Of a stretch of 64,000 nt of DNA, positions 1 through 64,000 are shown piece after piece (within the stretch, counting starts at the first letter, position 1; the number at the start of each line of letters is the position of its first letter). Where the stretch lies: NCBI GenBank assembly GCA_015654675.1, contig JAATGM010000019.1, positions 62,001-126,000 of the forward strand. The letters are read 5' to 3'. The position numbers were made by a program, and so were the translations under genes. Under the pieces are notes generated by a model. The model did not search any database. It saw only the letters and a program-made list of their open reading frames with translations, and had not been told where the DNA came from. This DNA is from Planctomycetota bacterium (lineage in GTDB: Bacteria; Planctomycetota; Phycisphaerae; UBA1845; UTPLA1).

Positions 1-2800
1 CGTTCCAGATGCCGCCCGCGCCCCACTGGGCCGAGTTATTGCTGGCGGTGCAATTGATGAAACTTGCCGAGGAGCCGCTCCATTGTTCGGCGGTTGCACC
101 GTAGCCGTCCGTCGACGTATTGCCGCTGAAGACACAATTGGTGATGACCGGCGTGCTGGCGTCGGTGACGAAGACGCCGCCGCCGCCCCATTCGCCAGTG
201 TTACCGAAGAAGCGGCAGTTGGTGACGACGGCCGAGCTGTGGTCAGCGATCCAGACGCCGGCGCCGTATTTCGCGTGGTTGGCTGTGAACGTGCAATCGC
301 GGATGGTGGGCATGCTGGCGAAGGATACAACGCCACCGCCGCTCCAGCCGGAGGTGTTTTGATTAAACGTGCAATTGGTGATCGTCGGCTGACTGCCGTT
401 GGACATGCCGATCGCGCCGCTGCTGCCCGTGACGTTAACAATGGAGCCGCCGGTATTGGTGGTAAAGGTAGAGCCAGTGACGACAGGGCTGGCGGCGTAG
501 ATCCAGATGGCGCCGGCGTCGTTGGCGCCGACGTTGCTCGTGAATGTGCAGTTGTTGAAGTGTGCATTCGCACCGTCGTGGCAATAGGCGCCCGCGCCGA
601 AGGTGGCCGTGTTGCCGGTAAAGGTGCACTGGGTAAGCGTTGGTGAGTTGGGAGACGTGCCGCCGGCAATGAAACCGCCGCCTCCGTTGCCGAGGGCGGC
701 ATTGGTGTTGAAGTTGCACTGTGTCAGCGTCGGACTGGCGTTCCAGCTTCCGAACGCGCCGCCCCATGGCGACATGTTGCTGGTAAAGGTGCAGTTGGTG
801 AAGGTCGCGCCGTCGCTCAGTTCGCAGTTGACCGCTCCGTAGTCGGCGGCGGCCGTGTTGTTGGTGAAGGTGCAGCCGGTGTAGGCGGGAGAGGACTGAT
901 AGCTGCTCGCCGCGCCACCGAGCGAGCCGGCCGTGTTGGCGTCGAAGGTGCAGGAAACGAATTGGGAATTGGAGCCGTCACTGTCGCTTGCTCCTCCGCC
1001 AATGGTCGCGTTGTTGGCCGTGAAGCGGCAATTGCGAATGGTCGCGCCGCTGCAGCGAGACCGGTAACCGCCGCCGCTTTCGTTGGGGTATCCGTCATTC
1101 GCATTGCCGGCGGTGATGGTGAACCCGTCGAGGATGGCGGTCGAATTCAATCCGGTGCCGTCGACGACGTGATAGGAATTGTCGGAGTTGTCTCCCGAGA
1201 CGCCGATGTCGCCGGAGAGAGTGGTGACGTTGGCGGCGATGTTTCGCTGGGTGAGAAGCGATTCCGTGCCATTGAAGCCGCCGTAGATCGAGACGCCGTT
1301 GATCGGGCGGAATGAAAGATCACGTACAAACAGTGGATTCGTTTGGCCGCGATTGGGCTTGTAGGTCCCCGCAGCGACCCAGACTTCGGTGACGACGCCG
1401 CGCGATGACACGGCCTTTCCAATTCCCGCCTGGAGATCCTGAATAGCGGTGGCCCAGGATGAACCGTCGCCTCCGGGAGCAGCGGCCGCTCGAACAAAGA
1501 GTCGACTGGGCGGCGGCGAGACGAGCGTGCTCGGACGGAAGTTTGCAATGGTGAAGGCCGTGTTGTTATGGGTGAGCACGTTGTTGCAGGACGTATTGAT
1601 GTCGTCGCCAGCGACTCCCATCGCTCCGTGGTTTCCAAGCGGGCCGTTGTAGTCCATGTTGGGGTTGGAGAAGTAGAGAATGTTCGTGCCGGGCGGATAG
1701 GCCATGATGGTCTTCCAGACGCTGCCGGGCTCGCGATAGCCATAGGAATAATTGAAGAAGCCGCAGCAGGGTGTCGTGACGCGATCATGCTGGCAACCAA
1801 AGTTGTGGCCGACTTCGTGGGCGAGAGTTTCGAAGGGGGCGTTGTCCTGTCGCATGACGCCAAAGGTGGAGCGGCCGTCGTCATCGGGGCCGAGTGTTGC
1901 GAGGAAATAGGCGGCGCCGCCGGCATCGAGGTTATTGACGAAGAGGAACACGAGGTCGGCACCGTATGTGTCGCGGTCGGCGTGGACGCTGTCGAGGAAG
2001 CCGTCGGACGGATTAACGAGGCGCGGCAGGTCGGTCGCATAGACGCCGGTCTCGGTGTAGGAGATGAGAGCGGTGCGTACGATGCGGACGCGCGGGTTGA
2101 CGTTGCTGTTGGCGTAGGCCTGATTGGCGATCGACGCCGCCTGCGTGATAAGGGCATTGATCTGGGGAACGCCACCGGCTGCATCGCGAGCGGCGGCGGT
2201 GTAGACCACCATGATGTCGATCATGCTGCCATCGTCGGCGGAGTAGCGGGCGAGCGGTGAATTGGCGACCGGGCACACCGGAACGGCACCGCGGGGCTGC
2301 ACGGGCGGGGCGAGGTTAGCCGCGCCGCAGTAATCGGCAGTGAGTTTGGATTCATCGAATTTTCGAGCGACGAGCCGGCCGGTGGCGTCCTGGCGGATGT
2401 CGAATCGACCGATACCCGGCGCGGTGATTGAGGCGACGAAGACCTCGCGCTGAAAGGTTGCGACGACGGTGCTGTTGGGTATGCCAACTAACTGGCCAAA
2501 CGCAGTGAAGTCGTCCGCCGACCGATTATCGAACTGATCGAAACGGGCATGGAATACGGAATCTGAAGAAAGCGCGATATCAACAGTCGCGTTGCTTCGA
2601 AGCTGAGCGAATACGTTGAGGTCGACACTGACGGGCACGGCAGACGCGACGCCCGCGTTCCTGGCGGCGACTGAAATTGACCCGCTATCGATCGCGCCGG
2701 CGGAGGGCATGACAAGCTTTGGCGAATCCGATGCTCGGACCGTTGGCCCGCAAATAAACGCGCCGGCAACCGCGGCAAATATGAGAAATCTTCCCAACAT
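1..2800 (-). CDS. Secreted metzincin-type zinc metalloprotease with right-handed beta-helix tail (3' end cut by window)
   Basis: The gene starts at the ATG complementary to 2798-2800, with GGGGAG just upstream, and stays open to the left edge, so at least 933 residues are present and the C-terminus is missing. Residues 1-23 form a signal peptide. The catalytic site HEVGHNFGCQHD lies at residues 328-339, giving the metzincin HExxHxxGxxH signature with the following Asp seen in reprolysin-like enzymes. From about residue 430 the protein becomes a repetitive segment rich in 'NCTF..N.A' units with Gly/Asn turns, typical of parallel beta-helix (polymorphic outer-membrane-type) domains. It is probably exported and acts on or outside the cell surface. 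Substrate unknown. A C-terminal sorting signal or dockerin, as in the other metalloprotease of this window at 51112, would lie beyond the edge. Confidence 0.85.
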   Translation of the reverse strand, partial: MLGRFLIFAAVAGAFICGPTVRASDSPKLVMPSAGAIDSGSISVAARNAGVASAVPVSVDLNVFAQLRSNATVDIALSSDSVFHARFDQFDNRSADDFTAFGQLVGIPNSTVVATFQREVFVASITAPGIGRFDIRQDATGRLVARKFDESKLTADYCGAANLAPPVQPRGAVPVCPVANSPLARYSADDGSMIDIMVVYTAAARDAAGGVPQINALITQAASIANQAYANSNVNPRVRIVRTALISYTETGVYATDLPRLVNPSDGFLDSVHADRDTYGADLVFLFVNNLDAGGAAYFLATLGPDDDGRSTFGVMRQDNAPFETLAHEVGHNFGCQHDRVTTPCCGFFNYSYGYREPGSVWKTIMAYPPGTNILYFSNPNMDYNGPLGNHGAMGVAGDDINTSCNNVLTHNNTAFTIANFRPSTLVSPPPSRLFVRAAAAPGGDGSSWATAIQDLQAGIGKAVSSRGVVTEVWVAAGTYKPNRGQTNPLFVRDLSFRPINGVSIYGGFNGTESLLTQRNIAANVTTLSGDIGVSGDNSDNSYHVVDGTGLNSTAILDGFTITAGNANDGYPNESGGGYRSRCSGATIRNCRFTANNATIGGGASDSDGSNSQFVSCTFDANTAGSLGGAASSYQSSPAYTGCTFTNNTAAADYGAVNCELSDGATFTNCTFTSNMSPWGGAFGSWNASPTLTQCNFNTNAALGNGGGGFIAGGTSPNSPTLTQCTFTGNTATFGAGAYCHDGANAHFNNCTFTSNVGANDAGAIWIYAASPVVTGSTFTTNTGGSIVNVTGSSGAIGMSNGSQPTITNCTFNQNTSGWSGGGVVSFASMPTIRDCTFTANHAKYGAGVWIADHSSAVVTNCRFFGNTGEWGGGGVFVTDASTPVITNCVFSGNTSTDGYGATAEQWSGSSASFINCTASNNSAQWGAGGIWN

Positions 2801-2957
2801 GGTTCTCCCCTGGGCGCGGCTCGACCGCTCGCGCGCTTGCCTGATTTTACTCGGTCGCGAAGTGGCAGTGAGGCGAATTCGTGGAATCTACACGCACCAC
2901 CGCTGATCGTTGGAGGCGGGACGCTCGGAAGTCCTTGATTCGCATTGCATTAGGGCA

Positions 2958-5432
2958 TTAGCCGCGTGATTGAGCGCGAATGATGTCGCTGGCCTGATTG
3001 GTGGTGAGATTCAGGGCACCCAGGGCCTGCGACGCAGCCGTGCGAATATCGAGGTCTTTTTCCTGTTCAGAGACCTTTACGATCTGATCAACCAGGCGAT
3101 TTTCGAGCTTGTTGCCGATCAGCCGGGCCGATTCCGCGAGCGAACCAAAGGTGGCGACGCGCTGGGCTTTGCTGTTCTTCACATTCAACGCTGCCTCAGC
3201 GAGGCCCTTCTGGGCAGCGGCCGTCGGCGAGACCGCCAGGGCGGCGGCGGACTTGATACGGAGTTCCTCGCTTGGCTGGGCCAATGCGTCGATCAACGCG
3301 CCGTCGGCGCGGGACAGTTCGAAGACAGTGGACCGCGCGATCGCGATGAGACGAAGCGCCTCGGCGGCCTGAATGGCCAGACTAAGTGATACATTCTTGT
3401 CGAGCGATTTCATGCCGAGCGTGCTCGACGCGTCGGACAGCTTGCGCGTCACGGTCTGGGCGATCTTCTCTTCGGCGGCATCGACCTTGAGCACGTCGGA
3501 GAGAATGGTCTCGACTCCGGTGTAATCGCGGGCGACGTTTCCGGCGGCGCCGGTTTGTTTGGGCTTGCTCACAATCAGCAACGGAACGGTAGCCGTCTCG
3601 GGCCGGCGGCGCAGGTCGGCGATGGCCTCGGCGAGCGGCGGCGATGCCAAATCGCTGGCGACGAGGACGGCGTCAAAGGCGGGGACGTTGGCTTTGCGGG
3701 CAAGCTCCAGGGCCGAATAGAGAGACTCGTCGGAATAGACTTCGTAGTCCATCGCGCGAAGCACGGACTGAAATGCATTTCGTGTCTGCGAATCGGGATC
3801 GGCGACGATGGCGTAACGCTTGCTTGACTGTCCGAGCGCTTCGGCGAGGGCTGGGACGACGTTTTGCGCACCGGGGAAACCAGACGTGGGCAGAGCGCGG
3901 GCCAAGGCCAGGGCGGCTTTCACGCGGACCAGTCGGTTGGGGAACTCGAGCGCGCGAACGAGGGCCTGCTTGACGTCTTCCGGCCCGACAAGACTTGACG
4001 GCCCAGCCGTGGTGGCGAGCGCGGCGATTGTGCCGATGGCGACAGCGGCGTCACGATCTTTGACAGCGCGGGCCAGGGCCATGTGGTTGTAGAGCGGGCC
4101 GGCTGCGCGAGCGAAGTAGATGGAGCGCGGGTAGTTCTCCGGGCGTGTTGCGTCTTTCTCGGCGAGTGGCGAGGCGGCTTCCGACTCGACATCCATGCCG
4201 AGCTTGGCTTCGCGCTGGAAGTCGGCGGCGATCCAAACGGCGATCGAGTTGGCGTCGGATGTGGCGAGTTCCAAAGCGGCTTCGGCGGAGCGCATGGCCA
4301 TGACGTCGTTGAAGATCGCCCGAGGAACGGGGACGTAACGGAGGGCCTGGGCCTCGTCGTCGAAGTACCAGACGTTGGCCGTATCGACGCGCGAATCAGC
4401 CCGGAGCGATTCGGCGTCGTCGTAGTATCCGTCAGCGAGCATGCGGAAGAGCACGGCCGCATCGACGGTGCCGGTCTTATTGCATGCTCCAAGGGCTTCT
4501 CCGGCAGCGGCCTTCACCTGCGGGGTGGCGCTGGAGTCGCTGGAGACGATTCGTGCGAGATAGGGGGCGGCCTGCGGGTAACCAATGCTGCCCAAGGCGC
4601 GAATGAGGATCTCGCGTGTGACCTGGTCCTTCATGTTCAGGGCGATCACGAGGGGGTTCAAAGCCGAGCGGCCCATGAGCGGGAGCAATTGCATGATGGC
4701 CGGGTGGAGGTCGCGCTTCTTGGGGTCCTGCAGGTATGCAATCAAGGCGGGCACCGCATATTCGCCCGACGACTTGAGGAAGTTGGTGGCCTGATAGACG
4801 ACGCGCGGCGGGCCGCCGAGGCGTTCGACGTTGACTTCGATTTCGGCCGGGTCCATGCGGAGGGCGAGCGCGCCCTCTTCGAGCACCTTCATGACGAGCT
4901 TGGCCGACGGGCCTACTTCGGTGTTGGCGACGAGCTTGGTGAGTGTCTCCGAGCGGGCGGGGTTGTAGCGAGAAAGCTCGAGCAGCGCGACCGGGTCGGG
5001 GTTCGAGTCGACCAGGGCCTTGAAGTTCGCATCGGCGTAGTTGAAGCGACCAATGGCAGCAAAGTGCCAGCCGTCTTCGGCGAGTTGCCTCTGGCGGCGG
5101 CCATTCTTGATTTGGTCGACGAGCTTCTTTCCGACGTCTCCGAGAACCTTGTCCTGAACGGCTTGCTCAAAACGAAGCGTTCCGGAGCGATCAGCCATGA
5201 GCGCGAGTCGAAGGTCGGAGAGCTTCATGGCGGCGACGGCATTGAAGGCCTTGGTGGCGTCGTCGGGTTTGTCTTCTTCGAGGGCTTTGATGCCGCTCGA
5301 CCAGAGCGCCCATGCCTTGCCATCCTGGCCGACCATGTCGTCAGTGATTTCCTCCGCGCGGGCATGCGGCGCGGCGGTCAGGAAGGCGATCGCGAGCGAA
5401 GCGAGAAATATTCGCGAAAGGAAGGTGGCCAT
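2958..5432 (-). CDS. Exported HEAT-repeat protein with an internal degenerate receiver-like domain
   Basis: An 824-residue protein. The start at 5432 is chosen because it is preceded by GGAG and begins a clean signal peptide (MATFLSRIF... ending near APHARA); an upstream in-frame start would bury this signal. The N-terminal half has TPR/HEAT-like helical repeats. Residues about 540-650 resemble a CheY-type receiver (beta1 AIVADPD, FDAVLVASD, PLLIVSKP). At the usual phosphoacceptor position there is Ala592, and the first acidic-pocket residue is Ala544. Helical HEAT-like repeats resume to the C-terminus. A phosphorylation-competent receiver is therefore unlikely, and a scaffold role outside the cytoplasm is the simplest inference. 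A sigma70-like promoter lies upstream at 5561-5589. Function unknown. Confidence 0.85.
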   Translation of the reverse strand: MATFLSRIFLASLAIAFLTAAPHARAEEITDDMVGQDGKAWALWSSGIKALEEDKPDDATKAFNAVAAMKLSDLRLALMADRSGTLRFEQAVQDKVLGDVGKKLVDQIKNGRRQRQLAEDGWHFAAIGRFNYADANFKALVDSNPDPVALLELSRYNPARSETLTKLVANTEVGPSAKLVMKVLEEGALALRMDPAEIEVNVERLGGPPRVVYQATNFLKSSGEYAVPALIAYLQDPKKRDLHPAIMQLLPLMGRSALNPLVIALNMKDQVTREILIRALGSIGYPQAAPYLARIVSSDSSATPQVKAAAGEALGACNKTGTVDAAVLFRMLADGYYDDAESLRADSRVDTANVWYFDDEAQALRYVPVPRAIFNDVMAMRSAEAALELATSDANSIAVWIAADFQREAKLGMDVESEAASPLAEKDATRPENYPRSIYFARAAGPLYNHMALARAVKDRDAAVAIGTIAALATTAGPSSLVGPEDVKQALVRALEFPNRLVRVKAALALARALPTSGFPGAQNVVPALAEALGQSSKRYAIVADPDSQTRNAFQSVLRAMDYEVYSDESLYSALELARKANVPAFDAVLVASDLASPPLAEAIADLRRRPETATVPLLIVSKPKQTGAAGNVARDYTGVETILSDVLKVDAAEEKIAQTVTRKLSDASSTLGMKSLDKNVSLSLAIQAAEALRLIAIARSTVFELSRADGALIDALAQPSEELRIKSAAALAVSPTAAAQKGLAEAALNVKNSKAQRVATFGSLAESARLIGNKLENRLVDQIVKVSEQEKDLDIRTAASQALGALNLTTNQASDIIRAQSRG

Positions 5433-5754
5433 GCGCTGATCTCCTCGGATGATCCGGACGACGGTCGTTGTACGTCGGGGGAACCCGCCAATTGGAGCCG
5501 CTTGTAATCCCGCTCGTGGGTGCGAGGGGTGGGGCGACTGGGGGTGGACTACAAGCATCTTATATACCAAGAGTTACGGCGTCCGTCAAGTTCTTGTCGG
5601 CGGCGGCGGCGGGTCGCTTGAAGCTAATCGTCAGTCCGGGGCGCTAACAAAAGTGTAGTGTTCTGCGCGGCAACCGTTTGCGCGCTCGTCTTTGATCCCG
5701 GGTAGTTGCGTAGCAGGGCTGCTAAGGGCGGTCGGGCCGCTACCATGCGGCGTC
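5433..5754. other. Divergent intergenic region between HEAT gene and glcD
   Basis: A gene-free stretch of about 320 bases between divergent genes. It holds the minus-strand promoter at 5561-5589. I could not find an equally good promoter for the rightward glc operon, nor an operator palindrome or riboswitch. Confidence 0.5.
5561..5589 (-). promoter_or_regulatory. Sigma70-type promoter for the HEAT/pseudo-receiver gene
   Basis: On the minus strand TTGACG (5584-5589) is followed after exactly 17 bases by TATATA (5561-5566); TATAAG two bases further is an alternative -10. The start point would fall near 5553, leaving a leader of about 120 bases before the ATG at 5432. Confidence 0.55.
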
Positions 5755-7173
5755 GTGACACTGATAGACGAGTTGCGAGGCATCTGTGGTCCGGAGGGCG
5801 TTGCGGCCGACCGAGGGGAGCTGGCGACCTTTGAGAGCGACGCATTTACCCTCGTAAAGGCGCGACCCGATCTTGTGGCGTTTCCGCGTTCGACGGATGA
5901 AGTGTCACGGGTGGTCCGGGCGGCGGTACGGGCTGGGGCAGCCATTGTGCCGCGCGGAGCGGGGACGAGTCTGTCCGGGGGGGCGATCGCGGTGGACGGC
6001 GGGGTGTGCGTCTGCCTTTCGCGGATGCGGCGGATTCTGAAGGTTGATCATCGGGATCGGTATGCCCACGTTGAAGCGGGTGTCGCGAATCTGGCCGTCT
6101 CAAATGCGGTGAGGGACGCGGGCTATCAATATGCGCCCGACCCGTCGAGCCAGATGGTGAGCACCATCGGTGGCAACGTGGCGACCAATGCCGGCGGGCC
6201 GCACACATTGAAGATGGGTGTCACCGTCAACCATATTCTGGGGGCGACGGTCGTGCTGGCGAACGGAGATATCACGCAGATGGGCGGGACTTATCCGGAT
6301 GCGCCGGGCAGCGACCTGCTTGGGTTGGTGGTCGGAAGCGAGGGGACGCTGGGGATTGTGACGGAGGTCATCGTGCGTCTGGTGCGGATCGCCCCGGAGG
6401 TACGGACGCAGTTGGCCGTGTTTGAAACGATTGATGCGGCGGCGCGGACGATCAGTGCAATCATCGCGGCGGGGATTTTGCCGGCGGCGCTGGAGATGAT
6501 GGATGCGCTGACCGTTGCGGCGGTTGAGGATTGGCTGCACATGGGCTTTCCGCGCGACGCGGGTGCGGTGCTGATCATCGAGCTGGACGGACTTGCGCCG
6601 GGCATGGATCGCCAGGTTGCGCGGGTGGGAGAGATCTGTCGCGCCAATGGATGCCGCGAAGTGCGGATTGCGGCCACCGCCGCCGAGCGGGCCGAACTCT
6701 GGAAGGCGAGGAAAAAGTCGTTCGGAGCGATGGGGCGCTATGGAATGAGCATGTGCACGCAGGATGGCGTCGTTCCGCGGACGCGCGTGCCGGAGATCAT
6801 GCGGTTTGTCGCGGAGGTTGCGACGCGGCGCGGGATTCGGATCGCGAACGTGATTCATGCCGGCGATGGGAATATTCATCCGCTGATGCTCTATGACGAT
6901 CGCGATGCGCGGCAGGTGCGTGCGGTGGTTGAGGCGAGTCACGACATTCTTCGGAAGTGCGTGGAACTGGGCGGCACGATCAGCGGGGAGCATGGAATCG
7001 GGATTGAGAAGGTCGGCGCGATGGAGGCCATGTTTGACGCAGAAAGTCTCGCGATGATGCAGCGCATTCGAATCGCCTTCGACCCGGGCGGCACGCTCAA
7101 TCCCCGGAAGCTGTTCGCGACGGGTGGCGGGTGTCTCGAATTGCTCAAGCCGCCGAAGGGGATTCCGGCATGA
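5755..7173 (+). CDS. glcD: Glycolate oxidase FAD-binding subunit GlcD
   Basis: A 472-residue member of the GlcD/D-lactate dehydrogenase family, which oxidises glycolate (or another 2-hydroxy acid) to glyoxylate with electrons passed on through GlcF. The FAD-binding PP-loop reads PRGAGTSLSGGA. The C-terminal FAD-oxidase domain has GDGNIHP and GEHGIGIEK near the end, both family hallmarks. The GTG at 5755 is taken as start because homologous sequence (TLIDELRGICG) begins there; a TTG at 5692 would add a non-conserved arginine-poor extension. Its stop overlaps the glcE start (ATGA), so the two are probably translationally coupled. Confidence 0.9.
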   Translation: MTLIDELRGICGPEGVAADRGELATFESDAFTLVKARPDLVAFPRSTDEVSRVVRAAVRAGAAIVPRGAGTSLSGGAIAVDGGVCVCLSRMRRILKVDHRDRYAHVEAGVANLAVSNAVRDAGYQYAPDPSSQMVSTIGGNVATNAGGPHTLKMGVTVNHILGATVVLANGDITQMGGTYPDAPGSDLLGLVVGSEGTLGIVTEVIVRLVRIAPEVRTQLAVFETIDAAARTISAIIAAGILPAALEMMDALTVAAVEDWLHMGFPRDAGAVLIIELDGLAPGMDRQVARVGEICRANGCREVRIAATAAERAELWKARKKSFGAMGRYGMSMCTQDGVVPRTRVPEIMRFVAEVATRRGIRIANVIHAGDGNIHPLMLYDDRDARQVRAVVEASHDILRKCVELGGTISGEHGIGIEKVGAMEAMFDAESLAMMQRIRIAFDPGGTLNPRKLFATGGGCLELLKPPKGIPA

Positions 7174-8219
7174 TGGAACCGGCCACCATTGCGGAAGCGA
7201 GCGCGGCGGTGCGCGCCGTCGCCGAACGTGGCGATCGTTTGGTTATTTGCGGGGCAGGGACGAAGGTTGCTTGCGGCGACCGATCTATTTCAACGCGCCG
7301 TCTGGCTCAAGTCATTGAATACGCGCCGGCCGACATGACGATCACGGTCGAGGCGGGCGTGACGCTTGCGGAGATCGAACGAATTACTTCAGCCGACCAG
7401 CTTCGGCTGGCGCTTGATCCGCCGTTGTATGGAGGGCGAGCGACGATCGGGGGTGTGCTGGCGTCAAACGATAGTGGTCCGCTTCGAATGCTGCATGGCG
7501 GGCCGCGCGATCTGGTTGTCGGAATGACCATCGTCATGGGCGACGGGATCGTGGTGCGATCGGGCGGGCGTGTGGTGAAGAATGTGGCGGGCTACGGCGT
7601 GCACCGGCTGATGGTCGGGAGCGGTGGCGAGTTGGGAATGATCGCGGCGGCGACGCTCAAATTGCAGCCGCGGCCGGAGGCGATGCGTCTTATCGCGATT
7701 GGTATGCAGGACGCGGCGGCGGCCGAGTCGCTGACGGCGCGGCTAATGGGTGGCGAGCTGCGGCCGGCGATGATCGAGTGGGTGTGGCCGGGCGATCGGT
7801 TCGGGCTTTCCGGACTGGCGGTGGTGCTTGCGTTTGAGGATTGTCGCGAAGCGGTGGCATGGCAATTGGACGAACTGCTTGGAATGGATTTGAAAGCGCG
7901 CGTTTTGGACGAGGGCGAGTCGGTGGACGGCTACGCATGGATCCGTGAATGGGGAGCGAGCGCGACGGTGCGGGCGGGCATGCCGAGCTCGGCTGTCTGG
8001 CGAGTCTTTCGCGACGCGGACGAAAAGCTTGCATTGCTCTCGCACGCCGGAAGCGGGTGTGTTCTTGCGAAGGTGAATGCTCCGCGGGAATCTGAACGAG
8101 TTCAATCGATGGTGCGCGAATGGGGAGGGAATGTGCTCGTGCCGCGCGAGTACAGCGAAATGGGGCATGCGCGTCTTAGATCAGGATTGCAATCGGCGCT
8201 TCGAATGGAGCCGGTCTAA
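7170..8219 (+). CDS. glcE: Glycolate oxidase FAD-binding subunit GlcE
   Basis: A 349-residue second FAD-binding subunit of the glycolate oxidase complex. It has the FAD_binding_4 fold with GAGTK and the RSGGRVVKNVAGYG motif, which is diagnostic for GlcE. It is shorter than GlcD and lacks the long FAD-oxidase_C domain. The ATG at 7170 overlaps the glcD TGA; GAAGGG sits upstream. Its TAA overlaps the glcF ATG (TAATG). The position between glcD and glcF, plus both overlaps, supports co-translation of a three-subunit complex. Confidence 0.9.
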   Translation: MMEPATIAEASAAVRAVAERGDRLVICGAGTKVACGDRSISTRRLAQVIEYAPADMTITVEAGVTLAEIERITSADQLRLALDPPLYGGRATIGGVLASNDSGPLRMLHGGPRDLVVGMTIVMGDGIVVRSGGRVVKNVAGYGVHRLMVGSGGELGMIAAATLKLQPRPEAMRLIAIGMQDAAAAESLTARLMGGELRPAMIEWVWPGDRFGLSGLAVVLAFEDCREAVAWQLDELLGMDLKARVLDEGESVDGYAWIREWGASATVRAGMPSSAVWRVFRDADEKLALLSHAGSGCVLAKVNAPRESERVQSMVREWGGNVLVPREYSEMGHARLRSGLQSALRMEPV

Positions 8220-9472
8220 TGCTAGGCGGCGCGCTGGAGGCGGAGTTTCGGGCCTGCGTTCACTGCGGTCTTTGCCTCGAAAATTGCCCGACCTACGTGC
8301 AGCTCGGTGTGGAGATGGATTCTCCGCGCGGGCGGATCGTATTGATGCGCGGCGTGTTGGAGGGCGCAATCGACGAATCCGCGGAAGTGCGGCGGCACAT
8401 CGATCAATGCCTGGGATGCCGCGCGTGTGAGACGGCTTGTCCGTCGGGCGTTCAGTATGGGGACCTGCTCGAGCGCTATCGATCGACGACACGTCCGATC
8501 GCGGGCCCCCAATCACGGTTGCTCGATTTTCTTTTGTTCTCGATTTTTCCAGACCGCCGGCGGCTGGGGCGTTGGGTGGCGATGGGACGCCTGTCGCGTG
8601 CGATCGGCGTGGACGCGTTTCTTCGCGAGCTTGATCTCAATCGGTTGTTGCCGGCGTGGATGCAGCGACTCATGGCGATGTTGCCTTCAGATGGTGGGCA
8701 GACTGAGCCACTGGTGGATCGCTATCCCGCAATGGGCAAATTGAAGGGTTGTGCGGAGTTGTTTATTGGGTGCGTCGGCGAGGCGATCTTTGCGTCCACG
8801 AACCGAGCGACGGTGCGCGTGTTGAATCGCAATGGCATTGAGGTGAGTTGTCCGCCGACCCAAACGTGTTGCGGGGCGATTCATGCGCATGGGGGACGAT
8901 TGGACGAAGCGCGTGAGTATGCGCGTCGGAACATCATCGAGTTTGCCGGAGACGACCCCATCGTGACGAACATTGCCGGCTGCGGGGCGATGCTGAAAGA
9001 ATATGGCCGACTGTTGGCGGATGACGAAGAGTTCGCCGCACGGGCGGCGCGGTTTTCGGCGCGGGTCCGGGATGTGAGCGAGTTTCTGGCGCAGGGCGAC
9101 CTCGCGCCTTTCAGCAGACCGCTCGCCGCGAAGGTGACGTATCACGATGCCTGTCACCTTTGCCATGCGCAAGGCGTGCGACGCCAGCCGCGCGAGTTGT
9201 TGCGGGCGATACCGGGCCTCGAACTTATTGAGCTGTCCGAGTCCGAGATGTGTTGTGGGGCGGCGGGCACGTACAACCTGACGCAGCCGGAGTTGTCGTC
9301 TGAGCTGGCGAGGCGAAAGTTGGGGTGCATCGAACAAACAGGGGCTCGAATTGTCGCCACCGGGAATGCGGGGTGCATCATGCAGATTCGAACGGCGGTG
9401 GCGGAAGCGGGCCAATCGATTGAAGTCGTTCACCCGATTGAGCTGCTCGACCGGGCCTACGGCGGGGCGTAA
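8219..9472 (+). CDS. glcF: Glycolate oxidase iron-sulfur subunit GlcF
   Basis: A 417-residue protein with two 4Fe-4S motifs at the N-terminus (CVHCGLCLENCP and CLGCRACETACP), followed by two CCG domains (TCCGAIHAHGG, and YHDACHLCHAQG with EMCCGAAGTYNL). This is the standard GlcF architecture: it accepts electrons from the GlcD/GlcE flavins and delivers them to the membrane quinone pool. It is the last gene of the glc operon and is followed within a few bases by a stable hairpin terminator. Confidence 0.92.
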   Translation: MLGGALEAEFRACVHCGLCLENCPTYVQLGVEMDSPRGRIVLMRGVLEGAIDESAEVRRHIDQCLGCRACETACPSGVQYGDLLERYRSTTRPIAGPQSRLLDFLLFSIFPDRRRLGRWVAMGRLSRAIGVDAFLRELDLNRLLPAWMQRLMAMLPSDGGQTEPLVDRYPAMGKLKGCAELFIGCVGEAIFASTNRATVRVLNRNGIEVSCPPTQTCCGAIHAHGGRLDEAREYARRNIIEFAGDDPIVTNIAGCGAMLKEYGRLLADDEEFAARAARFSARVRDVSEFLAQGDLAPFSRPLAAKVTYHDACHLCHAQGVRRQPRELLRAIPGLELIELSESEMCCGAAGTYNLTQPELSSELARRKLGCIEQTGARIVATGNAGCIMQIRTAVAEAGQSIEVVHPIELLDRAYGGA

Positions 9473-9478
9473 AAGCGA

Positions 9479-9507
9479 GCGAGCCCGCCATTGATGGGCG
9501 GGCTCGC
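9479..9507. terminator. Hairpin terminator between convergent glcF and lipoprotein gene
   Basis: An 11-bp perfect GC-rich stem (9479-9489 with 9497-9507) with a 7-base loop lies in the 63-base gap between convergent genes. GTTCGTTT follows on the plus strand and CTTTT lies beyond it on the minus strand, so it may serve both directions. Confidence 0.7.
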
Positions 9508-9535
9508 GGGGTTCGTTTGAATCAGGAATTGGCGT

Positions 9536-11413
9536 TCATGGCGCGGGCCGGGGTGTTGGCGGCAATAGCTTCGGCTTGCCGAAATTGTCGAGCGTTACGA
9601 GCGGCCGGCTGGTGTCGGCGCCGGGGGCGGCAGGCAGCAGGTCGCGATTGGCGCCGCTGAGCTGCATTTCGAACAGATCGGCGCTGTTGGTCATGAACGC
9701 GGGGCGCGGGAGCTGCCATACGACGTCCGGCTGAGAGTCATCCTGCGAGCGGAGGGATTGCCAGGGTCGTTGCGATGCGGTCGCGACGTGCGGATCGGAG
9801 CCGACCGTGGCGGGCAGCGGCGGGACCAGCGTGTGCGGCGATGGTGCGCCATTCGAGCTTCCGTTGGATCGATCGGATCGTGTTTTCGTGCGGGTTGGAA
9901 TCGGCGCGATCGGCGAGATCGCAGGCGTCGGAGATCGGACCGGCCGCGGCGCGGGACTGGCCAGATCGGGCTTGGATTCCATTTCGGGAATCAGGTCCGT
10001 CGTCGATGGATTCGGATTGTTGGCGGCGCCGTCGGCGGTTCCGTTGTCGCCGCTCGCCATGGGCGGCGTGTCGGCGGGCTCAACCGTTGCCTTTCGGATG
10101 ACTGGCGGGCTGACCGGGGCTGGTGTCGGCGCCGACTCGGCGGCGTGGGCTGCCTCAACTGGCGGAGTCGTCTTGCTCTCGAACAGTACGTCAGCGTCGG
10201 GTTGCCGCGAACTAATCGTATTGGCGGGAGTTGAATCGTGCGTCTGCAACTCTACGACGGGATCGTTCTGCTTGGTCGAATTGTCGGAAGTCGCTCGGGA
10301 CGGTTGGGGGATGGTCGACGGTGCGGGTGCGTCCATCGGCGTCCAGCCGGTCGGGGCCGGCGCGGGGGCGGGCGAGTCATTGGGCGAGGCGATTGAGGCG
10401 CCTGCGTCCGGCTGAAGGGAGCCCGCGTTTCCATCAATTTGCACTTCGGCCGGCGCTGCATCGGCTTGCGTCGGCGGTGTGGCCAGCGGCGGGGGAGCGG
10501 GCGGCGGCGCCATGGCCGCGGTCGGCATTTCGAGCGGCTGCGGCGGAGGCGTCTGGTGGGTGTCGGACGGCGCTGTGTTCTTGTCGCCTGTGACCTGAAT
10601 GAGATGCGAGAAGGCCATGCCGAGGTTTCCGGCGCGGTCGAGGGCCGCGACGCGGAAAGTCAGACCGTGATCGGCGGCATCGTTCGGAATTGTGTAGGTG
10701 TACGAGCCCTCGGCCTCGAGGTCTTTCTGCAGGACAGTCCACGACGGATGCTCGCTTGAGAAATCGGTGCTGAGGCCGATTTCCACCGGCTGCTCTTTGA
10801 GATGGTAGTCGTGGGCCTTCCAGGTGATGACGACTGATTGACCGGGCTGATACCAGGCCTGGTTGGGGTCGACGATCAACTCGACATCGGGCAGCGTCGT
10901 ATCGACGTGATAGACGCGAACGGGCTCGGCAACGGGAACCTTTGCCGGCTCCTGACCGGGGCCGACGAAGCGCACGCCGTAGTCGCCATCGCCCGGCGCA
11001 TCGAACCAGTAGTAGGTTTCTATGCGACCGAGATAGCCGGCGCGCTGCCAATCGAATCCATTGTTGTCGGTGTACCAGACGGCGACTCGGGGGATTTCCT
11101 CGGGCTTGTAGCCGCCCGGCTGCCGGATGGGAACCAGTTTCTTATTCGTGAAATAGTGGAGCGGGTCTTCCTCGCGAGCGCGCGGCTCGGGCTGCAGGTC
11201 GGCGGCGGCCTTCATGTACGAGGGCTTGTCGTAGGTCCACTCAGGATAGTTCTTGGGCGGATCGAAGGGGGCCGGCCGATCCGACCGCGGCTTGGTTTCC
11301 GCAAGTTTGAACGGGGCGGGCTTGTTGCAGCCGAGGGCGAAAATTGCAATAGCACTTGCGGCGATGATGCACGCGAACGGGATTCGCGTTCGGGTGGTGG
11401 CTTGGCTCAACAT
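9536..11413 (-). CDS. Proline-rich lipoprotein with Ig-like segments, unknown function
   Basis: A 625-residue protein. The N-terminus carries a lipoprotein signal with lipobox ALGC (Cys about 29), and GAGGAA precedes the ATG at 11413. The next roughly 250 residues are globular: an aromatic-rich part (YYWFDAPGDGDYGVRF) then beta-sandwich-like sequence (VVITWKAHD, LTFRVAALDRAGN) resembling a fibronectin/Ig-like fold. The rest is low-complexity Pro/Ala/Thr-rich and probably disordered, possibly spanning the periplasm or binding the cell wall. I do not recognise the family. It is convergent to glcF and upstream of no obvious partner. Confidence 0.8.
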   Translation of the reverse strand: MLSQATTRTRIPFACIIAASAIAIFALGCNKPAPFKLAETKPRSDRPAPFDPPKNYPEWTYDKPSYMKAAADLQPEPRAREEDPLHYFTNKKLVPIRQPGGYKPEEIPRVAVWYTDNNGFDWQRAGYLGRIETYYWFDAPGDGDYGVRFVGPGQEPAKVPVAEPVRVYHVDTTLPDVELIVDPNQAWYQPGQSVVITWKAHDYHLKEQPVEIGLSTDFSSEHPSWTVLQKDLEAEGSYTYTIPNDAADHGLTFRVAALDRAGNLGMAFSHLIQVTGDKNTAPSDTHQTPPPQPLEMPTAAMAPPPAPPPLATPPTQADAAPAEVQIDGNAGSLQPDAGASIASPNDSPAPAPAPTGWTPMDAPAPSTIPQPSRATSDNSTKQNDPVVELQTHDSTPANTISSRQPDADVLFESKTTPPVEAAHAAESAPTPAPVSPPVIRKATVEPADTPPMASGDNGTADGAANNPNPSTTDLIPEMESKPDLASPAPRPVRSPTPAISPIAPIPTRTKTRSDRSNGSSNGAPSPHTLVPPLPATVGSDPHVATASQRPWQSLRSQDDSQPDVVWQLPRPAFMTNSADLFEMQLSGANRDLLPAAPGADTSRPLVTLDNFGKPKLLPPTPRPAP

Positions 11414-11542
11414 TCGCGTGGTTCCTCGTATTGCGCCGAGATCCGATGAAAGAGCTAAACAGTTATCGGAGAGTATTTGTGAGGGAATTCAGCGGATTGG
11501 CGGAGGATGACGATGAGGCGGGTACAGCCGATAATTGCTTGA

Positions 11543-12328
11543 TCAGCGTTGAAAACGAGCGACGATCCGGCGAAAGAACTTGAGTCCGTCAATTTCAGTA
11601 TTGTGATCCCGGGTCCAATCCGGTTTGTGGGTTTTCAGAATACATCGCTCGGGGTGGGGCATGAGCGCGAAGATTTTTCCGGTCGGGTCGCAGAGGCCGG
11701 CGATGTCGAACTCGCTGCCGTTGGGGTTGGCGGGGTAGTCGGGGCGAGCGCGCGGCGGGTCAACGTAGCGCAGCGCGACGCACTCGGCCTTTTTCAGTAG
11801 TGAGAACGCATTCTCGCTGGTCGAGTCGGCCGGGTTGTGTGCAATAACGAGCTTTCCCTCGCCGTGCGCGACGGGCAGATCAAACTCTTCGCCGGGTTCG
11901 AGTAGAAAACATGCCGATCGTTCCGCGCGCACGCGAACCCACCGCGCCTCGAAGCGGGCGGAGCCGTTCGAAGTCAGGGTCACCGCCGGAAGCCCCGGTC
12001 CGGGAAGCAGGCCGGCTTTGACCAGCACCTGGAAACCGTTGCAGATTCCAAGCACGAATTTGTCGGCCGCTATGAACGCGGCGATGGCCGGGCCGAGCCG
12101 GTGCATCAACTGGTTAGCGAGGATTTTTCCGGAGGCGATGTCATCGCCGTAGCTGAACCCGCCGGGGACCGCCAGGACCTGAAAGTCGTTGATGATCGCG
12201 GGATTCTCGATCAGGCGATTGATGTGGATGCGTTCGGGGCTGGCGCCGGCAAGCTCGAAAGCGAATGCAGTCTCTTCGTCGCAGTTGGTGCCGGCGGCAC
12301 GCAGAACGAGGACGCGGGGTTTGACCAT
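11543..12328 (-). CDS. purQ: Phosphoribosylformylglycinamidine synthase, glutaminase subunit PurQ
   Basis: A 261-residue class I glutamine amidotransferase that supplies ammonia for the fourth step of purine synthesis. The nucleophile is Cys96 in GICNGFQ; the catalytic His lies in LMPHPER near the C-terminus. PGGFSYGDDI is the PurQ-specific glycine-rich motif. The length fits the longer PurQ form that works with PurS and small PurL; neither is in the window. The start codon lies within a CCATGG, back-to-back with the following plus-strand transporter genes. Confidence 0.95.
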   Translation of the reverse strand: MVKPRVLVLRAAGTNCDEETAFAFELAGASPERIHINRLIENPAIINDFQVLAVPGGFSYGDDIASGKILANQLMHRLGPAIAAFIAADKFVLGICNGFQVLVKAGLLPGPGLPAVTLTSNGSARFEARWVRVRAERSACFLLEPGEEFDLPVAHGEGKLVIAHNPADSTSENAFSLLKKAECVALRYVDPPRARPDYPANPNGSEFDIAGLCDPTGKIFALMPHPERCILKTHKPDWTRDHNTEIDGLKFFRRIVARFQR

Positions 12329-12407
12329 GGTGGGATTCTATAGAGGTCCGACGTGGTCGCTATGCGAGATTTTGACACTCCCGGCAGGCAGACGGACAAT
12401 TACGCAG

Positions 12408-13301
12408 GTGTGGCGAACAGCGTTACTGGTGCTGGCAACGGCGACGGTCGCAACGGCGGCCTTGGTCGGCCGCGCGCGTTTGGCCGAGCACGCAGGCGTC
12501 AGCAGACCTGAGCGATTCGGCCCGCCCAATCGAATCATCTCACTCGCTCCGGCGCTGACGGAGATGGCCTGTGCGATCGGGCTTCGCGACCGTCTGGTCG
12601 GCCGATCGAGCTATTGCGACTACCCGCCAGAGGTGAAGAACCTGCCAGAGGTCGGGGGGCTGCTGGACCCGAGTATCGAGCGCATCATTCGACTCCAGCC
12701 GGACTTATTGCTGGTTTCGAAGGCGGGGCGGGATCTTCGCGGACAACTCGACGCGGCCGGTCTGGAATACCTCGTTCTGCCAAATGAGTCGTTGGACGAC
12801 GTTTTTGCGTCTATTGCGCTGCTCGGAAAGACAAGTGGGAGCGAGGCTGCCGCCACTGACCTTGCATCAAGGATGAAGGAGCGGATCGCCGCGGTTTCGC
12901 AGCAAGGAGCGGGTCGCACTCCGAAGCGCGTGTTAGTGGCTATTACGGCCAGCCGACTTCCGATGTCGCCGCCGTGGGTGGCGGGGCCGAAGTCCTATCT
13001 CGGGTCGCTGGTGGGGTTGGCTGGACACCATGCCGTGCCCGACGACATGGGGGCGGAGTATGGCGAGATTTCCATCGAAGATGTGCTTCGCGCGAACCCG
13101 GACGTGATTATTGAGATCCGTGGATTGGCGGGTGAGCCGAAAGACGTGTCAGCCGATGCCCGGGACGCCTGGGGGACGCTGGGTGACTTGAAGGCGGTAC
13201 GAGATCGACGCGTATTTGTTCTGAACGGGGCCCAGCATGTCATTCCCGGGCCGCGGTGCGTTGACACGCTGGAGGAGCTGGCGCGGCTCCTGGAGCATTG
13301 A
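12408..13301 (+). CDS. Periplasmic binding protein of a cobalamin/iron-chelate ABC transporter (BtuF/FecB-like)
   Basis: About 297 residues from a GTG start chosen because it opens a signal peptide/anchor (WRTALLVLATATVATAALVG). Earlier in-frame starts would reach into purQ. The mature part is a Peripl_BP_2 (TroA-like) fold: RIISLAPALTEMACAIG, YCDYPPEV, EVGGLLDPSIERI, ending with a helix after CVDTLEELARL. YCDYP and the E-x-GG-x-L pattern resemble BtuF. The gene is followed immediately by its ATPase and permease. The ligand (corrinoid versus siderophore) cannot be settled because no riboswitch or TonB receptor is adjacent. Confidence 0.85.
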   Translation: MWRTALLVLATATVATAALVGRARLAEHAGVSRPERFGPPNRIISLAPALTEMACAIGLRDRLVGRSSYCDYPPEVKNLPEVGGLLDPSIERIIRLQPDLLLVSKAGRDLRGQLDAAGLEYLVLPNESLDDVFASIALLGKTSGSEAAATDLASRMKERIAAVSQQGAGRTPKRVLVAITASRLPMSPPWVAGPKSYLGSLVGLAGHHAVPDDMGAEYGEISIEDVLRANPDVIIEIRGLAGEPKDVSADARDAWGTLGDLKAVRDRRVFVLNGAQHVIPGPRCVDTLEELARLLEH

Positions 13302-13306
13302 CGCCG

Positions 13307-14074
13307 ATGGCACTGTCGGCGGAGTCGGTTCGAGTTGAGCGCCTTGGGCGGATGGTATTGCGCGATGTCTCGCTTTCGATTCAAGAAGGCGAGAGCGTCT
13401 GCATCGTGGGGCCGAATGGAGCGGGTAAATCGACGCTGATGCTCGCCATGGCCGGGCTACTCCCGGTTCAAAGCGGGCGAGTCATATTGGACGCGCAGCC
13501 GTTAAGCGGTCGCTCGCGGCGCGAGTTGGCACGACAGGTCGCGTACGTGCCGCAATCGTATGACGGGTATGCAGGATTTCGCGTGGCGGATGTGCTGGCT
13601 TCCGCGCGGTTCGCGCATCTGCATCCGCTGGCCGAACATGGCGATGCGGACGAGCGCGTCATTGCGAAAGAGGCGCGGGCGTGCGAGTTAGAGCCGCTGA
13701 TGGGGCGGACACTGGGCACACTGTCGGCCGGCGAACGGCAAAAGGTTTGGATTGCCTCGGCGCTTGTGCAGGAGCCGCGTTTTCTGCTATTGGACGAGCC
13801 CACGTCGGCCCTGGACGCGAAGTACGTCGTGACGATGGTGCGACTGTTGCGGGCCGAACGCGAGCAGGGGCGAGCGGTGCTGGTGATCTGCCATGATTTG
13901 AACGTCGCCGCGGCGCTGGGTGGGCGAGTGGCCGCATTGCGCGACGGAACGATGATATATGACGGGCCTGTGGAGGGATTTCTGACGCGCGATCTGCTTG
14001 AGGGCGTGTTCTCCGCGAAGTTCCGCATTTACGCATCCGGCGGGGATCGGCCGTTTGTGGCGCCGGAGTGTTGA
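13307..14074 (+). CDS. ABC transporter ATP-binding protein (BtuD/FecE-like)
   Basis: A 255-residue ATPase energising the metal-chelate importer. Walker A is GPNGAGKST, Q-loop YVPQSYDGYAGF, signature LSAGERQ, Walker B FLLLDEPTSALD, and switch His in VICHDLN. The start at 13307 lies five bases after the stop of the binding-protein gene, with TGGAG upstream. It clusters with FecE/BtuD-type ATPases by sequence feel rather than with exporters. Confidence 0.92.
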   Translation: MALSAESVRVERLGRMVLRDVSLSIQEGESVCIVGPNGAGKSTLMLAMAGLLPVQSGRVILDAQPLSGRSRRELARQVAYVPQSYDGYAGFRVADVLASARFAHLHPLAEHGDADERVIAKEARACELEPLMGRTLGTLSAGERQKVWIASALVQEPRFLLLDEPTSALDAKYVVTMVRLLRAEREQGRAVLVICHDLNVAAALGGRVAALRDGTMIYDGPVEGFLTRDLLEGVFSAKFRIYASGGDRPFVAPEC

Positions 14075-14078
14075 ATTG

Positions 14079-15113
14079 ATGCGAACATCGAAACGGACCG
14101 CGATGATCGTTCTGGCGTTGCTGCTGCTTGCAACGCTGGCGCTGGCGCCGCTTTCCGGCGCGACGGCCATGACCTGGAGCGATGTATCGAGCGGATGGCG
14201 GGGCGCGGCCACGACGAACGGGCAGATTTTCTGGGGCTGGCGCGTGCCGCGCGTGGGCATGGCGGCCGTGGCCGGAGCGGCGCTGGCGGTGGCGGGTTGC
14301 GTGTTTCAGGCGTTGTTTCGCAATCCGCTGGCCGAGCCGTTTACGCTGGGCGTCGCAAGCGGGGCCTCGCTGGGCGCGGCCATGGGGCTGCACTTCGGGT
14401 GGACTGGCGCGGTATTCGGAATGCGATTTGTGCCGACGTTGACGCTGCTGGCGTTCGCTGGGGCGTCGCTTTCAATCGTGCTGGTGTGGTCGATTGCGCG
14501 GCTGCGCGGCGGCGGGTCGACCAACACACTGCTGCTGGGCGGCGTGGCGATTGGATTTGTATGCGCGGCGGCGATTCTGTTAATGCAGTTTCTGTCAGCG
14601 CGACCGGTGACGAATGAGATCGTTCGGTGGCTCATGGGCTCAGTCGATCGAGCGGGTGCTGCCGGGGTGCTTGAGACGATTCCGTTTGTGGCCGCGGGAC
14701 TGGCGGTAGTCTGGTATCTGCACAAGTCACTGGACTTGCTGATGATGGGGGAACTCGTGGCGGCCGGAAGGGGTGTGAACGTCGGCCGGGCGCGCGGCGC
14801 GGCTTACTTTGCGGCATCGCTGATTACGGCAGCGGTGGTCGCGCAGTGCGGGCCGATCGCGTTTGTCGGATTGCTCGTGCCGCACATGATGCGCGGGCTG
14901 ATCGGCCCGGGACATCGGCTCTTGCTGCCCGCGGCGGCTCTGGGCGGCGCAATTTTTCTGCCGTGGTGTGACGTCGCGGCGGCAAACCTATTGCGTTGGA
15001 TGCGGGATTCGGCGCTGCAGATTCCGGTCGGGGTCATCACCAACTTTCTGGGCGGGCTATTCTTCATTTATCTGCTGCTGACGCGGCGAGAAGATTCGAT
15101 GCTTTCGACGTAA
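14079..15113 (+). CDS. ABC transporter permease (FecCD/BtuC family)
   Basis: A 344-residue inner-membrane permease with roughly nine to ten hydrophobic helices. Family signatures are RVPRVGMAAVAGAALAVAG, RNPLAEPFTLGVASG and FVGLLVPHMMRGLIGPGHR. It starts four bases after the ATPase gene stop. Only one permease gene is present, so a homodimer like BtuC is expected. It is followed closely by a phosphatase gene that may be in the same transcript. Confidence 0.93.
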   Translation: MRTSKRTAMIVLALLLLATLALAPLSGATAMTWSDVSSGWRGAATTNGQIFWGWRVPRVGMAAVAGAALAVAGCVFQALFRNPLAEPFTLGVASGASLGAAMGLHFGWTGAVFGMRFVPTLTLLAFAGASLSIVLVWSIARLRGGGSTNTLLLGGVAIGFVCAAAILLMQFLSARPVTNEIVRWLMGSVDRAGAAGVLETIPFVAAGLAVVWYLHKSLDLLMMGELVAAGRGVNVGRARGAAYFAASLITAAVVAQCGPIAFVGLLVPHMMRGLIGPGHRLLLPAAALGGAIFLPWCDVAAANLLRWMRDSALQIPVGVITNFLGGLFFIYLLLTRREDSMLST

Positions 15114-15120
15114 GGGCGTG

Positions 15121-15741
15121 ATGCAGGAAACCACGACGCGATCGGACTCGGGCACAAACGAATTGCAAAAGCGATCGCGTCGACGGGCCTTTCTGATTGC
15201 GGCGATCGCAGCGATCGTGATCGGCAATATTGTCACGTTCTCGCTGATCTGGCGAAACCAGTATCCGCGGCGATTTGCGCCGGTGCAGGCGGGTGTGCTC
15301 TACCGATCGGCGCAACCGACGGGCGCCCAGCTCACGCGACTGGCGGATACGTACGGAATCAAGACAGTCGTGATCGCGCGCGATGGCAACAGCCCGCGAA
15401 TTGCCGATGAATGCGCCGCGGCGGCGAAGGCGGGCGTCAACGTTGTGCACATTCCGATCGAGAGCCGAAGCGAGATTCGGCCCGAGTGGCTGGCGGAATT
15501 CTGGCGCGTGGTTGACTCGCCGGCGAATCAGCCAGTGTTGGTTCATTGCGCGGCGGGCCGTCACCGGACGGGATACTTGTGCGCGATGTACCGAATTGAA
15601 CGGCAGGGTTGGGAGCCGGCACGAGCGCGGGAAGAGATGCTGGGATTCGGATTCGACGACGACGATCAGGGAGTTGTGCTCAAACAGTTCGATCGGTTCG
15701 CGGCCGAGCGGGCCGGGCATCCGTCAACTCAATCGCGATAA
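15121..15741 (+). CDS. Membrane-anchored dual-specificity/tyrosine phosphatase-like protein
   Basis: A 206-residue protein with one N-terminal membrane anchor (about residues 23-44) and a cysteine-phosphatase domain with the P-loop HCAAGRHRTG (nucleophile Cys143, Arg149). The segment VLYRSAQPTGAQLTRLADTYGIKTVV is typical of the DSP/Siw14-like group. It could act on phosphotyrosine, phosphoinositides or inorganic polyphosphates; sequence alone does not decide. The ATG at 15121 is preferred over GTG at 15118 because AAGGGC lies at a suitable distance. It ends six bases from the convergent lptB stop. Confidence 0.85.
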   Translation: MQETTTRSDSGTNELQKRSRRRAFLIAAIAAIVIGNIVTFSLIWRNQYPRRFAPVQAGVLYRSAQPTGAQLTRLADTYGIKTVVIARDGNSPRIADECAAAAKAGVNVVHIPIESRSEIRPEWLAEFWRVVDSPANQPVLVHCAAGRHRTGYLCAMYRIERQGWEPARAREEMLGFGFDDDDQGVVLKQFDRFAAERAGHPSTQSR

Positions 15742-15747
15742 GTCGTA

Positions 15748-16545
15748 TCAACCGGCCGGCGGCGGGGTCGAAGGGGTGGATCCGGGGCGCTGGTCGAATT
15801 CGTCGCCCTTGAATGTCGTTCCAAGATAGGCGCGGCGAACAACGTCGTTGTTGATCAGATCGCGCGGCGCGCCTTCGGCGATGACCTTGCTTTCGTGAAT
15901 GATGTAGCTGCGGTCGGTGACGTAGAGCGTCTCGCGGACATTGTGATCGGTGAGCAGGATGCTGAGGCCGAATTTCTGCTTGAGGGCGAGAATCTCGCGC
16001 TGCAGGTCCTGCACGGCGATGGGGTCGACGCCGCTGAAGGGCTCGTCCAGCAGGATCAGCTTCGGACGGGTGACGAGCGCCCGCGCGATTTCGAGCTTGC
16101 GGCGCTCGCCGCCGGAGAGGGTGCGGGCTTCCTGCCGGCTGACATGCGACAGTCCGAACTGCGACATCAATTCCACGGCACGCTGCCGACGCTCGCGACC
16201 GGAGAGACCTTCCATCATTTCGAGAATGGCGAGCAGGTTTTGCTCGACGGTGAGCCGAACGAAAACGCTGCTTTCCTGGGATAGGTAGCCGATTCCCTTT
16301 TGAGCGCGGCGGTACATCGGCAGATCGCTGATTTCCTCGTTATTGAAATAGACCTGACCACCGTCCGGTTTGATCATGCCGATGGTCATGCGAAAGCTGG
16401 TGGTCTTGCCGGCGCCATTTCGCCCGAGCAGCCCGACGATCTCCGCTCGGCCGACGTGAAAATTGACTTTGTTTACAACGGTTCGCCCCGAGTAGATTTT
16501 TACGAGATCGCGCGCTTCGAGCAGGTGATTGTTGGGCGAGGTCAT
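15748..16545 (-). CDS. lptB: Lipopolysaccharide export ATP-binding protein LptB
   Basis: A 265-residue ABC ATPase of the LptB2FG complex that drives LPS extraction from the inner membrane. Walker A GRNGAGKT (residues 41-48), LSGGERRKLEIARAL, LLDEPFSGVDPIAV and TDHNVRETL are diagnostic LptB motifs. A short Pro-rich tail is extra. No lptA, lptC, lptF or lptG is adjacent. It lies 90 bases downstream of the signal peptidase gene on the same strand and may be co-transcribed. Confidence 0.93.
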   Translation of the reverse strand: MTSPNNHLLEARDLVKIYSGRTVVNKVNFHVGRAEIVGLLGRNGAGKTTSFRMTIGMIKPDGGQVYFNNEEISDLPMYRRAQKGIGYLSQESSVFVRLTVEQNLLAILEMMEGLSGRERRQRAVELMSQFGLSHVSRQEARTLSGGERRKLEIARALVTRPKLILLDEPFSGVDPIAVQDLQREILALKQKFGLSILLTDHNVRETLYVTDRSYIIHESKVIAEGAPRDLINNDVVRRAYLGTTFKGDEFDQRPGSTPSTPPPAG

Positions 16546-16635
16546 AAGGACATTCCCCAGGGCCGGAAGCGCGCGGCGCAGACTCGGAACAGGTTTTCGG
16601 AAGGCCTTTTCAAGCTCTATTCGAACTCGAGACGG

Positions 16636-18297
16636 TTATTTGATTGGCCGCATTCGGCCCACATTGGGCACCACCGGCAGACCGCGTTCGCCAAGCCGGT
16701 GGCCGGACGGCCAATATACGAAGAACGCCTGTCCGATCAACTGATCGGCCGGGACCGTGCCACGTTGATATGCATCGCCGCGGCGAAGGACGAAATCGCC
16801 TTTTTCCCACCAGAGGCGCGAATCCTTGCTGGCCGGGCTGTTATCGCCACAGACGAAGAACTCGCCCTCGCGCAGATAGATCGGGTTGTTGGCGGTTCCC
16901 CATGCGGCGACATTGCCCATGACGTAGGGGTTGGTATGTCCCATGTCCGATTCGGTGGGAATACTGCGATAGAAGACATCGCGCTGCACAGAAAGATGCC
17001 GGACTTCGAGCGGCATTCCGCGGGCCGAGATGGCGACCTGGGCGGGTCGATCGTCGCCGTCAAACGGACCGGTGGCACCAGCGCCCTTAAGGAGCCGCGA
17101 AGGGTCGGGCTTGTACTGGCTGTCATTCGTCTGGACGACAACGCGTTCGTCGATGCGGAGCAGGACGCGATAGTCGGCATTCTGGAAATCAATGAGATGT
17201 TCTTTGCCGGGCGCGAGGGGATCGATTTTCGCGCTGGAGAGCGGCCGCCACGGCGCGTCGCCGGTGCGATGCGCCAGGGTGACGGTTCCGTCGGCCTGCA
17301 TCGTCGCCTGGAATTCGTCATTGTTGCGCGAAAGGAAAGTCGAGAACTCGCCCTTTGTCGCGGCCGGTTCGAGGACGAAGCGCAGCCGCACGTCACCGAC
17401 ATAGCGAAGATCATGTCCGCTGCTTTGAAATGACCTGGTGTTGTATGCGTAGAAGTCCGCGATCGGCTTACCGGCGAGGCGTAACGAATGCACGGCGTCG
17501 TCGCGGCCGTCGAATTTTACATGCGGCGTCGATGCGTCCCAGCCGGTCGCAGCGGGAAGTCCGCCGGCGTTCCAGAATGGCGCATCGACGACACTATTGA
17601 TCGGCGGGTAGTCGTGGTCGTAGTGAATCATCCAAAGCGCGTCCTGGGCGGAGTCGGACTTGCGTTGGATTCGAAGGGCCTTTGAGAGCGAATCGAGGTC
17701 AGCGGCGGTCAGCCCGCGGTTGGGCGCGGCGAGCGGATCGGAAAGGAGCTTTCGCCGCAGGTCGGCCGAGAGCTGGTCGGCTGGGGCGGTGTAGATGTCT
17801 CCGTCGATGATTTCGAGCGCTTCATTGGGCAGACCGATGAGACGTTTGATGTAGTTCTGCTTTCCGTCGAGTGGGTTCTTGAAAACGACGACCGACCATC
17901 GTTGCGGCCCGAGCAATTGGCCGCCGAAGTCGTAGGGCCATTTGAGGACGAGGATGCGGTCGCCGCTCTCGGTGGGCTGCTGGTCGCTTGGGCCGCCGAC
18001 GATGTCATTATGGGAGTTGCAATTCGGGCAAGTGATCGCAACCTGGCTACGCAGGACGTCCTCATTGGCGTCTACGCTGAAGGCGAACGGATAGCGGCAG
18101 TTCGAGCAACGGTGTATGGCGTGCCGCCCGTAGAGTGACGGGGCCATCGAGCCGGTCGGGATGACAAAGGCCTCGGCGACAAACGCGCGAAAGACGAACG
18201 CCAGGATGAAGGCGATGATGATGGAGTCGATCGTGTCGCGAATGCCATCGCCGGAGCGCGGCGGCGGGCGGCTTGGAACTGTTTTGTCGGACGGCAT
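16636..18297 (-). CDS. lepB: Signal peptidase I with zinc-ribbon insert and large extra domain
   Basis: A 553-residue type I signal peptidase, far longer than the usual 250-320. One N-terminal membrane segment (residues 23-44) precedes the catalytic box PTGSMAPSL (Ser50). The general base is Lys151 in KRLIGLPNE. Box E appears late as CGDNSPASKDSR. Two insertions stand out. One is CSNC (64-67) with CPNC (90-93), a probable zinc ribbon directly after the active-site Ser. The other spans roughly residues 180-460, with a beta-rich, concanavalin/LamG-like texture (HLIDFQNADYRVLLRIDERVV). It should process exported proteins, which are numerous here. The start is back-to-back with the lipid kinase region. 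Confidence 0.9.
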   Translation of the reverse strand: MPSDKTVPSRPPPRSGDGIRDTIDSIIIAFILAFVFRAFVAEAFVIPTGSMAPSLYGRHAIHRCSNCRYPFAFSVDANEDVLRSQVAITCPNCNSHNDIVGGPSDQQPTESGDRILVLKWPYDFGGQLLGPQRWSVVVFKNPLDGKQNYIKRLIGLPNEALEIIDGDIYTAPADQLSADLRRKLLSDPLAAPNRGLTAADLDSLSKALRIQRKSDSAQDALWMIHYDHDYPPINSVVDAPFWNAGGLPAATGWDASTPHVKFDGRDDAVHSLRLAGKPIADFYAYNTRSFQSSGHDLRYVGDVRLRFVLEPAATKGEFSTFLSRNNDEFQATMQADGTVTLAHRTGDAPWRPLSSAKIDPLAPGKEHLIDFQNADYRVLLRIDERVVVQTNDSQYKPDPSRLLKGAGATGPFDGDDRPAQVAISARGMPLEVRHLSVQRDVFYRSIPTESDMGHTNPYVMGNVAAWGTANNPIYLREGEFFVCGDNSPASKDSRLWWEKGDFVLRRGDAYQRGTVPADQLIGQAFFVYWPSGHRLGERGLPVVPNVGRMRPIK

Positions 18298-18442
18298 GAA
18301 TGTTCTCTGGGACGATCAGCGGGTCAGAGATAGAAACGAGACGGCGAGACCGGCTGCACGCAGCTTGACATTAGTATCGGAGGCCGGGAGGGTCAAGAAT
18401 CCGGCCGAATCAGCGAGGAAGGCATTGGCAGCGACTATTCCG

Positions 18443-19306
18443 ATGATTGTGAATCCGATCGCGGGCGGATCGGGGAGTAAAACTCTGCTCGCGCGGCTGG
18501 TAGCGGTGCTCGGCGCACTGGGACATCGGTCCGAAATTCTCACGACCAGCGGCCGTGGTGATGCGCGGCGGTTTGCGCAGTCGTTGCCGGACGAGACGCC
18601 GCTGGTGGCAGCGGTCGGTGGCGACGGAACGATTAACGAGGTGGTGGACGGGCTTGTCGGTCGCGATATTGCGGTGCTCATCGTTCCGTGCGGCACGGAG
18701 AATTTGCTCGCGAAGTATCTGAAGATTTCGCGAGACGCGGATTGGCTCGCGTCGGCCGCGCACCGGCCGCGATGCGTTGATTTTGATGTCGCAGTCGCGA
18801 ATGGACGGCGATTCGTTTGCGTGTCCGGTGTCGGATTCGACGCGGAGGTGTTGCGGCGACTTGAGGCGCGGCGGCGCGGGCACATCGAACACCTTAATTA
18901 TTTCTGGCCGCTGTGGCGGACGTTCTGCGAGTGGCGCTTCCCGACAATTCGGGTTGAGGTGGATGGCGAAGAGTTTTTCAGAGGGCGGGGAATGGCGTTT
19001 GTCGGCAACACGAATCGATACGCCATGGGCCTGAAGATCACGCGCGACGCATTGCCGGACGACGGCTTGCTCGACGTCTGTGTATATGCATGTACGTCGC
19101 GCGCTGGCTTGCTCGTTCATTCCGCGATGACGCTTGCCGGCCGGCATATCGGGCGACCGGGCGTTCGCTACCGGCGCGGGCAACGCGTGCGGGTCAGCTC
19201 CGACACGGAGCAGTGGGTGGAAGTGGACGGCGAGCGAATTTGTACGACGCCGGTGGATTATCAAATTATTCCCAAAGGTGTGCGGATCGTCGTCGGACCG
19301 GCCTAG
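18443..19306 (+). CDS. Diacylglycerol/sphingosine-type lipid kinase (YegS/DgkB family)
   Basis: A 287-residue DAGK catalytic-domain protein. Motifs are MIVNPIAGGSGSK at the start, VAAVGGDGTINEVVDGL (the GGDGT nucleotide loop), PCGTENLLAKYL and the C-terminal beta-sandwich ending DYQIIPKGVRIVV. It probably phosphorylates a membrane lipid such as diacylglycerol. The ATG at 18443 is placed where homology begins; no good ribosome-binding site is seen, and longer in-frame forms (TTG 18425, ATG 18296) are possible. Its TAG stop shares a CTAG with the stop of the convergent phosphoesterase gene. Confidence 0.85.
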   Translation: MIVNPIAGGSGSKTLLARLVAVLGALGHRSEILTTSGRGDARRFAQSLPDETPLVAAVGGDGTINEVVDGLVGRDIAVLIVPCGTENLLAKYLKISRDADWLASAAHRPRCVDFDVAVANGRRFVCVSGVGFDAEVLRRLEARRRGHIEHLNYFWPLWRTFCEWRFPTIRVEVDGEEFFRGRGMAFVGNTNRYAMGLKITRDALPDDGLLDVCVYACTSRAGLLVHSAMTLAGRHIGRPGVRYRRGQRVRVSSDTEQWVEVDGERICTTPVDYQIIPKGVRIVVGPA

Positions 19307-20295
19307 CTTGCCACGGCCCGCCAGCCGTAGTCGCGATACGTGTAGTCGATTCCACCGTCGGGCTTAAGATCAAGCTGGCCAAATCCTTCTTTGACGCCAT
19401 CGCGCGGGCCTTTCCACCAATTGCCGCAGACGGCGCCGTCACAAATGAACGTTATGCCGCGATATTCGACGCGATCGAGCTGGTGGATGTGGCCGGAGAG
19501 GCAGAGGCGAATATTGTAATCTCGATAGAGCTTGAGACGTTCGACAGTGTCGCCGCAAACGAGACTGTTGGACATCTCCCATTTGCCGTCGTGGTAGGTG
19601 CCGGGGAATGCGAACGGCGTGACGGTCATGAGCGGGATGTGCTCGCAGATGGCGATGGGTATTTTCGGGTCGGTGCGCTTGAGGCGCTCGGCGAGCCACT
19701 CGAATTGGGTGCGGTCGAGATTACCTTGATAGATCTGGGCCGCATTGGCGGCCGGTTGAATGTTGTCGAGGACGAAGAATCGCCAGCCCTTGTGATCGAA
19801 TTCGTAGTAGGTCTCTTTCAGGCCGAGCAGGTCCTTGACCATCGCCTTGCCGTACTCAAACGTCGCTGGGGTGATGCCGTTCTTGCGGGCCCAGCCGAAG
19901 ACGTCGTGATTTCCGATCGTGGGATGAACCGGCAACGAAGTGTGATTGGCAATCACCTTCTTATATAGATTGAAGAGTTCCTTCGCTCGCTGCGGTGATG
20001 CCTCAAGTGCGTCGAAGACGAGATCTCCGCCGCTGACGATGAAATCGGGACTGACCTTCCCGGCCTGCGCTGCTTCGAGACACTTTGCGAGGCCCCTGGC
20101 CGCTTCCAGTTCAGGTTCGATGTGAATGTCGGTCAGGTGAACGAAACGAAACCCGCCCGCGGCCTGCCACGCCTCCATCGGCGCCGGGGGTACTCCTTGG
20201 CCGGGCTTCTGTGCCAGGGCGGTCAGCGGTAGCGCGGAAGCGAGGCCTGCGCCGATTGTGCCGCGTAGGAAGTCGCGTCGTGTGGGATCGCTCAT
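19303..20295 (-). CDS. Tat-exported calcineurin-like metallophosphoesterase
   Basis: A 330-residue protein with a twin-arginine leader (TRRDFLRG, then a hydrophobic stretch to about LTALAQ). The metal-site motifs of the MPE superfamily follow in order: LTDIHIEP, GGDLVFD, GNHD, and the C-terminal GHIHQLD. It likely folds with its metal in the cytoplasm and is exported to hydrolyse phosphoesters outside. It lies 25 bases downstream of transketolase and may share its transcript. Confidence 0.88.
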   Translation of the reverse strand: MSDPTRRDFLRGTIGAGLASALPLTALAQKPGQGVPPAPMEAWQAAGGFRFVHLTDIHIEPELEAARGLAKCLEAAQAGKVSPDFIVSGGDLVFDALEASPQRAKELFNLYKKVIANHTSLPVHPTIGNHDVFGWARKNGITPATFEYGKAMVKDLLGLKETYYEFDHKGWRFFVLDNIQPAANAAQIYQGNLDRTQFEWLAERLKRTDPKIPIAICEHIPLMTVTPFAFPGTYHDGKWEMSNSLVCGDTVERLKLYRDYNIRLCLSGHIHQLDRVEYRGITFICDGAVCGNWWKGPRDGVKEGFGQLDLKPDGGIDYTYRDYGWRAVAS

Positions 20296-20320
20296 GCGTT
20301 AGTCCTCCGCTCGAAACGAG

Positions 20321-22252
20321 CTAGCCGATGAGTCGCTTCGCCTCGAATTCGATGTCGCGCGGCGACAAGCCGACATAGGCGAGCACTTCGGCCGGGGTTT
20401 TGGCGCTCTTGGGAATGCGTTTGCAAGTCATGCCGTAAACGCGGAATCCGCCGGACTCGGCCGCGGCAATGGCGACTGCGTCGGCGAGGCCGCCAATGTA
20501 GTTATCCTCGACAACTAGGATGCGGTTCTTGGTCGCGGCCGCAGCCTTGAGAATTGGGGCGCAATCGAGCGGGAAGGAGTAGGCGTCGACCAATGTTGCA
20601 TTGATTCCTGACTTCGCGAGATTTTCGACTACTTCCTTGCATACGTGAACCATGTAGCCGCTGCTCACGATCGTCAGGGCATCGCCGGTCGCCAGAACGT
20701 GCGAGCCGCCGATTCGGAACTCCGTGTCCGCCTTGTAGAGAATCGGAGTGTCGGGCCGGTGGGTTCGCAGAAAACACATGCCGGGGTGCGCGGCCATCAG
20801 CCAGGTGCAGTGATAGGCGGCGACGGCGTCAGACGGATGAAATGTTGCGCAGACCGGCGCGCCGCGGCCGTTGTCAGCGTGCGAAGCAGAACGGAAGTAG
20901 GCGATGTCATGCAGACTCATCTGGCTGGGGCCGTCGGCGGCCAGGGAGACCCCGGCGTGCGAGCCGACGATCTTGATATTCGCTCGGCTGATCTGGGCCA
21001 TTTCGATCTGGTCGTAGGCGCGGGCAAGGAACTTGGCGAACGAGCTGACGAACGGAATGTAGCCGGCGGCGGCGGCGCCCGCGGCAACGGAAACGATGTT
21101 CTGCTCGGCGATCTTGCCCTCGAAGAATCGCTGCGGGATGGCTTTCGCGAAGTATTCGGCGAATGTCGAATTGGAGACGTCGCCGTCGAGGGCGATGATG
21201 CGGTCGTCGGCCTTGCCGAGGGCAAGGAGAGCGGCGCCATAGGCGCGGCGCGTGCCGCAGGCGTTTTTCTCGACGGCCGGCGCGAGTCCGGCGTCGTTCA
21301 TGGCGTTTGCAAAGGGCACCGTTTTGAGTGATCGCTGTTGCGGAGGCGCGGCCGGCGCGGGCTGGGCGGGAAGCGGCAGGTCGGACTTTCCCGGTCGGAC
21401 TCCGAGCTTGACGGCCATCGCGTCCAGCTCGGCTTCGCCAGCCGCGAGTTGCTTTTCCGTGAGGGGCTTGCCGTGATTGCTCTGGTCGTGAAGCAGATCG
21501 ACACCCCAGCCCTTCACCGTTCGAGCGATGACTGCGATCGGTTTATCTGCCGGCGCCAGGGCGGCGACGATTTGATCGGCATCGTGGCCGTCGATTGTGC
21601 GGACGGTCCAGCCGAAGGCGGACATCTTGGCGGCGAGGGCTTCCGACGACTGTTGCCGCGAAACACCGGCGGCCTGGCCCTGTCCATTGCAGTTAAAGAT
21701 CGCGGTGACGCTGGTCAGGCGATGGTCGACGATAAAGTCGGCCGCTTCCCAGATCTGGCCTTCGCGGGATTCGCCATCGCCGATGATCGTGAAGACTCGC
21801 CGATCGGTGCGGCTTAGACGCGCCGCGATCGCCAGTCCCGCGGCGACTGAGAGACCCTGTCCGAGCGAGCCGGTGGCAGCGTCGAAAAACGGGAATCCCT
21901 CGGCGGGGTTGGGGTGGCCGTCGAGTGGGCTGTTCAACTCGCGAAGAGTTTTCAAATCGTCGAACGAGAGCGATCGAGCCGATGCGCGATCGCGGCCGAC
22001 GACACCGCCGAGATCGGCGTAGGCCGCATACACCGCAGGAACTGCGTGCCCCTCGGAAAGGACGAGCCGGTCGGCAGCGGCATTCCATGGGTCCTTCGGA
22101 TCGAATCGCATTACGCGGCGCATCAGCGTTGTGACGATGTGCAGGATTGACAGCGCGCTCGACGGGTGGCCGGAACCGGATGCGGTGGTCATCCGCAAGA
22201 CATGTTTGCTGAGTTCGATTGCTTTGGCGTCAATTTCGCGGGCGAAACTCAT
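20321..22252 (-). CDS. tkt: Transketolase
   Basis: A 643-residue thiamine-diphosphate enzyme of the pentose phosphate pathway. The N-terminal domain has SGSGHPSSALS and the ThDP motif GDGESREGQIWEA. The central pyrimidine-binding domain has ALDGDVSNSTF and SFAKFLARAYDQI, and the C-terminal domain ends with VEDNYIGGLADAV. One chain carries all domains, as in transketolase rather than split or DXS forms. It may be the first gene of an operon with the Tat phosphoesterase. Confidence 0.92.
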   Translation of the reverse strand: MSFAREIDAKAIELSKHVLRMTTASGSGHPSSALSILHIVTTLMRRVMRFDPKDPWNAAADRLVLSEGHAVPAVYAAYADLGGVVGRDRASARSLSFDDLKTLRELNSPLDGHPNPAEGFPFFDAATGSLGQGLSVAAGLAIAARLSRTDRRVFTIIGDGESREGQIWEAADFIVDHRLTSVTAIFNCNGQGQAAGVSRQQSSEALAAKMSAFGWTVRTIDGHDADQIVAALAPADKPIAVIARTVKGWGVDLLHDQSNHGKPLTEKQLAAGEAELDAMAVKLGVRPGKSDLPLPAQPAPAAPPQQRSLKTVPFANAMNDAGLAPAVEKNACGTRRAYGAALLALGKADDRIIALDGDVSNSTFAEYFAKAIPQRFFEGKIAEQNIVSVAAGAAAAGYIPFVSSFAKFLARAYDQIEMAQISRANIKIVGSHAGVSLAADGPSQMSLHDIAYFRSASHADNGRGAPVCATFHPSDAVAAYHCTWLMAAHPGMCFLRTHRPDTPILYKADTEFRIGGSHVLATGDALTIVSSGYMVHVCKEVVENLAKSGINATLVDAYSFPLDCAPILKAAAATKNRILVVEDNYIGGLADAVAIAAAESGGFRVYGMTCKRIPKSAKTPAEVLAYVGLSPRDIEFEAKRLIG

Positions 22253-22357
22253 TTGATGGACCTCTGGGTGTCTGGGACTGCCGAGTATTCATCCCGGCTG
22301 CGGATAGATTACTCGCGACGGATTCGGCGGACCAAGTGATTCGGCGCGCAAAAAAAA

Positions 22358-22381
22358 GACGGCGGCCCAAAGGCCGCCGTC
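22358..22381 (-). terminator. Intrinsic terminator of the prepilin-like gene
   Basis: On the minus strand a perfect 10-bp GC-rich stem with a 4-base loop is followed by a run of eight T (the plus-strand A tract at 22350-22357). It lies about 28 bases after the stop of the gene ending at 22409, a textbook factor-independent terminator. Confidence 0.9.
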
Positions 22382-22408
22382 TCGAGAACGATCAGTTTCA
22401 ATCAGCCG

Positions 22409-23302
22409 TTACGGAAGGAAAACCGCATCGGATCGGCTGGTGAGCAAAAGGTTGCCCGACGTCGCCGTTCCGACCGTCGCCAGGGTAATGCCGGGATAGC
22501 CGACGCCTGGATCAACGTTGGCGGTGACGCCGACGTCATGTCGCGAGTAGACGTTATCGTAGGGCCGGCCGCCGGTCCCTGCGGTGCCTGCTAAACCCTG
22601 CCCGGGCTCTTTGCACGATTCGGCATGAGCGTCCTGGAAGAGAATATTGCTGACTTCCCGATTGGTGTGATTTGCACTGTTGCCCTTGAAGGCCGAGACT
22701 CGATCAGCAGCAACAGTAGTATTTACGCCGCCCTTGACTTTGGGATTCGCATCGCCCAAGACCGGCCAGCGCGGATCCGTGCCGGCAGTCCCAAGCGACC
22801 GCGGCGGCGTAGTCGTCGCGGTTGCCTGCGCGTGCTGATATTGATAGCCATAGCTCAGACGATTGGAATCGGCGAAGTCATAGTGCACGGTGTAGTCCTG
22901 GGCAGGATCGGGCTGATCATTCGTGCTCGGGCAGATGAACTGCTTCGGGGACGAGTTCAAGCCGCGGAGCAACATCCACAGATCGCCGGTCGGTGAAGCG
23001 TTCGCATCGCCGTTGGTTGACGGGATGTTCGCAGCGACCGTGATGTTTCGCTTGGCCGGGTCGAACATAATGACCTTACCGGTCGGACTCGTTCCGGCAT
23101 ACATCGGGAACACGTCGCCGTCCTGTGCGTAGATGTGCATGCCCTGGCCGATGCCGCGGATATTGGCCAGACAGACCGTCCGCTTGGACAACTCGCGGGC
23201 GCGCGAGAGGGACGGCAACAGGATCGAGATGAGCAGCGCGATGATCGCGACGACCACCAGCAACTCGATGAGGGTGAAGGCAAACCTTCTCTTCTGGTTC
23301 AT
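22409..23302 (-). CDS. Prepilin-like protein with N-terminal methylation motif and H-x9-DG-type tail
   Basis: A 297-residue protein. The N-terminus is a type IV prepilin signal (KRRFAFTLIELLVVVAIIALLI...), cleaved before Phe and methylated by a prepilin peptidase. The family, expanded in planctomycetes, has a globular domain ending in a motif around NILFQDAHAES and continues to a variable tail. It is probably a pseudopilin or surface protein. AAGGAG precedes the ATG. It stands alone, with a strong terminator and nearly 690 gene-free bases upstream, so it is likely monocistronic. The cognate class III peptidase is not in the window; the Tad peptidase at 40319 belongs to another system. Confidence 0.9.
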   Translation of the reverse strand: MNQKRRFAFTLIELLVVVAIIALLISILLPSLSRARELSKRTVCLANIRGIGQGMHIYAQDGDVFPMYAGTSPTGKVIMFDPAKRNITVAANIPSTNGDANASPTGDLWMLLRGLNSSPKQFICPSTNDQPDPAQDYTVHYDFADSNRLSYGYQYQHAQATATTTPPRSLGTAGTDPRWPVLGDANPKVKGGVNTTVAADRVSAFKGNSANHTNREVSNILFQDAHAESCKEPGQGLAGTAGTGGRPYDNVYSRHDVGVTANVDPGVGYPGITLATVGTATSGNLLLTSRSDAVFLP

Positions 23303-23988
23303 CTGAGACTCCTTCTACACAGCGGACTCGGTTTTCGGCCAGGGATGGGGGATACGGTATGCGTCAGATCAGGACGAAAGATAAAGACGAGGACTGCCGC
23401 TGCGGCTGGTTAGGGTCCGGAGGCAGCCAACTTCACCTGACTTCACCGATCTCTGCCCGTCTCCTCTGCCGGGCCGGGCTGGTCCGCTGAGACGCCCGGC
23501 ACGAGTTTTGCACGCGAGCGGCCGACGCGGCTACATCGTCGCGACGACCGATCGCAAGAAATCGAATCGGATCGCCAAATCGCCGCTAACGGCATGTCGC
23601 GCGCAAGCGGAGGCAATCCTGACTTAGTTTTTGAAACTGGCTGTGGAGCGCGAAGCTCTCTGTGGGCTGGTTGGTTGTCAGGGGGCGTGGGCGAATGAAA
23701 CGGGGGAGGATGAAAAATTAGGGATGATATCGGATCGCGAACCCTCGCCTAAGGCGGTTGGTCAACCAGCAGACCCTCCGCACACTGGAATGATATCGGG
23801 GAAACCGGCCCGGCGTCAACCGATAATCGCTTCGAATTCAATTCTGCCGGCCGGCGATGACTGCCGTAATCCTGTCGCCTGGTAGAACTGAGTCAACCTC
23901 ATATTGTGCTTTGAGTTCCGAACAGCGGACTGGAATTGACATTGGACCAGCTTGGACCGAGAGTTTCGTGCCAACGCCGAGAAAAGAA
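23303..23988. other. Gene-free region upstream of prepilin and UAP1-like genes
   Basis: About 690 bases without a convincing gene. An inverted repeat GCCGGGC/GCCCGGC (23468-23474 and 23494-23500) followed by GTTTT, and two copies of ATGATATCGG near 23723 and 23789, are visible. A consensus-like TTGACA at 23936 has no good -10 partner. I recognise no riboswitch or tRNA. Promoters for both divergent genes must lie here. Confidence 0.4.
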
Positions 23989-25416
23989 ATGGCCCCATCG
24001 ATGGATGAACGATTTCGAGAGGCGAGCCGCCGTTGCGAACAGGCCGGGCAGCAGCACTTACTCCGCTTTTGGGAAGCGCTCGACGCCACGGAGCGAAATG
24101 CGCTACTGGATGATATCGATCGTATCGACTTTCGACCCATTCCCGACCTGATTGAGCGGTTCATCCTCCGTAAACCAGCCCATGACCATGGCAGCCGGAT
24201 CGATCCAGCGATCGTCGATCGGCGGAACGAGTCCGGCGCGAGCCAGGCGGCTGCGCTGGGTCGCGAGTTGATCGCGGCGGGGAAAGTGGCAGCACTTGTG
24301 GTCGCTGGCGGCCAGGGGACGCGGCTCGGACATGACGGACCAAAGGGGTGCCTACCGGTAGCGCCGGTCACGGGGAAACCGCTGTTCCAGTTGTTCGCAG
24401 AACAAATCGCCGCGGCAGGTAGCCGGGGCGGGCGGGCGCTGTACTGGTACATCATGACGAGCCCGGCGAATGATGCTGCGACGCGGGCTTATTTTCGCGA
24501 GCGTAATTTCTTTGGTCTTGATCCAGCCGACGTTTTGTTTTTCGAACAGGGCGTCATGCCGGCGTTCGGGTTTGATGGCAAGATTCTCCTGGAGCAGCGG
24601 CACCGCGTCGCGCTTTCTCCCGACGGACACGGCGGGACGCTTCTGGCCATGGTTCACAGCGGCGCACTGGCGGACATGGCACGTCGCGGCATCGAGCATC
24701 TCAGTTACTTTCAGGTAGACAATCCGCTGGTGCGGTGCATCGATCCGCTCTTCGTCGGGCTGCACGCAGAGCGCGGCTGCGACATATCGTGCAAGGTGAC
24801 ACCCAAGGCAAACGACCATGAGCGCGTCGGCAATGTGGTCGTGGCGGATGGACGGGTGTCGGTCATCGAATATTCCGATCTGCCCGAATCGCTGGCAACG
24901 GCGCGGAATGCGGACGGCTCTCGCCGATTTGATGCATCCAACCCGGCCATACATCTTCTTTCTCGCCGCTTCATTGAGAATCTGACAGCCGACCCGGCAC
25001 GCTTTGCGTTGCCCTGGCATCGCGCGGAGAAAAAGGTCCCGTTCGTCGACCTGGAGTCCGGTCGACGGGTTGAACCGAGCACGCCCAATGCGATCAAGCT
25101 GGAGGCGTTCATTTTTGATGCATTGCCGCTGTCGAGGACCACGCCAATGCTGCTCGAGATCGATCGAGCCGAGGAATTCAGTCCGGTGAAGAATGCGACC
25201 GGAGTGGATTCGCTCGCGACTGCCAGGCGCGACATGGTAAGGCGAGCCGCGCGATGGCTGGAGGCGGCCGGAGTGCAGGTGCCGCGCGGCGGCGATGGGG
25301 ATCCATCGGTACCGATTGAAATCAGTGCGTCGGCCGCGATGGATGCGGGCGAATTGCTCGCGCGGCGGGACGAACTGGCGAGAATTCGATTCGACGGTCC
25401 GGTGCTCATCGGATGA
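23989..25416 (+). CDS. UAP1-like UDP-sugar pyrophosphorylase (UTP + sugar-1-phosphate)
   Basis: A 475-residue nucleotidyltransferase of the eukaryote-like UAP/AGX family, distinct from bacterial GlmU. The signature [21 protein letters not shown] binds [15 protein letters not shown] and [15 protein letters not shown] match the catalytic and uridine pockets; the [15 protein letters not shown] block is typical of the family. It most likely makes UDP-N-acetylglucosamine or UDP-glucose. The ATG at 23989 follows GAGAAAAG; MDERF at 24001 is an alternative. The last codons overlap moaC (ATGA). Confidence 0.88.
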
Positions 25417-25913
25417 AGGCACGCCGTCGGAACAAGCCGGCGCTGACGCACATCGATGCGGCGGGGCGCGCGCGAATGGTGGATGTTTCGTCCAAGCTCG
25501 TGACGACGCGGGAGGCCAGGGCCAGCGCAGAAATTCGCATGAAACCCGCAACGCTGGGGGCGATCACTGGCGGGCGGGTTACGAAGGGCGACGTGCTCGC
25601 GACGGCACGGATCGCGGGAATCCTGGCGGCCAAACGGACACACGAGTTGATTCCACTGTGCCACGCGCTGCCGCTCGATTCGGTTGGAATCGAGTTTGAA
25701 GCGCGGCCGCCCCGAACGCTGGGGATCCGGTCAACGGCTCGGGTGTCGGCCCGGACGGGTGTCGAGATGGAAGCGCTGGTCGCCGCGAGCGTCGCTGCGC
25801 TGACGATTTACGATATGTGCAAGGCGATCGATCGAGGGATGACGATCGGTCCGGTGCGATTGATCGAGAAATCGGGGGGCCGGAGCGGGACTTGGCGCCG
25901 AGCCGGCCGATAG
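25413..25913 (+). CDS. moaC: Cyclic pyranopterin monophosphate synthase MoaC
   Basis: A 166-residue molybdopterin biosynthesis enzyme, converting the 8-oxo cyclic GTP intermediate to cPMP. Family motifs are all present: [26 protein letters not shown], the active-site [10 protein letters not shown], and [24 protein letters not shown]. It overlaps the end of the UAP1-like gene by four bases, so the two are probably translationally coupled although their pathways are unrelated. No moaA, moaD or moaE is seen here. Confidence 0.94.
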
Positions 25914-26029
25914 GGGGTGACGCCGGGCCTGGCGATAGACTTTTCAAAACTATTGAAAGGCCTTAACTTGCGCTGGTCGGGCGCGGGCGCGATCTTAGAA
26001 TCACTACGCGACTCGCGGCAGAGGGAGCG

Positions 26030-27004
26030 ATGAACGCCATCCTGACACAACTGAGCAATCCGGTGGCCGAGCACCTGAACGACGTGATTCAGGCGTTCGA
26101 TGCCGAGTTGGAGAGCGACCAGCCGTTCGTGCGGGAGCTCTGCGGACGCGTACGCGCTTATCGCGGCAAGATGCTGCGACCCATGCTGCTGCTGCTTTCG
26201 GCGCGGGCCTGCGGCGGCGTGCGGCGCGAGCACATCGTTCTGGCCGCGGTGACCGAGATCGTCCATCTGGCGACGCTGGTTCACGACGACGTGCTTGACG
26301 ATGCGGACATCCGCCGCGGCGGGGCGACCATCAACCGTCTGCACGGGAACGAGGCGGCAGTTCTTCTCGGCGATTACCTGATCTCGCATGCCTATCACCT
26401 TTGCAGCAGCATCGAATCGCAACACGCGGCGCGACGGATTGCGGCGACGACCAACGTCGTCTGCGAAGGTGAGTTGATGCAGGTCGCCAATCGTGGGAAT
26501 TGGTCGCTCGGCGAGGACGAATACTTCGAGATCATTCGCCGAAAAACCGCTGCGCTCACATCGGTCTGTTGCGAATTGGGCGCCTACTTCGCGGACGCTC
26601 CGCCCGATCGGGTCGAGCAGTTGGCGGCCTATGGCAGCGACCTTGGCATTGCCTTTCAGATCGTCGATGATCTGCTGGACCTCACGTCCACCGAGTCGGA
26701 GACGGGCAAGTCGCTTGGGCGCGACGCCGATCTGGGGAAACTGACCCTGCCGATGATTCAGTTCCTGCGGCGCTCGCCTGAGGCCGTGCAGGGCCAGACC
26801 GTGCAGGCACTGGCCGCGGGGCGATTTCGACCGGCGGATGTGAACGGTCATGCAGGGCTTTTTGCCGAGTGCGTTGAATATGCCGGCGGAATGGCCCGCA
26901 GCTACGTTCAGTCCGCGATGGCGCGGCTGGCCGATCTGCCGGCGAGCGACGCGCGCGACGCCTTGTCGTCGGCCGCGGAATTTGTGGTGCAACGCCGCAG
27001 CTAG
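26030..27004 (+). CDS. Trans-polyprenyl diphosphate synthase (IspB/octaprenyl type)
   Basis: A 324-residue isoprenyl chain elongase. The first Asp-rich motif is HDDVLDDAD (Asp86, 87, 90), the second VDDLLDLT (Asp213, 214, 217), with GKMLRP before and the Lys of GKSLGRD after. It probably makes the C30-C45 side chain of menaquinone or another quinone. AGAGGGAGCG precedes the ATG. The next gene starts 90 bases downstream on the same strand. Confidence 0.9.
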   Translation: MNAILTQLSNPVAEHLNDVIQAFDAELESDQPFVRELCGRVRAYRGKMLRPMLLLLSARACGGVRREHIVLAAVTEIVHLATLVHDDVLDDADIRRGGATINRLHGNEAAVLLGDYLISHAYHLCSSIESQHAARRIAATTNVVCEGELMQVANRGNWSLGEDEYFEIIRRKTAALTSVCCELGAYFADAPPDRVEQLAAYGSDLGIAFQIVDDLLDLTSTESETGKSLGRDADLGKLTLPMIQFLRRSPEAVQGQTVQALAAGRFRPADVNGHAGLFAECVEYAGGMARSYVQSAMARLADLPASDARDALSSAAEFVVQRRS

Positions 27005-27094
27005 ACTCAGCGCATTGTTCCCCTCCACATCGCAATTGCGGGACGAACGCGTTTCCCGGACACTCAAAGCCGGAGAAAGCTTCAGAGGGCGTCC

Positions 27095-28120
27095 ATGCGC
27101 AAACCAGTTACGCTGATTACCGGGGCGAATGGTGAAATCGGACACGGCCTGATTGCTCATCTGGCCGGGGCCGGGCACCAGGACATCATCACGCTTGACC
27201 TCAAGCCGCTCGACGAGCGACTGCGGCCGCGAGTGCTCTCGGCGCTGGTCGGCGACATCCTTGACCATAATCTGCTGCAGCGGCTCGTCAGCGAGTATGA
27301 GATCCACGGGATCTACCATCTGGCCGCGCTGCTCAGCACGCGCAGCGAGTACACGCCCGATACTGCCCATCGCGTGAATGTTGAGGGCACGCTCAATCTT
27401 TTGACGCTCGCGCATGAGCAATCGCGCTGGCACGGCAATCCGGTGACGTTCTTGTTTCCGAGCTCGATCGCTGTGTACGGATTGCCGGACATCGCCACGA
27501 AGGAAAAAGCCGGGCGCGTGCGCGAAAATGATTACAACTTTCCGACGACCATGTACGGCTGTAACAAGCTCTACTGCGAACACCTCGGGCGATATTTCGC
27601 GAAGCACTATCGGCAGCTCGCGGCCGAGCGAATTCCCAGCGGAGTCGACTTTCGAGCGATTCGCTTTCCGGGCCTGATCAGCGCGGTGACCGTGCCGGCC
27701 GGCGGGACGAGCGACTATGCGCCGGAAATGATGCATGCCGCGGCGCAGGGTAAGCCCTATGCCTGCTTTGTTTCACCCGAGGCGCGACTGCCGTTCATGG
27801 CCATGCCCGATGCCATCAAGGCGTTGACGCTGCTGGCCGCGGCGCCGGTCGGCAAGCTGTCGCAGCGGTCTTACAACATCGGGGCTTTCAGCTTAAGCGC
27901 GGCAGAGGTTCGCGATCGGGTCATTCGGGCGTTTCCGCGGGCCGCAATTTCATTCGAGGTCGACACGGCGCGGGCGGCGATTGTGGATACATGGCCGGCA
28001 GATGTTGATGACGGTCCGGCGCGGCGCGACTGGGGCTGGCGGCCCGAGTTTGAGGCGGATCGGGCATTCAACGAATATCTGTTCCCGATGATCGGCCAGT
28101 TTTATCGGCAGCAAGGTTGA
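27095..28120 (+). CDS. L-threonine 3-dehydrogenase, short-chain (epimerase-like) type
   Basis: A 341-residue extended-SDR protein. The NAD-binding motif is TGANGEIGHGL and the catalytic Tyr-Lys pair is in YGCNK. The segment GTSDYAPEMMHAAAQG...PYACF...RLPFMAMPDAIKA is characteristic of SDR-type threonine dehydrogenases and separates it from UDP-glucose epimerases. The reaction would give 2-amino-3-ketobutyrate, which is cleaved to glycine. No kbl is adjacent. It lies 15 bases upstream of serA, putting serine/glycine/threonine metabolism together. Confidence 0.82.
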   Translation: MRKPVTLITGANGEIGHGLIAHLAGAGHQDIITLDLKPLDERLRPRVLSALVGDILDHNLLQRLVSEYEIHGIYHLAALLSTRSEYTPDTAHRVNVEGTLNLLTLAHEQSRWHGNPVTFLFPSSIAVYGLPDIATKEKAGRVRENDYNFPTTMYGCNKLYCEHLGRYFAKHYRQLAAERIPSGVDFRAIRFPGLISAVTVPAGGTSDYAPEMMHAAAQGKPYACFVSPEARLPFMAMPDAIKALTLLAAAPVGKLSQRSYNIGAFSLSAAEVRDRVIRAFPRAAISFEVDTARAAIVDTWPADVDDGPARRDWGWRPEFEADRAFNEYLFPMIGQFYRQQG

Positions 28121-28135
28121 GCTGAAGGAGCCGCC

Positions 28136-29350
28136 ATGCGGGTTTTTGTCGCGGACAAGTTTGAGAAATTCGGGATTGATGAACTCAAGCGTATCGGCTG
28201 CGAGGTGATCAGCGATCCTGGCAAGAAAGGCCCGGAATTGGTCGCGGCGGTACAAGCTGCGAATCCGGCGATCCTGATTGTGCGATCGGCAAAGGTGAGC
28301 GGCGAGCTCATGGACGCCGCTCCGCAGCTCGCGCTGATCATTCGAGCGGGGGCAGGGGTCGATACGATCGACGTTTCCGCGGCGTCGCATCGCGGGATTT
28401 TTGTCGCCAACTGTCCCGGGATGAACGCCATTGCGGTGGCGGAGCTTGCATTCGCACTGATTCTTTCGCTGGACCGGCGAGTACCCGACTGCGTCGCCGA
28501 ATTACGAGCGGGAAAGTGGAACAAAGGTGAATACAGCAAGGCGCGCGGGCTGAAGGGCCTGACGCTTGGGCTGATCGGACTGGGGCCGATTGGGCGGGCA
28601 GTGGCGCACCGAGCCAACGCGTTTGAACTCAACGTGCGCGGATGGTCGCGATCGATGTCGCACGACGGGGCCGTACTGGTCGGCGTACAGCTTTGCCGGA
28701 CGTGGTGCGAGGTCGTGGAGCAATCGGATATTGTGTCGCTGCACATCGCTGCGACGGCGGAAACGAAGGGGTTCTGCAATCGGGCTTTCTTTGAGGCGAT
28801 GAAGCTCGGGGCGTTCTTCATCAATACCAGTCGCGGAGATGTCGTCGATACCGAGGCGCTGGGCTGGGCGGTGAAGGAAAAGGCGATTCGGGCGGGCCTC
28901 GATGTGTACGCCAATGAGCCGTCCGGCGCGACGGCGGAGTTTAAGGAACCACTATTTTCAGGGGGCGGCGTGGTCTATGGGACGCCACACATCGCGGCAT
29001 CGACCGATCAGGCGCAGATGGCGATCGCGGCCGAAACCGTGCGGATCGTTCGCTTGTTCCGCGAAACTGGCGTGATCGAGAATTGCGTTAACCTGCTGCC
29101 CCGATCGAACGCTCGACGCATGCTGCTGGTGCGGCACTTCAACAAGCCGGGCGTTCTGGCGCATGTGTTGTCGCACATCAGCCACGCGAACATCAACGTG
29201 GAAGACATGGAAAACGTGATGCTTCGCGAAGATAAGACGGCGGTGGCGAGAATTCGGCTTGCGTCGGCGCCGGAGGCCAGTGTGTTGAAGGCGATTCAGG
29301 CGGGGAACCCGCACATTATTGCGATATCGCTGGTGGAGCTTCCGGGCTGA
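28136..29350 (+). CDS. serA: D-3-phosphoglycerate dehydrogenase with ACT domain
   Basis: A 404-residue 2-hydroxyacid dehydrogenase that starts serine synthesis. The Rossmann motif is GLIGLGPIGRAV; catalytic residues lie in INTSRGDVVD (Arg), YANEPSG (Glu) and GTPHIAAST (His). A C-terminal ACT domain (HFNKPGVLAHVLSHISHANINVEDM) suggests serine feedback control. GAAGGAG precedes the ATG. It probably forms an operon with the threonine dehydrogenase gene. Confidence 0.9.
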   Translation: MRVFVADKFEKFGIDELKRIGCEVISDPGKKGPELVAAVQAANPAILIVRSAKVSGELMDAAPQLALIIRAGAGVDTIDVSAASHRGIFVANCPGMNAIAVAELAFALILSLDRRVPDCVAELRAGKWNKGEYSKARGLKGLTLGLIGLGPIGRAVAHRANAFELNVRGWSRSMSHDGAVLVGVQLCRTWCEVVEQSDIVSLHIAATAETKGFCNRAFFEAMKLGAFFINTSRGDVVDTEALGWAVKEKAIRAGLDVYANEPSGATAEFKEPLFSGGGVVYGTPHIAASTDQAQMAIAAETVRIVRLFRETGVIENCVNLLPRSNARRMLLVRHFNKPGVLAHVLSHISHANINVEDMENVMLREDKTAVARIRLASAPEASVLKAIQAGNPHIIAISLVELPG

Positions 29351-29374
29351 GTAAGATCGGATCCGGGTTGCGGC

Positions 29375-30301
29375 ATGCCTGACGTCGTGGAAGACGATCT
29401 GCGATGCGTCGGTTGTGGATACAACCTGCGATCGCTATCGATCGCGAGCGTATGTCCGGAATGCGGTGTTGCGGTACGAAACTCCCTGATCAGAATTCCG
29501 GGGTTCGAGCTACAACTCTTTTCAGATGTTCGCCGAGTTCGGGCAGCATTGGCCTTGCTTATCGGCTGCGCGATCGTTTATGCGTTTCTACAAATACAAT
29601 CCGCGATCATCACGCTTCACTCGCTTCAATTGGTTCAAGCCGGATATGGCTGGGCATATTTGTGTTCGATTCGACTATGGGTGTTTGGGCGATTGGGAGT
29701 GTCCGTTCTCATCGTATTGATCGCCGCGGAAGTGTTTCGGCTTCGAGTTCCGCGGAAGCGATTTGCCATTGTGCTCGTGACGCTCGCGGTTGTTTCGCTT
29801 TCGGCCAACGTCGTCATGGTCATTGCGTTCTTTAAACGACCGTGGCCCACAACACTCATCCAAGAAATCGCCGAATTGGTCACAACACTGGGCGCCTATT
29901 TCACCCTGAATCTAATTCTGGTCTCGCTCGCGATGAGAATTCGCGGGCGCGAGAACTCGTTGCTGTTCGCGTGTTGGGGAGTGGTTATCATCGCCGGAAT
30001 CATCGGTTGGCATCATGACCCGCTGTACGCACTGACCACCATAGCGTACTGGATCGGAGGCGGTGGCGTACCGAATGCACCCGCAGCGACTAACGTACTC
30101 GGAAGCCCCATAGACCTGAGAGAACTTTACTTCACAGTCGGCAGTTGGTGGTCATGGTGGGATAAAAACATCTGTCCCCTGGTGTGGGCGGCGCTTGCGC
30201 TAGCGGTCTTTGGTTTTAGTCGAAGTCTCCACGGCGGTATTAGGGGCGCGGTGCAACCAGACGACGAACCGCACTCCGCCAAGAACTCTAGCCTGTCTTG
30301 A
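29375..30301 (+). CDS. Zinc-ribbon plus polytopic membrane protein, unknown function
   Basis: A 308-residue protein. Residues 10-30 form a probable zinc ribbon, CVGCGYNLRSL...CPECG, a short module very common at planctomycete N-termini. About six hydrophobic helices follow (for example ALALLIGCAIVYAFL, VSVLIVLIAAEVF, LLFACWGVVIIAGIIGW). Function unknown. It starts 24 bases after serA but has a lower GC third-position feel and more AT-rich codons than its neighbours. Its end overlaps the convergent tadC end by 14 bases. Confidence 0.8.
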   Translation: MPDVVEDDLRCVGCGYNLRSLSIASVCPECGVAVRNSLIRIPGFELQLFSDVRRVRAALALLIGCAIVYAFLQIQSAIITLHSLQLVQAGYGWAYLCSIRLWVFGRLGVSVLIVLIAAEVFRLRVPRKRFAIVLVTLAVVSLSANVVMVIAFFKRPWPTTLIQEIAELVTTLGAYFTLNLILVSLAMRIRGRENSLLFACWGVVIIAGIIGWHHDPLYALTTIAYWIGGGGVPNAPAATNVLGSPIDLRELYFTVGSWWSWWDKNICPLVWAALALAVFGFSRSLHGGIRGAVQPDDEPHSAKNSSLS

Positions 30302-31241
30302 GGTTGCCCGTTCCGCCGCCACCAAGTGTTTGAGCGAGCTTGATGCCCGCCGGGCCGCCGAGCACGATCAGGATCGCGGGGAAAATAAAGAGAATCAGCG
30401 GGAGCAGGAGTTTCACCGCGGTTTTCTGGGCGCGCTCTTCGGCCTGCTGTCGGCGCTTTGTTCGCAGGGCCTCTGCCTGGTTACGGAGGGCCTTGGCGAC
30501 TGACGTACCGAGGCGCTCGGCCTGACTGATGACCGCGACGAGGGCCTTCATTTCGGCCACGCCCGATCGATCGGCCATGCGCGTCAGGGCTTCGGAGCGA
30601 GGCACTCCCATCTGCGTTTCGATCGTGGCGACCTGCATTTCCTCGGAGAGCTCCGCATAGACACGCCGCATTTCGTCGCCGACACGCTGTACGGCGGCGT
30701 CGAGCCCAAGACCCGCTTCCACCGAGACGACCAGCAAATCGAGCGAATCGGGCAGGCCGCGGCGAATCTTGTCGCTGCGGTCGCGAATCGCCAGCCAGAG
30801 CCAGGCGTTGGGGGCCAGGAACCCCAAAGCTGCTGCAAATACGAAGTAGCCGGCCAACGTGGTAATCGACTTGCCGTTGGTGAGCGCGAAAAAGACGGCC
30901 ACCAGCGCGCCGACGGCCGCGACGATTGATTTGCTGGCGAGAAAGAGCATTGGGGCGTTCTCGCGTCGATAGCCCGCATTCGCCATTTTCAAACGAAGCG
31001 TGCTGTGCTCCTGGTCGGACTTGGGCATTGACGGCTTTGAGAGCAGCGGGGCGGCGCGTTCCAGGATGCTGAGCCGGGCGGCTTCCTTCGCGGCGCGTGC
31101 CAGCGATGCAGGATCGTGGCCCTTGCCTGAATTGAGGCGGCGCGTGACGGCCGACTGCTTCTCGCCGTCCTTCGGCCAGAGCGCGTAGACCACCATCGCA
31201 ATGGCGATGAGACCGAGCGCAGCCAGTGTGACCATTTCCAT
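30288..31241 (-). CDS. tadC: Tad pilus inner-membrane protein TadC
   Basis: A 317-residue type II secretion F-domain protein and the last gene of the Tad operon. Hydrophobic segments lie at the N-terminus and near residues 100-150, with the GspF-like core (RRGLPDSLDLLVVSVEAGLGLDAAVQRV) and a C-terminal pair of helices (LLLPLILFIFPAILIVLGG). It pairs with TadB to form the platform on which the TadA ATPase acts. It begins 10 bases after tadB. Confidence 0.92.
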   Translation of the reverse strand: MEMVTLAALGLIAIAMVVYALWPKDGEKQSAVTRRLNSGKGHDPASLARAAKEAARLSILERAAPLLSKPSMPKSDQEHSTLRLKMANAGYRRENAPMLFLASKSIVAAVGALVAVFFALTNGKSITTLAGYFVFAAALGFLAPNAWLWLAIRDRSDKIRRGLPDSLDLLVVSVEAGLGLDAAVQRVGDEMRRVYAELSEEMQVATIETQMGVPRSEALTRMADRSGVAEMKALVAVISQAERLGTSVAKALRNQAEALRTKRRQQAEERAQKTAVKLLLPLILFIFPAILIVLGGPAGIKLAQTLGGGGTGNLKTG

Positions 31242-31251
31242 CGGAGGGGTC

Positions 31252-32262
31252 CTAGACCTTGATGTTCACGATCTTCTTGATCATGAGCAGTCCGAGTATC
31301 TGGGCCGTAAACGCTCCCATGAGCATGTACTGCCCGATTTTTTCATCGAGCAGCACGCGTGCGTATTCGGGATTGAGGGCCTGCTCCGCCGCGAAGACGA
31401 CGAAGGGCAGCGCGAAGAGCACATAGCCCGACAGACGTCCTTCGGCTGTCAACGCTTTGACCTGGCCGAAAAGTTTGATTCGCTCGCGAATGACGGCGCC
31501 GATGTTGTCGAGCACCTCGGCGAGATCGCCGCCGGTCGTGCGTTGAATGAGAACGGCCGTCACAAACATGCGGACGTCCATCAGATCGACACGATTGGCC
31601 ATGTTTAGCAGCGCTTCATCGATCTTGATTCCGAGATTCTGTTCGTAGAAGACGCGGGCGAATTCCGTGCCGCACGGGTCAGAGAGCTGTTGCGAAACGA
31701 CGTGAATTGCGCTGGGCAGGGAATGTCCGGCGCGCAGGGCCTGGCCCATCATGTCGAAGACGTCCGGCAATTGATTGAGCAGCTTGTTCATGCGCCACTT
31801 GCGTTTGCCGTAGACGAACATGATTGGGAAGAAAAAGCCGAGCAGTGACGCGACGATGCATGCGGGCATTCCAAAGTCGAGGAAATAGAGGCAGAGGTAT
31901 GCGAAGCAACCCAGCCCCATGCAGTTGATGAGGAATGACGTGGCAATCCACGGCAGGTTGGCCTGCTCAAGCGCGCATTGCAGGTTGGGTACGAACTTCA
32001 GCTTGGCCAGCGCCCTTTGAATATTGGACGCGGCAATTTTTTGCTGTCGGATGATCGATTCGGCCGCGGCGTCTTCATTCCGGTCCGCCTGGCCGCCTGC
32101 GGGCGGCTCTCTTAACCGCCCCTCTACTTTCCGCGAGTCGGTTTTTCTGAGGTCGGCGACGACCTGGTAGATGCCGTACGCAAGCAGTGTCGAGCCGGTC
32201 AGCGGCAACGCGTAGAGCGTCGCCATCTGAACCAATTCACTTTGTGCCAGGGTCAAAAACAT
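31252..32262 (-). CDS. tadB: Tad pilus inner-membrane protein TadB
   Basis: A 336-residue T2SF-domain protein, partner of TadC. The core includes QLPDVFDMMGQALRAGHSLPSAIHVV and RTTGGDLAEVLDNIGAVIRERI, both standard for TadB. One N-terminal and several internal membrane segments are present. A charged linker around residues 45-65 is encoded by a GC-rich palindromic stretch (32092-32107). MATLY at 32226 is an alternative start. Confidence 0.9.
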   Translation of the reverse strand: MFLTLAQSELVQMATLYALPLTGSTLLAYGIYQVVADLRKTDSRKVEGRLREPPAGGQADRNEDAAAESIIRQQKIAASNIQRALAKLKFVPNLQCALEQANLPWIATSFLINCMGLGCFAYLCLYFLDFGMPACIVASLLGFFFPIMFVYGKRKWRMNKLLNQLPDVFDMMGQALRAGHSLPSAIHVVSQQLSDPCGTEFARVFYEQNLGIKIDEALLNMANRVDLMDVRMFVTAVLIQRTTGGDLAEVLDNIGAVIRERIKLFGQVKALTAEGRLSGYVLFALPFVVFAAEQALNPEYARVLLDEKIGQYMLMGAFTAQILGLLMIKKIVNIKV

Positions 32263-32270
32263 GCTGCTGT

Positions 32271-32287
32271 CGTCCGCGTGGCGGACG
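32271..32287. repeat. Intercistronic hairpin between tadA and tadB
   Basis: Perfect 7-bp stem CGTCCGC/GCGGACG with a 3-base loop inside the 35-base gap between tadA and tadB. It could tune mRNA stability or expression ratio, or be a small dispersed palindrome. No T-run follows, so it is not an intrinsic terminator. Confidence 0.5.
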
Positions 32288-32297
32288 GCATCCCCCT

Positions 32298-33743
32298 TTA
32301 TTCCTCTTTGTCGGTCAGCAGGACGCGCCGCTCGAAAATGGCCGGGTCGATCTTGGAGCCGTGCGAATTGAGCCGGTCCAGAAAGGCCGGGCGAAGGCCG
32401 GTTGCAATGAAATGGCCGAATGCTTTTCCGGACGCGTCGATGCCTAGCTGCTCGAACTTAAAAATCTCCTGCATGGTCACCGCTTCGCCTTCCATGCCCT
32501 GAACCTCGGTGATCGACATGATCTTTCTCGGACCGCCGGTAAGGCGGGCGGAGTTCACGAGCAGGTGTATGGCGGACGCGAATTGCTGCCGGATGGCTTT
32601 CACCGGCAGATCGAAGCCGGCCATCATGACCATCGTTTCGACGCGCTGCATCGCATCGCGCGTGCTGTTGGCGTGGATGGTGGTCATGGAACCATCGTGG
32701 CCGGTGTTCATGGCCTGAAGCATGTCGAGCGTTTCCGGTCCGCGGCACTCGCCGACCACGATTCGATCGGGGCGCATTCGAAGGGAGTTGATGAGGAGAT
32801 CGCGAATGGCGATTCGGCCTTTGCCTTCGATGTTGGGCGGGCGCGACTCAAGCCGGACGACGTGCGGCTGACGGAGCTGAAGTTCGGCGGCATCCTCAAT
32901 CGTGACGATCCGGTCCGTATCGGGAATGAAAGTCGAGAGGTTATTCAAGAGTGTCGTTTTTCCAGATCCGGTGCCTCCGACGACCAGAACATTGAGCGCC
33001 CCGTGAACGCAGGCCTTGAGAAAGGTGACCATCTCGGGTGCCACGCTCTTGAATTTGATGTAGTCGTCCCAGGTGATCGGATCCTTTCCGAATCGTCGAA
33101 TCGAGAGCGATGGGCCGTCGATCGCGAGTGGCGGAATAATGGCGTTGACGCGTGAGCCGTCCTTCAGGCGCGCATCGACCATCGGCGTGACTTCGTCGCA
33201 GCGTCGGCCGACCGACGAGCAAATCTTGTCGATGATGTGCAGCAGGTGGCCGTTGTCGCGAAATCTGACAGTTGAAACCTGAAGCTTGCCCTTGCGCTCG
33301 ATGTACACCTGCTTGGGCCCGTTAATCAGGATGTCGCTGATGTTCGGGTCGGTGAGCAGTGTTTCGAGCGGCCCGAGCCCGAAGGTCTCATCAAGGATTT
33401 CTTCGATGAGTTTCTGACGGTCGTTGACGTTTAGCAGGGCGTTCTCGGCCTGGCACAGATTCGCAACGGCGACGCGCACTTCGTCGCGGACGTCCTGGCT
33501 GTTGCGCTGGCTGAGCACAGTCAGGTCGAGTTGTTCGACCAGTTTGCGATGGATGCGGCTCTTGAGATCGTACCACTGCTCGGATTGGTCGTTGGGGCTG
33601 GCTTCCGGCCGCTTAGCCGCGGGCGTGGCGGGTTGGGCGGGCGAGGCGGGCGCCGCGCCGGCAGTCGGCGGCGTGGTTGCAGGCGAAGGTGGTGGCGGCG
33701 TCTTGGGAATCTTGAGAAGCGTCTGCGTTGATTTTCCGAACAT
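32298..33743 (-). CDS. tadA: Tad pilus secretion ATPase TadA/CpaF
   Basis: A 481-residue GspE-superfamily hexameric ATPase that powers pilus assembly. Walker A is [16 protein letters not shown]; the Asp box, His box ([15 protein letters not shown]) and [12 protein letters not shown] are present. A Pro/Ala-rich N-terminal linker of about 55 residues precedes the conserved [24 protein letters not shown] precedes the ATG at 33743. Confidence 0.95.
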
Positions 33744-33778
33744 GGGTCCCCCTGCTTAGTCGATACTTCGCGCGTTTG

Positions 33779-35008
33779 TCAGGCCGGTGCGACAACGGGT
33801 GCGGTCGCGTTGGTGCCGCGTTGCATACCTTTGAGAAATCGCCCGAGCATGCCCGCGGCCTTGGACCCCTGCGGGGCCACCTGCGGACTGTGGATCTTGG
33901 CGGCCAGGTCTCGCACGGCCTGGCGAATCTTCGTGCGGCCGGACTCGGCCGCGAGCGGCTTGCCGACATTGATCGCTGCGCTGACCGTCTTCCAGTCGTC
34001 GGGCAACGTGTGGAAGAGTTTGGTGTTGAGCGTTCGCTCGACCTGATCGGATTCGAGATGGCCTGAATCGCGACCAACCCGGTTACAGATAAACTGCATA
34101 CGCGCCGGATTGAACCCCTGCCCGGCCAATTCCTGGAGCATACGGTCGGCGTTGCGCACGCCGGTCACGAGCAGCTGCAGCACCATGAAGTTGTAATCCG
34201 CAACATCGAGAATCATTCGCCCGCCCGGGTCGCTGCGCATGGGGCCATCGATGACCACATAGGCGCACATTTCCTGCAGAACCGAAATCACGTTGACGCA
34301 GTGCGCGGCGGTGATGCACTCCGCCTGTTGAAACGTATGCGGCCGACCGAGGACGTGCAGCCCGGAGGCGTGCTTGACCAACGCCTTGTCGATCATGTTG
34401 GGATCGACTTGTTCGGGCGTGGCGCAGAGGTCGGCGACCGTGAACTGTGGAGAGAGATCGAGAATCGTGCCCACCTGCCCGAAGCGGAAGTCGAAATCGA
34501 GCAGGGCGACCTTCTTGTCGGCGCCCGCCAGGTCCGCGAGTTCAACGGCCAGATTTGTCGCAACAAATGTCGCGCCGACTCCGCCCGCGCATCCCATGAC
34601 CGATATGAGCTTTCCCGGTTCGCGCGTCACGATGCGCTCGGCTCCGATCTTTTCGAGGATCGGACGCAATTCTTCCGGCGCGAACGGCTTGAGCAGGAAT
34701 CCCTTCAGCCCGGCGCGCATGGCGCGGAGCAGGATTTCGCCGTCGGTATTGGAGCTGATCGCGACAACGGGGAGCCGGTGTTGCGCGATCTGGATTTGCG
34801 CGATCACTTCCAGAACGACGAGCGCGAGCGGATCGAGATGCGCGATCACGACGTCGCACGGAAATTGCGCTACCGCCTGCGGCAACAGACTCGGTTCGTC
34901 GATTTCGGCGACGATTCGAACGTCCGCTACGGCGTTCAACGCCTGGCGCAGCTCGACGGCGTACGCCTCGTCGGCGTTAAAGAGAATTGCACGAATCGGG
35001 GTACCCAT
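33779..35008 (-). CDS. tadZ: Tad pilus localisation protein TadZ/CpaE
   Basis: A 409-residue protein with an N-terminal receiver-like domain (about 1-120; FLLKPFAPEELRPIL) and a ParA/MinD-type ATPase domain with a deviant Walker A (GCAGGVGATFVATNLA). In other Tad systems this protein places the machinery at the pole. The receiver shows CDVVIAHLDPLALVVLE, with His at the usual Asp position, so it is likely non-phosphorylatable, as is common in TadZ. The gene lies between tadA and tadG. Confidence 0.9.
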   Translation of the reverse strand: MGTPIRAILFNADEAYAVELRQALNAVADVRIVAEIDEPSLLPQAVAQFPCDVVIAHLDPLALVVLEVIAQIQIAQHRLPVVAISSNTDGEILLRAMRAGLKGFLLKPFAPEELRPILEKIGAERIVTREPGKLISVMGCAGGVGATFVATNLAVELADLAGADKKVALLDFDFRFGQVGTILDLSPQFTVADLCATPEQVDPNMIDKALVKHASGLHVLGRPHTFQQAECITAAHCVNVISVLQEMCAYVVIDGPMRSDPGGRMILDVADYNFMVLQLLVTGVRNADRMLQELAGQGFNPARMQFICNRVGRDSGHLESDQVERTLNTKLFHTLPDDWKTVSAAINVGKPLAAESGRTKIRQAVRDLAAKIHSPQVAPQGSKAAGMLGRFLKGMQRGTNATAPVVAPA

Positions 35009-35052
35009 GGCTGCCCAGGTCCTTCCGCGCGTCCGCGAAATTGAGCCCCGTC

Positions 35053-35087
35053 GTCCGCCGGACGGCCCTTTGAGCCCGCCGGCGGAC
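35053..35087. repeat. Intercistronic hairpin between tadG and tadZ
   Basis: A 9-bp perfect stem GTCCGCCGG/CCGGCGGAC with a 17-base loop fills much of the 94-base gap between tadG and tadZ. It shares the GTCCGC core with the hairpin at 32271-32287. Confidence 0.5.
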
Positions 35088-35102
35088 GCGAGGCCCCTAC
35101 TC

Positions 35103-37013
35103 TTAATCGATCAGACGAACGGGACGCTTCCCTCCCAACTCGTTGAAAATTGCATTCAACTGAGAAACGTATCGGGGTTGACCGGTAATCGGGTCCGGGG
35201 CGCTATCGGCGTAGAAATACTGCCCACCGCCGATATCCGCGATGCTCTGGAGCAAGTCGGGATCGGCGTCTCCGCCCAGCCCCACGGCGTAGATCGTGAT
35301 GTGCTGGTTGGCCGCCGCGGTGGCCCGATTGATGCTGTAGGCCTCGGGCGACATACTTCCGGAGCCGACGTTCGGCTTGCCGTCAGTCAACAGAATGATG
35401 ACCTTGGCCGCCGCACTGCGTGCCCGCACGCTGGTGAGTTCGGCGAGCCCCTGGTTGAGCCCGGCACCGATATTCGTCGTGCTGTCATAGTGCCCGGCTT
35501 GGCGTTGATAAAGAGTGGCCGGAACGACCTGCAATGCCGTAGCCAGCGACTGGCCGGCCGACGGAATGGTGAGATTGACTTCGTGACGCGATGACGTCGC
35601 AAAGACCTCAAGCGATACGTGGTCCTGCGTATCGAGACTGACAATCAAATTGATCATTGTCTGAACCGCGTCCTTGGCCGAGCGGATCGGCATTTCGGGT
35701 GCGGACGGAAGGTCAGAGCAAGTGTCATTGCTGGCCTGCCGCTCGAGCAGATAGTTCACGACGGTTTTGATGCCGTAGCGATAGCGGAGCGTGCTATCGG
35801 TGTAGTACATCTGCGTATTGTTGGCGCTGACATAACTGATGTAGTCGTTCCAGGAGCCGCCGGTCCACGGCCAGGTCCGCGTCTGCGTCAGCTCGCTGGT
35901 ATCGACGATGTTGTCGCCGTTGCCGGTGCCGGTCCATTTGCCGCCCGACTTTCCGCTCTTCCAGCCCGCCAGTCCGAGCAGGACCGTGACGCGATTGGTG
36001 TAAGCGGTGAAATTGCTGTCGTTCGTACCGGCCAACAGCGCCGTTCGTTCGGCCGACGAGTAGCCGTTTTCTGTCAGGTTCGCGGTGATATCGCTGGCGC
36101 TCGTCGTCGAGCTGCGCGGGATGTAATACAGTCCCCAATCAGCCGAGGGGTTGTATTGGCCGAGGGTCAGCGCGGTTCCCCAGTCGGTCATCCATCCAAA
36201 GCGCGGTCCGGCCGGGTTACCACTTCCGCTGGCCGGCTCTTCATTTGGATCGGGGTTGCCCTTGACGCTGTGCGGAACGCCGGCGCCTACGGATGGCTGA
36301 GCTTCGCCCGCGGTGGGTGCGGACGGCGGCGTCGCCGGGGCCGCTCCGTTTCGGATTCCCGCACGCCCCTTTGCCGAGGGCAATGCGCTCCAGATGTCCT
36401 TCAAGTTGATCTGCACGGCCGGGCGCGTGCCCTGCACCTCAGATGCGAAATTCTTGTAGTGCCGCAATTCGCTGTCGTCGTTCATTGAGCCGGAGAGATC
36501 GAAGACCACAGCGATGTCCCGCGGGACAAGCATGGCGGTCGCACTGGCCGTGATCGAGGCGCCAGTGGCGCTATAGGCCCCGCCGAAGATGAGCGGGACG
36601 CGCGGCTTATGGACATTCGATCCGTCGCGGCGAACCGTCACCTTGACGGCGTCGTACGGCGTGACGTTTGGCTGAAACTGGTATTTTGCCCCGGTGAGAA
36701 TGGCGTGACCAAACACCAGGTCGCTGGCATCCACGAAGGCCGGGGTGCCCTTGACCTTGTTCTGGGCCGCGATGCTGGCAGCTTGCGCGGCCGCATTGGC
36801 GGAAGCACTAGCGCCTGAACCCAACTGCAGGGCGGCCGCGAGGGCCGCGGCATCGGCGGCGGATTGGAGCTCGCCGCGCGCGTTGAAGAGCATTCCCGTA
36901 TCAACGGTCAGCGCCATCGCGCCGACACCCACCAGCGAACCGAATACTGCCGTCTGGACCAGGACTGAACCGCGGCGCCGACTCCGAGCGCGTCGAACCA
37001 ACTTCGCAAACAT
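35103..37013 (-). CDS. tadG: TadG-like pilus protein with von Willebrand A domain
   Basis: A 636-residue protein. The N-terminus has a TadE/G-type anchor (RRGSVLVQTAVFGSLVGVGAMALTVDTG) followed by the conserved ARGELQSAADAAALAAA. A VWA domain begins with the MIDAS motif VFDLSGSMNDDS and ends with KVIILLTDGKPN and ITIYAVGLGGDADPD. About 250 residues are inserted between these VWA pieces. It would be an exposed minor component or adhesin. The ATG at 37013 follows GGGGGG; a TTG at 37037 is less likely. Confidence 0.88.
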   Translation of the reverse strand: MFAKLVRRARSRRRGSVLVQTAVFGSLVGVGAMALTVDTGMLFNARGELQSAADAAALAAALQLGSGASASANAAAQAASIAAQNKVKGTPAFVDASDLVFGHAILTGAKYQFQPNVTPYDAVKVTVRRDGSNVHKPRVPLIFGGAYSATGASITASATAMLVPRDIAVVFDLSGSMNDDSELRHYKNFASEVQGTRPAVQINLKDIWSALPSAKGRAGIRNGAAPATPPSAPTAGEAQPSVGAGVPHSVKGNPDPNEEPASGSGNPAGPRFGWMTDWGTALTLGQYNPSADWGLYYIPRSSTTSASDITANLTENGYSSAERTALLAGTNDSNFTAYTNRVTVLLGLAGWKSGKSGGKWTGTGNGDNIVDTSELTQTRTWPWTGGSWNDYISYVSANNTQMYYTDSTLRYRYGIKTVVNYLLERQASNDTCSDLPSAPEMPIRSAKDAVQTMINLIVSLDTQDHVSLEVFATSSRHEVNLTIPSAGQSLATALQVVPATLYQRQAGHYDSTTNIGAGLNQGLAELTSVRARSAAAKVIILLTDGKPNVGSGSMSPEAYSINRATAAANQHITIYAVGLGGDADPDLLQSIADIGGGQYFYADSAPDPITGQPRYVSQLNAIFNELGGKRPVRLID

Positions 37014-37139
37014 TGTCAAACCCCCCGCACCAGGCAATCCGCTCGCAAACCGCCCGCCGCCTTACGGCGACGCACGCTTCGCGTCAGCGCCTTTGCTCCG
37101 CGACCTCAGATCGGTCGGCGGCGATCGTTCTTGCCCCCG

Positions 37140-38909
37140 CTACTGTCCGTCTCCGTCGTTGTACGACATGCCATAAGGCCCGCGCAGCGACGGCGGCGAT
37201 TTGCTCATGGCGGCCGCGTTTTCGTTGGGCCACACGTTTACCGGAATATCCGCCCGCGGCACATCAGTCGGCTCGGGCATCGGGACTTTGGCGCCCTCCA
37301 ATTGCCCATACAGGAACAGCTCAGCATCGTTCGGATGATTCATCAGCTGGCCAGGCACAGGTCCGACTTGTTGCGGATCGAGCGGCGCGACCAACTCCGG
37401 CGTCACGAGCACGATCAGTTCCGTGTTCTCGCGTGTATAGCTGACCGACGAGAAGAGCGATCCGATGACCGGAACATCGCCGATGCCCGGAATCTTCGAC
37501 GCGCTGGCGCGAACCGTTTCGTTCAGCAGCCCGGCCATCGCGAATGTCTGGCCGTTACCGACCTCAACGGTGCTCTCGAATCGCCGCGTCCTGAAGGCGG
37601 GAATGGCGAATCCGTTGACGACGATCTGACGAGTTGGATCGACGTCGCTCACTTCCGGTCGGACGACAAGACGAATGATCTGTCCCTTGTCTACGAACGG
37701 GACAAACTCGAGTTGGATGCCGAATTTCTTATACTCGACCGAGAAGGTGTTCTGCAGCGCGAGCGGAATCGGGATCTCGCCGCCGACGAGGAATGTCGCC
37801 TTCTGGCCGTTGATGGCGGTGACGTTCGGCTCGGCCAGGACTCGCACAAGTCCGTTTCGGCGCAAGGCCTGGACGAAGAATTGCAAGTCGGCGCGAGGAA
37901 ATCCGAACGTAAGATTCTGATTCCCCACGCCGTTCTGGTAGGGCAGCAACGTGAACACCTGTTGCCCGACCAGCAGGTTCTGCAAGCCGCGATTTTGTAC
38001 AAATGTCGGATTGATGGCGTCGAGATTGTTGCCGACGAAGAAATCGCGCGTCCAGTTGGTGCCGCCCACAAACCAGTTCACGCCCAGTTCGCGCAGGGCC
38101 GTCTTGTTCACCTCGGCGACGGTGCAACGGATCAGTACTTGCTGCGAGCCGGCCACCATCATCTGGTTGCGAACCTTGCCGGGACTCATCAGTTCGGCGA
38201 CTTCGGCGACGCGCGATGCCGTGGTTGAATCAGGGACCGAGCCGGTCAGCACGATGGTGTCGAACAAGCTCTGAGCGCGAACGTGGCTCAGTGGCGCGAT
38301 CGACTTCACCAGGTCTTCGAGTAACTGAACGTTGACTTCAACTAATACGTCGTAGATCAGCTGCTCGCCGTCTTTCGTTTGCAACACGAGTTGCGTGGAA
38401 CCGAATTTCTTTCCGGTCGTGACCACCTGGGTGGGCGACAGGATCGCGACATCGGCGACTTCCGGTTGCGCGATGGAAGCGGTGTTGATCGGGCGGCTCA
38501 GCTTCAGAATGACTGATTTGTCCTTCACGATACGAAGCAATTGCGAAGCGTCGGTCGGCTGCTGCACGGTGGCCGTGAAGGGCACTTTGGCGGCCGGCGT
38601 CGCCGGTGGCAGAGTGATCGGAGCAGTCGGTTGTGCGACGACCGGAGCCGGCGGCTCGGCCTGCGCGATCAGCGTGGCCGATCCGAACGGAAGCGGCTTC
38701 GCATCGCGCGGCTCGTTCAGCGCAATGGGAATGACTGACGCGGCCGGGGGCCCGATATCAGCGTCGAGCGACTCGAGCAGACAGTCGACGTCGTCGGCGG
38801 CCGCCACGGTCGAGAACACCGCGCAGAGAATCGGCGCGAGTAGTCGAAGTCGCGCAACGGAACGGCGCCGCCGGTCGAATTGCGAAATGGTTGGGGATTT
38901 GCCGCTCAT
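37140..38909 (-). CDS. rcpA: Tad pilus outer-membrane secretin RcpA/CpaC
   Basis: A 589-residue secretin forming the outer-membrane channel of the Tad system. A signal region (LLAPILCAVFSTVAAA) is followed by a Pro-rich segment, an N0/BON-like domain (KSVILKLSRPINTASIAQPEVADVAILSP) and the secretin domain (VRVLAEPNVTAINGQKATFLVGGEIPIP, GNGQTFAMAGLL, IPGIGDVPVIGSLFSS, ELIVLVTPELV). The ATG overlaps the cpaB stop by four bases (ATGA). Confidence 0.94.
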   Translation of the reverse strand: MSGKSPTISQFDRRRRSVARLRLLAPILCAVFSTVAAADDVDCLLESLDADIGPPAASVIPIALNEPRDAKPLPFGSATLIAQAEPPAPVVAQPTAPITLPPATPAAKVPFTATVQQPTDASQLLRIVKDKSVILKLSRPINTASIAQPEVADVAILSPTQVVTTGKKFGSTQLVLQTKDGEQLIYDVLVEVNVQLLEDLVKSIAPLSHVRAQSLFDTIVLTGSVPDSTTASRVAEVAELMSPGKVRNQMMVAGSQQVLIRCTVAEVNKTALRELGVNWFVGGTNWTRDFFVGNNLDAINPTFVQNRGLQNLLVGQQVFTLLPYQNGVGNQNLTFGFPRADLQFFVQALRRNGLVRVLAEPNVTAINGQKATFLVGGEIPIPLALQNTFSVEYKKFGIQLEFVPFVDKGQIIRLVVRPEVSDVDPTRQIVVNGFAIPAFRTRRFESTVEVGNGQTFAMAGLLNETVRASASKIPGIGDVPVIGSLFSSVSYTRENTELIVLVTPELVAPLDPQQVGPVPGQLMNHPNDAELFLYGQLEGAKVPMPEPTDVPRADIPVNVWPNENAAAMSKSPPSLRGPYGMSYNDGDGQ

Positions 38910-39841
38910 TCGGGGACCTCTGGGACCTTCAGGTCGTCATTCACCGGCTTGCCCGATTCGCCGGCGGCCACATCGCCCGGACGCCCGCCTTCGGTCGTCC
39001 GGTGAACTTCCCCATTTGACGTGAATACCAATCGTTCCATCACGGTGCCACGATAGACCTCAACAATGTGCTGTTCAGGCGCTGGCGGCGCGATCTTCGG
39101 CTTGGGAGGCGGCGGCGCTTTGTGCCGCGGCCTCAGGCCTTCCAGAAACGACTTCGCGCCGGCCGCGATTCGTTCGCCTGTGTCGTCGCGGCCGTTTCGC
39201 ATGGCGAGATGCACCTGGCCGCGAGACGCAGCCATCTGCAATCGCGGCACGTCCTCCGGTTTAACGAGGAGCGTGACGGAGCGCGAGAGTTGGACCGACT
39301 TTCCGTCGGGACCGGTTGAATTGAGCGACTGTCCGACCGCACCAACCTTCACATTCTGCAGGATGATGCGGCTGTTCGTCCGCTCCTGGTTGTTGAGGCG
39401 CTCGGTCAATACGGCTGAGACATCCACGTAACTGCCCGGGGTAATGAACCCTCCGACGCTCGATGCTTCATCAACTTTGACCGCCACCGCCCGGTAGCCG
39501 TCCGGGATTCGACTCGAGAGACCGGGCTGAGTTCCCGGCGGTGCAAGCATCGATTCCGTGATCATGACTCCGGGTGGAATCATGGCGGCGGTCACTCGGC
39601 CGGCCAGGGCCTTTCGATCGGTGAATGCCCCGTGCGGTATCAACGAGCCGGGCGCCTTCTGCATGGTGAGCATGGAGTCCGCAAGAAACGCCGCAGCCCC
39701 GATCTCGGCCGAGGAGACGACGACGGATGACGTCGACCCCTGACTGCCGGATGCGCGCTGCAGCATGTCGCGTCCCATGCGGATGGCCATGAAGCCCACG
39801 CCCAGGCCGACCGCCAACGGAATGAAGGATTTGGCTTTCAT
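38906..39841 (-). CDS. cpaB: Tad pilus assembly protein CpaB/RcpC
   Basis: A 311-residue periplasmic protein with one N-terminal membrane segment (FIPLAVGLGVGFMAI), an SAF domain (TDRKALAGRVTAAMIPPGVMITESML) and the RcpC/CpaB core (YRAVAVKVDEASSVGGFITPGSYVDVSAVL). The C-terminal third is Pro/Lys-rich and may be disordered. It is translationally coupled to the secretin gene downstream. Confidence 0.92.
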   Translation of the reverse strand: MKAKSFIPLAVGLGVGFMAIRMGRDMLQRASGSQGSTSSVVVSSAEIGAAAFLADSMLTMQKAPGSLIPHGAFTDRKALAGRVTAAMIPPGVMITESMLAPPGTQPGLSSRIPDGYRAVAVKVDEASSVGGFITPGSYVDVSAVLTERLNNQERTNSRIILQNVKVGAVGQSLNSTGPDGKSVQLSRSVTLLVKPEDVPRLQMAASRGQVHLAMRNGRDDTGERIAAGAKSFLEGLRPRHKAPPPPKPKIAPPAPEQHIVEVYRGTVMERLVFTSNGEVHRTTEGGRPGDVAAGESGKPVNDDLKVPEVPE

Positions 39842-39877
39842 GCTTCGTCCGTGCGTTCACCGCAGAAGCGGGCCCGA

Positions 39878-40315
39878 TCAGGGGATGAGGCCCTGGTTGC
39901 CCGTGTCGATCGCCGCGCCTTCGAGACGCATCGTGGCCTTACCCTCAAGATTGAACGTGCCGCCGCCAAACATCGAGCCGGTAAACGAGGCGCGATGGAA
40001 CGGCAGCTTGACCTTGACCCACACATCCGTGTCGTGGGAGGTGAGCGAGGCGATGTTCGACTGAACCGTGTAGCCGGTCAGACTCGACGAGGCCATCGTC
40101 TGGGCGACGGCCGCGTTGACATCGGCCTGCGTCGCGCCCGGGAGCGCGCCGACTCGCGCGCCTTCGCGAGCGGCATTTGTGACTGTCTGGCGGATGAGAA
40201 AGGCCGAGCCGAACTCGGTCATCCCCAGCATCATCCCCAGAAAGAGCGGCGCGACGACCGCCGTCTCGACGACCGCGCCACCGCGGCGCCGCATGCTTCT
40301 TCGTTTCGCGATCAT
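39878..40315 (-). CDS. tadE: TadE-like minor pilin/pseudopilin
   Basis: A 145-residue protein with the TadE signature RRRGGAVVETAVVAPLFLGMMLGMTEFG, followed by AAREGARVGALPGAT. This pseudopilin is expected to be processed by the prepilin peptidase encoded three bases upstream on the same strand. It is the only TadE-type gene here besides the larger TadG. Confidence 0.9.
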   Translation of the reverse strand: MIAKRRSMRRRGGAVVETAVVAPLFLGMMLGMTEFGSAFLIRQTVTNAAREGARVGALPGATQADVNAAVAQTMASSSLTGYTVQSNIASLTSHDTDVWVKVKLPFHRASFTGSMFGGGTFNLEGKATMRLEGAAIDTGNQGLIP

Positions 40316-40318
40316 TTC

Positions 40319-40894
40319 TTAGACCCTCCAAACACCACACAGGGTCGCCCCTAGGACGATCCATGAACCTATCGTGAGAGGAATGCCATAAGGCAAAAGT
40401 GAACTGGTTGATCCGAAGCTCCGGGCGGAGCCATACTCGCCGAACGCCGTATCCCACCGGCTGACCTTCGCCATGATGGTTTGCATATTGGATCGAGCGA
40501 AGGCCCACTTCTTTTGCGATGCGATCATCACGACGGCAATGACGCCGCCCACCAGCGCCCCGACGACGAATGCAATCAGGCACATCCAGGGACCGAACCA
40601 CGCCCCGATGGCCGCCATTAACTTCACGTCGCCCGCGCCCATGCCATGCATGGCCCACGGAACGATCAAGACGGCGAATCCAACCAGCAGACCGGCGGCG
40701 CCCATCGCCAAGCCGTGCCAACCAAAGAACGCCGTCTGGGCCGCGAGGCCGGCGAGAGCCAGTGCCGCGTTGAGCCAGTTCGGCACTTTGCGATCTTTGT
40801 AGTCAATCCAGCTCGCCAGAAGCGTTGCCGGGACCACGATCGCCGCCGTCAGATGCATGTAGCTCATTCCAAACATCGTTGCTTCGCCGACCAT
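40319..40894 (-). CDS. tadV: Tad prepilin peptidase TadV/CpaA
   Basis: A 191-residue A24 aspartic peptidase of the inner membrane. The two catalytic Asp residues lie in SWIDYKDRKVPN and in the GxGD motif GMGAGDVKLMAA. Its short form lacks the methylase domain, as expected for Tad peptidases. The ATG at 40894 is preceded by GGGGGAG. It is the first gene of the Tad operon in transcription order. Confidence 0.92.
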   Translation of the reverse strand: MVGEATMFGMSYMHLTAAIVVPATLLASWIDYKDRKVPNWLNAALALAGLAAQTAFFGWHGLAMGAAGLLVGFAVLIVPWAMHGMGAGDVKLMAAIGAWFGPWMCLIAFVVGALVGGVIAVVMIASQKKWAFARSNMQTIMAKVSRWDTAFGEYGSARSFGSTSSLLPYGIPLTIGSWIVLGATLCGVWRV

Positions 40895-41422
40895 AACTGC
40901 TCCCCCAGAACGCCACGCGCGGTCCGGGCAGTCAGCACCCGACACCGCTCCTTTATTCCACCGCGGCGAGACCTTCCCGCCGAGACGCTTCGAACCTCAA
41001 CTCGGAAACCTTCGCGGCGAGGCGTTGAAGCCCGCCATCCCCGGCTGGATACGCGACTCGCACCGATGACTAGGCGGACGCCGAGCGAGATACTCGAGCG
41101 ACCCGCACGCCACGCGGTTTGAGGCGACCGAACCGTAAGATTGATTCGCGCTACGGGCAAACGAGACCCCGCTCTCAGGGTTGCCGCAAAGGTCGGCGGC
41201 AGACGCGGTCGGCGAGAACCGCGTTTTCAGGGTTGATATCGGTCGGGTTCGTAAGACTGCTATCAGGATTCTCGGAGCACTGGTCGGCGACTTTGGCGCG
41301 TCGACCGATAACCGAAATGTAGCGCGTGACGCGGCCGAAAACGCGGCTTCACGGGTGAACAGGTCCGGTATGAAGCGAAACGAATCGGAGCTGCGGCGCA
41401 GCAACTGCGCTGGCAATCGCGC
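40895..41422. other. Gene-free region upstream of the Tad operon
   Basis: About 530 bases between the PDZ-protein gene and tadV. I searched for a short Flp pilin on both strands and for a cyclic-di-GMP-type riboswitch and saw neither. TCAGGGTTG occurs twice, near 41176 and 41229. The promoter of the Tad operon should lie here, but no consensus -35/-10 pair stands out. Confidence 0.4.
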
Positions 41423-42178
41423 TTAGCGCAACTTGCCGTCGGGCTTGAGACGCCAGTTTGGATCATCGGCGCTGGGGGAGGACACATCGAGTGTTCGTTG
41501 CGGATCGAACTCGGTTCGCCACCAGTCAGAGAAGCTCTGCAGTGCCTGGCGGACGCGTTCGATCTCGGCGGCGTCGGACACCTGCATGGCGCGAATGGGG
41601 CGACCGCGCAGGATCACCTCTTTGTCCATGATGGTCCCGCCTCGGCGAATCTGCAGGGCGCAGCTCGCACCCGGCTTTTGCTTTCGAATCCAATCCTGAA
41701 GCGATGGGAGGCGGCCTTCGAGCGTGCGAATCGGTTCGCCGTTGAGGCGCATGATGACGTCGTCGCGTTTGATACCGGCCGCCTCGGCAGCCGTTCCGGG
41801 GATCACCTCGCTGACGAGAATGTAGATGATGTCCGGGTCTTCACCGGGTTTGGACGCAGGAGGAGCGATCGCCTGGAGCTGAATTCCGAGAAAGGCGGAT
41901 GGCGGCCCGAACCGGGTTTGGAGATAGATTTGTTCAACGACCTGCTGAATGCGGCGCTTGACTTCGAATTGGCTGGTTCGCGCAAACGCCTCGCGGAGGG
42001 GACCGTAGGTGGATTCACCCAGCGCGACGATCGCTTCCGTTGCGCTGCGGCGGACGGCTTCACGCGGCGCACCCAGCTGGACGATGAGATCATCAAGTTC
42101 ACGCGGCGATGCCGGCGCGCTGGTGGTTTGAGCCGGTAAGGTCGCGCCGAGCAAAATGAGCAGCCGGACGAAACTCAC
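41423..42178 (-). CDS. Exported PDZ-domain protein
   Basis: A 251-residue protein with a short signal peptide (MSFVRLLILLGATLPA). Residues about 25-85 look like a HEAT-type helical segment (REAVRRSATEAIVALGESTYGPLREAF). Residues about 95-195 form a PDZ domain: FLGIQLQA, VIPGTAAEAAGIKRDDVIMRLNGEPI, CALQIRRGG. No protease domain is fused, so it probably binds C-termini or scaffolds envelope proteins. Function unknown. Confidence 0.85.
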   Translation of the reverse strand: MSFVRLLILLGATLPAQTTSAPASPRELDDLIVQLGAPREAVRRSATEAIVALGESTYGPLREAFARTSQFEVKRRIQQVVEQIYLQTRFGPPSAFLGIQLQAIAPPASKPGEDPDIIYILVSEVIPGTAAEAAGIKRDDVIMRLNGEPIRTLEGRLPSLQDWIRKQKPGASCALQIRRGGTIMDKEVILRGRPIRAMQVSDAAEIERVRQALQSFSDWWRTEFDPQRTLDVSSPSADDPNWRLKPDGKLR

Positions 42179-42193
42179 GCTGATGACTCCTGA

Positions 42194-43240
42194 TCAATCC
42201 TGAATGTCGCTCGAAAGCTGCCCGCCATGCTGGGCAATCCACGCGACTTTGCGGGCCACCATTTTTAGAAAACGCAATCCATCGATGCTTGCAAACATGC
42301 CTGAGCCCCAGATCGGAATGACCGCTTCGGCGATGAACGCTTCCGACATCAGGTGCGGAATCGTCCGGAGCTCGGCGACGCTCAGCACATTGATCTCATC
42401 GTAGCCGCGGAGAAACCGTTTCGCGCGAGACTCGTCGGTGTATTCGGGCCATGTCTCGGGCTCGCGTGAACCCGTAAGCAGTGAGAACTGCAGTACGCCG
42501 TTCGCGACGTCCATGGCGCGGGGCTGCACGCGGGCGGCGTCATAATCGATGACCGCCACGACGTGCCCTTCCCGGAAGAGCATGTTGCCGGGGTGCCAGT
42601 CCGAGTGAACGATCTGGGCTTCCCACTCGAGCAATCCAAGCCGCTCGGCGTTCTCGGCGGCGCGATCATAGGCCGCGAGCAGCTCATCCGCGACGGACTG
42701 CGAATCGGCGGCGCTGTGACGCCCCGCGGAGAGTTCGGCGAGGCGTTCCGGCATTCCGCGCAGGTATTGGCGGATGACGGTGGCCGAGTGGTAGTGACCG
42801 CTCGGCGGTTTCCAGCGTGAATGGTAGTCAACGACGATGCCGTGGTAGAGACCGAGCATTTTTCCAGATTCGTAAGTGGCCAGCAGACTTTGGTCGTATG
42901 GCTCGCCGTCGATGAACTCAAAGACTTCGCACACCGAATCGCCCAGGCGAACCATCGAGTGGTTGCCTTCTTTCGTCCCAATCAGATGCGGGAGGGGAAA
43001 GTGCTTTTGAAGTAGAAAAGTCTGAAGCTCGTGCGCGAAGGCGACACGATAGGGATCAGTTCGCCCCTGCGGACGACGCTTGAGCAGATAGCGCCCGCGA
43101 TTGGTGCGGACGACGAGCTTGGCCGCGCGATGCGATCCGCGCGCGAACTCACGCACCTCCTGCACAACGCCAAGATCGTAGTGGCTGAGGACGATGGCGA
43201 GTTCCTCCGCGGTCAGTTTGTCGCGATCTTCCTTTCGCAA
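42194..43240 (-). CDS. Aminoglycoside phosphotransferase-family kinase
   Basis: A 348-residue APH/choline-kinase-like protein. An ATP-binding Lys lies in RGRYLLKRRP, the catalytic loop is VHSDWHPGNMLF (Asp214) and the metal-binding Asp is in VIDYDAAR (Asp232). Such proteins phosphorylate small alcohols or sugars (for example CotS- or HomK-like). A resistance role is not implied. It starts 15 bases upstream of the PDZ protein on the same strand. Confidence 0.85.
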   Translation of the reverse strand: MRKEDRDKLTAEELAIVLSHYDLGVVQEVREFARGSHRAAKLVVRTNRGRYLLKRRPQGRTDPYRVAFAHELQTFLLQKHFPLPHLIGTKEGNHSMVRLGDSVCEVFEFIDGEPYDQSLLATYESGKMLGLYHGIVVDYHSRWKPPSGHYHSATVIRQYLRGMPERLAELSAGRHSAADSQSVADELLAAYDRAAENAERLGLLEWEAQIVHSDWHPGNMLFREGHVVAVIDYDAARVQPRAMDVANGVLQFSLLTGSREPETWPEYTDESRAKRFLRGYDEINVLSVAELRTIPHLMSEAFIAEAVIPIWGSGMFASIDGLRFLKMVARKVAWIAQHGGQLSSDIQD

Positions 43241-43267
43241 GATTCGGTGGCCCGCAGCGGCGAACGA

Positions 43268-43612
43268 TCAGGTGGGTTTGTCGTCGTCGTCCGCTTCGTC
43301 TTCGTCGCCCTCTTCAAGCCCGGCCGGCTCGTCGCCGTACTTCCAGCTCTCGCCTTCCTCAATGTCGTCTATTTCGCGTTCCATGTGGCGGAACATTTTT
43401 TCCTGCAGCGGCGCGAGCTTGCGATACATCGCGACAGTGGCCTCGTAGGCCGCGACCAGGCGATCGAGTTTCTCGCCCTGCTCGGACAGTCGGAGTAACT
43501 GCCACTTTACGAGACATTCCGGCTCTTTAATGTTGCTAAATGGATCGCAACTGAACGTGATCTGGCCGCCTGGTCCGCGCACGCAGTGTTCGCATTCGCT
43601 GCATTGGAGCAT
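43268..43612 (-). CDS. Small Cys-rich acidic-tailed protein, unknown
   Basis: A 114-residue protein. The N-terminus holds CSECEHC...SCDPF...ECLVKW, a likely metal site. The centre is helical and charged (LRLSEQGEKLDRLVAAYEATVAMYRKL), possibly coiled coil. The C-terminus is very acidic (EEGDEDEADDDD). I do not recognise a named family. It sits in a minus-strand run upstream of the APH-type kinase gene. Confidence 0.75.
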   Translation of the reverse strand: MLQCSECEHCVRGPGGQITFSCDPFSNIKEPECLVKWQLLRLSEQGEKLDRLVAAYEATVAMYRKLAPLQEKMFRHMEREIDDIEEGESWKYGDEPAGLEEGDEDEADDDDKPT

Positions 43613-43629
43613 CTGGCCCTCCCGCGACC

Positions 43630-43995
43630 TCAGTCGAGAAACTGGACGGCCGTATCGTGCGCCGCTTTGGGATCGCCGGCAAACTCCTTGAGCACGGCAC
43701 GCGTGCGATCGCCCTGCCGCTCATTCCAATGCTGAACCTCTTTTTGGAACATGAAATCGTACCAGCCGATGTCAGAGTGGAGCTTGGCGTCATATTCGCG
43801 TGTCATCACTCCGATCTCGCGAATGTCAGCCGCCACCGCCGGGGGGCGTTCGCTTTCCCACTTTGCAACCGCATCGAGATCCGCGGCGACTGCCTGTTGA
43901 CGTGCGACAGATCGCTGTTGAGCGACTTGATCGCTGCAAGATGTTATCAGGACAAGACTTGTGATGCAGAGACGGGTTGCGAAACCGAGCTTCAT
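43630..43995 (-). CDS. Small lipoprotein, unknown function
   Basis: About 121 residues. The N-terminus reads MKLGFATRL...LVLITSC, a lipoprotein signal with lipobox ITSC. The rest is helical and charged. The second of two close ATGs (43995) is chosen because GAGG lies eight bases before it. It lies 17 bases upstream of the Cys-rich gene and is divergent from parB. Confidence 0.75.
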   Translation of the reverse strand: MKLGFATRLCITSLVLITSCSDQVAQQRSVARQQAVAADLDAVAKWESERPPAVAADIREIGVMTREYDAKLHSDIGWYDFMFQKEVQHWNERQGDRTRAVLKEFAGDPKAAHDTAVQFLD

Positions 43996-44179
43996 TGGCA
44001 TTGCCTCGAATTACAAGTCCTTATACCCGATCGGCGTCCCATGCCGCACGCGGGGAACGAATATTAGATAACGAAGCAATTAGTAGATAAATTGGGACTG
44101 ACAGTTCTGATCTTAGGGAGCACTCTAGAAACCTGTAAATGCACGTTCCTGCGTGCTCGATTTGCGACTGACGAATTGA

Positions 44180-44195
44180 TGTTCCACGTGGAACA
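44180..44195. promoter_or_regulatory. parS centromere-like site
   Basis: TGTTCCACGTGGAACA is a perfect 16-bp palindrome matching the bacterial parS consensus (TGTTnCACGTGnAACA). It lies about 90 bases upstream of parB and seven bases before the -35 of the probable parB promoter. ParB is expected to load here as a CTP-dependent clamp. Confidence 0.93.
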
Positions 44196-44202
44196 CGCCT
44201 CA

Positions 44203-44231
44203 TTGACGCCGCGAGCTTCGGGTTCTAACAT
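44203..44231 (+). promoter_or_regulatory. Probable promoter of the parB operon
   Basis: TTGACG (44203-44208), 17-base spacer, TAACAT (44226-44231). Transcription would start near 44238, about 48 bases before the parB ATG. The adjacent parS suggests ParB could repress its own promoter. Confidence 0.5.
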
Positions 44232-44285
44232 CCGCCTCGCTCTCAACGGCGGCGACTGGCAATTTGGAACAAGGCGGCACAAAAC

Positions 44286-45200
44286 ATGTCCAAAGATCAA
44301 CCTCGGCTCGGCAGGGGGCTCAGCTCGCTCATTTCTACCACAAGCGAGCCCTCGGCTAGTACCAGTTCCATCCGAATGGACCCAGGCGTGCTGACATCCT
44401 CTCCTACAGGAAGATTGTTGGAGATACCGCTCGATGCCATCCATCCCAACCCTATGCAACCTCGTAAGGTGTTCGATACTGCCGCGCTGGCCAACTTATC
44501 CAAATCAATGGCGGATCGAGGAACCCTCCAGCCGATCGTCGTACGACCCACTGCGAGTGGTTTCGAACTGGTAGCAGGCGAGCGACGCTGGCGCGCCGCG
44601 AAACTGGCGGGGCTCGCCACGATTCCCGCCATCAGCCGGCAAATCGCCGAATCGGATCGCCTTGAATTGGCGCTCATCGAAAACCTGCACCGCGAAAACC
44701 TGAACCCGATCGAGCGGGCACAGGCCTATTTAGAGATAAAGACTCGCCTAAATGTCGGAAATGAAGAACTGGCGGATCGAATCAACGAAGATCGAGCCAC
44801 CGTCGCCAATTACATTCGAATTCTCGATCTGCCGGATGATGTCCTGGCCATGCTGGCTGACGGCCGGCTCAGCATGGGGCACGGCCGGGCGCTTTTGGGG
44901 ATCGGCGATCCGCGACTAAGATCGCGAGTCGCCCAGCAGGCGTTCTCGGGCGGCTGGTCCGTCCGCCAGACGGAGGCCGCCGTTCGCGAGTCGGCGGCCG
45001 GCAAGGCAGCTCGGCCGACCCCGGCCAAGCGTGCGGCCGTCAGCGACGTGGAGCGCCAGTTGACGGCGGCGGTCGGCACTCGGGTCGCCATTCGCGAAGG
45101 CCGCAAGCGAAACAGCGGCCGGATTACGGTCGAGTACTACAGTCTGGACGACTTCGAGCGGATTATCACGCGTCTGGGCGTGCAGCCGGAAGAGGTATGA
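44286..45200 (+). CDS. parB: Chromosome partitioning protein ParB
   Basis: A 304-residue ParB. The N-terminal RLGRGLSSLI resembles the ParA-stimulating Spo0J peptide. The CTPase/ParB-nuclease-like domain has LQPIVVRP, GERRWR (residues 98-103) and ENLHRENLNPIE (132-143). The HTH DNA-binding domain contains DRINEDRATVANYIRILDLPDDV and MGHGRALLG; a C-terminal dimerisation region closes the protein. It starts downstream of a perfect parS. No parA is adjacent. Its stop overlaps the next gene start (ATGA). Confidence 0.95.
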   Translation: MSKDQPRLGRGLSSLISTTSEPSASTSSIRMDPGVLTSSPTGRLLEIPLDAIHPNPMQPRKVFDTAALANLSKSMADRGTLQPIVVRPTASGFELVAGERRWRAAKLAGLATIPAISRQIAESDRLELALIENLHRENLNPIERAQAYLEIKTRLNVGNEELADRINEDRATVANYIRILDLPDDVLAMLADGRLSMGHGRALLGIGDPRLRSRVAQQAFSGGWSVRQTEAAVRESAAGKAARPTPAKRAAVSDVERQLTAAVGTRVAIREGRKRNSGRITVEYYSLDDFERIITRLGVQPEEV

Positions 45201-45997
45201 ACTCAGTACGAAACGATTCGCAGTCTGGTGGGGGATTGGCCGGGCACCTGGTGGCCGCCGCACTGGCATGCGCGCTGACGGTCTCAATCGTTGGTTCAAT
45301 TGCATACCTTGGAATTGATTACTACCGAAAGCGCGAAGAGCGGCAGCGAATCTCGGACTTCGTGTCGGCGCTCGAACATCGCTCGCCACAGGAACTTTCG
45401 ACAATCGTTGATGAACTCAAGAAGCGGCGTGGCCTCGCGTCGCGTGTCATTCCGACCGTTCTTCGCACTGCAAAGCGGGACGGGTCGCATCAGCGACAAG
45501 TCGCCGCGGTGGAAGTCAGCGAGGCGTTCATCGATGAGCCGGGTGTAGAGGACGCATTTTTTGCGCTTCGACTCTCGCGCGACGAAGTCGTCGCCGCCAA
45601 GTCGGTGGCGGCGCTGGCGCGGTTGGCGCCGCCCGAACGGGCTGTCCGGCGATTGGTCGAGTGCCTCGACGCGCCCGCACCGATTGTCGCGGATGCTGCT
45701 TGTTGCGGCATGGTTGACCTTGGCGATCCGGGCGCGACGGCATTGCGGTCGTCGCTTGGAAAGTTCGACGTTGAGCGGCGAATCTGGGTCGCAGGACTTC
45801 TGGCCGATCGCAAACCGCCGGGTGCGGCGAGTCTTCTCGAAGGAATGCTTTCCGATTCGGACGTCCGCGTTCGGCAAGCGGCGGCCCGCTCGGTGGGGCA
45901 GTTGGCCGGCGAACCGAACGCTGGCGATGATCAAGGCGTTGCGCGGGCCCGCCAGTGGCTTGCGGCGCGCAATACCCAAGTTTCAAAACACCCATGA
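45197..45997 (+). CDS. Membrane-anchored HEAT-repeat protein
   Basis: A 266-residue protein with one N-terminal membrane segment (about residues 18-40) and then HEAT/Armadillo-like helical repeats (for example AAKSVAALARLAPPERAVRRLVECL and VRVRQAAARSVGQLAGEP). It is translationally coupled to parB by a 4-base overlap, a hint, not proof, of a role in chromosome or envelope placement. Function unknown. Confidence 0.8.
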   Translation: MNSVRNDSQSGGGLAGHLVAAALACALTVSIVGSIAYLGIDYYRKREERQRISDFVSALEHRSPQELSTIVDELKKRRGLASRVIPTVLRTAKRDGSHQRQVAAVEVSEAFIDEPGVEDAFFALRLSRDEVVAAKSVAALARLAPPERAVRRLVECLDAPAPIVADAACCGMVDLGDPGATALRSSLGKFDVERRIWVAGLLADRKPPGAASLLEGMLSDSDVRVRQAAARSVGQLAGEPNAGDDQGVARARQWLAARNTQVSKHP

Positions 45998-46012
45998 AGG
46001 CCGGCTAGCGAC

Positions 46013-46732
46013 ATGACCGAGGGCTGGATCGTCGCGCTGTTGTTGAAGCTGCCGTACGTCGGCCTGTTCACGGTTCTGTTCGTCGCTGGACTGGGATTAC
46101 CTCTTCCAGAGGATATTCCGCTCTTGGCGGCCGGCTGGCTGGTTCACAAAGGACATGCCAATCTCTATGCGATGATCGCCGTCGGCCTGGTCGGCGTGCT
46201 GGTGGGCGATTTTCTGTTGTTCAGCATGGGGCGGCGGTACGGCATTCACATCACCGAACATCGCTTCATGAAGCGGGTCGCGAGCCCGGCGCTGCTTCAG
46301 CGAGCGGAAGGAATGTTCGCGAGCCACGGAGCAAAGATCATTTTCGTCGCGCGCTTCATGCCCGGGCTGCGCTCAGTCTTGTTTGTCACGGCCGGGATTT
46401 TTCGAGTTCGTCCGATCAAGTTTGTGCTCATCGATGGGTCGGCTGCAATCGCTTCAGTGCCGCTGCTGATCTGGCTGGGCGAACGATTTGGCGAGAAGAT
46501 CGAGTCTCTGGCCGGCAATGTTCGCAACGCGCAGTTCATCGCGGTCGGGTGTCTCGCGGGCGCGGTCGCGGCGTGGTGTGCCTGGGAATACTATCAGATT
46601 CGTCGCCGGAGGCGGCTGGCGGCAACGACGACCGGTGCGGTTGGGTCTGCCGGCGCTTTGAATGCTCGCGCGGATTTGAAGACCGGGCCGGACGGGCGGA
46701 TCGTCGCGGGGCGAAAAGAGCCCGCGGCTTGA
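46013..46732 (+). CDS. DedA-family membrane protein
   Basis: A 239-residue DedA/SNARE-associated family protein. Motifs: GLGLPLPEDIPLLAAGWLVHKG, GVLVGDFLLFSMGRRYG and FVARFMPGLRSVLFVTAG, the last containing the conserved Arg/Gly pair. About five to six membrane segments. Some family members flip undecaprenyl phosphate or phospholipids. A charged C-terminal tail (RRRRRLAATTTG) follows the last helix. It lies in the parB gene run. Confidence 0.88.
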   Translation: MTEGWIVALLLKLPYVGLFTVLFVAGLGLPLPEDIPLLAAGWLVHKGHANLYAMIAVGLVGVLVGDFLLFSMGRRYGIHITEHRFMKRVASPALLQRAEGMFASHGAKIIFVARFMPGLRSVLFVTAGIFRVRPIKFVLIDGSAAIASVPLLIWLGERFGEKIESLAGNVRNAQFIAVGCLAGAVAAWCAWEYYQIRRRRRLAATTTGAVGSAGALNARADLKTGPDGRIVAGRKEPAA

Positions 46733-46754
46733 TCGACAGGAAAGTTGGCGATCG

Positions 46755-47303
46755 ATGACGGACTTTGAGATTGGCCGAAGCGGCGGAAAGTGTCACGGAT
46801 GTCAGCAAGCGCTGCCGGAGGAATCGGACTTTCACAGCGCGATATTCGAGTCGGCGGCCGGCTTTGAACGGCGCGATTTCTGCGGCGCCTGCTGGCAGGG
46901 TCCGCCGGCCGACAGCTTCTGTCAGTTTCGTACGCGATTGCACACTCGACAGGCGCGCCAACGCGTGTTGGTGGACGACAATGTACTGCTCGATTTTTTC
47001 CAGCGACTTGGTGAACACGGCGACGATCCGGTTAAGCGCGATTTTCGATTTGTACTTTCGCTGATCCTGTTGCGAAAGCGGCTGCTCAAGTTCGACCGGA
47101 CCATTCGCGACTCGCGCGGCGACGCATGGCAGGTGCGATTGGTACGCGACGGTTCGCTTCACCAGGTGATCGATCCGCAATTAGACGAGGCGAGAATTCA
47201 GCTATTGTCGAGCGAACTGGGCGTCATTCTGGCGTCGCACGATTCGCCGCTCGACGCGACCGTTGCGGGTGATTCGAGTGCGACTGAGTCGGCGCATGCA
47301 TAA
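46755..47303 (+). CDS. Cys-motif protein of unknown function
   Basis: A 182-residue protein. KCHGCQQ...DFCGACW near the N-terminus forms a four-Cys probable zinc site. The middle is helical and charged (FRFVLSLILLRKRLLKFDRTIRD), and DAWQVRLVRDGSLHQVIDPQLDE follows. It has no signal or membrane segment. Its stop lies inside the start region of the next gene. Not recognised; probably a conserved planctomycete family. Confidence 0.75.
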   Translation: MTDFEIGRSGGKCHGCQQALPEESDFHSAIFESAAGFERRDFCGACWQGPPADSFCQFRTRLHTRQARQRVLVDDNVLLDFFQRLGEHGDDPVKRDFRFVLSLILLRKRLLKFDRTIRDSRGDAWQVRLVRDGSLHQVIDPQLDEARIQLLSSELGVILASHDSPLDATVAGDSSATESAHA

Positions 47304-48234
47304 GGCAATCACAATCATCGCCGCGTCGGGTTGTTTGCTTCTGTGCGGCTGTCCGCCGCAATCGCCGGACGTTCCGGTCCGCTCTGGCGAAGTGGAGCGC
47401 TCGCTGACCGCGATCGTCAGCACCATCAACGCCAACAACTCGCAAATTGATCGCCCGCTCTACGCTTCTGCCGTGCAGGTTTCGGCGCAGTTCGTTGATG
47501 ATCGCGGCAAGGCCCATTCGTACTCGCTCGAGGGCGGATTACTGGTTCGCTCACCGTCTGATTTTCGGCTCGACCTGCGGCATCCGCTGAGCGAACCAAT
47601 CATGCAGGTCGCCGCGAACTCCGACGAGTTCTGGTTGTGGATCCGGCCTGAGACATCGACCTATTGGTGGGGGCGATTTGCAAATGTCGGCAAACCGTGC
47701 ATGGATGCGATGCCGCTCCGCCCGGACGAATTGGCGGACGTGCTCGGGATGCGGCCTCTACCGAATGGCCGCGACGGCTCGATCGGGCCGGCGCGCATCT
47801 TTGGCGACAAGTACGATCGATTGATTTACCTCCGCCGTTCGAACGACGCGTTTTCCGTCGAGCGAGAATACTGGGTCGAGCGAACATCGCCGTTTCTCGT
47901 TCGCTTGATCTTGTTTCGCGACGCCATGGGACGGCGCAGCATGAATGCACTGCTGGACGATTATCGCGCCGCCTGGTCCGGCGGTCCGCTGGTGGCGCAC
48001 AAAATCAGCGTGTATTGGCCGCAGCATGACGGGCGCCCGGAGCAAGGCCGACTGCTGTTGACAATCGATCGCTGGACGGAGCCAGGCCGCATCTCGTCGC
48101 GCGCGTTCGTCCGTCCGGTGTCGGCGCCGGAAGGCATTTCGCGAACGGTTCAAGTTGATGCTGAATGCGGCGGACCCAGCACGCCGCCCGCGGCGCCGCG
48201 CGCAGCTACGCAACCCAGCGGCCACGATCAGTGA
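47296..48234 (+). CDS. Lipoprotein with LolA/DUF4292-like beta features
   Basis: A 312-residue protein from the ATG at 47296, which opens a lipoprotein signal (AITIIAASGCLLLCGC). The mature part has beta-strand-like texture, FRLDLRHPLSEPIMQVAANSDEFWLWIRPE, suggestive of the LolA/LolB-like or DUF4292 outer-membrane lipoprotein fold; this is a guess from texture. It overlaps the preceding gene by eight bases and the following by one, so is co-translated. Confidence 0.75.
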   Translation: MHKAITIIAASGCLLLCGCPPQSPDVPVRSGEVERSLTAIVSTINANNSQIDRPLYASAVQVSAQFVDDRGKAHSYSLEGGLLVRSPSDFRLDLRHPLSEPIMQVAANSDEFWLWIRPETSTYWWGRFANVGKPCMDAMPLRPDELADVLGMRPLPNGRDGSIGPARIFGDKYDRLIYLRRSNDAFSVEREYWVERTSPFLVRLILFRDAMGRRSMNALLDDYRAAWSGGPLVAHKISVYWPQHDGRPEQGRLLLTIDRWTEPGRISSRAFVRPVSAPEGISRTVQVDAECGGPSTPPAAPRAATQPSGHDQ

Positions 48235-49913
48235 TGACGGGGCGACTTCTAGTTTTTGTCGGCAGCATCGCGCTATTCGCAGGGCCGCTCCATGCGGCCG
48301 CGCGCGGCGGCGAACCGGCACGGCTCTGGCTTGCTGGAAACGATCAGACGGTGTGGATCGTTCAGCAGCGAATGGAGCATTCGCGAGCAACGATTCGACT
48401 CTACTACGGTGATCGCGACTCCCTCGGGGCTTTCACTTCGCCTACTCTTCCAGATCGGATCGGAGACGTCTCCGGCCTCGCCGTCGACGAGGCCGATGCG
48501 ACACTGCTCTATTCGGACGGAACTACAGAGTTGCTCACATTTCGCGGCTCGATCAGCGGCGCACGTTGGCCGAGCGACCAACCGCCGCTGGCGATGTGCG
48601 GCGATGCGACCCGGCCCGATGTCTACGCGATCGGGGAGGGCGCGAAGATTGTTCTTCCCGCGAGGCCGAAGTCCAAGGCCGAGCGCCGCGCTGCGCTTCG
48701 TAGCGGCGCAGCGAGCCAGCCAGCGGTGCGCCCCGACGCAGGGCCGACGCTGATGCGCCTCCATCATGATTCCTGGGAGATCGTCGGTCCGATTCCGCGA
48801 GCGGCGCAGAATGCGAATCGGTATTGGATCTCGGCCCGCGATGAACGAGCCCATCTGTTCTGGAGAACATCACCCGGAAAGCCGATCGAGTGCGCGAGCT
48901 ATGCCGACGGCGGTTGGGGAGATTCGTCGTCGATTTCGGGGACTGATCATACAGTTGAGGGCTGGGCGTCGGCTGACGCATCCGGGCCGATTCTCACGAT
49001 CGCGGAGGCGGACGAGTCCAGTGCCGCACAGTCGGCGTTGCGAGTCGCGTGGCGCGTCAAAGACGCCTGGCACATGAGCGGACCGCTCTCAGACAATGAT
49101 GGGATCGTCAAGATTGATCCCGCGCGCATGACTGTCGGCGTCGCGCGCGGAAAGCTCGCCATCGCCCGGCTGACCTCGACGAATGGCGTGGAGCTCGGTC
49201 AGTCGTCACTTGATGGCGATCGTAAAGTTTCGTGGACGCCGACCGCGCTGCTCGGGGACGGCCCCGCATTGACGTCACCATCTGCGAATTGGGGTTGGAT
49301 CGAGACGCTCACGCTGATGGTGGTGATGACGGCAATCGTCTGGACACGGCAGGAGACCCTGACTCAGCCCGTAGCGTTGCCGCAAACGCTCATGATTTCG
49401 CCGCCGATTCGACGGGTGGCGGCACTGCTGATTGATCTGTTGCCGGTCGTGCTGCTGAGCGGCTGGCTCTGGGTTGGACCGATCAAAGAGGCGTTGCTGC
49501 TGTGGCCGCGTCTAGTAGACGATCCGCGGCTGTCTCAAAGTTTGTGGGCCACTCGCGTGCTGCCCGCGTGGTATTTCGTCGCAGTTGTCTATGCGGCCTA
49601 TTGCGGCCTCTGGGAATGGTTTTCGGGCACGACGCCAGGCAAGCATTTTCTGGGGTGCCGGGTCGTCTCCGCGGGCGGAGAACGGCCTGATCGAGCGCAG
49701 ATCGTTGCACGGAATTGCCTTCGCATTCCCGAATTGGGGCTTCCGCTGGCCGGAATGTTTTCCGTCTTTCTCATGGCAGTGATATCGCGCAACCACCAAC
49801 GAATCGGCGACGCGGTGGCCGGAACGTATGTTGTCTCGCCCGCACCACCCATGGCTCGGCCGATCGGGGCTGGAATTACGGCTCGTCGCGGCACGGCTGC
49901 GAACGATTCTTAA
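48234..49913 (+). CDS. Exported-domain plus RDD-family membrane protein
   Basis: A 559-residue protein. A signal/anchor (LLVFVGSIALFAGPLHA) leads into an approximately 340-residue region that looks beta-rich and could be a propeller. A membrane part follows: one helix near WIETLTLMVVMTAIVW, then an RDD domain from about residue 385 (RRVAALLIDLLPVVLLSGWLW, FSGTTPGKHFLGCRVV, HQRIGDAVAGTYVV). RDD proteins include Na+/H+ antiport-like and other transport functions, but none is proven here. The ATG overlaps the previous stop (TGATG). It is the last gene of the parB run. Confidence 0.8.
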   Translation: MTGRLLVFVGSIALFAGPLHAAARGGEPARLWLAGNDQTVWIVQQRMEHSRATIRLYYGDRDSLGAFTSPTLPDRIGDVSGLAVDEADATLLYSDGTTELLTFRGSISGARWPSDQPPLAMCGDATRPDVYAIGEGAKIVLPARPKSKAERRAALRSGAASQPAVRPDAGPTLMRLHHDSWEIVGPIPRAAQNANRYWISARDERAHLFWRTSPGKPIECASYADGGWGDSSSISGTDHTVEGWASADASGPILTIAEADESSAAQSALRVAWRVKDAWHMSGPLSDNDGIVKIDPARMTVGVARGKLAIARLTSTNGVELGQSSLDGDRKVSWTPTALLGDGPALTSPSANWGWIETLTLMVVMTAIVWTRQETLTQPVALPQTLMISPPIRRVAALLIDLLPVVLLSGWLWVGPIKEALLLWPRLVDDPRLSQSLWATRVLPAWYFVAVVYAAYCGLWEWFSGTTPGKHFLGCRVVSAGGERPDRAQIVARNCLRIPELGLPLAGMFSVFLMAVISRNHQRIGDAVAGTYVVSPAPPMARPIGAGITARRGTAANDS

Positions 49914-49929
49914 GACTGTTGCAATCAAA

Positions 49930-50748
49930 TCAGATCGGATTGACTGAGCGCCATGCCTGCACGCGTAGAAGATGTCGCGTTTCAAACCATTGTGCGACAA
50001 CGTGCATGAGTCGATGCCGCTTTGAGTCGTATCGAATCGTGCGCGGTGTCAGACCGGCTGCGCGAAGCACGCGCTCGATCGCGACCGGATCGAGGCCGCG
50101 GTTCATCGCCCAGTAGTCGGCGAGGGATTCACAGTCGTAGTACGGGTCTTCGGCAGCGGCGCGGCCTCCGATACCAGTTCGCGCCTCAAGTCTTTGCCAG
50201 CGGAAATCGAGCCACTCGATAAATCTGCCGAGTGCGTCGGCCTCGCCGACCGCCAACGGTTCGTGGACGAAATAAAGGCAGCCACCCGGCCGGACTAACC
50301 GGGCCGCCGCTCGCGTTGTGGCCAAATAGTCCGGGACGTGGTGCAGGAAGCTGCAGGCGCACACCAGGTCAAACGTTTCGGCGGATTGAGCCAGAAACCG
50401 ATCAACGTCTTCTACGATCAGTGTCGGCTGCGCGGGGGACGAAGGGATTTTGCGCCGCAGCCGCTCGACCATTCCGCTGGAGAGATCGACGCCCGTTACG
50501 CGTGCGTCGAGCGCGATCAGTTTGAGCGTGAGGTTTCCCGTGCCGCACCCCAGATCGAGGGCGCGAAACCCGAGCGGGAGTCGCCGGGCGATTTCTGCAA
50601 GATCGTCGCGAAACCGGCGTTGTTCCCACGGGTTTCGAATCAGCGAGAGTTGCTGGTCGTAAAAATCCGCGTAGCCGGCGGCGTCGTGCATCCGGCGGTT
50701 GTCGTTTCGAATGCGTTCGGCGAGCGACTGATCCATACGCAATGTCAT
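49930..50748 (-). CDS. Class I SAM-dependent methyltransferase
   Basis: A 272-residue methyltransferase. Motif I is ALDLGCGTGNLTLKL; GVDLSSGMVERLRR, FDLVCACSFLHHVPD and RLVRPGGCLYFVHEP complete the fold. Substrate unknown. ATG 50748 is chosen; a TTG start further up would extend into a non-conserved segment. It is convergent to the RDD gene and divergent from the matrixin. Confidence 0.88.
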   Translation of the reverse strand: MTLRMDQSLAERIRNDNRRMHDAAGYADFYDQQLSLIRNPWEQRRFRDDLAEIARRLPLGFRALDLGCGTGNLTLKLIALDARVTGVDLSSGMVERLRRKIPSSPAQPTLIVEDVDRFLAQSAETFDLVCACSFLHHVPDYLATTRAAARLVRPGGCLYFVHEPLAVGEADALGRFIEWLDFRWQRLEARTGIGGRAAAEDPYYDCESLADYWAMNRGLDPVAIERVLRAAGLTPRTIRYDSKRHRLMHVVAQWFETRHLLRVQAWRSVNPI

Positions 50749-51111
50749 CGGCGACTCAACTTCGGTGTGTGCGTTCTTGCACAAGCATTTGTGGTCACCC
50801 GTCCGAGAACGCGGAGCACGGCGTTTTTTCAGGAATTCGGCGGCAAGTACTTTCGATTCGACCTAAACAAAGCCCAGCGCACGAGTTCCCGATTGATTTT
50901 GGCGGAAAATAAGGGTAGAGTTATTGGAAATATGGTTCGCAAGTTCGCGTCGCTGGAAGCTGGGGGGCAGTTCAGCAATTTCGCAAAGGTGCGGTAGATC
51001 CGCAAGCGTCAGTGCCCAGGGTCGACGGTTTTGTTTCTGTCGAGTCTTGAGGCGCCGGCGCATCGTTGCACATAGGTTTAGGTAACTTTGGGTGGCAGGA
51101 GCCTCGTGACC
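50749..51111. other. Divergent intergenic region before the matrixin gene
   Basis: About 360 bases. A weak plus-strand pair TTGATT (50893) and TAGAGT (50916) with a 17-base spacer is the best promoter candidate. No structured RNA recognised. Confidence 0.35.
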
Positions 51112-53214
51112 ATGCGCAGTCTTTTTGGCAGTCTTCTCTTAACTGGAGTCATAATTACAGCGGCCGCAATGATGATGCCGCATCACCAGACGACCCCTCC
51201 GTCGACCACACCTGTTGCGGCGGTCGATACGATTTCTGATGACGATATGCCGATGGGGCCGGGCGCGCCGCTTGAGTGGTACAAGAAGAATTGGAGCAAA
51301 CCGGCCGGCAATCTGGGGCCCGCGGCTGTCTGTTTTGCCAAGGGGACCGATCCGGAAGTCATGTCGTTCATTAACGAAATGATGCAGTCGGATCCTATGC
51401 AACGATATCAGACAACCAATCGCTGGTCGGGATCGCAGGGCACGCCGCGAGCGCTGACCTGGAGTTTTGCGCCGGATGGAGTCTCAATCCCGGGAGGCGG
51501 CGGCGAACCCACGGCGCCAAACGATTTGTTCGCCACGCTTGATTCGAAGTTTGCGGCGCTTGGCGGCCGGGCTTACTGGGTCAATCGATTTCAGCAGTGC
51601 TTCGATCGATGGCAGCAGCTGACTGGGATTACGTACACGCGGATCACTTTCGGCGGAAATGACTGGGATGACGGCGCTGTATGGGGCTCGTCCGGGGCCG
51701 CCGGGCTCCGAGGCGACATTCGGATTTCGATGCACTTCATCGACGGAGTCAACGGGATCCTCGCGTATAACCAGTTTCCTTCCAATGGCGATATGGTCAT
51801 GGACGATGGCGAAAACTGGCAACAGGGTAGTTCCGCTACCAATCAACATCGTTTCCTGCGAAACACCGTCATGCACGAGCACGGGCACGGTATTGGATTG
51901 CTGCACTGCTGTCCGGTGAACGGCACGAAGCTCATGGAACCGTTCCTGGCCACCGGCTTTGACGGCCCTCGGCATGACGACATTCGAGCCGCGCAGCGAC
52001 ACTATGGTGATCCTAATGGATTGAACACATCGTCGGCTGCGGCCGCCAACCTCGGCTCGCCCACGGATGACACGGTGGTGACCTACGGCACGGTGCCGTT
52101 GCCGGTCACTAATTCGCCCGTTGGCAATGGCGGGCTTTACAGTATCGATGGAAATGGTGAAGTCGATTATTACAAATTCAATGTCGCCGGTCCGCGAGTG
52201 TTCACAGTGACAGTCAGGCCGCAGGGATTTTCGTATGACAGCAGCCCGCAATCGTGTGGTGGGAGCGATGGATGCTGCAGCGGCAACATCGTCAACAGTC
52301 TTGCTCAGGCAAACCTAAACATCGATGTATTATCCACCGATGGCACGACGGTCCTTGGTTCGGCGGCGTCGCAGCCGGCCGGCAGTGCCGAGACGGTCGG
52401 CGGAGTGACGTTGCCTGCCTCGGGAACCTATTTCATTCGCGTTCTAGAAGGTGACAATCCGACTCAATCGCAGCTTTACACCCTGGAGGTCCTTGCCCAG
52501 AACACGGTTCCATGTGTGGGGCCGACCGTGAGCGGGCTCAGTAACTCCAATGTTGCCTGCGGCGTCGCCTACATTTCGCCAACCCCATCGGCCGGCGCCG
52601 GTACGCCGCCAATCGCATGGTCGCTCTCCGGCAGCCCGCCGGCCGGGATGAGCATCGACGCCGGAACGGGCGTCGTGTCGTGGCCGACTCCGCTGACGAC
52701 CGGTTCGCCCTACACCGTAACCGTCGTTGCAACGAATTCCTGCGGATCGGACTCCGAGTCATATCAGTTGACGGTTGATCCGAATCCGCCCACGGTGACG
52801 CCGATTCCTGACACTGCCACGGTCTGCGGTTCGTTGTGGACGTCAGCCACGCCCTCGGCTTCCGGTGGCGTCCCGCCGTACACCTGGTCTCTGGTTGGTC
52901 TACCTCCGGTCGGAATGACGATCAATCCCGTCAACGGAGTCGTCTCGTGGCCCAGTCCGCTCGCCTCGGGCAGCGCGTATGCGGTCATGGTGCAGGCGAG
53001 CAGCGCCAGTGGCTGCGGTGGCGGCACGGCGTTCTACAACCTCACGGTGCGAGTCGGCGATTTCAATGGCGATGGACTCGTGAACGCGTCCGACGTGCCG
53101 GCATTTATCGACCACTTGTTGGGCCTCTCGGCATCTGCGAATTGCGCCGCCGACATGAATGGCGACGGGCTCATCAACGGCGACGACGCACAGCTTTTCG
53201 TCGCTGCAATGTAG
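51112..53214 (+). CDS. Secreted matrixin-type metalloprotease with Ig-like and dockerin domains
   Basis: A 700-residue protein. A signal peptide (SLFGSLLLTGVIITAAAMMM) precedes an M10/matrixin-like catalytic domain with HEHGHGIGLLH (residues 255-265) and GTKLMEP as probable Met-turn. A PPC-like segment follows (VDYYKFNVAGPRVFTVTV), then two putative Ig repeats (PPIAWSLSGSPPAGMSIDAGTGVVSW and PPYTWSLVGLPPVGMTINPVNGVVSW). It ends with a dockerin-like pair of calcium loops (GDFNGDGLVNASDV and DMNGDGLINGDDA). AGGAG precedes the ATG. The dockerin here is probably a surface or self-assembly module, since no cohesin is seen nearby. Confidence 0.9.
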   Translation: MRSLFGSLLLTGVIITAAAMMMPHHQTTPPSTTPVAAVDTISDDDMPMGPGAPLEWYKKNWSKPAGNLGPAAVCFAKGTDPEVMSFINEMMQSDPMQRYQTTNRWSGSQGTPRALTWSFAPDGVSIPGGGGEPTAPNDLFATLDSKFAALGGRAYWVNRFQQCFDRWQQLTGITYTRITFGGNDWDDGAVWGSSGAAGLRGDIRISMHFIDGVNGILAYNQFPSNGDMVMDDGENWQQGSSATNQHRFLRNTVMHEHGHGIGLLHCCPVNGTKLMEPFLATGFDGPRHDDIRAAQRHYGDPNGLNTSSAAAANLGSPTDDTVVTYGTVPLPVTNSPVGNGGLYSIDGNGEVDYYKFNVAGPRVFTVTVRPQGFSYDSSPQSCGGSDGCCSGNIVNSLAQANLNIDVLSTDGTTVLGSAASQPAGSAETVGGVTLPASGTYFIRVLEGDNPTQSQLYTLEVLAQNTVPCVGPTVSGLSNSNVACGVAYISPTPSAGAGTPPIAWSLSGSPPAGMSIDAGTGVVSWPTPLTTGSPYTVTVVATNSCGSDSESYQLTVDPNPPTVTPIPDTATVCGSLWTSATPSASGGVPPYTWSLVGLPPVGMTINPVNGVVSWPSPLASGSAYAVMVQASSASGCGGGTAFYNLTVRVGDFNGDGLVNASDVPAFIDHLLGLSASANCAADMNGDGLINGDDAQLFVAAM

Positions 53215-53269
53215 TTGCTGCCGGCGGCCGACAGCCGCACCGTTACGGCAGTTCGGTCAGATTACTACG

Positions 53270-53300
53270 GGCCCGTCCGATCCATACGATCGGATGGGCC
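53270..53300 (+). terminator. Hairpin terminator after the matrixin gene
   Basis: A 13-bp stem with one G-U pair (53270-53282 with 53288-53300) and a CATAC loop, followed by TGTTCATTT, 55 bases after the stop. Confidence 0.7.
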
Positions 53301-53380
53301 TGTTCATTTCATATTCGGGGGCAATTCCTGCAGGCGCGCGGCAAGCGACCTCAATCGCCCTTGGCGTCGATATACATCTT

Positions 53381-55114
53381 ATGGAAGTCGAATTGCGCGG
53401 CGCCCCGTCGGCGCCGCCCATCCAATCACAGATCGCCAAGCTCGCCCGAGTTCAAAGGCCGACAGTTTCTCGTTGGCTGGCGCCCGCGTGCGTTGCTTCG
53501 GCGGCCATCGGCTTCGCCCTTAAGAACGGCATGCAGTACGGGCGTAGTAACCACTGGCAGTATTTGCTACACGGGTTGCATGCAGCCGATTCGACTTTTC
53601 TCAGCTCCGACTGGTTCACCACCCGGACAGAGGCACATCATCAAGTCTTCAACGGCTTAGTCCGGCTGGCAGCCTCGAGCGGGAAGCCGGAGGTCATGCT
53701 TGGGTTGCTCAATGGCGCCTGTTCGCTGATCTTCGTCTGCACACTCTTTTTTATCATCGCTCGGTTCGTGACGAGGCCCTTGCTCCCATTCTCGCTCGTT
53801 GTGTTGTTGGCATCGGGTATCCCGATAGACGGTCTCGGTGACAGCAACATTCTGCTTCCCTATTTTGTGCCATCCGTGTTTGCAGGAGTTGTATTGCTCG
53901 CGTCATTCGCATGCCTGCTCTACTCCCGCTACTCGGCGGCTGGGCTCCTTGCAGGCGCGGGATGCGCGATGCACGGAAATTTTCTGCTGCTGATCGGACC
54001 GCTCTGGGGCCTGCTGCTGATATTCGATGGATCGAGCCGAACCAAATCGCGTGTGGCGTGGCTTCTGATTCCCTGGGTCGCCGCGTGGTTCGCACATCTC
54101 GGTTATTTCCTGGCGATAATTCGCGATCCGGCACCCAGCGCAGAAGCACGGCGGATTTTCTGGGATATCTATGCGCCGTTTCACTATCGCCCGCTCACCT
54201 GGAGCTGGCGCGAATATGTCGAGTTTGCGGCGGTCACACTTGGAGGCCTCATCGCCGCGATTCAAAGTCGAATCGTCTTCGGTCGGACGGCTGTTGCCAT
54301 TATCGCGGCGGTAGCGTCGATTTTCGCAATTGGCGCCATCGGGACCATCGGGTGGTCAGTAGATTTCATCACCGCGCTTTATACGTGGCGTCTGGCCCCG
54401 TTCCTTGTCGTCGCCGCCCTGGTCGCGATTGCCCTGGCGGTCACGGAGAGCGGCGCGTCGCCGATTCGGCGCATGGGCCTGGCGATTGCGTTTGCCTTGC
54501 TTCTCAGACTGGCGAGAATGCCGGCAGTTCCCTGTGGTTGCATTGTTCTCGCCGGCGTGCTTTCGATACTGTGCGATCGAGTTGGGCGCGTTCCGGGGTG
54601 GGGGCGCACAGCTTTCCAAGTCGGAATTGGCGTCGCCGCTTCATTGCTGGTCGGCGCGACGCTCGCTCGGCAGGGCCTTTGGCGGCGCGATATGTTTCGG
54701 CGGGCCTATCGTCCGGCTGAAGAGTCGCTTTACACGTGGTGCCGGGAGAACACTGATCCGGGCGCTGTCTTTATCATTCCGCCGAATCTCGCTCCCTTCC
54801 GGCTGGAGGCCCGGCGGGCGGTGTTGATCGACTGGAAATGCATGCCTCTGCTGCCACACGACCAACTTGAATGGCGTCGCCGGCAGGAACGATTGGCGGG
54901 ACGACCCATCAGCTGCGAGGCCGACGCACTGGCCGGTTATTCCGAACTGGATCCGGCGCGGGCAGAGTTGCTCGCGCAGGATTTTGGCTGCAAGTACGTC
55001 GTCGTCGATCGGCTGACAAATGTTCGGAGGCTCGATCCGTTGCGGCACGCGTATTCAAACGATCGATTCGACGTGTTTGAAATTAGTGCCAGCCGGGTTG
55101 CGCTTCGGCGATAG
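53381..55114 (+). CDS. Polytopic membrane protein, glycosyltransferase-like or DUF6798-like
   Basis: A 577-residue protein with about ten hydrophobic helices. The ATG at 53381 is taken because an earlier start would run through the terminator hairpin. Features include NHWQYLLHGLHAADSTFLSSDWF near the N-terminus and a soluble C-terminal part with ENTDPGAVFIIPPNLAPFRLEARRAVLIDWK. From memory this pattern resembles the DUF6798 membrane family; I could not check it. No enzymatic motif is clear. A substrate-modifying or envelope role is possible. Confidence 0.72.
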   Translation: MEVELRGAPSAPPIQSQIAKLARVQRPTVSRWLAPACVASAAIGFALKNGMQYGRSNHWQYLLHGLHAADSTFLSSDWFTTRTEAHHQVFNGLVRLAASSGKPEVMLGLLNGACSLIFVCTLFFIIARFVTRPLLPFSLVVLLASGIPIDGLGDSNILLPYFVPSVFAGVVLLASFACLLYSRYSAAGLLAGAGCAMHGNFLLLIGPLWGLLLIFDGSSRTKSRVAWLLIPWVAAWFAHLGYFLAIIRDPAPSAEARRIFWDIYAPFHYRPLTWSWREYVEFAAVTLGGLIAAIQSRIVFGRTAVAIIAAVASIFAIGAIGTIGWSVDFITALYTWRLAPFLVVAALVAIALAVTESGASPIRRMGLAIAFALLLRLARMPAVPCGCIVLAGVLSILCDRVGRVPGWGRTAFQVGIGVAASLLVGATLARQGLWRRDMFRRAYRPAEESLYTWCRENTDPGAVFIIPPNLAPFRLEARRAVLIDWKCMPLLPHDQLEWRRRQERLAGRPISCEADALAGYSELDPARAELLAQDFGCKYVVVDRLTNVRRLDPLRHAYSNDRFDVFEISASRVALRR

Positions 55115-55206
55115 TCAGCGTTGCGACCCGCGTCGCTTCTCGTTCAAATACACACTTCGGAAGGATCGTCTAATCGCGCCGCCAGTGCGGAAGGGAACGG
55201 AAGCCC

Positions 55207-55689
55207 ATGTCCAAACACGTTGCCTACATCGCACTTGGCGCCAATCTCGGCCAGCGGGAGAAAAACATCGCCGCGGCGCTCAATGCCCTTCAGCACACGA
55301 AGGGCGTCTCGGTTGACACGGTCTCCAGTCTGTTCGAGACGGACCCCGTGGGTGGCCCGCCCGATCAACCTGCATTTATCAATGCCGCCGCAAAGCTCAC
55401 AACCGAACTTGCGCCGCATCGCCTCCTTGCCGTGCTTCTACAAATTGAGCAATCCCTCGGGCGACGCCGCGGAGAGCGCTGGGGACCGCGCGAGATCGAT
55501 CTCGACATCCTGCTCTACGACGACCTGGTCATCAGCGAGGACGGGCTGAGCATTCCCCATCCGCTCATGCACGAACGCCGATTCGTGATGGAACCGCTTG
55601 CCGAAATCGCACCGGCCGCGATGCACCCCACTCTGGCTCTCAGCGCCAAGGAAATTCTCGATTCGATCGGCAGTCTCTCACTCGACTAG
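55207..55689 (+). CDS. folK: 2-amino-4-hydroxy-6-hydroxymethyldihydropteridine pyrophosphokinase
   Basis: A 160-residue HPPK of folate synthesis, transferring pyrophosphate from ATP to the pterin. Family motifs: YIALGANLGQREKNI, SSLFETDPVGGPPDQPAFINAAAKL, RRRGERWGPREIDLDILLYDDLV and PHPLMHERRFVMEPLAEIAP. No folB or folP is adjacent. The stop lies 13 bases from the convergent lipocalin stop. Confidence 0.94.
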   Translation: MSKHVAYIALGANLGQREKNIAAALNALQHTKGVSVDTVSSLFETDPVGGPPDQPAFINAAAKLTTELAPHRLLAVLLQIEQSLGRRRGERWGPREIDLDILLYDDLVISEDGLSIPHPLMHERRFVMEPLAEIAPAAMHPTLALSAKEILDSIGSLSLD

Positions 55690-55702
55690 ACGACCTACGC
55701 CT

Positions 55703-56230
55703 TCACGGCGTCGCCGGCTGATCGGTCGCAACAAGTCTGCTGAGGTCGAATCCCTGCGCCTTGATGAGTTCCGTGACCTTTCCATAGGTCGCGGCGTCCA
55801 TTCGCGGCGTCCGGCAAAGTATCCACAACTTCGACCGCGACGGTTCGCTGACGACGGCCCACTGATAGGATGGATCCAGTTCAATGATCCAATAAGGGGC
55901 TGGAAAGAGAAAGAAAGTCACATCCAGTCGCGAATTGGCCGGCGCGTTGGTCGAAACCGCCGTGCCTTTGATCGTCCTGGCCGGGCCATCGACGCGACCT
56001 TCATGACAGGTATTCACTACCTCGATTTTCCCATCGGGTCGCGGGGAATACTCGGCCGTCACGCCCGAGCAACCGGCCTCGAACGAAACCGGGTATTTTG
56101 CGATCTCGTACCACTTCCCGGCATAGCGATTCAGATCGACCGACGATACCGTCCGCGGCGGATTGTTCGCGCTGCACCCGCAGGCGGCCCAGATCATCGC
56201 GCACATTCCCAACGCAAGAACATTTTTCAT
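55703..56230 (-). CDS. blc: Outer-membrane lipocalin (Blc-like lipoprotein)
   Basis: A 175-residue lipocalin. The ATG at 56230 starts a lipoprotein signal (KNVLALGMCAMIWAACGC); an earlier ATG would place extra residues before it. Lipocalin motifs are RYAGKWYEIAKYPVSFEAGC, the central EVVNTCHEGRVDG, and WAVVSEPSRSKLWILCRTP. It probably binds lysophospholipids or hydrophobic ligands at the outer membrane. Confidence 0.9.
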   Translation of the reverse strand: MKNVLALGMCAMIWAACGCSANNPPRTVSSVDLNRYAGKWYEIAKYPVSFEAGCSGVTAEYSPRPDGKIEVVNTCHEGRVDGPARTIKGTAVSTNAPANSRLDVTFFLFPAPYWIIELDPSYQWAVVSEPSRSKLWILCRTPRMDAATYGKVTELIKAQGFDLSRLVATDQPATP

Positions 56231-56327
56231 GGGGCCGCGCCTTTCAATGTGAAATTTCATTCACCTTTCGTTGATGATAGGCCGCGTCAAACTGCTCGTG
56301 GTCATCAGCCAGTACAATTTCGACGCC

Positions 56328-57263
56328 ATGAAGTTCCTCGCTTGCTCGCTCGCCCTGATTCTCATCGCCGGCTGCGGCCCGGTGCGGCTGACCGTCGACG
56401 ACGCGGTGGTCTCGCCCCAGGACAACACGCTCCGCTGTTCGGCTTATCTTCAGCGCGAGCCGATCTTCGGTATTCGCCATTTTTCGCCGGGGTCGCGGGT
56501 CGACTTCATCGCCGATGGGAAAAAAATCGCAAGCGTCCCGACTGGCGCGGACGGACGCGCCGAGGTCAGCGCCCCGTTCGTTCCTGGCAGCGCGAACCGG
56601 CTTGACGCCGTCGCGGCGGTCGACGGCACGACTTATCGCGGTTCGTCCACGATCTATGACTGGGACGATCATCGCACGATCGTTGTCATTGACATCGACC
56701 GCACCATCTCGCGGACCGACTTCGACCATCTCGTGCTGGTCGATGGAGAGGACGAGCGTTCGACCCCGTTGTCCGGCTCGCGCCGGGCGATGGAGACCCT
56801 GGCTCGCGACTGCCATTTCATATATCTCACCGCGCGGCCACGCTTCCTGCTCGACAAGACGCGGATGTGGCTGCTGGACGAGGAGTTTCCAGTCGGCCCG
56901 GTGATCGCTTCGCCCGGCCTGAGAGAGGCGATCAGACGGACTGAGTACAAGATTGAGATTCTTGCAGTGCTCCGCAGCCGCTGGCCGACAGTGCTGATCG
57001 GCATCGGCAACTCCGAATCTGACGAGGAGGCGTATGAGAAGTCGGGCCTGCTGACCCTGCTCGTCAACCAGAAGCATGTTCATACCGACCATCCGCGAAC
57101 CTACCGCTTTCACAACTGGAAGGCACTCGCGCGTTTCTTCGAGACCAATCGCGACCTTCTGGCGGATCCCGACAAGCTCACAATTGCGATCAAGGACGAT
57201 ACAATCGCTTCATTGTTACACCGTCCTGCGGATGGTCCGGCGACGCAGCCGGCGCCCCCGTAA
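56328..57263 (+). CDS. Lipoprotein with LNS2/HAD-type phosphatase domain
   Basis: A 311-residue protein with lipobox AGCG (Cys16) and a HAD-like domain near LNS2/lipin/App1 phosphatases. The catalytic motif is IDIDRTIS (Asp122, Asp124). LTARP and the downstream GNSESDEEAYEKSG supply the later motifs. An Ig-like or beta-rich region (about 20-110) precedes it. Possible substrate: a phosphatidate or phosphorylated polymer at the envelope. The ATG at 56328 opens the signal. Confidence 0.82.
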   Translation: MKFLACSLALILIAGCGPVRLTVDDAVVSPQDNTLRCSAYLQREPIFGIRHFSPGSRVDFIADGKKIASVPTGADGRAEVSAPFVPGSANRLDAVAAVDGTTYRGSSTIYDWDDHRTIVVIDIDRTISRTDFDHLVLVDGEDERSTPLSGSRRAMETLARDCHFIYLTARPRFLLDKTRMWLLDEEFPVGPVIASPGLREAIRRTEYKIEILAVLRSRWPTVLIGIGNSESDEEAYEKSGLLTLLVNQKHVHTDHPRTYRFHNWKALARFFETNRDLLADPDKLTIAIKDDTIASLLHRPADGPATQPAPP

Positions 57264-57265
57264 GC

Positions 57266-58387
57266 ATGAAAGTGACAGAAATGAAGCATCACACACTCGT
57301 CCTGATCGTAGCTTTCTGCGCCGCTGCCATTGCAGCCCCTCCGTCCGAACCGGCTAATCCGCCGCCCAAACCCAATCGTGCCCCCAAGGATTTGCCTGCA
57401 AACGAGAAGTCCGACAAGGCTCTCGCGAAGGTACTCGGTTCCGATGCCAAGATCCGCCACACCGCCCACTACACCATCGCACACGACACCGACGACGACA
57501 CATTGAACGCGTTCGTCACGCGGATTGAAGCGACGTACACCTCAGTCCTGCGGTTCGCGGAGCGCGTCGGTGTCCCGGTCGATCCGCCCCAGGAGAAACT
57601 CAAGATCATCTTTTTCGACAAGTTCGAGCCCTACGGCCGCTACATGAAGAAAGCCGGCGTCGAGCCGTCGCAGGAAATGCCCGGGTTCTTCAGCCCCGGC
57701 CGTAATCGTTCGGCCTTCTACAACTACTCCGACGCCGATTCCCTCAAGAAGATGAAACAGGAGCTGGCCGACGCCCGCGAATCCGGCAAGTCCGCCCGTC
57801 GCACCGGCCAGGGACAGCAGGTGGACTTCACCCGTATCCGCGCTTACGAGGCCCGCATCGGGGCCTTCGAAGACCGCATCAATCGTCAGGTCGTTCAGCA
57901 CGAAGTCGCCCATCAGGTGTTCTACAACATCGGCCTGCACAACCAGGTCTTCGCCGCCAACCCGCGCTGGCTGGTCGAAGGCCTGGCCATGATGTTCGAG
58001 ACGCCGCCAATGGCCGGGAGCTCCGGCATCGGCGCGATCAATCAGCTTCGTCTCGTCCGCTGGCGGCAGCTCGCTGATGAAAAGAAACTCCCCGCCCTTC
58101 GGGACCTGGTGAGTAATCCCGAGTTGATCGTCCCCTCCAGCCCCAAGATCGAAGAGTCGTACACGCAGGCCTGGGCACTCACCCACTATCTTGAACGTAC
58201 AAAAAAGGCCCAGCTCGCCGCTTACATCGCCGCCATCCGCAAGCGTGACGAACAAAAAATCTACTCGCCCAAAGAGGAGCTTGCAGATTTTGAGAAGGCC
58301 TTTGGCAAGCTCGACAGCGAATTTGTCCGCAAGTGGGAGGCCTACATCCGCAAGCTCCCCGCCAAGAAATCGGCGGCCGGAGTCTGA
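57266..58387 (+). CDS. DUF1570-like zinc metallopeptidase, exported
   Basis: A 373-residue protein with an N-terminal signal (LVLIVAFCAAAIAAP). The zinc motif HEVAH (residues 212-216) is followed by WLVEGLAMMFE (Glu238), a gluzincin pattern that fits the DUF1570-type family. The earlier region includes KLKIIFFDKFEPYGRYMKKAG. It starts two bases after the previous stop; MKHHT at 57281 is an alternative start. Probably an envelope or periplasmic peptidase. Confidence 0.82.
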   Translation: MKVTEMKHHTLVLIVAFCAAAIAAPPSEPANPPPKPNRAPKDLPANEKSDKALAKVLGSDAKIRHTAHYTIAHDTDDDTLNAFVTRIEATYTSVLRFAERVGVPVDPPQEKLKIIFFDKFEPYGRYMKKAGVEPSQEMPGFFSPGRNRSAFYNYSDADSLKKMKQELADARESGKSARRTGQGQQVDFTRIRAYEARIGAFEDRINRQVVQHEVAHQVFYNIGLHNQVFAANPRWLVEGLAMMFETPPMAGSSGIGAINQLRLVRWRQLADEKKLPALRDLVSNPELIVPSSPKIEESYTQAWALTHYLERTKKAQLAAYIAAIRKRDEQKIYSPKEELADFEKAFGKLDSEFVRKWEAYIRKLPAKKSAAGV

Positions 58388-58470
58388 CGCCCGTTCCTCG
58401 CGCCCCTGACCCGCGCTCGTCCTTTCGCTAGAATCCGGCCTGACATTCTTCGAAGCGAGGGAGCAGGCCG

Positions 58471-60024
58471 ATGTTCACGCCGTATCAACCCGAACCCTAT
58501 GTCGATTTTTCCCACGAAGGCCCGCGCCGGCACATGCTGGTGGCCCTCGACCACGTGCGCTCGCAGCTCGGGCGGACCTACCCGCTGCACATTGCCGGCA
58601 AACAGATCGAGACCTCTCACACGATCAAGTCGATCAACCCCGCCAAGCACAGCGAAGTCGTCGGCCTCGTCAGCCGCGGCACGCGCGATCATGCCGAGCA
58701 GGCCCTCAAGGCCGCGACCGACGCCTTCAAGTCCTGGTCGCGCGTCGAGCCCGAGGTCCGCGCCCGTTATCTCGTGAAGGCCGCCGCCATCATGCGCCGC
58801 CGCGTTTATGAGTTTTCCGCGTGGATGTCCTTCGAAGAGAGCAAGCCGTGGCTCGAGGCCTACGCCGACACCTGCGAGGCCATCGATTTCATGGAATTCT
58901 ACGCCCGCGAAATGGTCCGTCTCGGCGGCCCGCACCCCACCACGATCTATTCCGGTGAGGAAAACGAAGTTCGCTACATGCCGCTCGGCGTCGGCGTCGT
59001 CATCCCGCCGTGGAACTTCCCGCTGGCGATCTGCGTCGGCATGACCACCGCCGCGATCGTTACCGGCAACACCGTCGTCGTAAAGCCGTCGAGCCAGTCG
59101 CCCGTCATCGCCGCGAAGTTTGTCGAGCTGATGGAAGAGGTCCAACTGCCGCCGGGCGTGCTGAACTTCTGCCCCGGACCCGGCGTCGAAGTTGGCGACA
59201 CGCTCGTTAACAGCCCGCTCACCCGCTTTGTCTCGTTCACCGGCTCGCGCGACGTCGGCCTCGGCATCTTTGAAAAGGCCGCCAAGGTCCACCCCGGCCA
59301 GAAATGGCTCAAGCGCACCGTACTGGAAATGGGCGGCAAAGACGCCATCGTCGTCGATGAGACTTTCCCCGACATCGACGCCGCGGCGCAAGGCGTTGTC
59401 GCGGCCGCCTTCGGATTCCAGGGCCAGAAGTGCTCGGCCTGCTCGCGGCTGATTGCCCACGAAAAGGTCTATGACAAACTGCTCGCGGCCGTGGTTGAGC
59501 ATGCCCGCAAGCTGACCGTCGGCAATCCGACCGGCACCGAAAACGTGTCGATGGGCGCCGTCATCGACGAAGCCGCCTTCAACAAGATCAATGAGTATGT
59601 CGCGATCGGCAAGAAGGAAGGCCGGCCCATGCTGGCCGACGCCCACGTCCCGACCGGCGGCTACTTCATTCCGCCCACGATCATCGCCGACATCAAGCCG
59701 AACGCCCGCATCGCCAAGGAAGAGATCTTCGGCCCCGTCCTTGCCGTCCTGAAGGCCCGCGACTTCGACGAGTGCCTCCACATCGCCAACGACACCGAGT
59801 ACGGTCTGACCGGCGCCCTCTACTCCATGGATCGCGCCCGCCTCGAACGCGCCCGCCACGAGTTCCACGTCGGCAATCTCTACCTCAATCGCAAATGCAC
59901 CGGCGCCCTGGTCGACGTCCAGCCCTTCGGCGGCTTCAACATGTCCGGCACCGACAGCAAAGCCGGCGGCCGCGACTACCTCCAACTCTTCCTGCAAGGC
60001 AAGAGCATCAGCGAGCGCTGGTGA
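58471..60024 (+). CDS. rocA: 1-pyrroline-5-carboxylate dehydrogenase (glutamate gamma-semialdehyde dehydrogenase)
   Basis: A 517-residue aldehyde dehydrogenase of proline/arginine breakdown, forming glutamate with NAD+. EMGGKD (Glu) and the nucleophile in GQKCSACSR (Cys) are the catalytic motifs; VGVVIPPWNFPLAI, FTGSRDVGL and EEIFGPVLAVL are typical. The length and ERARHEFHVGNLYLNRKCTGALVDVQPFGGF fit RocA/PruA rather than simple ALDH. GCGAGGGAGC precedes the ATG. No putA domain is fused. Confidence 0.92.
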   Translation: MFTPYQPEPYVDFSHEGPRRHMLVALDHVRSQLGRTYPLHIAGKQIETSHTIKSINPAKHSEVVGLVSRGTRDHAEQALKAATDAFKSWSRVEPEVRARYLVKAAAIMRRRVYEFSAWMSFEESKPWLEAYADTCEAIDFMEFYAREMVRLGGPHPTTIYSGEENEVRYMPLGVGVVIPPWNFPLAICVGMTTAAIVTGNTVVVKPSSQSPVIAAKFVELMEEVQLPPGVLNFCPGPGVEVGDTLVNSPLTRFVSFTGSRDVGLGIFEKAAKVHPGQKWLKRTVLEMGGKDAIVVDETFPDIDAAAQGVVAAAFGFQGQKCSACSRLIAHEKVYDKLLAAVVEHARKLTVGNPTGTENVSMGAVIDEAAFNKINEYVAIGKKEGRPMLADAHVPTGGYFIPPTIIADIKPNARIAKEEIFGPVLAVLKARDFDECLHIANDTEYGLTGALYSMDRARLERARHEFHVGNLYLNRKCTGALVDVQPFGGFNMSGTDSKAGGRDYLQLFLQGKSISERW

Positions 60025-60061
60025 CGAGTTGTACGCAGAGGCATCGCGTAGTTCCTAATAG

Positions 60062-60676
60062 ATGGCGAACGAACTCGACGAACCGGGTGATCAGTCCTCC
60101 AAGCCCTTGGAATTGCCATATGCACGTCGATCCGGGGGACGGACAATTCCGAAGTGGGCAGTTAAGTCGGTGGTCGCCGCCCTTGCCCTTCTGATTCTCG
60201 GCGTATCTGCGTTTCTAACCGCCGACTCTTTTGCTGAATGGACCCGAGTCTCCTCCTGCGCACACTGCGGTGCATTTCTATCTGAGAGCGGCCGGAGCAT
60301 CTTCGGTCACAACATTGCTAGCAGCCGATCCATCCACGAAGGCCGCGTTTCCACATTGATTCAATCCATGGAAAATGCCAAATGCGCCCATCGTTGGGAA
60401 TCATCGATGTATTCGTCACGGACGCTCGGCGGCGCGCGCGGTTGCGGGGGATGGAGTGACAATGGACGGTTCCAGCGTATCAACCGGCTTGAGAGCGACG
60501 CCGAAATCCTCAATGACATTTCAAATCAAATTCTCGCAGGAAACACCCAGTTGTTTGAGCAACTCTGCAAGGCGGTCCGGACTCTTAACAAACTGGAAGC
60601 GGATGAGGCATCCTTCGACCTGATCGATCGCGCGCAGAATTCTCCGATTTCGGCCAGCTCCCAATCAACTCCGTAA
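60062..60676 (+). CDS. Single-pass membrane protein, unknown function
   Basis: A 204-residue protein with one membrane segment (about 31-54) and CAHCG just after it, then a mostly polar helical C-terminal part. I do not recognise it. It lies between rocA and the sigma factor on the same strand and may be independent. Its base composition is more AT-rich than that of its neighbours. Confidence 0.65.
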   Translation: MANELDEPGDQSSKPLELPYARRSGGRTIPKWAVKSVVAALALLILGVSAFLTADSFAEWTRVSSCAHCGAFLSESGRSIFGHNIASSRSIHEGRVSTLIQSMENAKCAHRWESSMYSSRTLGGARGCGGWSDNGRFQRINRLESDAEILNDISNQILAGNTQLFEQLCKAVRTLNKLEADEASFDLIDRAQNSPISASSQSTP

Positions 60677-60745
60677 TTCTCGCAGCGCTTCGGCTTCGCC
60701 AGTAGAGTATGATTCATCAGAACGAGTGTCCCTCCGGGTCCAATA

Positions 60746-61363
60746 ATGTCAGACACACCCGCCGACGCCGAACTCGCCGACCTGCTCCATCGCGCCATGG
60801 TCGATCAGGACCGTGAGGCCTTTGACCAGCTCTTCGAGTCTCAGATGGGCCGGCTCGATATTCTCCTCCGCTCGCGCATTCCCCGCGCCGCCCGCGCCCG
60901 TGTCGGCGTCGAAGACATCATTCAGGAAACCTACACGCGCGCCTTCCAGCGCTTCCGCCGCATTCCCGACGTCACCCCCGAAGTCTTTCGCCGCTGGATC
61001 GTCCATATCGCCCTCCGCGAGCTGAAGCGCGTGTTTGAGCGAAACTTCGCTGCCGCCAAACGCGACGTACGCACCGAGCAGCACCCCGAAACTGCCTCCG
61101 GCTTCGGCGACGCGCCGGGCGGTTCACCCAGCAGTCTTGCCGGCCGGCGCGAGTCGGCCTCGATTCTGATCGAAGTCCTCGAAGAGCTTCAGAAGGATCA
61201 TCGCGAAGTGATCCTGCTGCGCGACTTCGAGGGCCACACCTCGCAGATGATCGCCGAGCGCATGGGCCGAACGACCAACAGCGTCGACGTCCTCTACCAT
61301 CGAGCCCTGCTCAAACTGAACGAACGACTCAGTGCCCGCGGCCTATCGGCCTCGCGCTACTGA
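60746..61363 (+). CDS. ECF RNA polymerase sigma factor
   Basis: A 205-residue sigma70-family extracytoplasmic-function factor. Region 2 contains DIIQETYTRAFQRFRRIP and FRRWIVHIALREL; region 4 contains ELQKDHREVILLRDFEGHTSQMIAERMGRTTNSVDVLYHRALLKL. It is followed 20 bases later by a Hanks-type kinase, a pairing frequent in planctomycetes, so phosphorylation-linked control is plausible. No anti-sigma factor is adjacent. Confidence 0.93.
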   Translation: MSDTPADAELADLLHRAMVDQDREAFDQLFESQMGRLDILLRSRIPRAARARVGVEDIIQETYTRAFQRFRRIPDVTPEVFRRWIVHIALRELKRVFERNFAAAKRDVRTEQHPETASGFGDAPGGSPSSLAGRRESASILIEVLEELQKDHREVILLRDFEGHTSQMIAERMGRTTNSVDVLYHRALLKLNERLSARGLSASRY

Positions 61364-61383
61364 CGCCCACAGACGGACTCTCC

Positions 61384-62655
61384 ATGCCAGATCCGAACTT
61401 CGAACACGACGACGATGCGTTCGAGAAGGCCTACCTCGAAACGGACGAAGCCGAGCCGCAGAGCCCGGCTGAGCTGGCCGCCGTGCGGGCGTTGGCCGCT
61501 TATCGCGAGGCCCGCCAGGCCGGTCGGGCCGTCTCAATCGAAGAGCTGACCCGCACCGCGCCGCATGCGGCCAACGAAATCCGCGCCGCCATCGAGGCCT
61601 TCGACTTCATCAACGACGCGGGCAGCCGAGCCACCGGCACGACCGTGCGGACCAATTTCGCTCCCGAAACGTTTCCCCGTATCGCCGGCTATGAAATCCT
61701 CCGCGTCATCGGCCAGGGCGGAATGGGAGTCGTATACGCGGCGGTGCAGCAGTCGCTCCAGCGCCCCGTGGCAATTAAAATTCTCGCGCCTCACCTCGAA
61801 AGCCAGACCGACGTCATCGCCCGCTTTGTCCGCGAGATTCACCTGCTGACCCGCCTGACCCATCCCAATATCGTCGACATCATCGACGCCGGCGTCACCG
61901 ATCTCGGCCGGCATTATTACGTCATGGAATACATCGACGGCCTCTCGCTCGAGCGAATCGTCCGCAAGCATCGCGTCCGCTCGCACACAGCAGTCGCCAT
62001 TCTCAAACAAATCGTGGCCGGTCTGAAGGCCGCGCACAAGCAAGGCATCCTTCACCGCGACTTGAAGCCGGGAAACATCCTGCTCGACCGCAACGCCGTC
62101 GTCCGCATCGCCGACTTCGGCCTCGCCGCCGTCGCGGTCAACCATCGCGAAGACGACGAACCTATGACCCGCACAGACGGCCACCTCGGTACCGTCGGCT
62201 ATATGAGCCCGGAGCAAATGAGCAACGCCTCCGAATGCGATGAACGCAGCGACATCTACGCCGTCGGCGTCATCTTCTACCAGATGCTTACCGGCCAGCT
62301 TCCCCACGGCAGCTTTAAGCCCGCCAGCGAGCTCGCACCGGGCCTGACCAGCGCGGCCGATCGACTTATCGAAAAATGCATCCGCAACGATCCGGACGAA
62401 CGCTATCAAACCGCCGATCAGCTGCTGGAATCAGTCGGCAAGCTCGAACGTCGTATCACGCGGACCCGCCGCAAGCTCCACCGGCTCCTCCGCCACCCCG
62501 AGCTGAGCGGACTCGAAGCCGAAGACGTCGAATCGGCGGAAGTGATGGATGATCCCGATCTTGGTCTCGTGATCGCCTCGTGGTCGCGTCTCCCAGAGGC
62601 CCTGAAAATCGCAATTCTGGCGATCGTGCGAAGCAGCGAGGCGGGCAAGGGCTGA
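61384..62655 (+). CDS. Hanks-type serine/threonine protein kinase
   Basis: A 423-residue kinase. Residues about 1-90 form an acidic helical N-terminal region; the kinase domain runs about 103-370. Glycine loop GQGGMGVVY, Lys132 (VAIKIL), HRDLKPGN (Asp226), DFG (244-246), the P+1/APE-like GTVGYMSPEQM, and SDIYAVGVIFYQML. No membrane segment or sensor domain is obvious, so it is probably cytoplasmic. The tail ends with LPEALKIAILAIV. It probably pairs with the ECF sigma factor encoded just upstream. Confidence 0.92.
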   Translation: MPDPNFEHDDDAFEKAYLETDEAEPQSPAELAAVRALAAYREARQAGRAVSIEELTRTAPHAANEIRAAIEAFDFINDAGSRATGTTVRTNFAPETFPRIAGYEILRVIGQGGMGVVYAAVQQSLQRPVAIKILAPHLESQTDVIARFVREIHLLTRLTHPNIVDIIDAGVTDLGRHYYVMEYIDGLSLERIVRKHRVRSHTAVAILKQIVAGLKAAHKQGILHRDLKPGNILLDRNAVVRIADFGLAAVAVNHREDDEPMTRTDGHLGTVGYMSPEQMSNASECDERSDIYAVGVIFYQMLTGQLPHGSFKPASELAPGLTSAADRLIEKCIRNDPDERYQTADQLLESVGKLERRITRTRRKLHRLLRHPELSGLEAEDVESAEVMDDPDLGLVIASWSRLPEALKIAILAIVRSSEAGKG

Positions 62656-62780
62656 CAGCAGCGGAATACAATTCCCTCAAGAGCTCATACGCATCACGAC
62701 AGGTCCACAATTACCCAAGAAAGTCCGATAATTATCGTCAATCGGCTCGCGTTGCCGCGAATCGAGATGTATCGAAAGGA

Positions 62781-62808
62781 TTGTGAAATGATTACGTTAT
62801 GATATTAT
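62781..62808 (+). promoter_or_regulatory. Promoter of the SPFH-RHH operon
   Basis: TTGTGA (62781-62786), 16-base spacer, TATTAT (62803-62808) in an unusually AT-rich stretch. The start would be near 62815, with AAGGAG before the ATG at 62846. Confidence 0.55.
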
Positions 62809-62845
62809 AGAGTTCAGTCGGACGTCGAACTGCAAAGGAGTGAAA

Positions 62846-63748
62846 ATGACTGTCGAGATCGAACGAGTTCCTCGTAGCGGGTGGGGTGCACTGACGACGC
62901 TCGTCCTCGCACTCCTCGCCGAAATTGGCGCATTTGCCTGGGCCATTTCGCGCGTGGTCCAGCTTCACGGTGTCAGGCCTGAGTTCACCGACATTGCACT
63001 GATCATCGCCCCCGTGCTTGCGTTCGCGGCCACGGTCATCCTGCTTTGCGGTTTGTTTACCCTTCAACCCAACGAGTCGGCCGTACTGCTTCTTTTTGGG
63101 CAATACAAGGGGACGACTCGCCGTCCGGGGCTGAGCTATGCCAATCCGTTTTACACCAAGAAGAAGATTTCTCTCCGCGCGAGAAACCTCAACACCGAGA
63201 AACTGAAGGTCAACGACCAGCGCGGCAATCCCATCGAAATCGCGGCAGTCATCGTGTGGCACGTTAAGGACACGGCCTGTGCAATGTTCGATGTGGACGA
63301 CTACACGCACTACGTCGCAATTCAGAGCGAGTCCGCCGTCCGGCATCTCGCCACGCGCTATCCGTATGATGGTCAGGACGAGCACGGCGTTTCACTGCGC
63401 GGAAGCATCGACGAGGTCTCGCACGACCTGCAGGCCGAACTGGAAGAGCGGCTGGGCAAGGCCGGTGTGGTCGTCGTGGAGGCCCGCCTCAGTCACCTTG
63501 CCTATGCCCCCGAGATCGCCGGCGCGATGCTCCGCCGCCAGCAGGCCGAGGCCATTGTCGCTGCGCGGTCGCGCATTGTTGAAGGCGCAGTCGGCATGGT
63601 CCAGATGGCCTTGGAACACTTGCAGAAGAATCAAATCGTCGATCTTGATCCGGAGCGCCGCGCCGCCATGGTCAGCAACCTGCTGGTCGTGCTTTGCGGC
63701 GAGCAAGCCGCGTCGCCGGTGATCAATACGGGAACCCTGCACACCTGA
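62846..63748 (+). CDS. SPFH/band-7 domain membrane protein
   Basis: A 300-residue stomatin/SPFH family protein. Two N-terminal membrane helices (about residues 14-70) precede the SPFH domain: [30 protein letters not shown], and [23 protein letters not shown] helical C-terminus follows ([32 protein letters not shown]). The ATG at 62846 follows AAGGAG at a good distance. It organises membrane microdomains or guards a protease in relatives. It is followed 11 bases later by an Arc-like repressor gene. Confidence 0.9.
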
Positions 63749-63759
63749 CGGCGCGAACC

Positions 63760-63957
63760 ATGGCGGAGAAAAAGCCAATATTGCTGAGGATTCCCCCCGA
63801 TCTGTGGGAGTCCCTCTCGCGCTGGGCCCGCGACGACCTGCGTAGCGTCAACGGTCAAATTGAATTCCTGCTGCGCGAGGCAGTGCGAAAGAGATCGGGC
63901 AAGAGACCACCCGACCTGCAGGTCGAGCCGCTCGATGCAGAGAAGGAAAAAACCTAG
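63760..63957 (+). CDS. Arc/ribbon-helix-helix DNA-binding protein
   Basis: A 65-residue protein of RHH fold: beta-strand PILLRIPPDLWESLSRWA, then helix LRSVNGQIEFLLREAVRKR, as in the Arc/HicB C-terminal family. The ATG at 63760 fits the homology; an earlier start would overlap the SPFH gene. Likely a dimeric transcription factor for its own operon. Its TAG shares CTAG with the stop of the convergent gene. Confidence 0.85.
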   Translation: MAEKKPILLRIPPDLWESLSRWARDDLRSVNGQIEFLLREAVRKRSGKRPPDLQVEPLDAEKEKT

Positions 63958-64000
63958 TCGGCCGGCGGCAGCCACAGCGTGAATGTCGCCCCATCGCCCG
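63954..64000 (-). CDS. C-terminal end of a sensor histidine kinase (5' part outside window)
   Basis: On the minus strand the last residues read GDGATFTLWLPPAD then TAG, the classic end of a HATPase_c domain (G-x-G-T/A-x-F). Only about 14 codons are inside the window. The match is short, so the family assignment rests on this motif. Confidence 0.65.
   Translation of the reverse strand, partial: GDGATFTLWLPPAD

Follow-up and report, generated by a model that had tools for sequence, protein, structure and literature searches.

Accounts of receivers and pseudo-receivers treat them as cytoplasmic parts of signalling systems. Aspartate-less receivers and pseudo-receivers have in common the (beta-alpha)5 fold and homology to receivers, and lack catalytic residues, the phosphoacceptor aspartate included (PMC4395418; PMC12632262); what the receiver fold does once its switch is gone has been called a mystery (PMC12632262). 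The main texts of these two surveys make no mention of the periplasm, secretion or signal peptides, and a literature search, with subscription papers outside its reach, found no exported, periplasmic or secreted pseudo-receiver. In FrzS of Myxococcus xanthus the receiver lacks the aspartate and does not bind Mg2+, and polar localisation inside the cell is controlled by this pseudo-receiver without phosphorylation (PMC1974792). The FrzS receiver (2gkg, 2i6f) ranks near the top in both the profile and the fold matches of the domain described below, with the difference that FrzS acts inside the cell whereas the similar fold here appears to lie across the membrane. HEAT and alphaRep solenoids (HEAT_2; 6ft5, 4jw2) resemble the same protein in repeat fold and sequence on both sides of this domain, but the matched solenoids carry no receiver insert. 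Nor do we know of any HEAT repeats or export signal in FrzS.

Here we describe a gene in which these kinds of part are brought together. Within the window, by which we mean the whole 64,000-nucleotide stretch of Planctomycetota DNA that was analysed, an open reading frame with its ATG at position 5432 and its stop at 2958 encodes 824 amino acids that combine a signal-like N-terminus, a HEAT alpha-solenoid and, inserted into the solenoid, a degenerate receiver (Table 1). Compared with the receivers surveyed previously (PMC4395418; PMC12632262), this domain lies inside a HEAT solenoid, accompanies an export signal and scores below the Pfam receiver cut-off; the parts are of known kinds, while their combination and location appear new. 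On balance, and with moderate confidence, we favour a predicted extracytoplasmic HEAT scaffold whose aspartate-less pseudo-receiver serves as a phosphorylation-independent binding module. This is the most economical account, and the 'binding or scaffold module' suggested in a preliminary description of the locus would fit it.

Table 1. Features of the HEAT/pseudo-receiver gene, in window positions
Feature	Position	Strand	Basis
Whole gene, exported HEAT/pseudo-receiver protein (predicted)	2958..5432	minus	ORF; orthologues align over approximately full length
Signal-peptide-like segment, residues 1-26 (PHARA/EE)	5355..5432	minus	heuristic scan, not SignalP
N-terminal helical pairs (TPR-like), residues 28-120; most variable mature part	5073..5351	minus	model, conservation
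First HEAT solenoid block, residues 121-340	4413..5072	minus	Pfam HEAT_2, model
Most conserved block, residues 341-450	4083..4412	minus	model, conservation
HEAT repeats before insert, residues 451-534	3831..4082	minus	model, fold match, conservation
Pseudo-receiver (beta-alpha)5 domain, residues 538-671	3420..3821	minus	profile, model, fold matches
Asp545, first pocket acid (DD1), retained	3798..3800	minus	profile alignment, conservation
Pro546, second pocket acid (DD2), lost	3795..3797	minus	profile alignment, conservation, residue counts
Ala592, phosphoacceptor Asp position, lost	3657..3659	minus	alignment with receivers, conservation, residue counts
Asp594, D+2 position	3651..3653	minus	conservation
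Ser622-Lys623, T and T+1 positions	3564..3569	minus	conservation
Ser645, invariant-Lys position, lost	3498..3500	minus	residue counts
C-terminal HEAT block, residues 672-824; solenoid resumes after insert	2961..3419	minus	model, fold match

The gene occupies exactly the interval given in the preliminary description, which did not state its strand. Since the minus-strand protein is matched over approximately its full length, at 50-58% identity, in 16 of 16 other genomes of its family, open frames on the opposite strand over the same bases were set aside as by-products of GC-rich sequence. Of 120 relatives, 111 have the protein (69 of the 71 good genomes). With a threshold of E 1e-30, 168 of 294 sampled Planctomycetota genomes were matched; as some of these matches cover only part of the model, 168 sets an upper limit on the number with a full-length member. 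A single-sequence scan of named genomes returned one relative, a Phycisphaerae MAG.

Most of the mature protein is a helical solenoid. Pfam HEAT_2, whose cut-off is 27.7 bits, matches the whole protein in four stretches at 61.7 bits, which places it in the HEAT-repeat class and confirms the HEAT repeats reported earlier; the model contains TPR-like helical pairs at residues 28-120. AlphaFold2 modelled the whole protein from 56 aligned sequences with a pLDDT of 92.9, and alphaRep solenoids align to it from residue 475 to residue 823, thus flanking the receiver on either side. Foldseek with the whole protein returned generic solenoids only (CAND1, PP2A-A, karyopherins) at TM-scores of at most 0.25, and therefore the HEAT part yields no indication of function. 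The best-conserved block includes a beta hairpin at residues 351-370, and its conserved residues include W355, W400, M378, M380 and Y439. This stretch, with its invariant Trp355 and Trp400, is not part of the receiver, and no Pfam model matches it above cut-off.

Pfam's receiver model scarcely detects the inserted domain. Tested alone against PF00072 (Response_reg), the window's domain scored 14.1 bits (E 0.056), below the curated cut-off of 30.2; with the whole protein as query no receiver match was obtained in Pfam or NCBIfam, HEAT_2 alone exceeding its cut-off, and the protein is not among the 41 Response_reg matches in its genome. Searches with the Pfam receiver model miss such members. 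Among 54 relatives, 30 have domains that match Response_reg at E values up to 1, and a profile of all 54 domains, searched against 177,635 PDB sequences, found PleD as its best match (E 4.7e-10, more than expected by chance), along with FrzS, CheY, PhoB and KdpE; receiver proteins make up nearly all of the best 60 matches listed. In the AlphaFold2 model, strands at residues 539-544, 563-568, 588-592, 618-622 and 640-644 alternate with helices in a (beta-alpha)5 arrangement, and the domain modelled alone reaches a pLDDT of 93.3. VIA-align 2 matched it to 3grc_A (Z 15.4, rmsd 2.5 Å, 124 residues) and to 4d6x_A (Z 15.6, rmsd 2.1, 115 residues). When Foldseek was given only this domain, receivers and response regulators accounted for almost all of its best 50 matches. 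The preliminary description had placed a CheY-like block at about residues 540-650 and proposed comparing a predicted structure with receivers; the models, the two structural searches and the profile match at E 5e-10 converge there on a clear receiver fold. Receiver homology together with this predicted (beta-alpha)5 fold makes the domain a pseudo-receiver as defined in PMC12632262.

The residues on which receiver chemistry depends are largely gone (site names DD1, DD2, D, T and K follow PMC12632262). Ala592, correctly singled out at the outset as the phosphoacceptor position, aligns with the phospho-Asp of receivers, and the loss of the aspartate is real and lineage-wide: among 50 members of the window's order this position holds Ala in 36, Gly in 7, Ser in 7 and Asp in none, so that the domain belongs to the aspartate-less receiver (ALR) class. 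The first acidic-pocket position, by contrast, had been misassigned to Ala544, a core hydrophobic position of beta-1 where 109 of 117 members have V or I; Asp545, which is retained, is the first acid, at a position acidic in 47 of 50 (Asp 44, Glu 3), and the acid that was lost is the second, at Pro546 (DD2 kept in 1/50). Loss of the invariant Lys, at Ser645 and in all 50 members of the order, had gone unmentioned. Ser622 provides a permitted Ser at the T position of the window protein, where just 11 of the 50 have Ser or Thr. With DD2, D and K missing, the window protein shows the loss of residues typical of pseudo-receivers, and not one of 118 receiver-bearing members keeps all five. Across the phylum the domain has evidently been drifting away from phosphorylation, since Asp stands at the phosphosite in only 10 of 117 members, none of them with the full set of five, and its presence or absence changes at least eight times on their tree. 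The protein does not class as a response regulator of a two-component system, given the lost site residues, the export signal and the lack of any recognised kinase gene among the recurring neighbours. Because Asp, the second acid and Lys have been lost, and because it would be held away from cytoplasmic kinases, the domain should not take part in His-to-Asp phosphotransfer.

In the scaffold account that we favour, a Sec-type signal peptide would direct export, and the HEAT alpha-solenoid would form an extracytoplasmic scaffold, with its very conserved middle (residues 341-450) doing the main work there. The degenerate receiver, set between two HEAT repeats and keeping its predicted (beta-alpha)5 fold, would most likely present a fixed protein-binding face for which no phosphorylation is needed, and the former active site, apparently rebuilt to a charged cluster (Asp545, Asp594, Lys623), may lock the fold or join the binding site. 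A fold known from inside the cell thus seems to have been put to new use outside the cytoplasm, as a binding module. The locus points to a predicted envelope protein of Planctomycetota that is conserved yet uncharacterised and, if export is true, a family that spans most of the order and is widespread in the phylum offers a natural test of a receiver fold without its switch.

That a charged cluster replaces the phosphosite is a hypothesis suggested by conservation. Pro598 and Pro617 are present in 50 of 50 members of the order, Asp594 in 45, Lys623 in 42 and Asn552 in 41; the scores of Asp545, Asp594, Lys623 and Asn552 (3.3-3.8, against a domain mean of 1.56) are among the highest in the domain within the order, and Asp545, Asp594 and Lys623 map to the former active site. 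In known receivers the D+2 and T+1 positions affect active-site access and chemistry (PMC12632262). Such a cluster could instead form a small-ligand or metal pocket: at the sheet's C-terminal edge, Asp545, Asp594 and Lys623 would bind a periplasmic ligand, and the HEAT arms would change shape when it binds. This unlikely but live rival to the scaffold account draws on the conservation and placement of these residues, together with the conservation of Asn552. However, neither direct Mg ligand (DD2 or the phospho-Asp) survives, conservation of the cluster is limited to the window's order, and covariation among Asp545, Asp594 and Lys623 found no support in too few events (for Asp594 with Lys623, two independent pairs agreed in direction and none opposed it, p 0.5). 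More speculatively, extracytoplasmic pseudo-receivers could be phylum-wide and the order's rebuilt pocket a new site of binding which, by way of the HEAT scaffold, reports on the envelope, an idea that we hold to be doubtful; if the pocket was indeed rebuilt in this way, a receiver domain would be serving, outside the cytoplasm, as a sensor or binding module.

The other live rival, which we rate as quite improbable, takes the receiver to be a tolerated and mainly structural insert without an active role, whose removal would disturb the packing of the solenoid. The domain's mean conservation score of 1.56 is lower than that of the flanking HEAT parts (2.0-2.4), and the receiver is missing from six members (families f18 and f19), in which two HEAT helices join directly; one further row without it (L133) looks broken. 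Being less conserved than its flanks and absent in one clade, the receiver may matter little. Against a passive insert, that one clade and the broken row are the only cases of absence, most members across the phylum keep the domain, and within the order it has strict positions (Pro598 and Pro617 in 50/50, Asp594 in 45/50). The tree carries no outgroup, and counts alone do not separate gain of the receiver from loss; loss in the f18/f19 clade is nevertheless the simpler reading because the receiver is present in all other main groups.

Export is inferred from the N-terminus. The protein begins with MATFLSRIFLASLAIAFLTAAPHARA, followed by EE, a segment composed like a Sec/SPI signal peptide; among orthologues the signal-like feature is kept although the sequence varies, and the cleavage site is often followed by Q or E. 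A home-made heuristic scan for a charged start, a hydrophobic core and a small-x-small cleavage site found a signal-like N-terminus in 120 of 124 family members; in the controls, 28 of 620 internal Met sites and 43 of 600 shuffled N-termini passed the same scan. For the family the scan could choose from several start codons per gene, which favours it, and the controls had no equal choice, yet despite this advantage the gap is wide. The four exceptions also have hydrophobic N-terminal stretches by eye, and a signal-like start is present as well in the ten members whose phosphosite holds Asp. The signal peptide of the preliminary description is matched by these family-wide sequence features, and the protein may be Sec-exported. 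That the protein is cytoplasmic, its hydrophobic N-terminal segment being something other than a signal peptide, is very unlikely, given that so many relatives retain the charged, hydrophobic and small-x-small pattern in otherwise variable sequence. Hardly credible is a working phosphorelay receiver with a displaced aspartate such as Asp594, which does lie two residues from the usual site and has ten relatives elsewhere with Asp at the usual position, but which sits at D+2 and not at the end of beta-3, in a domain with DD2 in 1/50 and Lys in 0/50 of the order, an export signal and no kinase gene recognised among recurring neighbours.

The neighbouring genes of family loci revealed no operon or binding partner conserved across the family. 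In one family (f4), a small signal-peptide-bearing protein follows the HEAT/pseudo-receiver gene by 5-168 bp at 11 of 11 loci. It is a weak lead as a partner, because it is encoded elsewhere in the window's genome (G000:C3:496-993) and is present in three genomes (G018, G026, G031) that yielded no HEAT protein; across the order it is common, away from the HEAT/pseudo-receiver gene in other families. One copy (L062:4134-4967, minus strand) has no Pfam match, and the protein occurs in 55 of 61 genomes searched. In the window, the downstream gene (2-2800, minus strand) encodes a signal-peptide-bearing protein, in which right-handed beta-helix repeats come after a reprolysin-like metalloprotease domain, and runs off the window's start, and upstream lie divergent genes that by eye resemble glycolate oxidase subunits; neither neighbour is conserved across the family.

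Elsewhere in the window, the product of a minus-strand gene at 16639-18297 matches signal peptidase S26 in two stretches; at 553 amino acids it is unusually long for such an enzyme. At 33782-35008, also on the minus strand, lies a CpaE/TadZ-like protein in which a degenerate receiver (35.3 bits to Response_reg) is fused to a ParA-like ATPase. Its receiver-like domain, too, lacks the typical phospho-Asp, with His at that position by eye (VVIAHLDP); unlike the HEAT/pseudo-receiver protein, it has no export signal by eye, carries the ATPase fusion and belongs to a Tad-pilus-like cluster, adjoining genes for a T2SSE-type ATPase (32301-33743), a Tad/VWA protein (35106-37037) and a secretin (37143-38909).

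Follow-up and report, generated by a model that had tools for sequence, protein, structure and literature searches.

What kind of partition system is specified by a parB gene that has a parS site just before its predicted promoter and no parA gene beside it? A balance between ParA and ParB has to be maintained, which most bacteria achieve with a single operon; parA and parB are usually, though not universally, adjacent. The gene in question lies in a 64,000-nucleotide stretch of DNA from a Planctomycetota bacterium (the window; its genome is G000), and we compared it with loci from its family, order and phylum and from other phyla. The order sample comprised 61 genomes (G000 and 60 others).

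A canonical ParB encoded by a single gene

The parB gene (44286..45200, plus strand) encodes a protein of 304 aa with three domains, ParB_N (2e-31, 108 bits against a curated cut-off of 26), HTH_ParB (8e-30, 104 bits against 23) and ParB_C (2e-9, 37 bits against 24). All three score above their cut-offs, and the preliminary description was thus right to call the gene parB. The top PDB match of the protein was Spo0J (6sdk, 1.8e-51), and it also matched the structure of KorB (8qa8, 9e-11). Near its N-terminus are the letters RLGRGLSSLI, which we take to be the ParA-binding motif of ParB, followed further on by GERR and ENxxR, presumably the CTP-site motifs. Among 29 aligned ParBs, R7, L8, G9 and G11 of RLGRGLSSLI were nearly invariant, and G98, E99, R100, R101, E132, N133 and R136 were invariant. 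The best NCBIfam row was TIGR04285 (nucleoid_noc), at a score of 203.4 bits under a curated cut-off of 315 bits, and identification of the protein as Noc was rejected on this score. By its sequence, the window's ParB is a canonical chromosomal ParB (ParB/RepB/Spo0J), and parB is single-copy in the genome.

A unique parS palindrome beside the predicted parB promoter

Upstream of parB lies the palindrome TGTTCCACGTGGAACA (44180..44195, with no strand of its own), which matches the parS consensus perfectly and which we take to be parS and not a Noc site. A predicted promoter follows on the plus strand, with the -35 hexamer TTGACG (44203..44208) 7 bp past parS and, after a spacer of 17 bp, the -10 hexamer TAACAT (44226..44231). 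Transcription would start about 7 bp beyond the -10 hexamer, near 44238, and the end of parS is 90 bp from the parB ATG (44286). The preliminary description had drawn attention to this arrangement, a perfect palindrome seven bases ahead of TTGACG-17-TAACAT and about 90 bases before parB. The palindrome and both distances were confirmed exactly from the sequence, and promoter scoring found the same promoter again; when the stretch between parS and ATG was shuffled 300 times, 0.3% of the shuffles reached its score.

The window contains no other parS match at up to 3 mismatches, and at least one such match occurred in 14 of 100 shuffles of the window. A genome search for further copies, which had been proposed at the outset, found no second parS with 2 mismatches or fewer anywhere in the assembly (4.93 Mb in 62 contigs, 96% complete, so that gaps could hide one), and the site beside parB is its sole copy. 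From base composition, a perfect parS is expected about 0.0007 times per genome and 3e-8 times per 200 bp. The uniqueness of the site in the assembly, together with the expectation of about 0.0007 per genome, rules out a chance palindrome.

Genes around parB

The stop codon of parB is overlapped (ATGA) by a gene for a HEAT-repeat protein with a probable N-terminal membrane segment (45197..45997, plus strand), and 15 bp beyond this gene begins one for a DedA/VTT-domain membrane protein that is weakly UptA-like (46013..46732, plus strand). Both genes adjoin parB in 15 of 16 family relatives, as judged from 1.5-kb flanks, some of which were ended by the contig. The overlap, the 15-bp gap and the retention of both genes beside parB suggest that parB heads an operon, of which the HEAT gene is probably a member. 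On the other side, upstream of parS, is a divergent gene on the minus strand (43630..44001) whose product starts MPMKLGFATRLCITSLVLITSC and has a lipoprotein-like signal, in agreement with the divergent lipoprotein gene named earlier as the upstream neighbour. No relatives of this product were detected at E 1e-5 among the compared loci. A gene for a 114-aa protein (43268..43612, minus strand), also divergent and upstream of parB, is kept there in 12 of the 16 family relatives, within the same 1.5-kb flanks, some ended by the contig.

parA lies elsewhere in the genome and across the order

The preliminary description had noted the absence of a ParA partner other than TadZ. Within the window this is correct: no parA is adjacent to parB, and the sole ParA-type match is a TadZ/CpaE-like gene (about 33782-35110, minus strand), which has a sub-threshold AAA_31 match (G000:C16:96475-96612) and is MinD/CpaE-like in NCBIfam. 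For the genome as a whole it does not hold. The search for parA that had been suggested with it turned up eight AAA_31 matches in G000, the best of which is a Soj-type ParA gene on contig C44 (G000:C44:48046-49203). In the PDB, the product of this gene matched a ParA (8ray, 9e-53) and a segregation protein (1wcv, 8e-46). The genes beside it, named by eye, are a divergent phosphatase-like one and a VanZ-like one. A system that lacks ParA is therefore ruled out. Since a Soj-type ParA is encoded on another contig and ParB keeps its ParA-binding motif, the window appears to hold the ParB-parS half of an ordinary ParABS system whose parA has become separated.

A ParA-like protein encoded on contig C38 (L003:694-2181, minus strand) was set aside as the partner of ParB. 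It shares 37% identity with the C44 ParA and combines a ParA-type ATPase with a fused glycogen-binding domain at the C-terminus (AMPK1_CBM 1e-12, CBM_48 8e-9), and its gene lies next to one that we take to be proC-like. Second ParA matches were seen in many genomes of the order, at similar identity (29-41%) and mostly in longer frames (about 300-560 aa).

The separation extends across the order. ParB was found at E<=1e-20 in 56 of the 61 genomes and a ParA-type match at E<=1e-30 in 59, and a strong orthologue of the C44 ParA is present in 55 (G000 and 54 others). In none of the 50 order genomes carrying both genes was parA adjacent to parB; even the closest pair is separated by 10 kb. For 40 of the 50 the two genes are on different contigs, where a contig break between them is possible, and for the other 10 they share a contig, at distances of 10 kb (G021), 76-80 kb (G011, G045) and up to 2.16 Mb. 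Likewise, among the order loci (the best 30 of 56 were examined), the flanks of parB, at most 1.5 kb long, contained no ParA.

Linkage of parA and parB outside the order

Among named loci, we compared the best 80 of at least 594. ParA lay within 600 bp upstream of parB in 66 of these 80 and within 3.4 kb in 2; it was absent in 12, among them every one of the 5 labelled Planctomycetota or Phycisphaerae and of the 3 labelled Verrucomicrobiota, the remainder being L070, L083, L093 and L134. In two of the latter, L070 (labelled Alphaproteobacteria) and L083 (labelled Actinomycetota), parS closely precedes parB, again without a ParA; these labels may be wrong. In many named loci, as in L072, L084, L130 and L139 from other phyla, parS is found shortly upstream of a parAB pair.

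In the phylum, ParB was present in 113 of 138 genomes searched; no ParB match was found in G106. A ParA-like gene (28-36% identity) occurred within 1.5 kb of parB in 11 of the 30 phylum loci examined, one of the 30 being the window's own, and was directly upstream in 7 of the 11 and convergent downstream in 4. L162, L172, L175 and L179 have a ParA-like gene of divergent sequence (28-36% identity) that lies downstream of parB, not upstream, and is convergent with it. Among 20 genomes of other families, one (G167) has a ParA-type gene directly upstream of parB as well as a Soj-type gene elsewhere, the only such adjacency in that set, and another (G196) has a ParA-type gene about 19 kb from parB. 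The idea that parA and parB are separated in the whole phylum was not upheld, given the 11 linked loci of 30 and the ParA directly upstream in G167. In other classes of the phylum, parS was seen within parB itself, about 515-578 bases past the start of the reading frame (L160, L161, L163, L164, L167-L170, L172-L176, L178, L179 and others).

Chromosomal position of parB-parS and parA

In most complete relatives parB-parS appears to lie near the origin, as located by dnaA or by GC skew. The distance from parB to the best dnaA is 47 kb in G013, 50 kb in G002, about 64 kb in G014 and 192 kb in G001. In G047 and G172 dnaA is elsewhere and parB lies inside the origin interval given by GC skew (20 skew samples; out of 1000 permutations, 1 and 0, respectively, gave as good a fit); in G047 it is about 2 kb from genes that appear to be dnaN- and gyrB-like. 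For G048 the distance between parB and dnaA is 885 kb, and the skew is uninformative (677/1000). The skew-fitted origin is 0.2-0.4 Mb from parB in G002 and about 0.8-1.0 Mb in G013, despite the nearby dnaA. In G000, dnaA is on contigs C10/C11 and parB on another contig.

The parA gene lies at 0.80-0.96 of the half-chromosome from dnaA in G013, G002, G047 and G048. In G172 it is at 0.94 from the first dnaA and mid-arm by the skew-fitted terminus, and in G014 its distance from dnaA is about 0.40 of the half-chromosome. A position of parA always near the terminus is thus not upheld, owing to G172 by skew and to G014.

The parS-promoter layout is conserved across the order

Of the 30 order loci examined (the best 30 of 56), 27 have a parS site upstream of parB at a distance of no more than 350 bp; the exceptions are L025, with two variant copies, L031, with no parS, and L037, where parS is downstream. 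Sigma-70-like promoters were scored between parS and ATG in 26 loci, L038 being dropped as too short and L025, L031 and L037 for having no standard site. Because the loci are related, fewer than 26 are independent. The summed promoter score was 237.5, compared with 195 +/- 4.3 in dinucleotide shuffles, and none of 300 shuffles reached it. A promoter that scored at least 9 with a gap of up to 30 bp from parS was present in 12 of the 26 loci, against 1.1 +/- 1.0 after shuffling (0/300). Such a gap at any score was only mildly unusual (21 of 26 against 14.6 +/- 2.4, reached in 2 of 300). The gaps range from 3 to 28 bp, with no helical phase apparent among them (n=17; p between about 0.34 and 0.44), and in L018 and L023 the best promoter precedes parS. 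As read from these sequences, parS beside a predicted promoter is a layout conserved across the order.

The variant palindrome in L025 (G005) is TGTTCCGCGCGGAACA, present in two copies upstream of parB (998-1013 and 1109-1124). The ParB of this locus carries A at the position of the window's G198, presumably the position that separates ParB from Noc in site choice, and site and reader look as if they covary. In two other genomes parS-like sites are numerous at up to 2 mismatches, with 29 in G003 and 38 in G049 against 2 and 1 in a reversed control, and with up to 3 mismatches allowed, L017 (G003) alone has six such sites within about 1.2 kb (2568-3773).

Discussion

These data make it very likely that the locus belongs to a chromosomal ParABS system in which the parA gene is separated from parB-parS. 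ParB would load at the single parS and form CTP-dependent clamps, and the ParB-parS complex would mark the origin region as a centromere. The Soj-type ParA, supplied from its other locus, would act in trans through the RLGRGL motif. ParB at parS would also hinder RNA polymerase at the promoter of parB-HEAT-dedA, because parS lies a few bases before that promoter, and would in this way limit its own synthesis. We therefore favor negative autoregulation, with parS as both the centromere and a negative operator of the parB-HEAT-dedA operon, and give it a probability of roughly 0.6.

It is the geometry, along with precedents from Pseudomonas and KorB, that points to repression; the preliminary description had proposed that spreading ParB could occlude its own promoter. 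In P. aeruginosa, ParB represses promoters beside the intergenic sites parS3 and parS4 (PMC5521831). Both there and in the window an intergenic parS is beside a promoter, and a repressor role for ParB would be common to the two; the genes repressed in P. aeruginosa are non-par genes, whereas here the adjoining gene is parB itself. KorB of RK2 belongs with ParB among the ParB-family clamps, and promoter silencing is its feature; according to PMC11790492, it represses efficiently only when KorA holds the clamp. KorB acts with KorA on plasmid promoters, whereas no KorA-like partner is known for the window's ParB. A review states that chromosomal ParAs are without the DNA-binding domain through which plasmid ParAs regulate themselves (PMC7022226), so that ParB may be the more natural candidate for an autoregulator.

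Alternatively, parS could be a centromere only, left near the promoter without regulatory effect after an ancestral parS-parA-parB arrangement lost its middle parA gene. The loci of other phyla with parS shortly upstream of parAB (L072, L084, L130 and L139) are what such an ancestry would resemble, and PMC5521831 reports that P. aeruginosa genes by the intragenic parS1 and parS2 are unregulated at the native ParB level, so that a nearby parS does not guarantee repression. Free drift would, however, vary the spacing, whereas the promoter has stayed within 30 bp of parS across ParBs 41-56% identical to the window's; within that limit the gaps do range from 3 to 28 bp. We regard this explanation as possible, though on the unlikely side.

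ParB at parS might instead activate the parB promoter, by contacting RNA polymerase or by opening the region, as VirB does for Shigella virulence genes. Just ahead of the -35 hexamer, parS is where upstream activators sit, and VirB clamps are cited as activators in PMC11790492. Yet gaps of 3 to 28 bp without helical phase, and the loci in which parS follows the best promoter (L018 and L023), fit occlusion better than face-specific activation, and we consider activation improbable. It is more improbable still that ParB is an orphan that no longer uses ParA, as Noc or another regulator, for although TIGR04285 nucleoid_noc tops its NCBIfam rows (203 bits), parA is not adjacent and such ParBs are widespread (PMC12704722), that score is far under 315 bits, the ParA-binding motif, enriched in ParBs encoded near parA according to the same source, is kept, a Soj-type ParA is retained in the order, and this parB is the only one of its genome and is paired with parS.

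With negative autoregulation in a separated system as the preferred reading, the window's locus can be set beside known ones. It shares with the chromosomal ParABS systems of Bacillus (Spo0J/Soj), Caulobacter and Pseudomonas the ParB domains, the CTP motifs, the ParA-binding motif, the parS consensus and a Soj-type ParA, and most complete relatives of the window's genome appear to share origin proximity as well. It differs from them in that parA is not beside parB and that a single parS stands just before the parB promoter. A recent survey (PMC12704722, PNAS 2025) places about 77% of chromosomal parB genes in parAB operons and describes orphan ParBs encoded outside them. The window's parB is likewise outside a parAB operon; orphan ParBs tend to lack the ParA-binding motif, as that survey indicates, whereas the window's ParB keeps it and a ParA is encoded elsewhere in the genome. 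The string 'planctomycet' does not occur in the main text of PMC12704722, and in the open-licence literature we found no paper on parS as a parB operator in such a lineage and no useful one on planctomycete or chlamydial chromosome segregation. The arrangement is a conserved, real but modest variation on the well-known ParABS theme, unlinked (orphan) parB genes having been described already.

A broader proposal is that in this order the main centromere is the operator of parB, such that the ParB level scales to the number of centromeres, or replicated origins, and ParA comes from a remote, often terminus-side gene. We hold this as speculative and rather doubtful. The far parA positions in G013, G002, G047 and G048 fit it, and those in G014 and, by skew, in G172 speak against it. 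If true, the ratio of ParA to ParB would depend on control in trans and on the gene dosage that results from replication, not on a shared operon. In practice, parB-parS may be a useful marker of the origin region in genomes such as G047 and G172, whose dnaA has moved away. A lineage in which the centromere doubles as the parB operator, with parA elsewhere, would be a natural experiment on how ParA and ParB are balanced without a shared operon.
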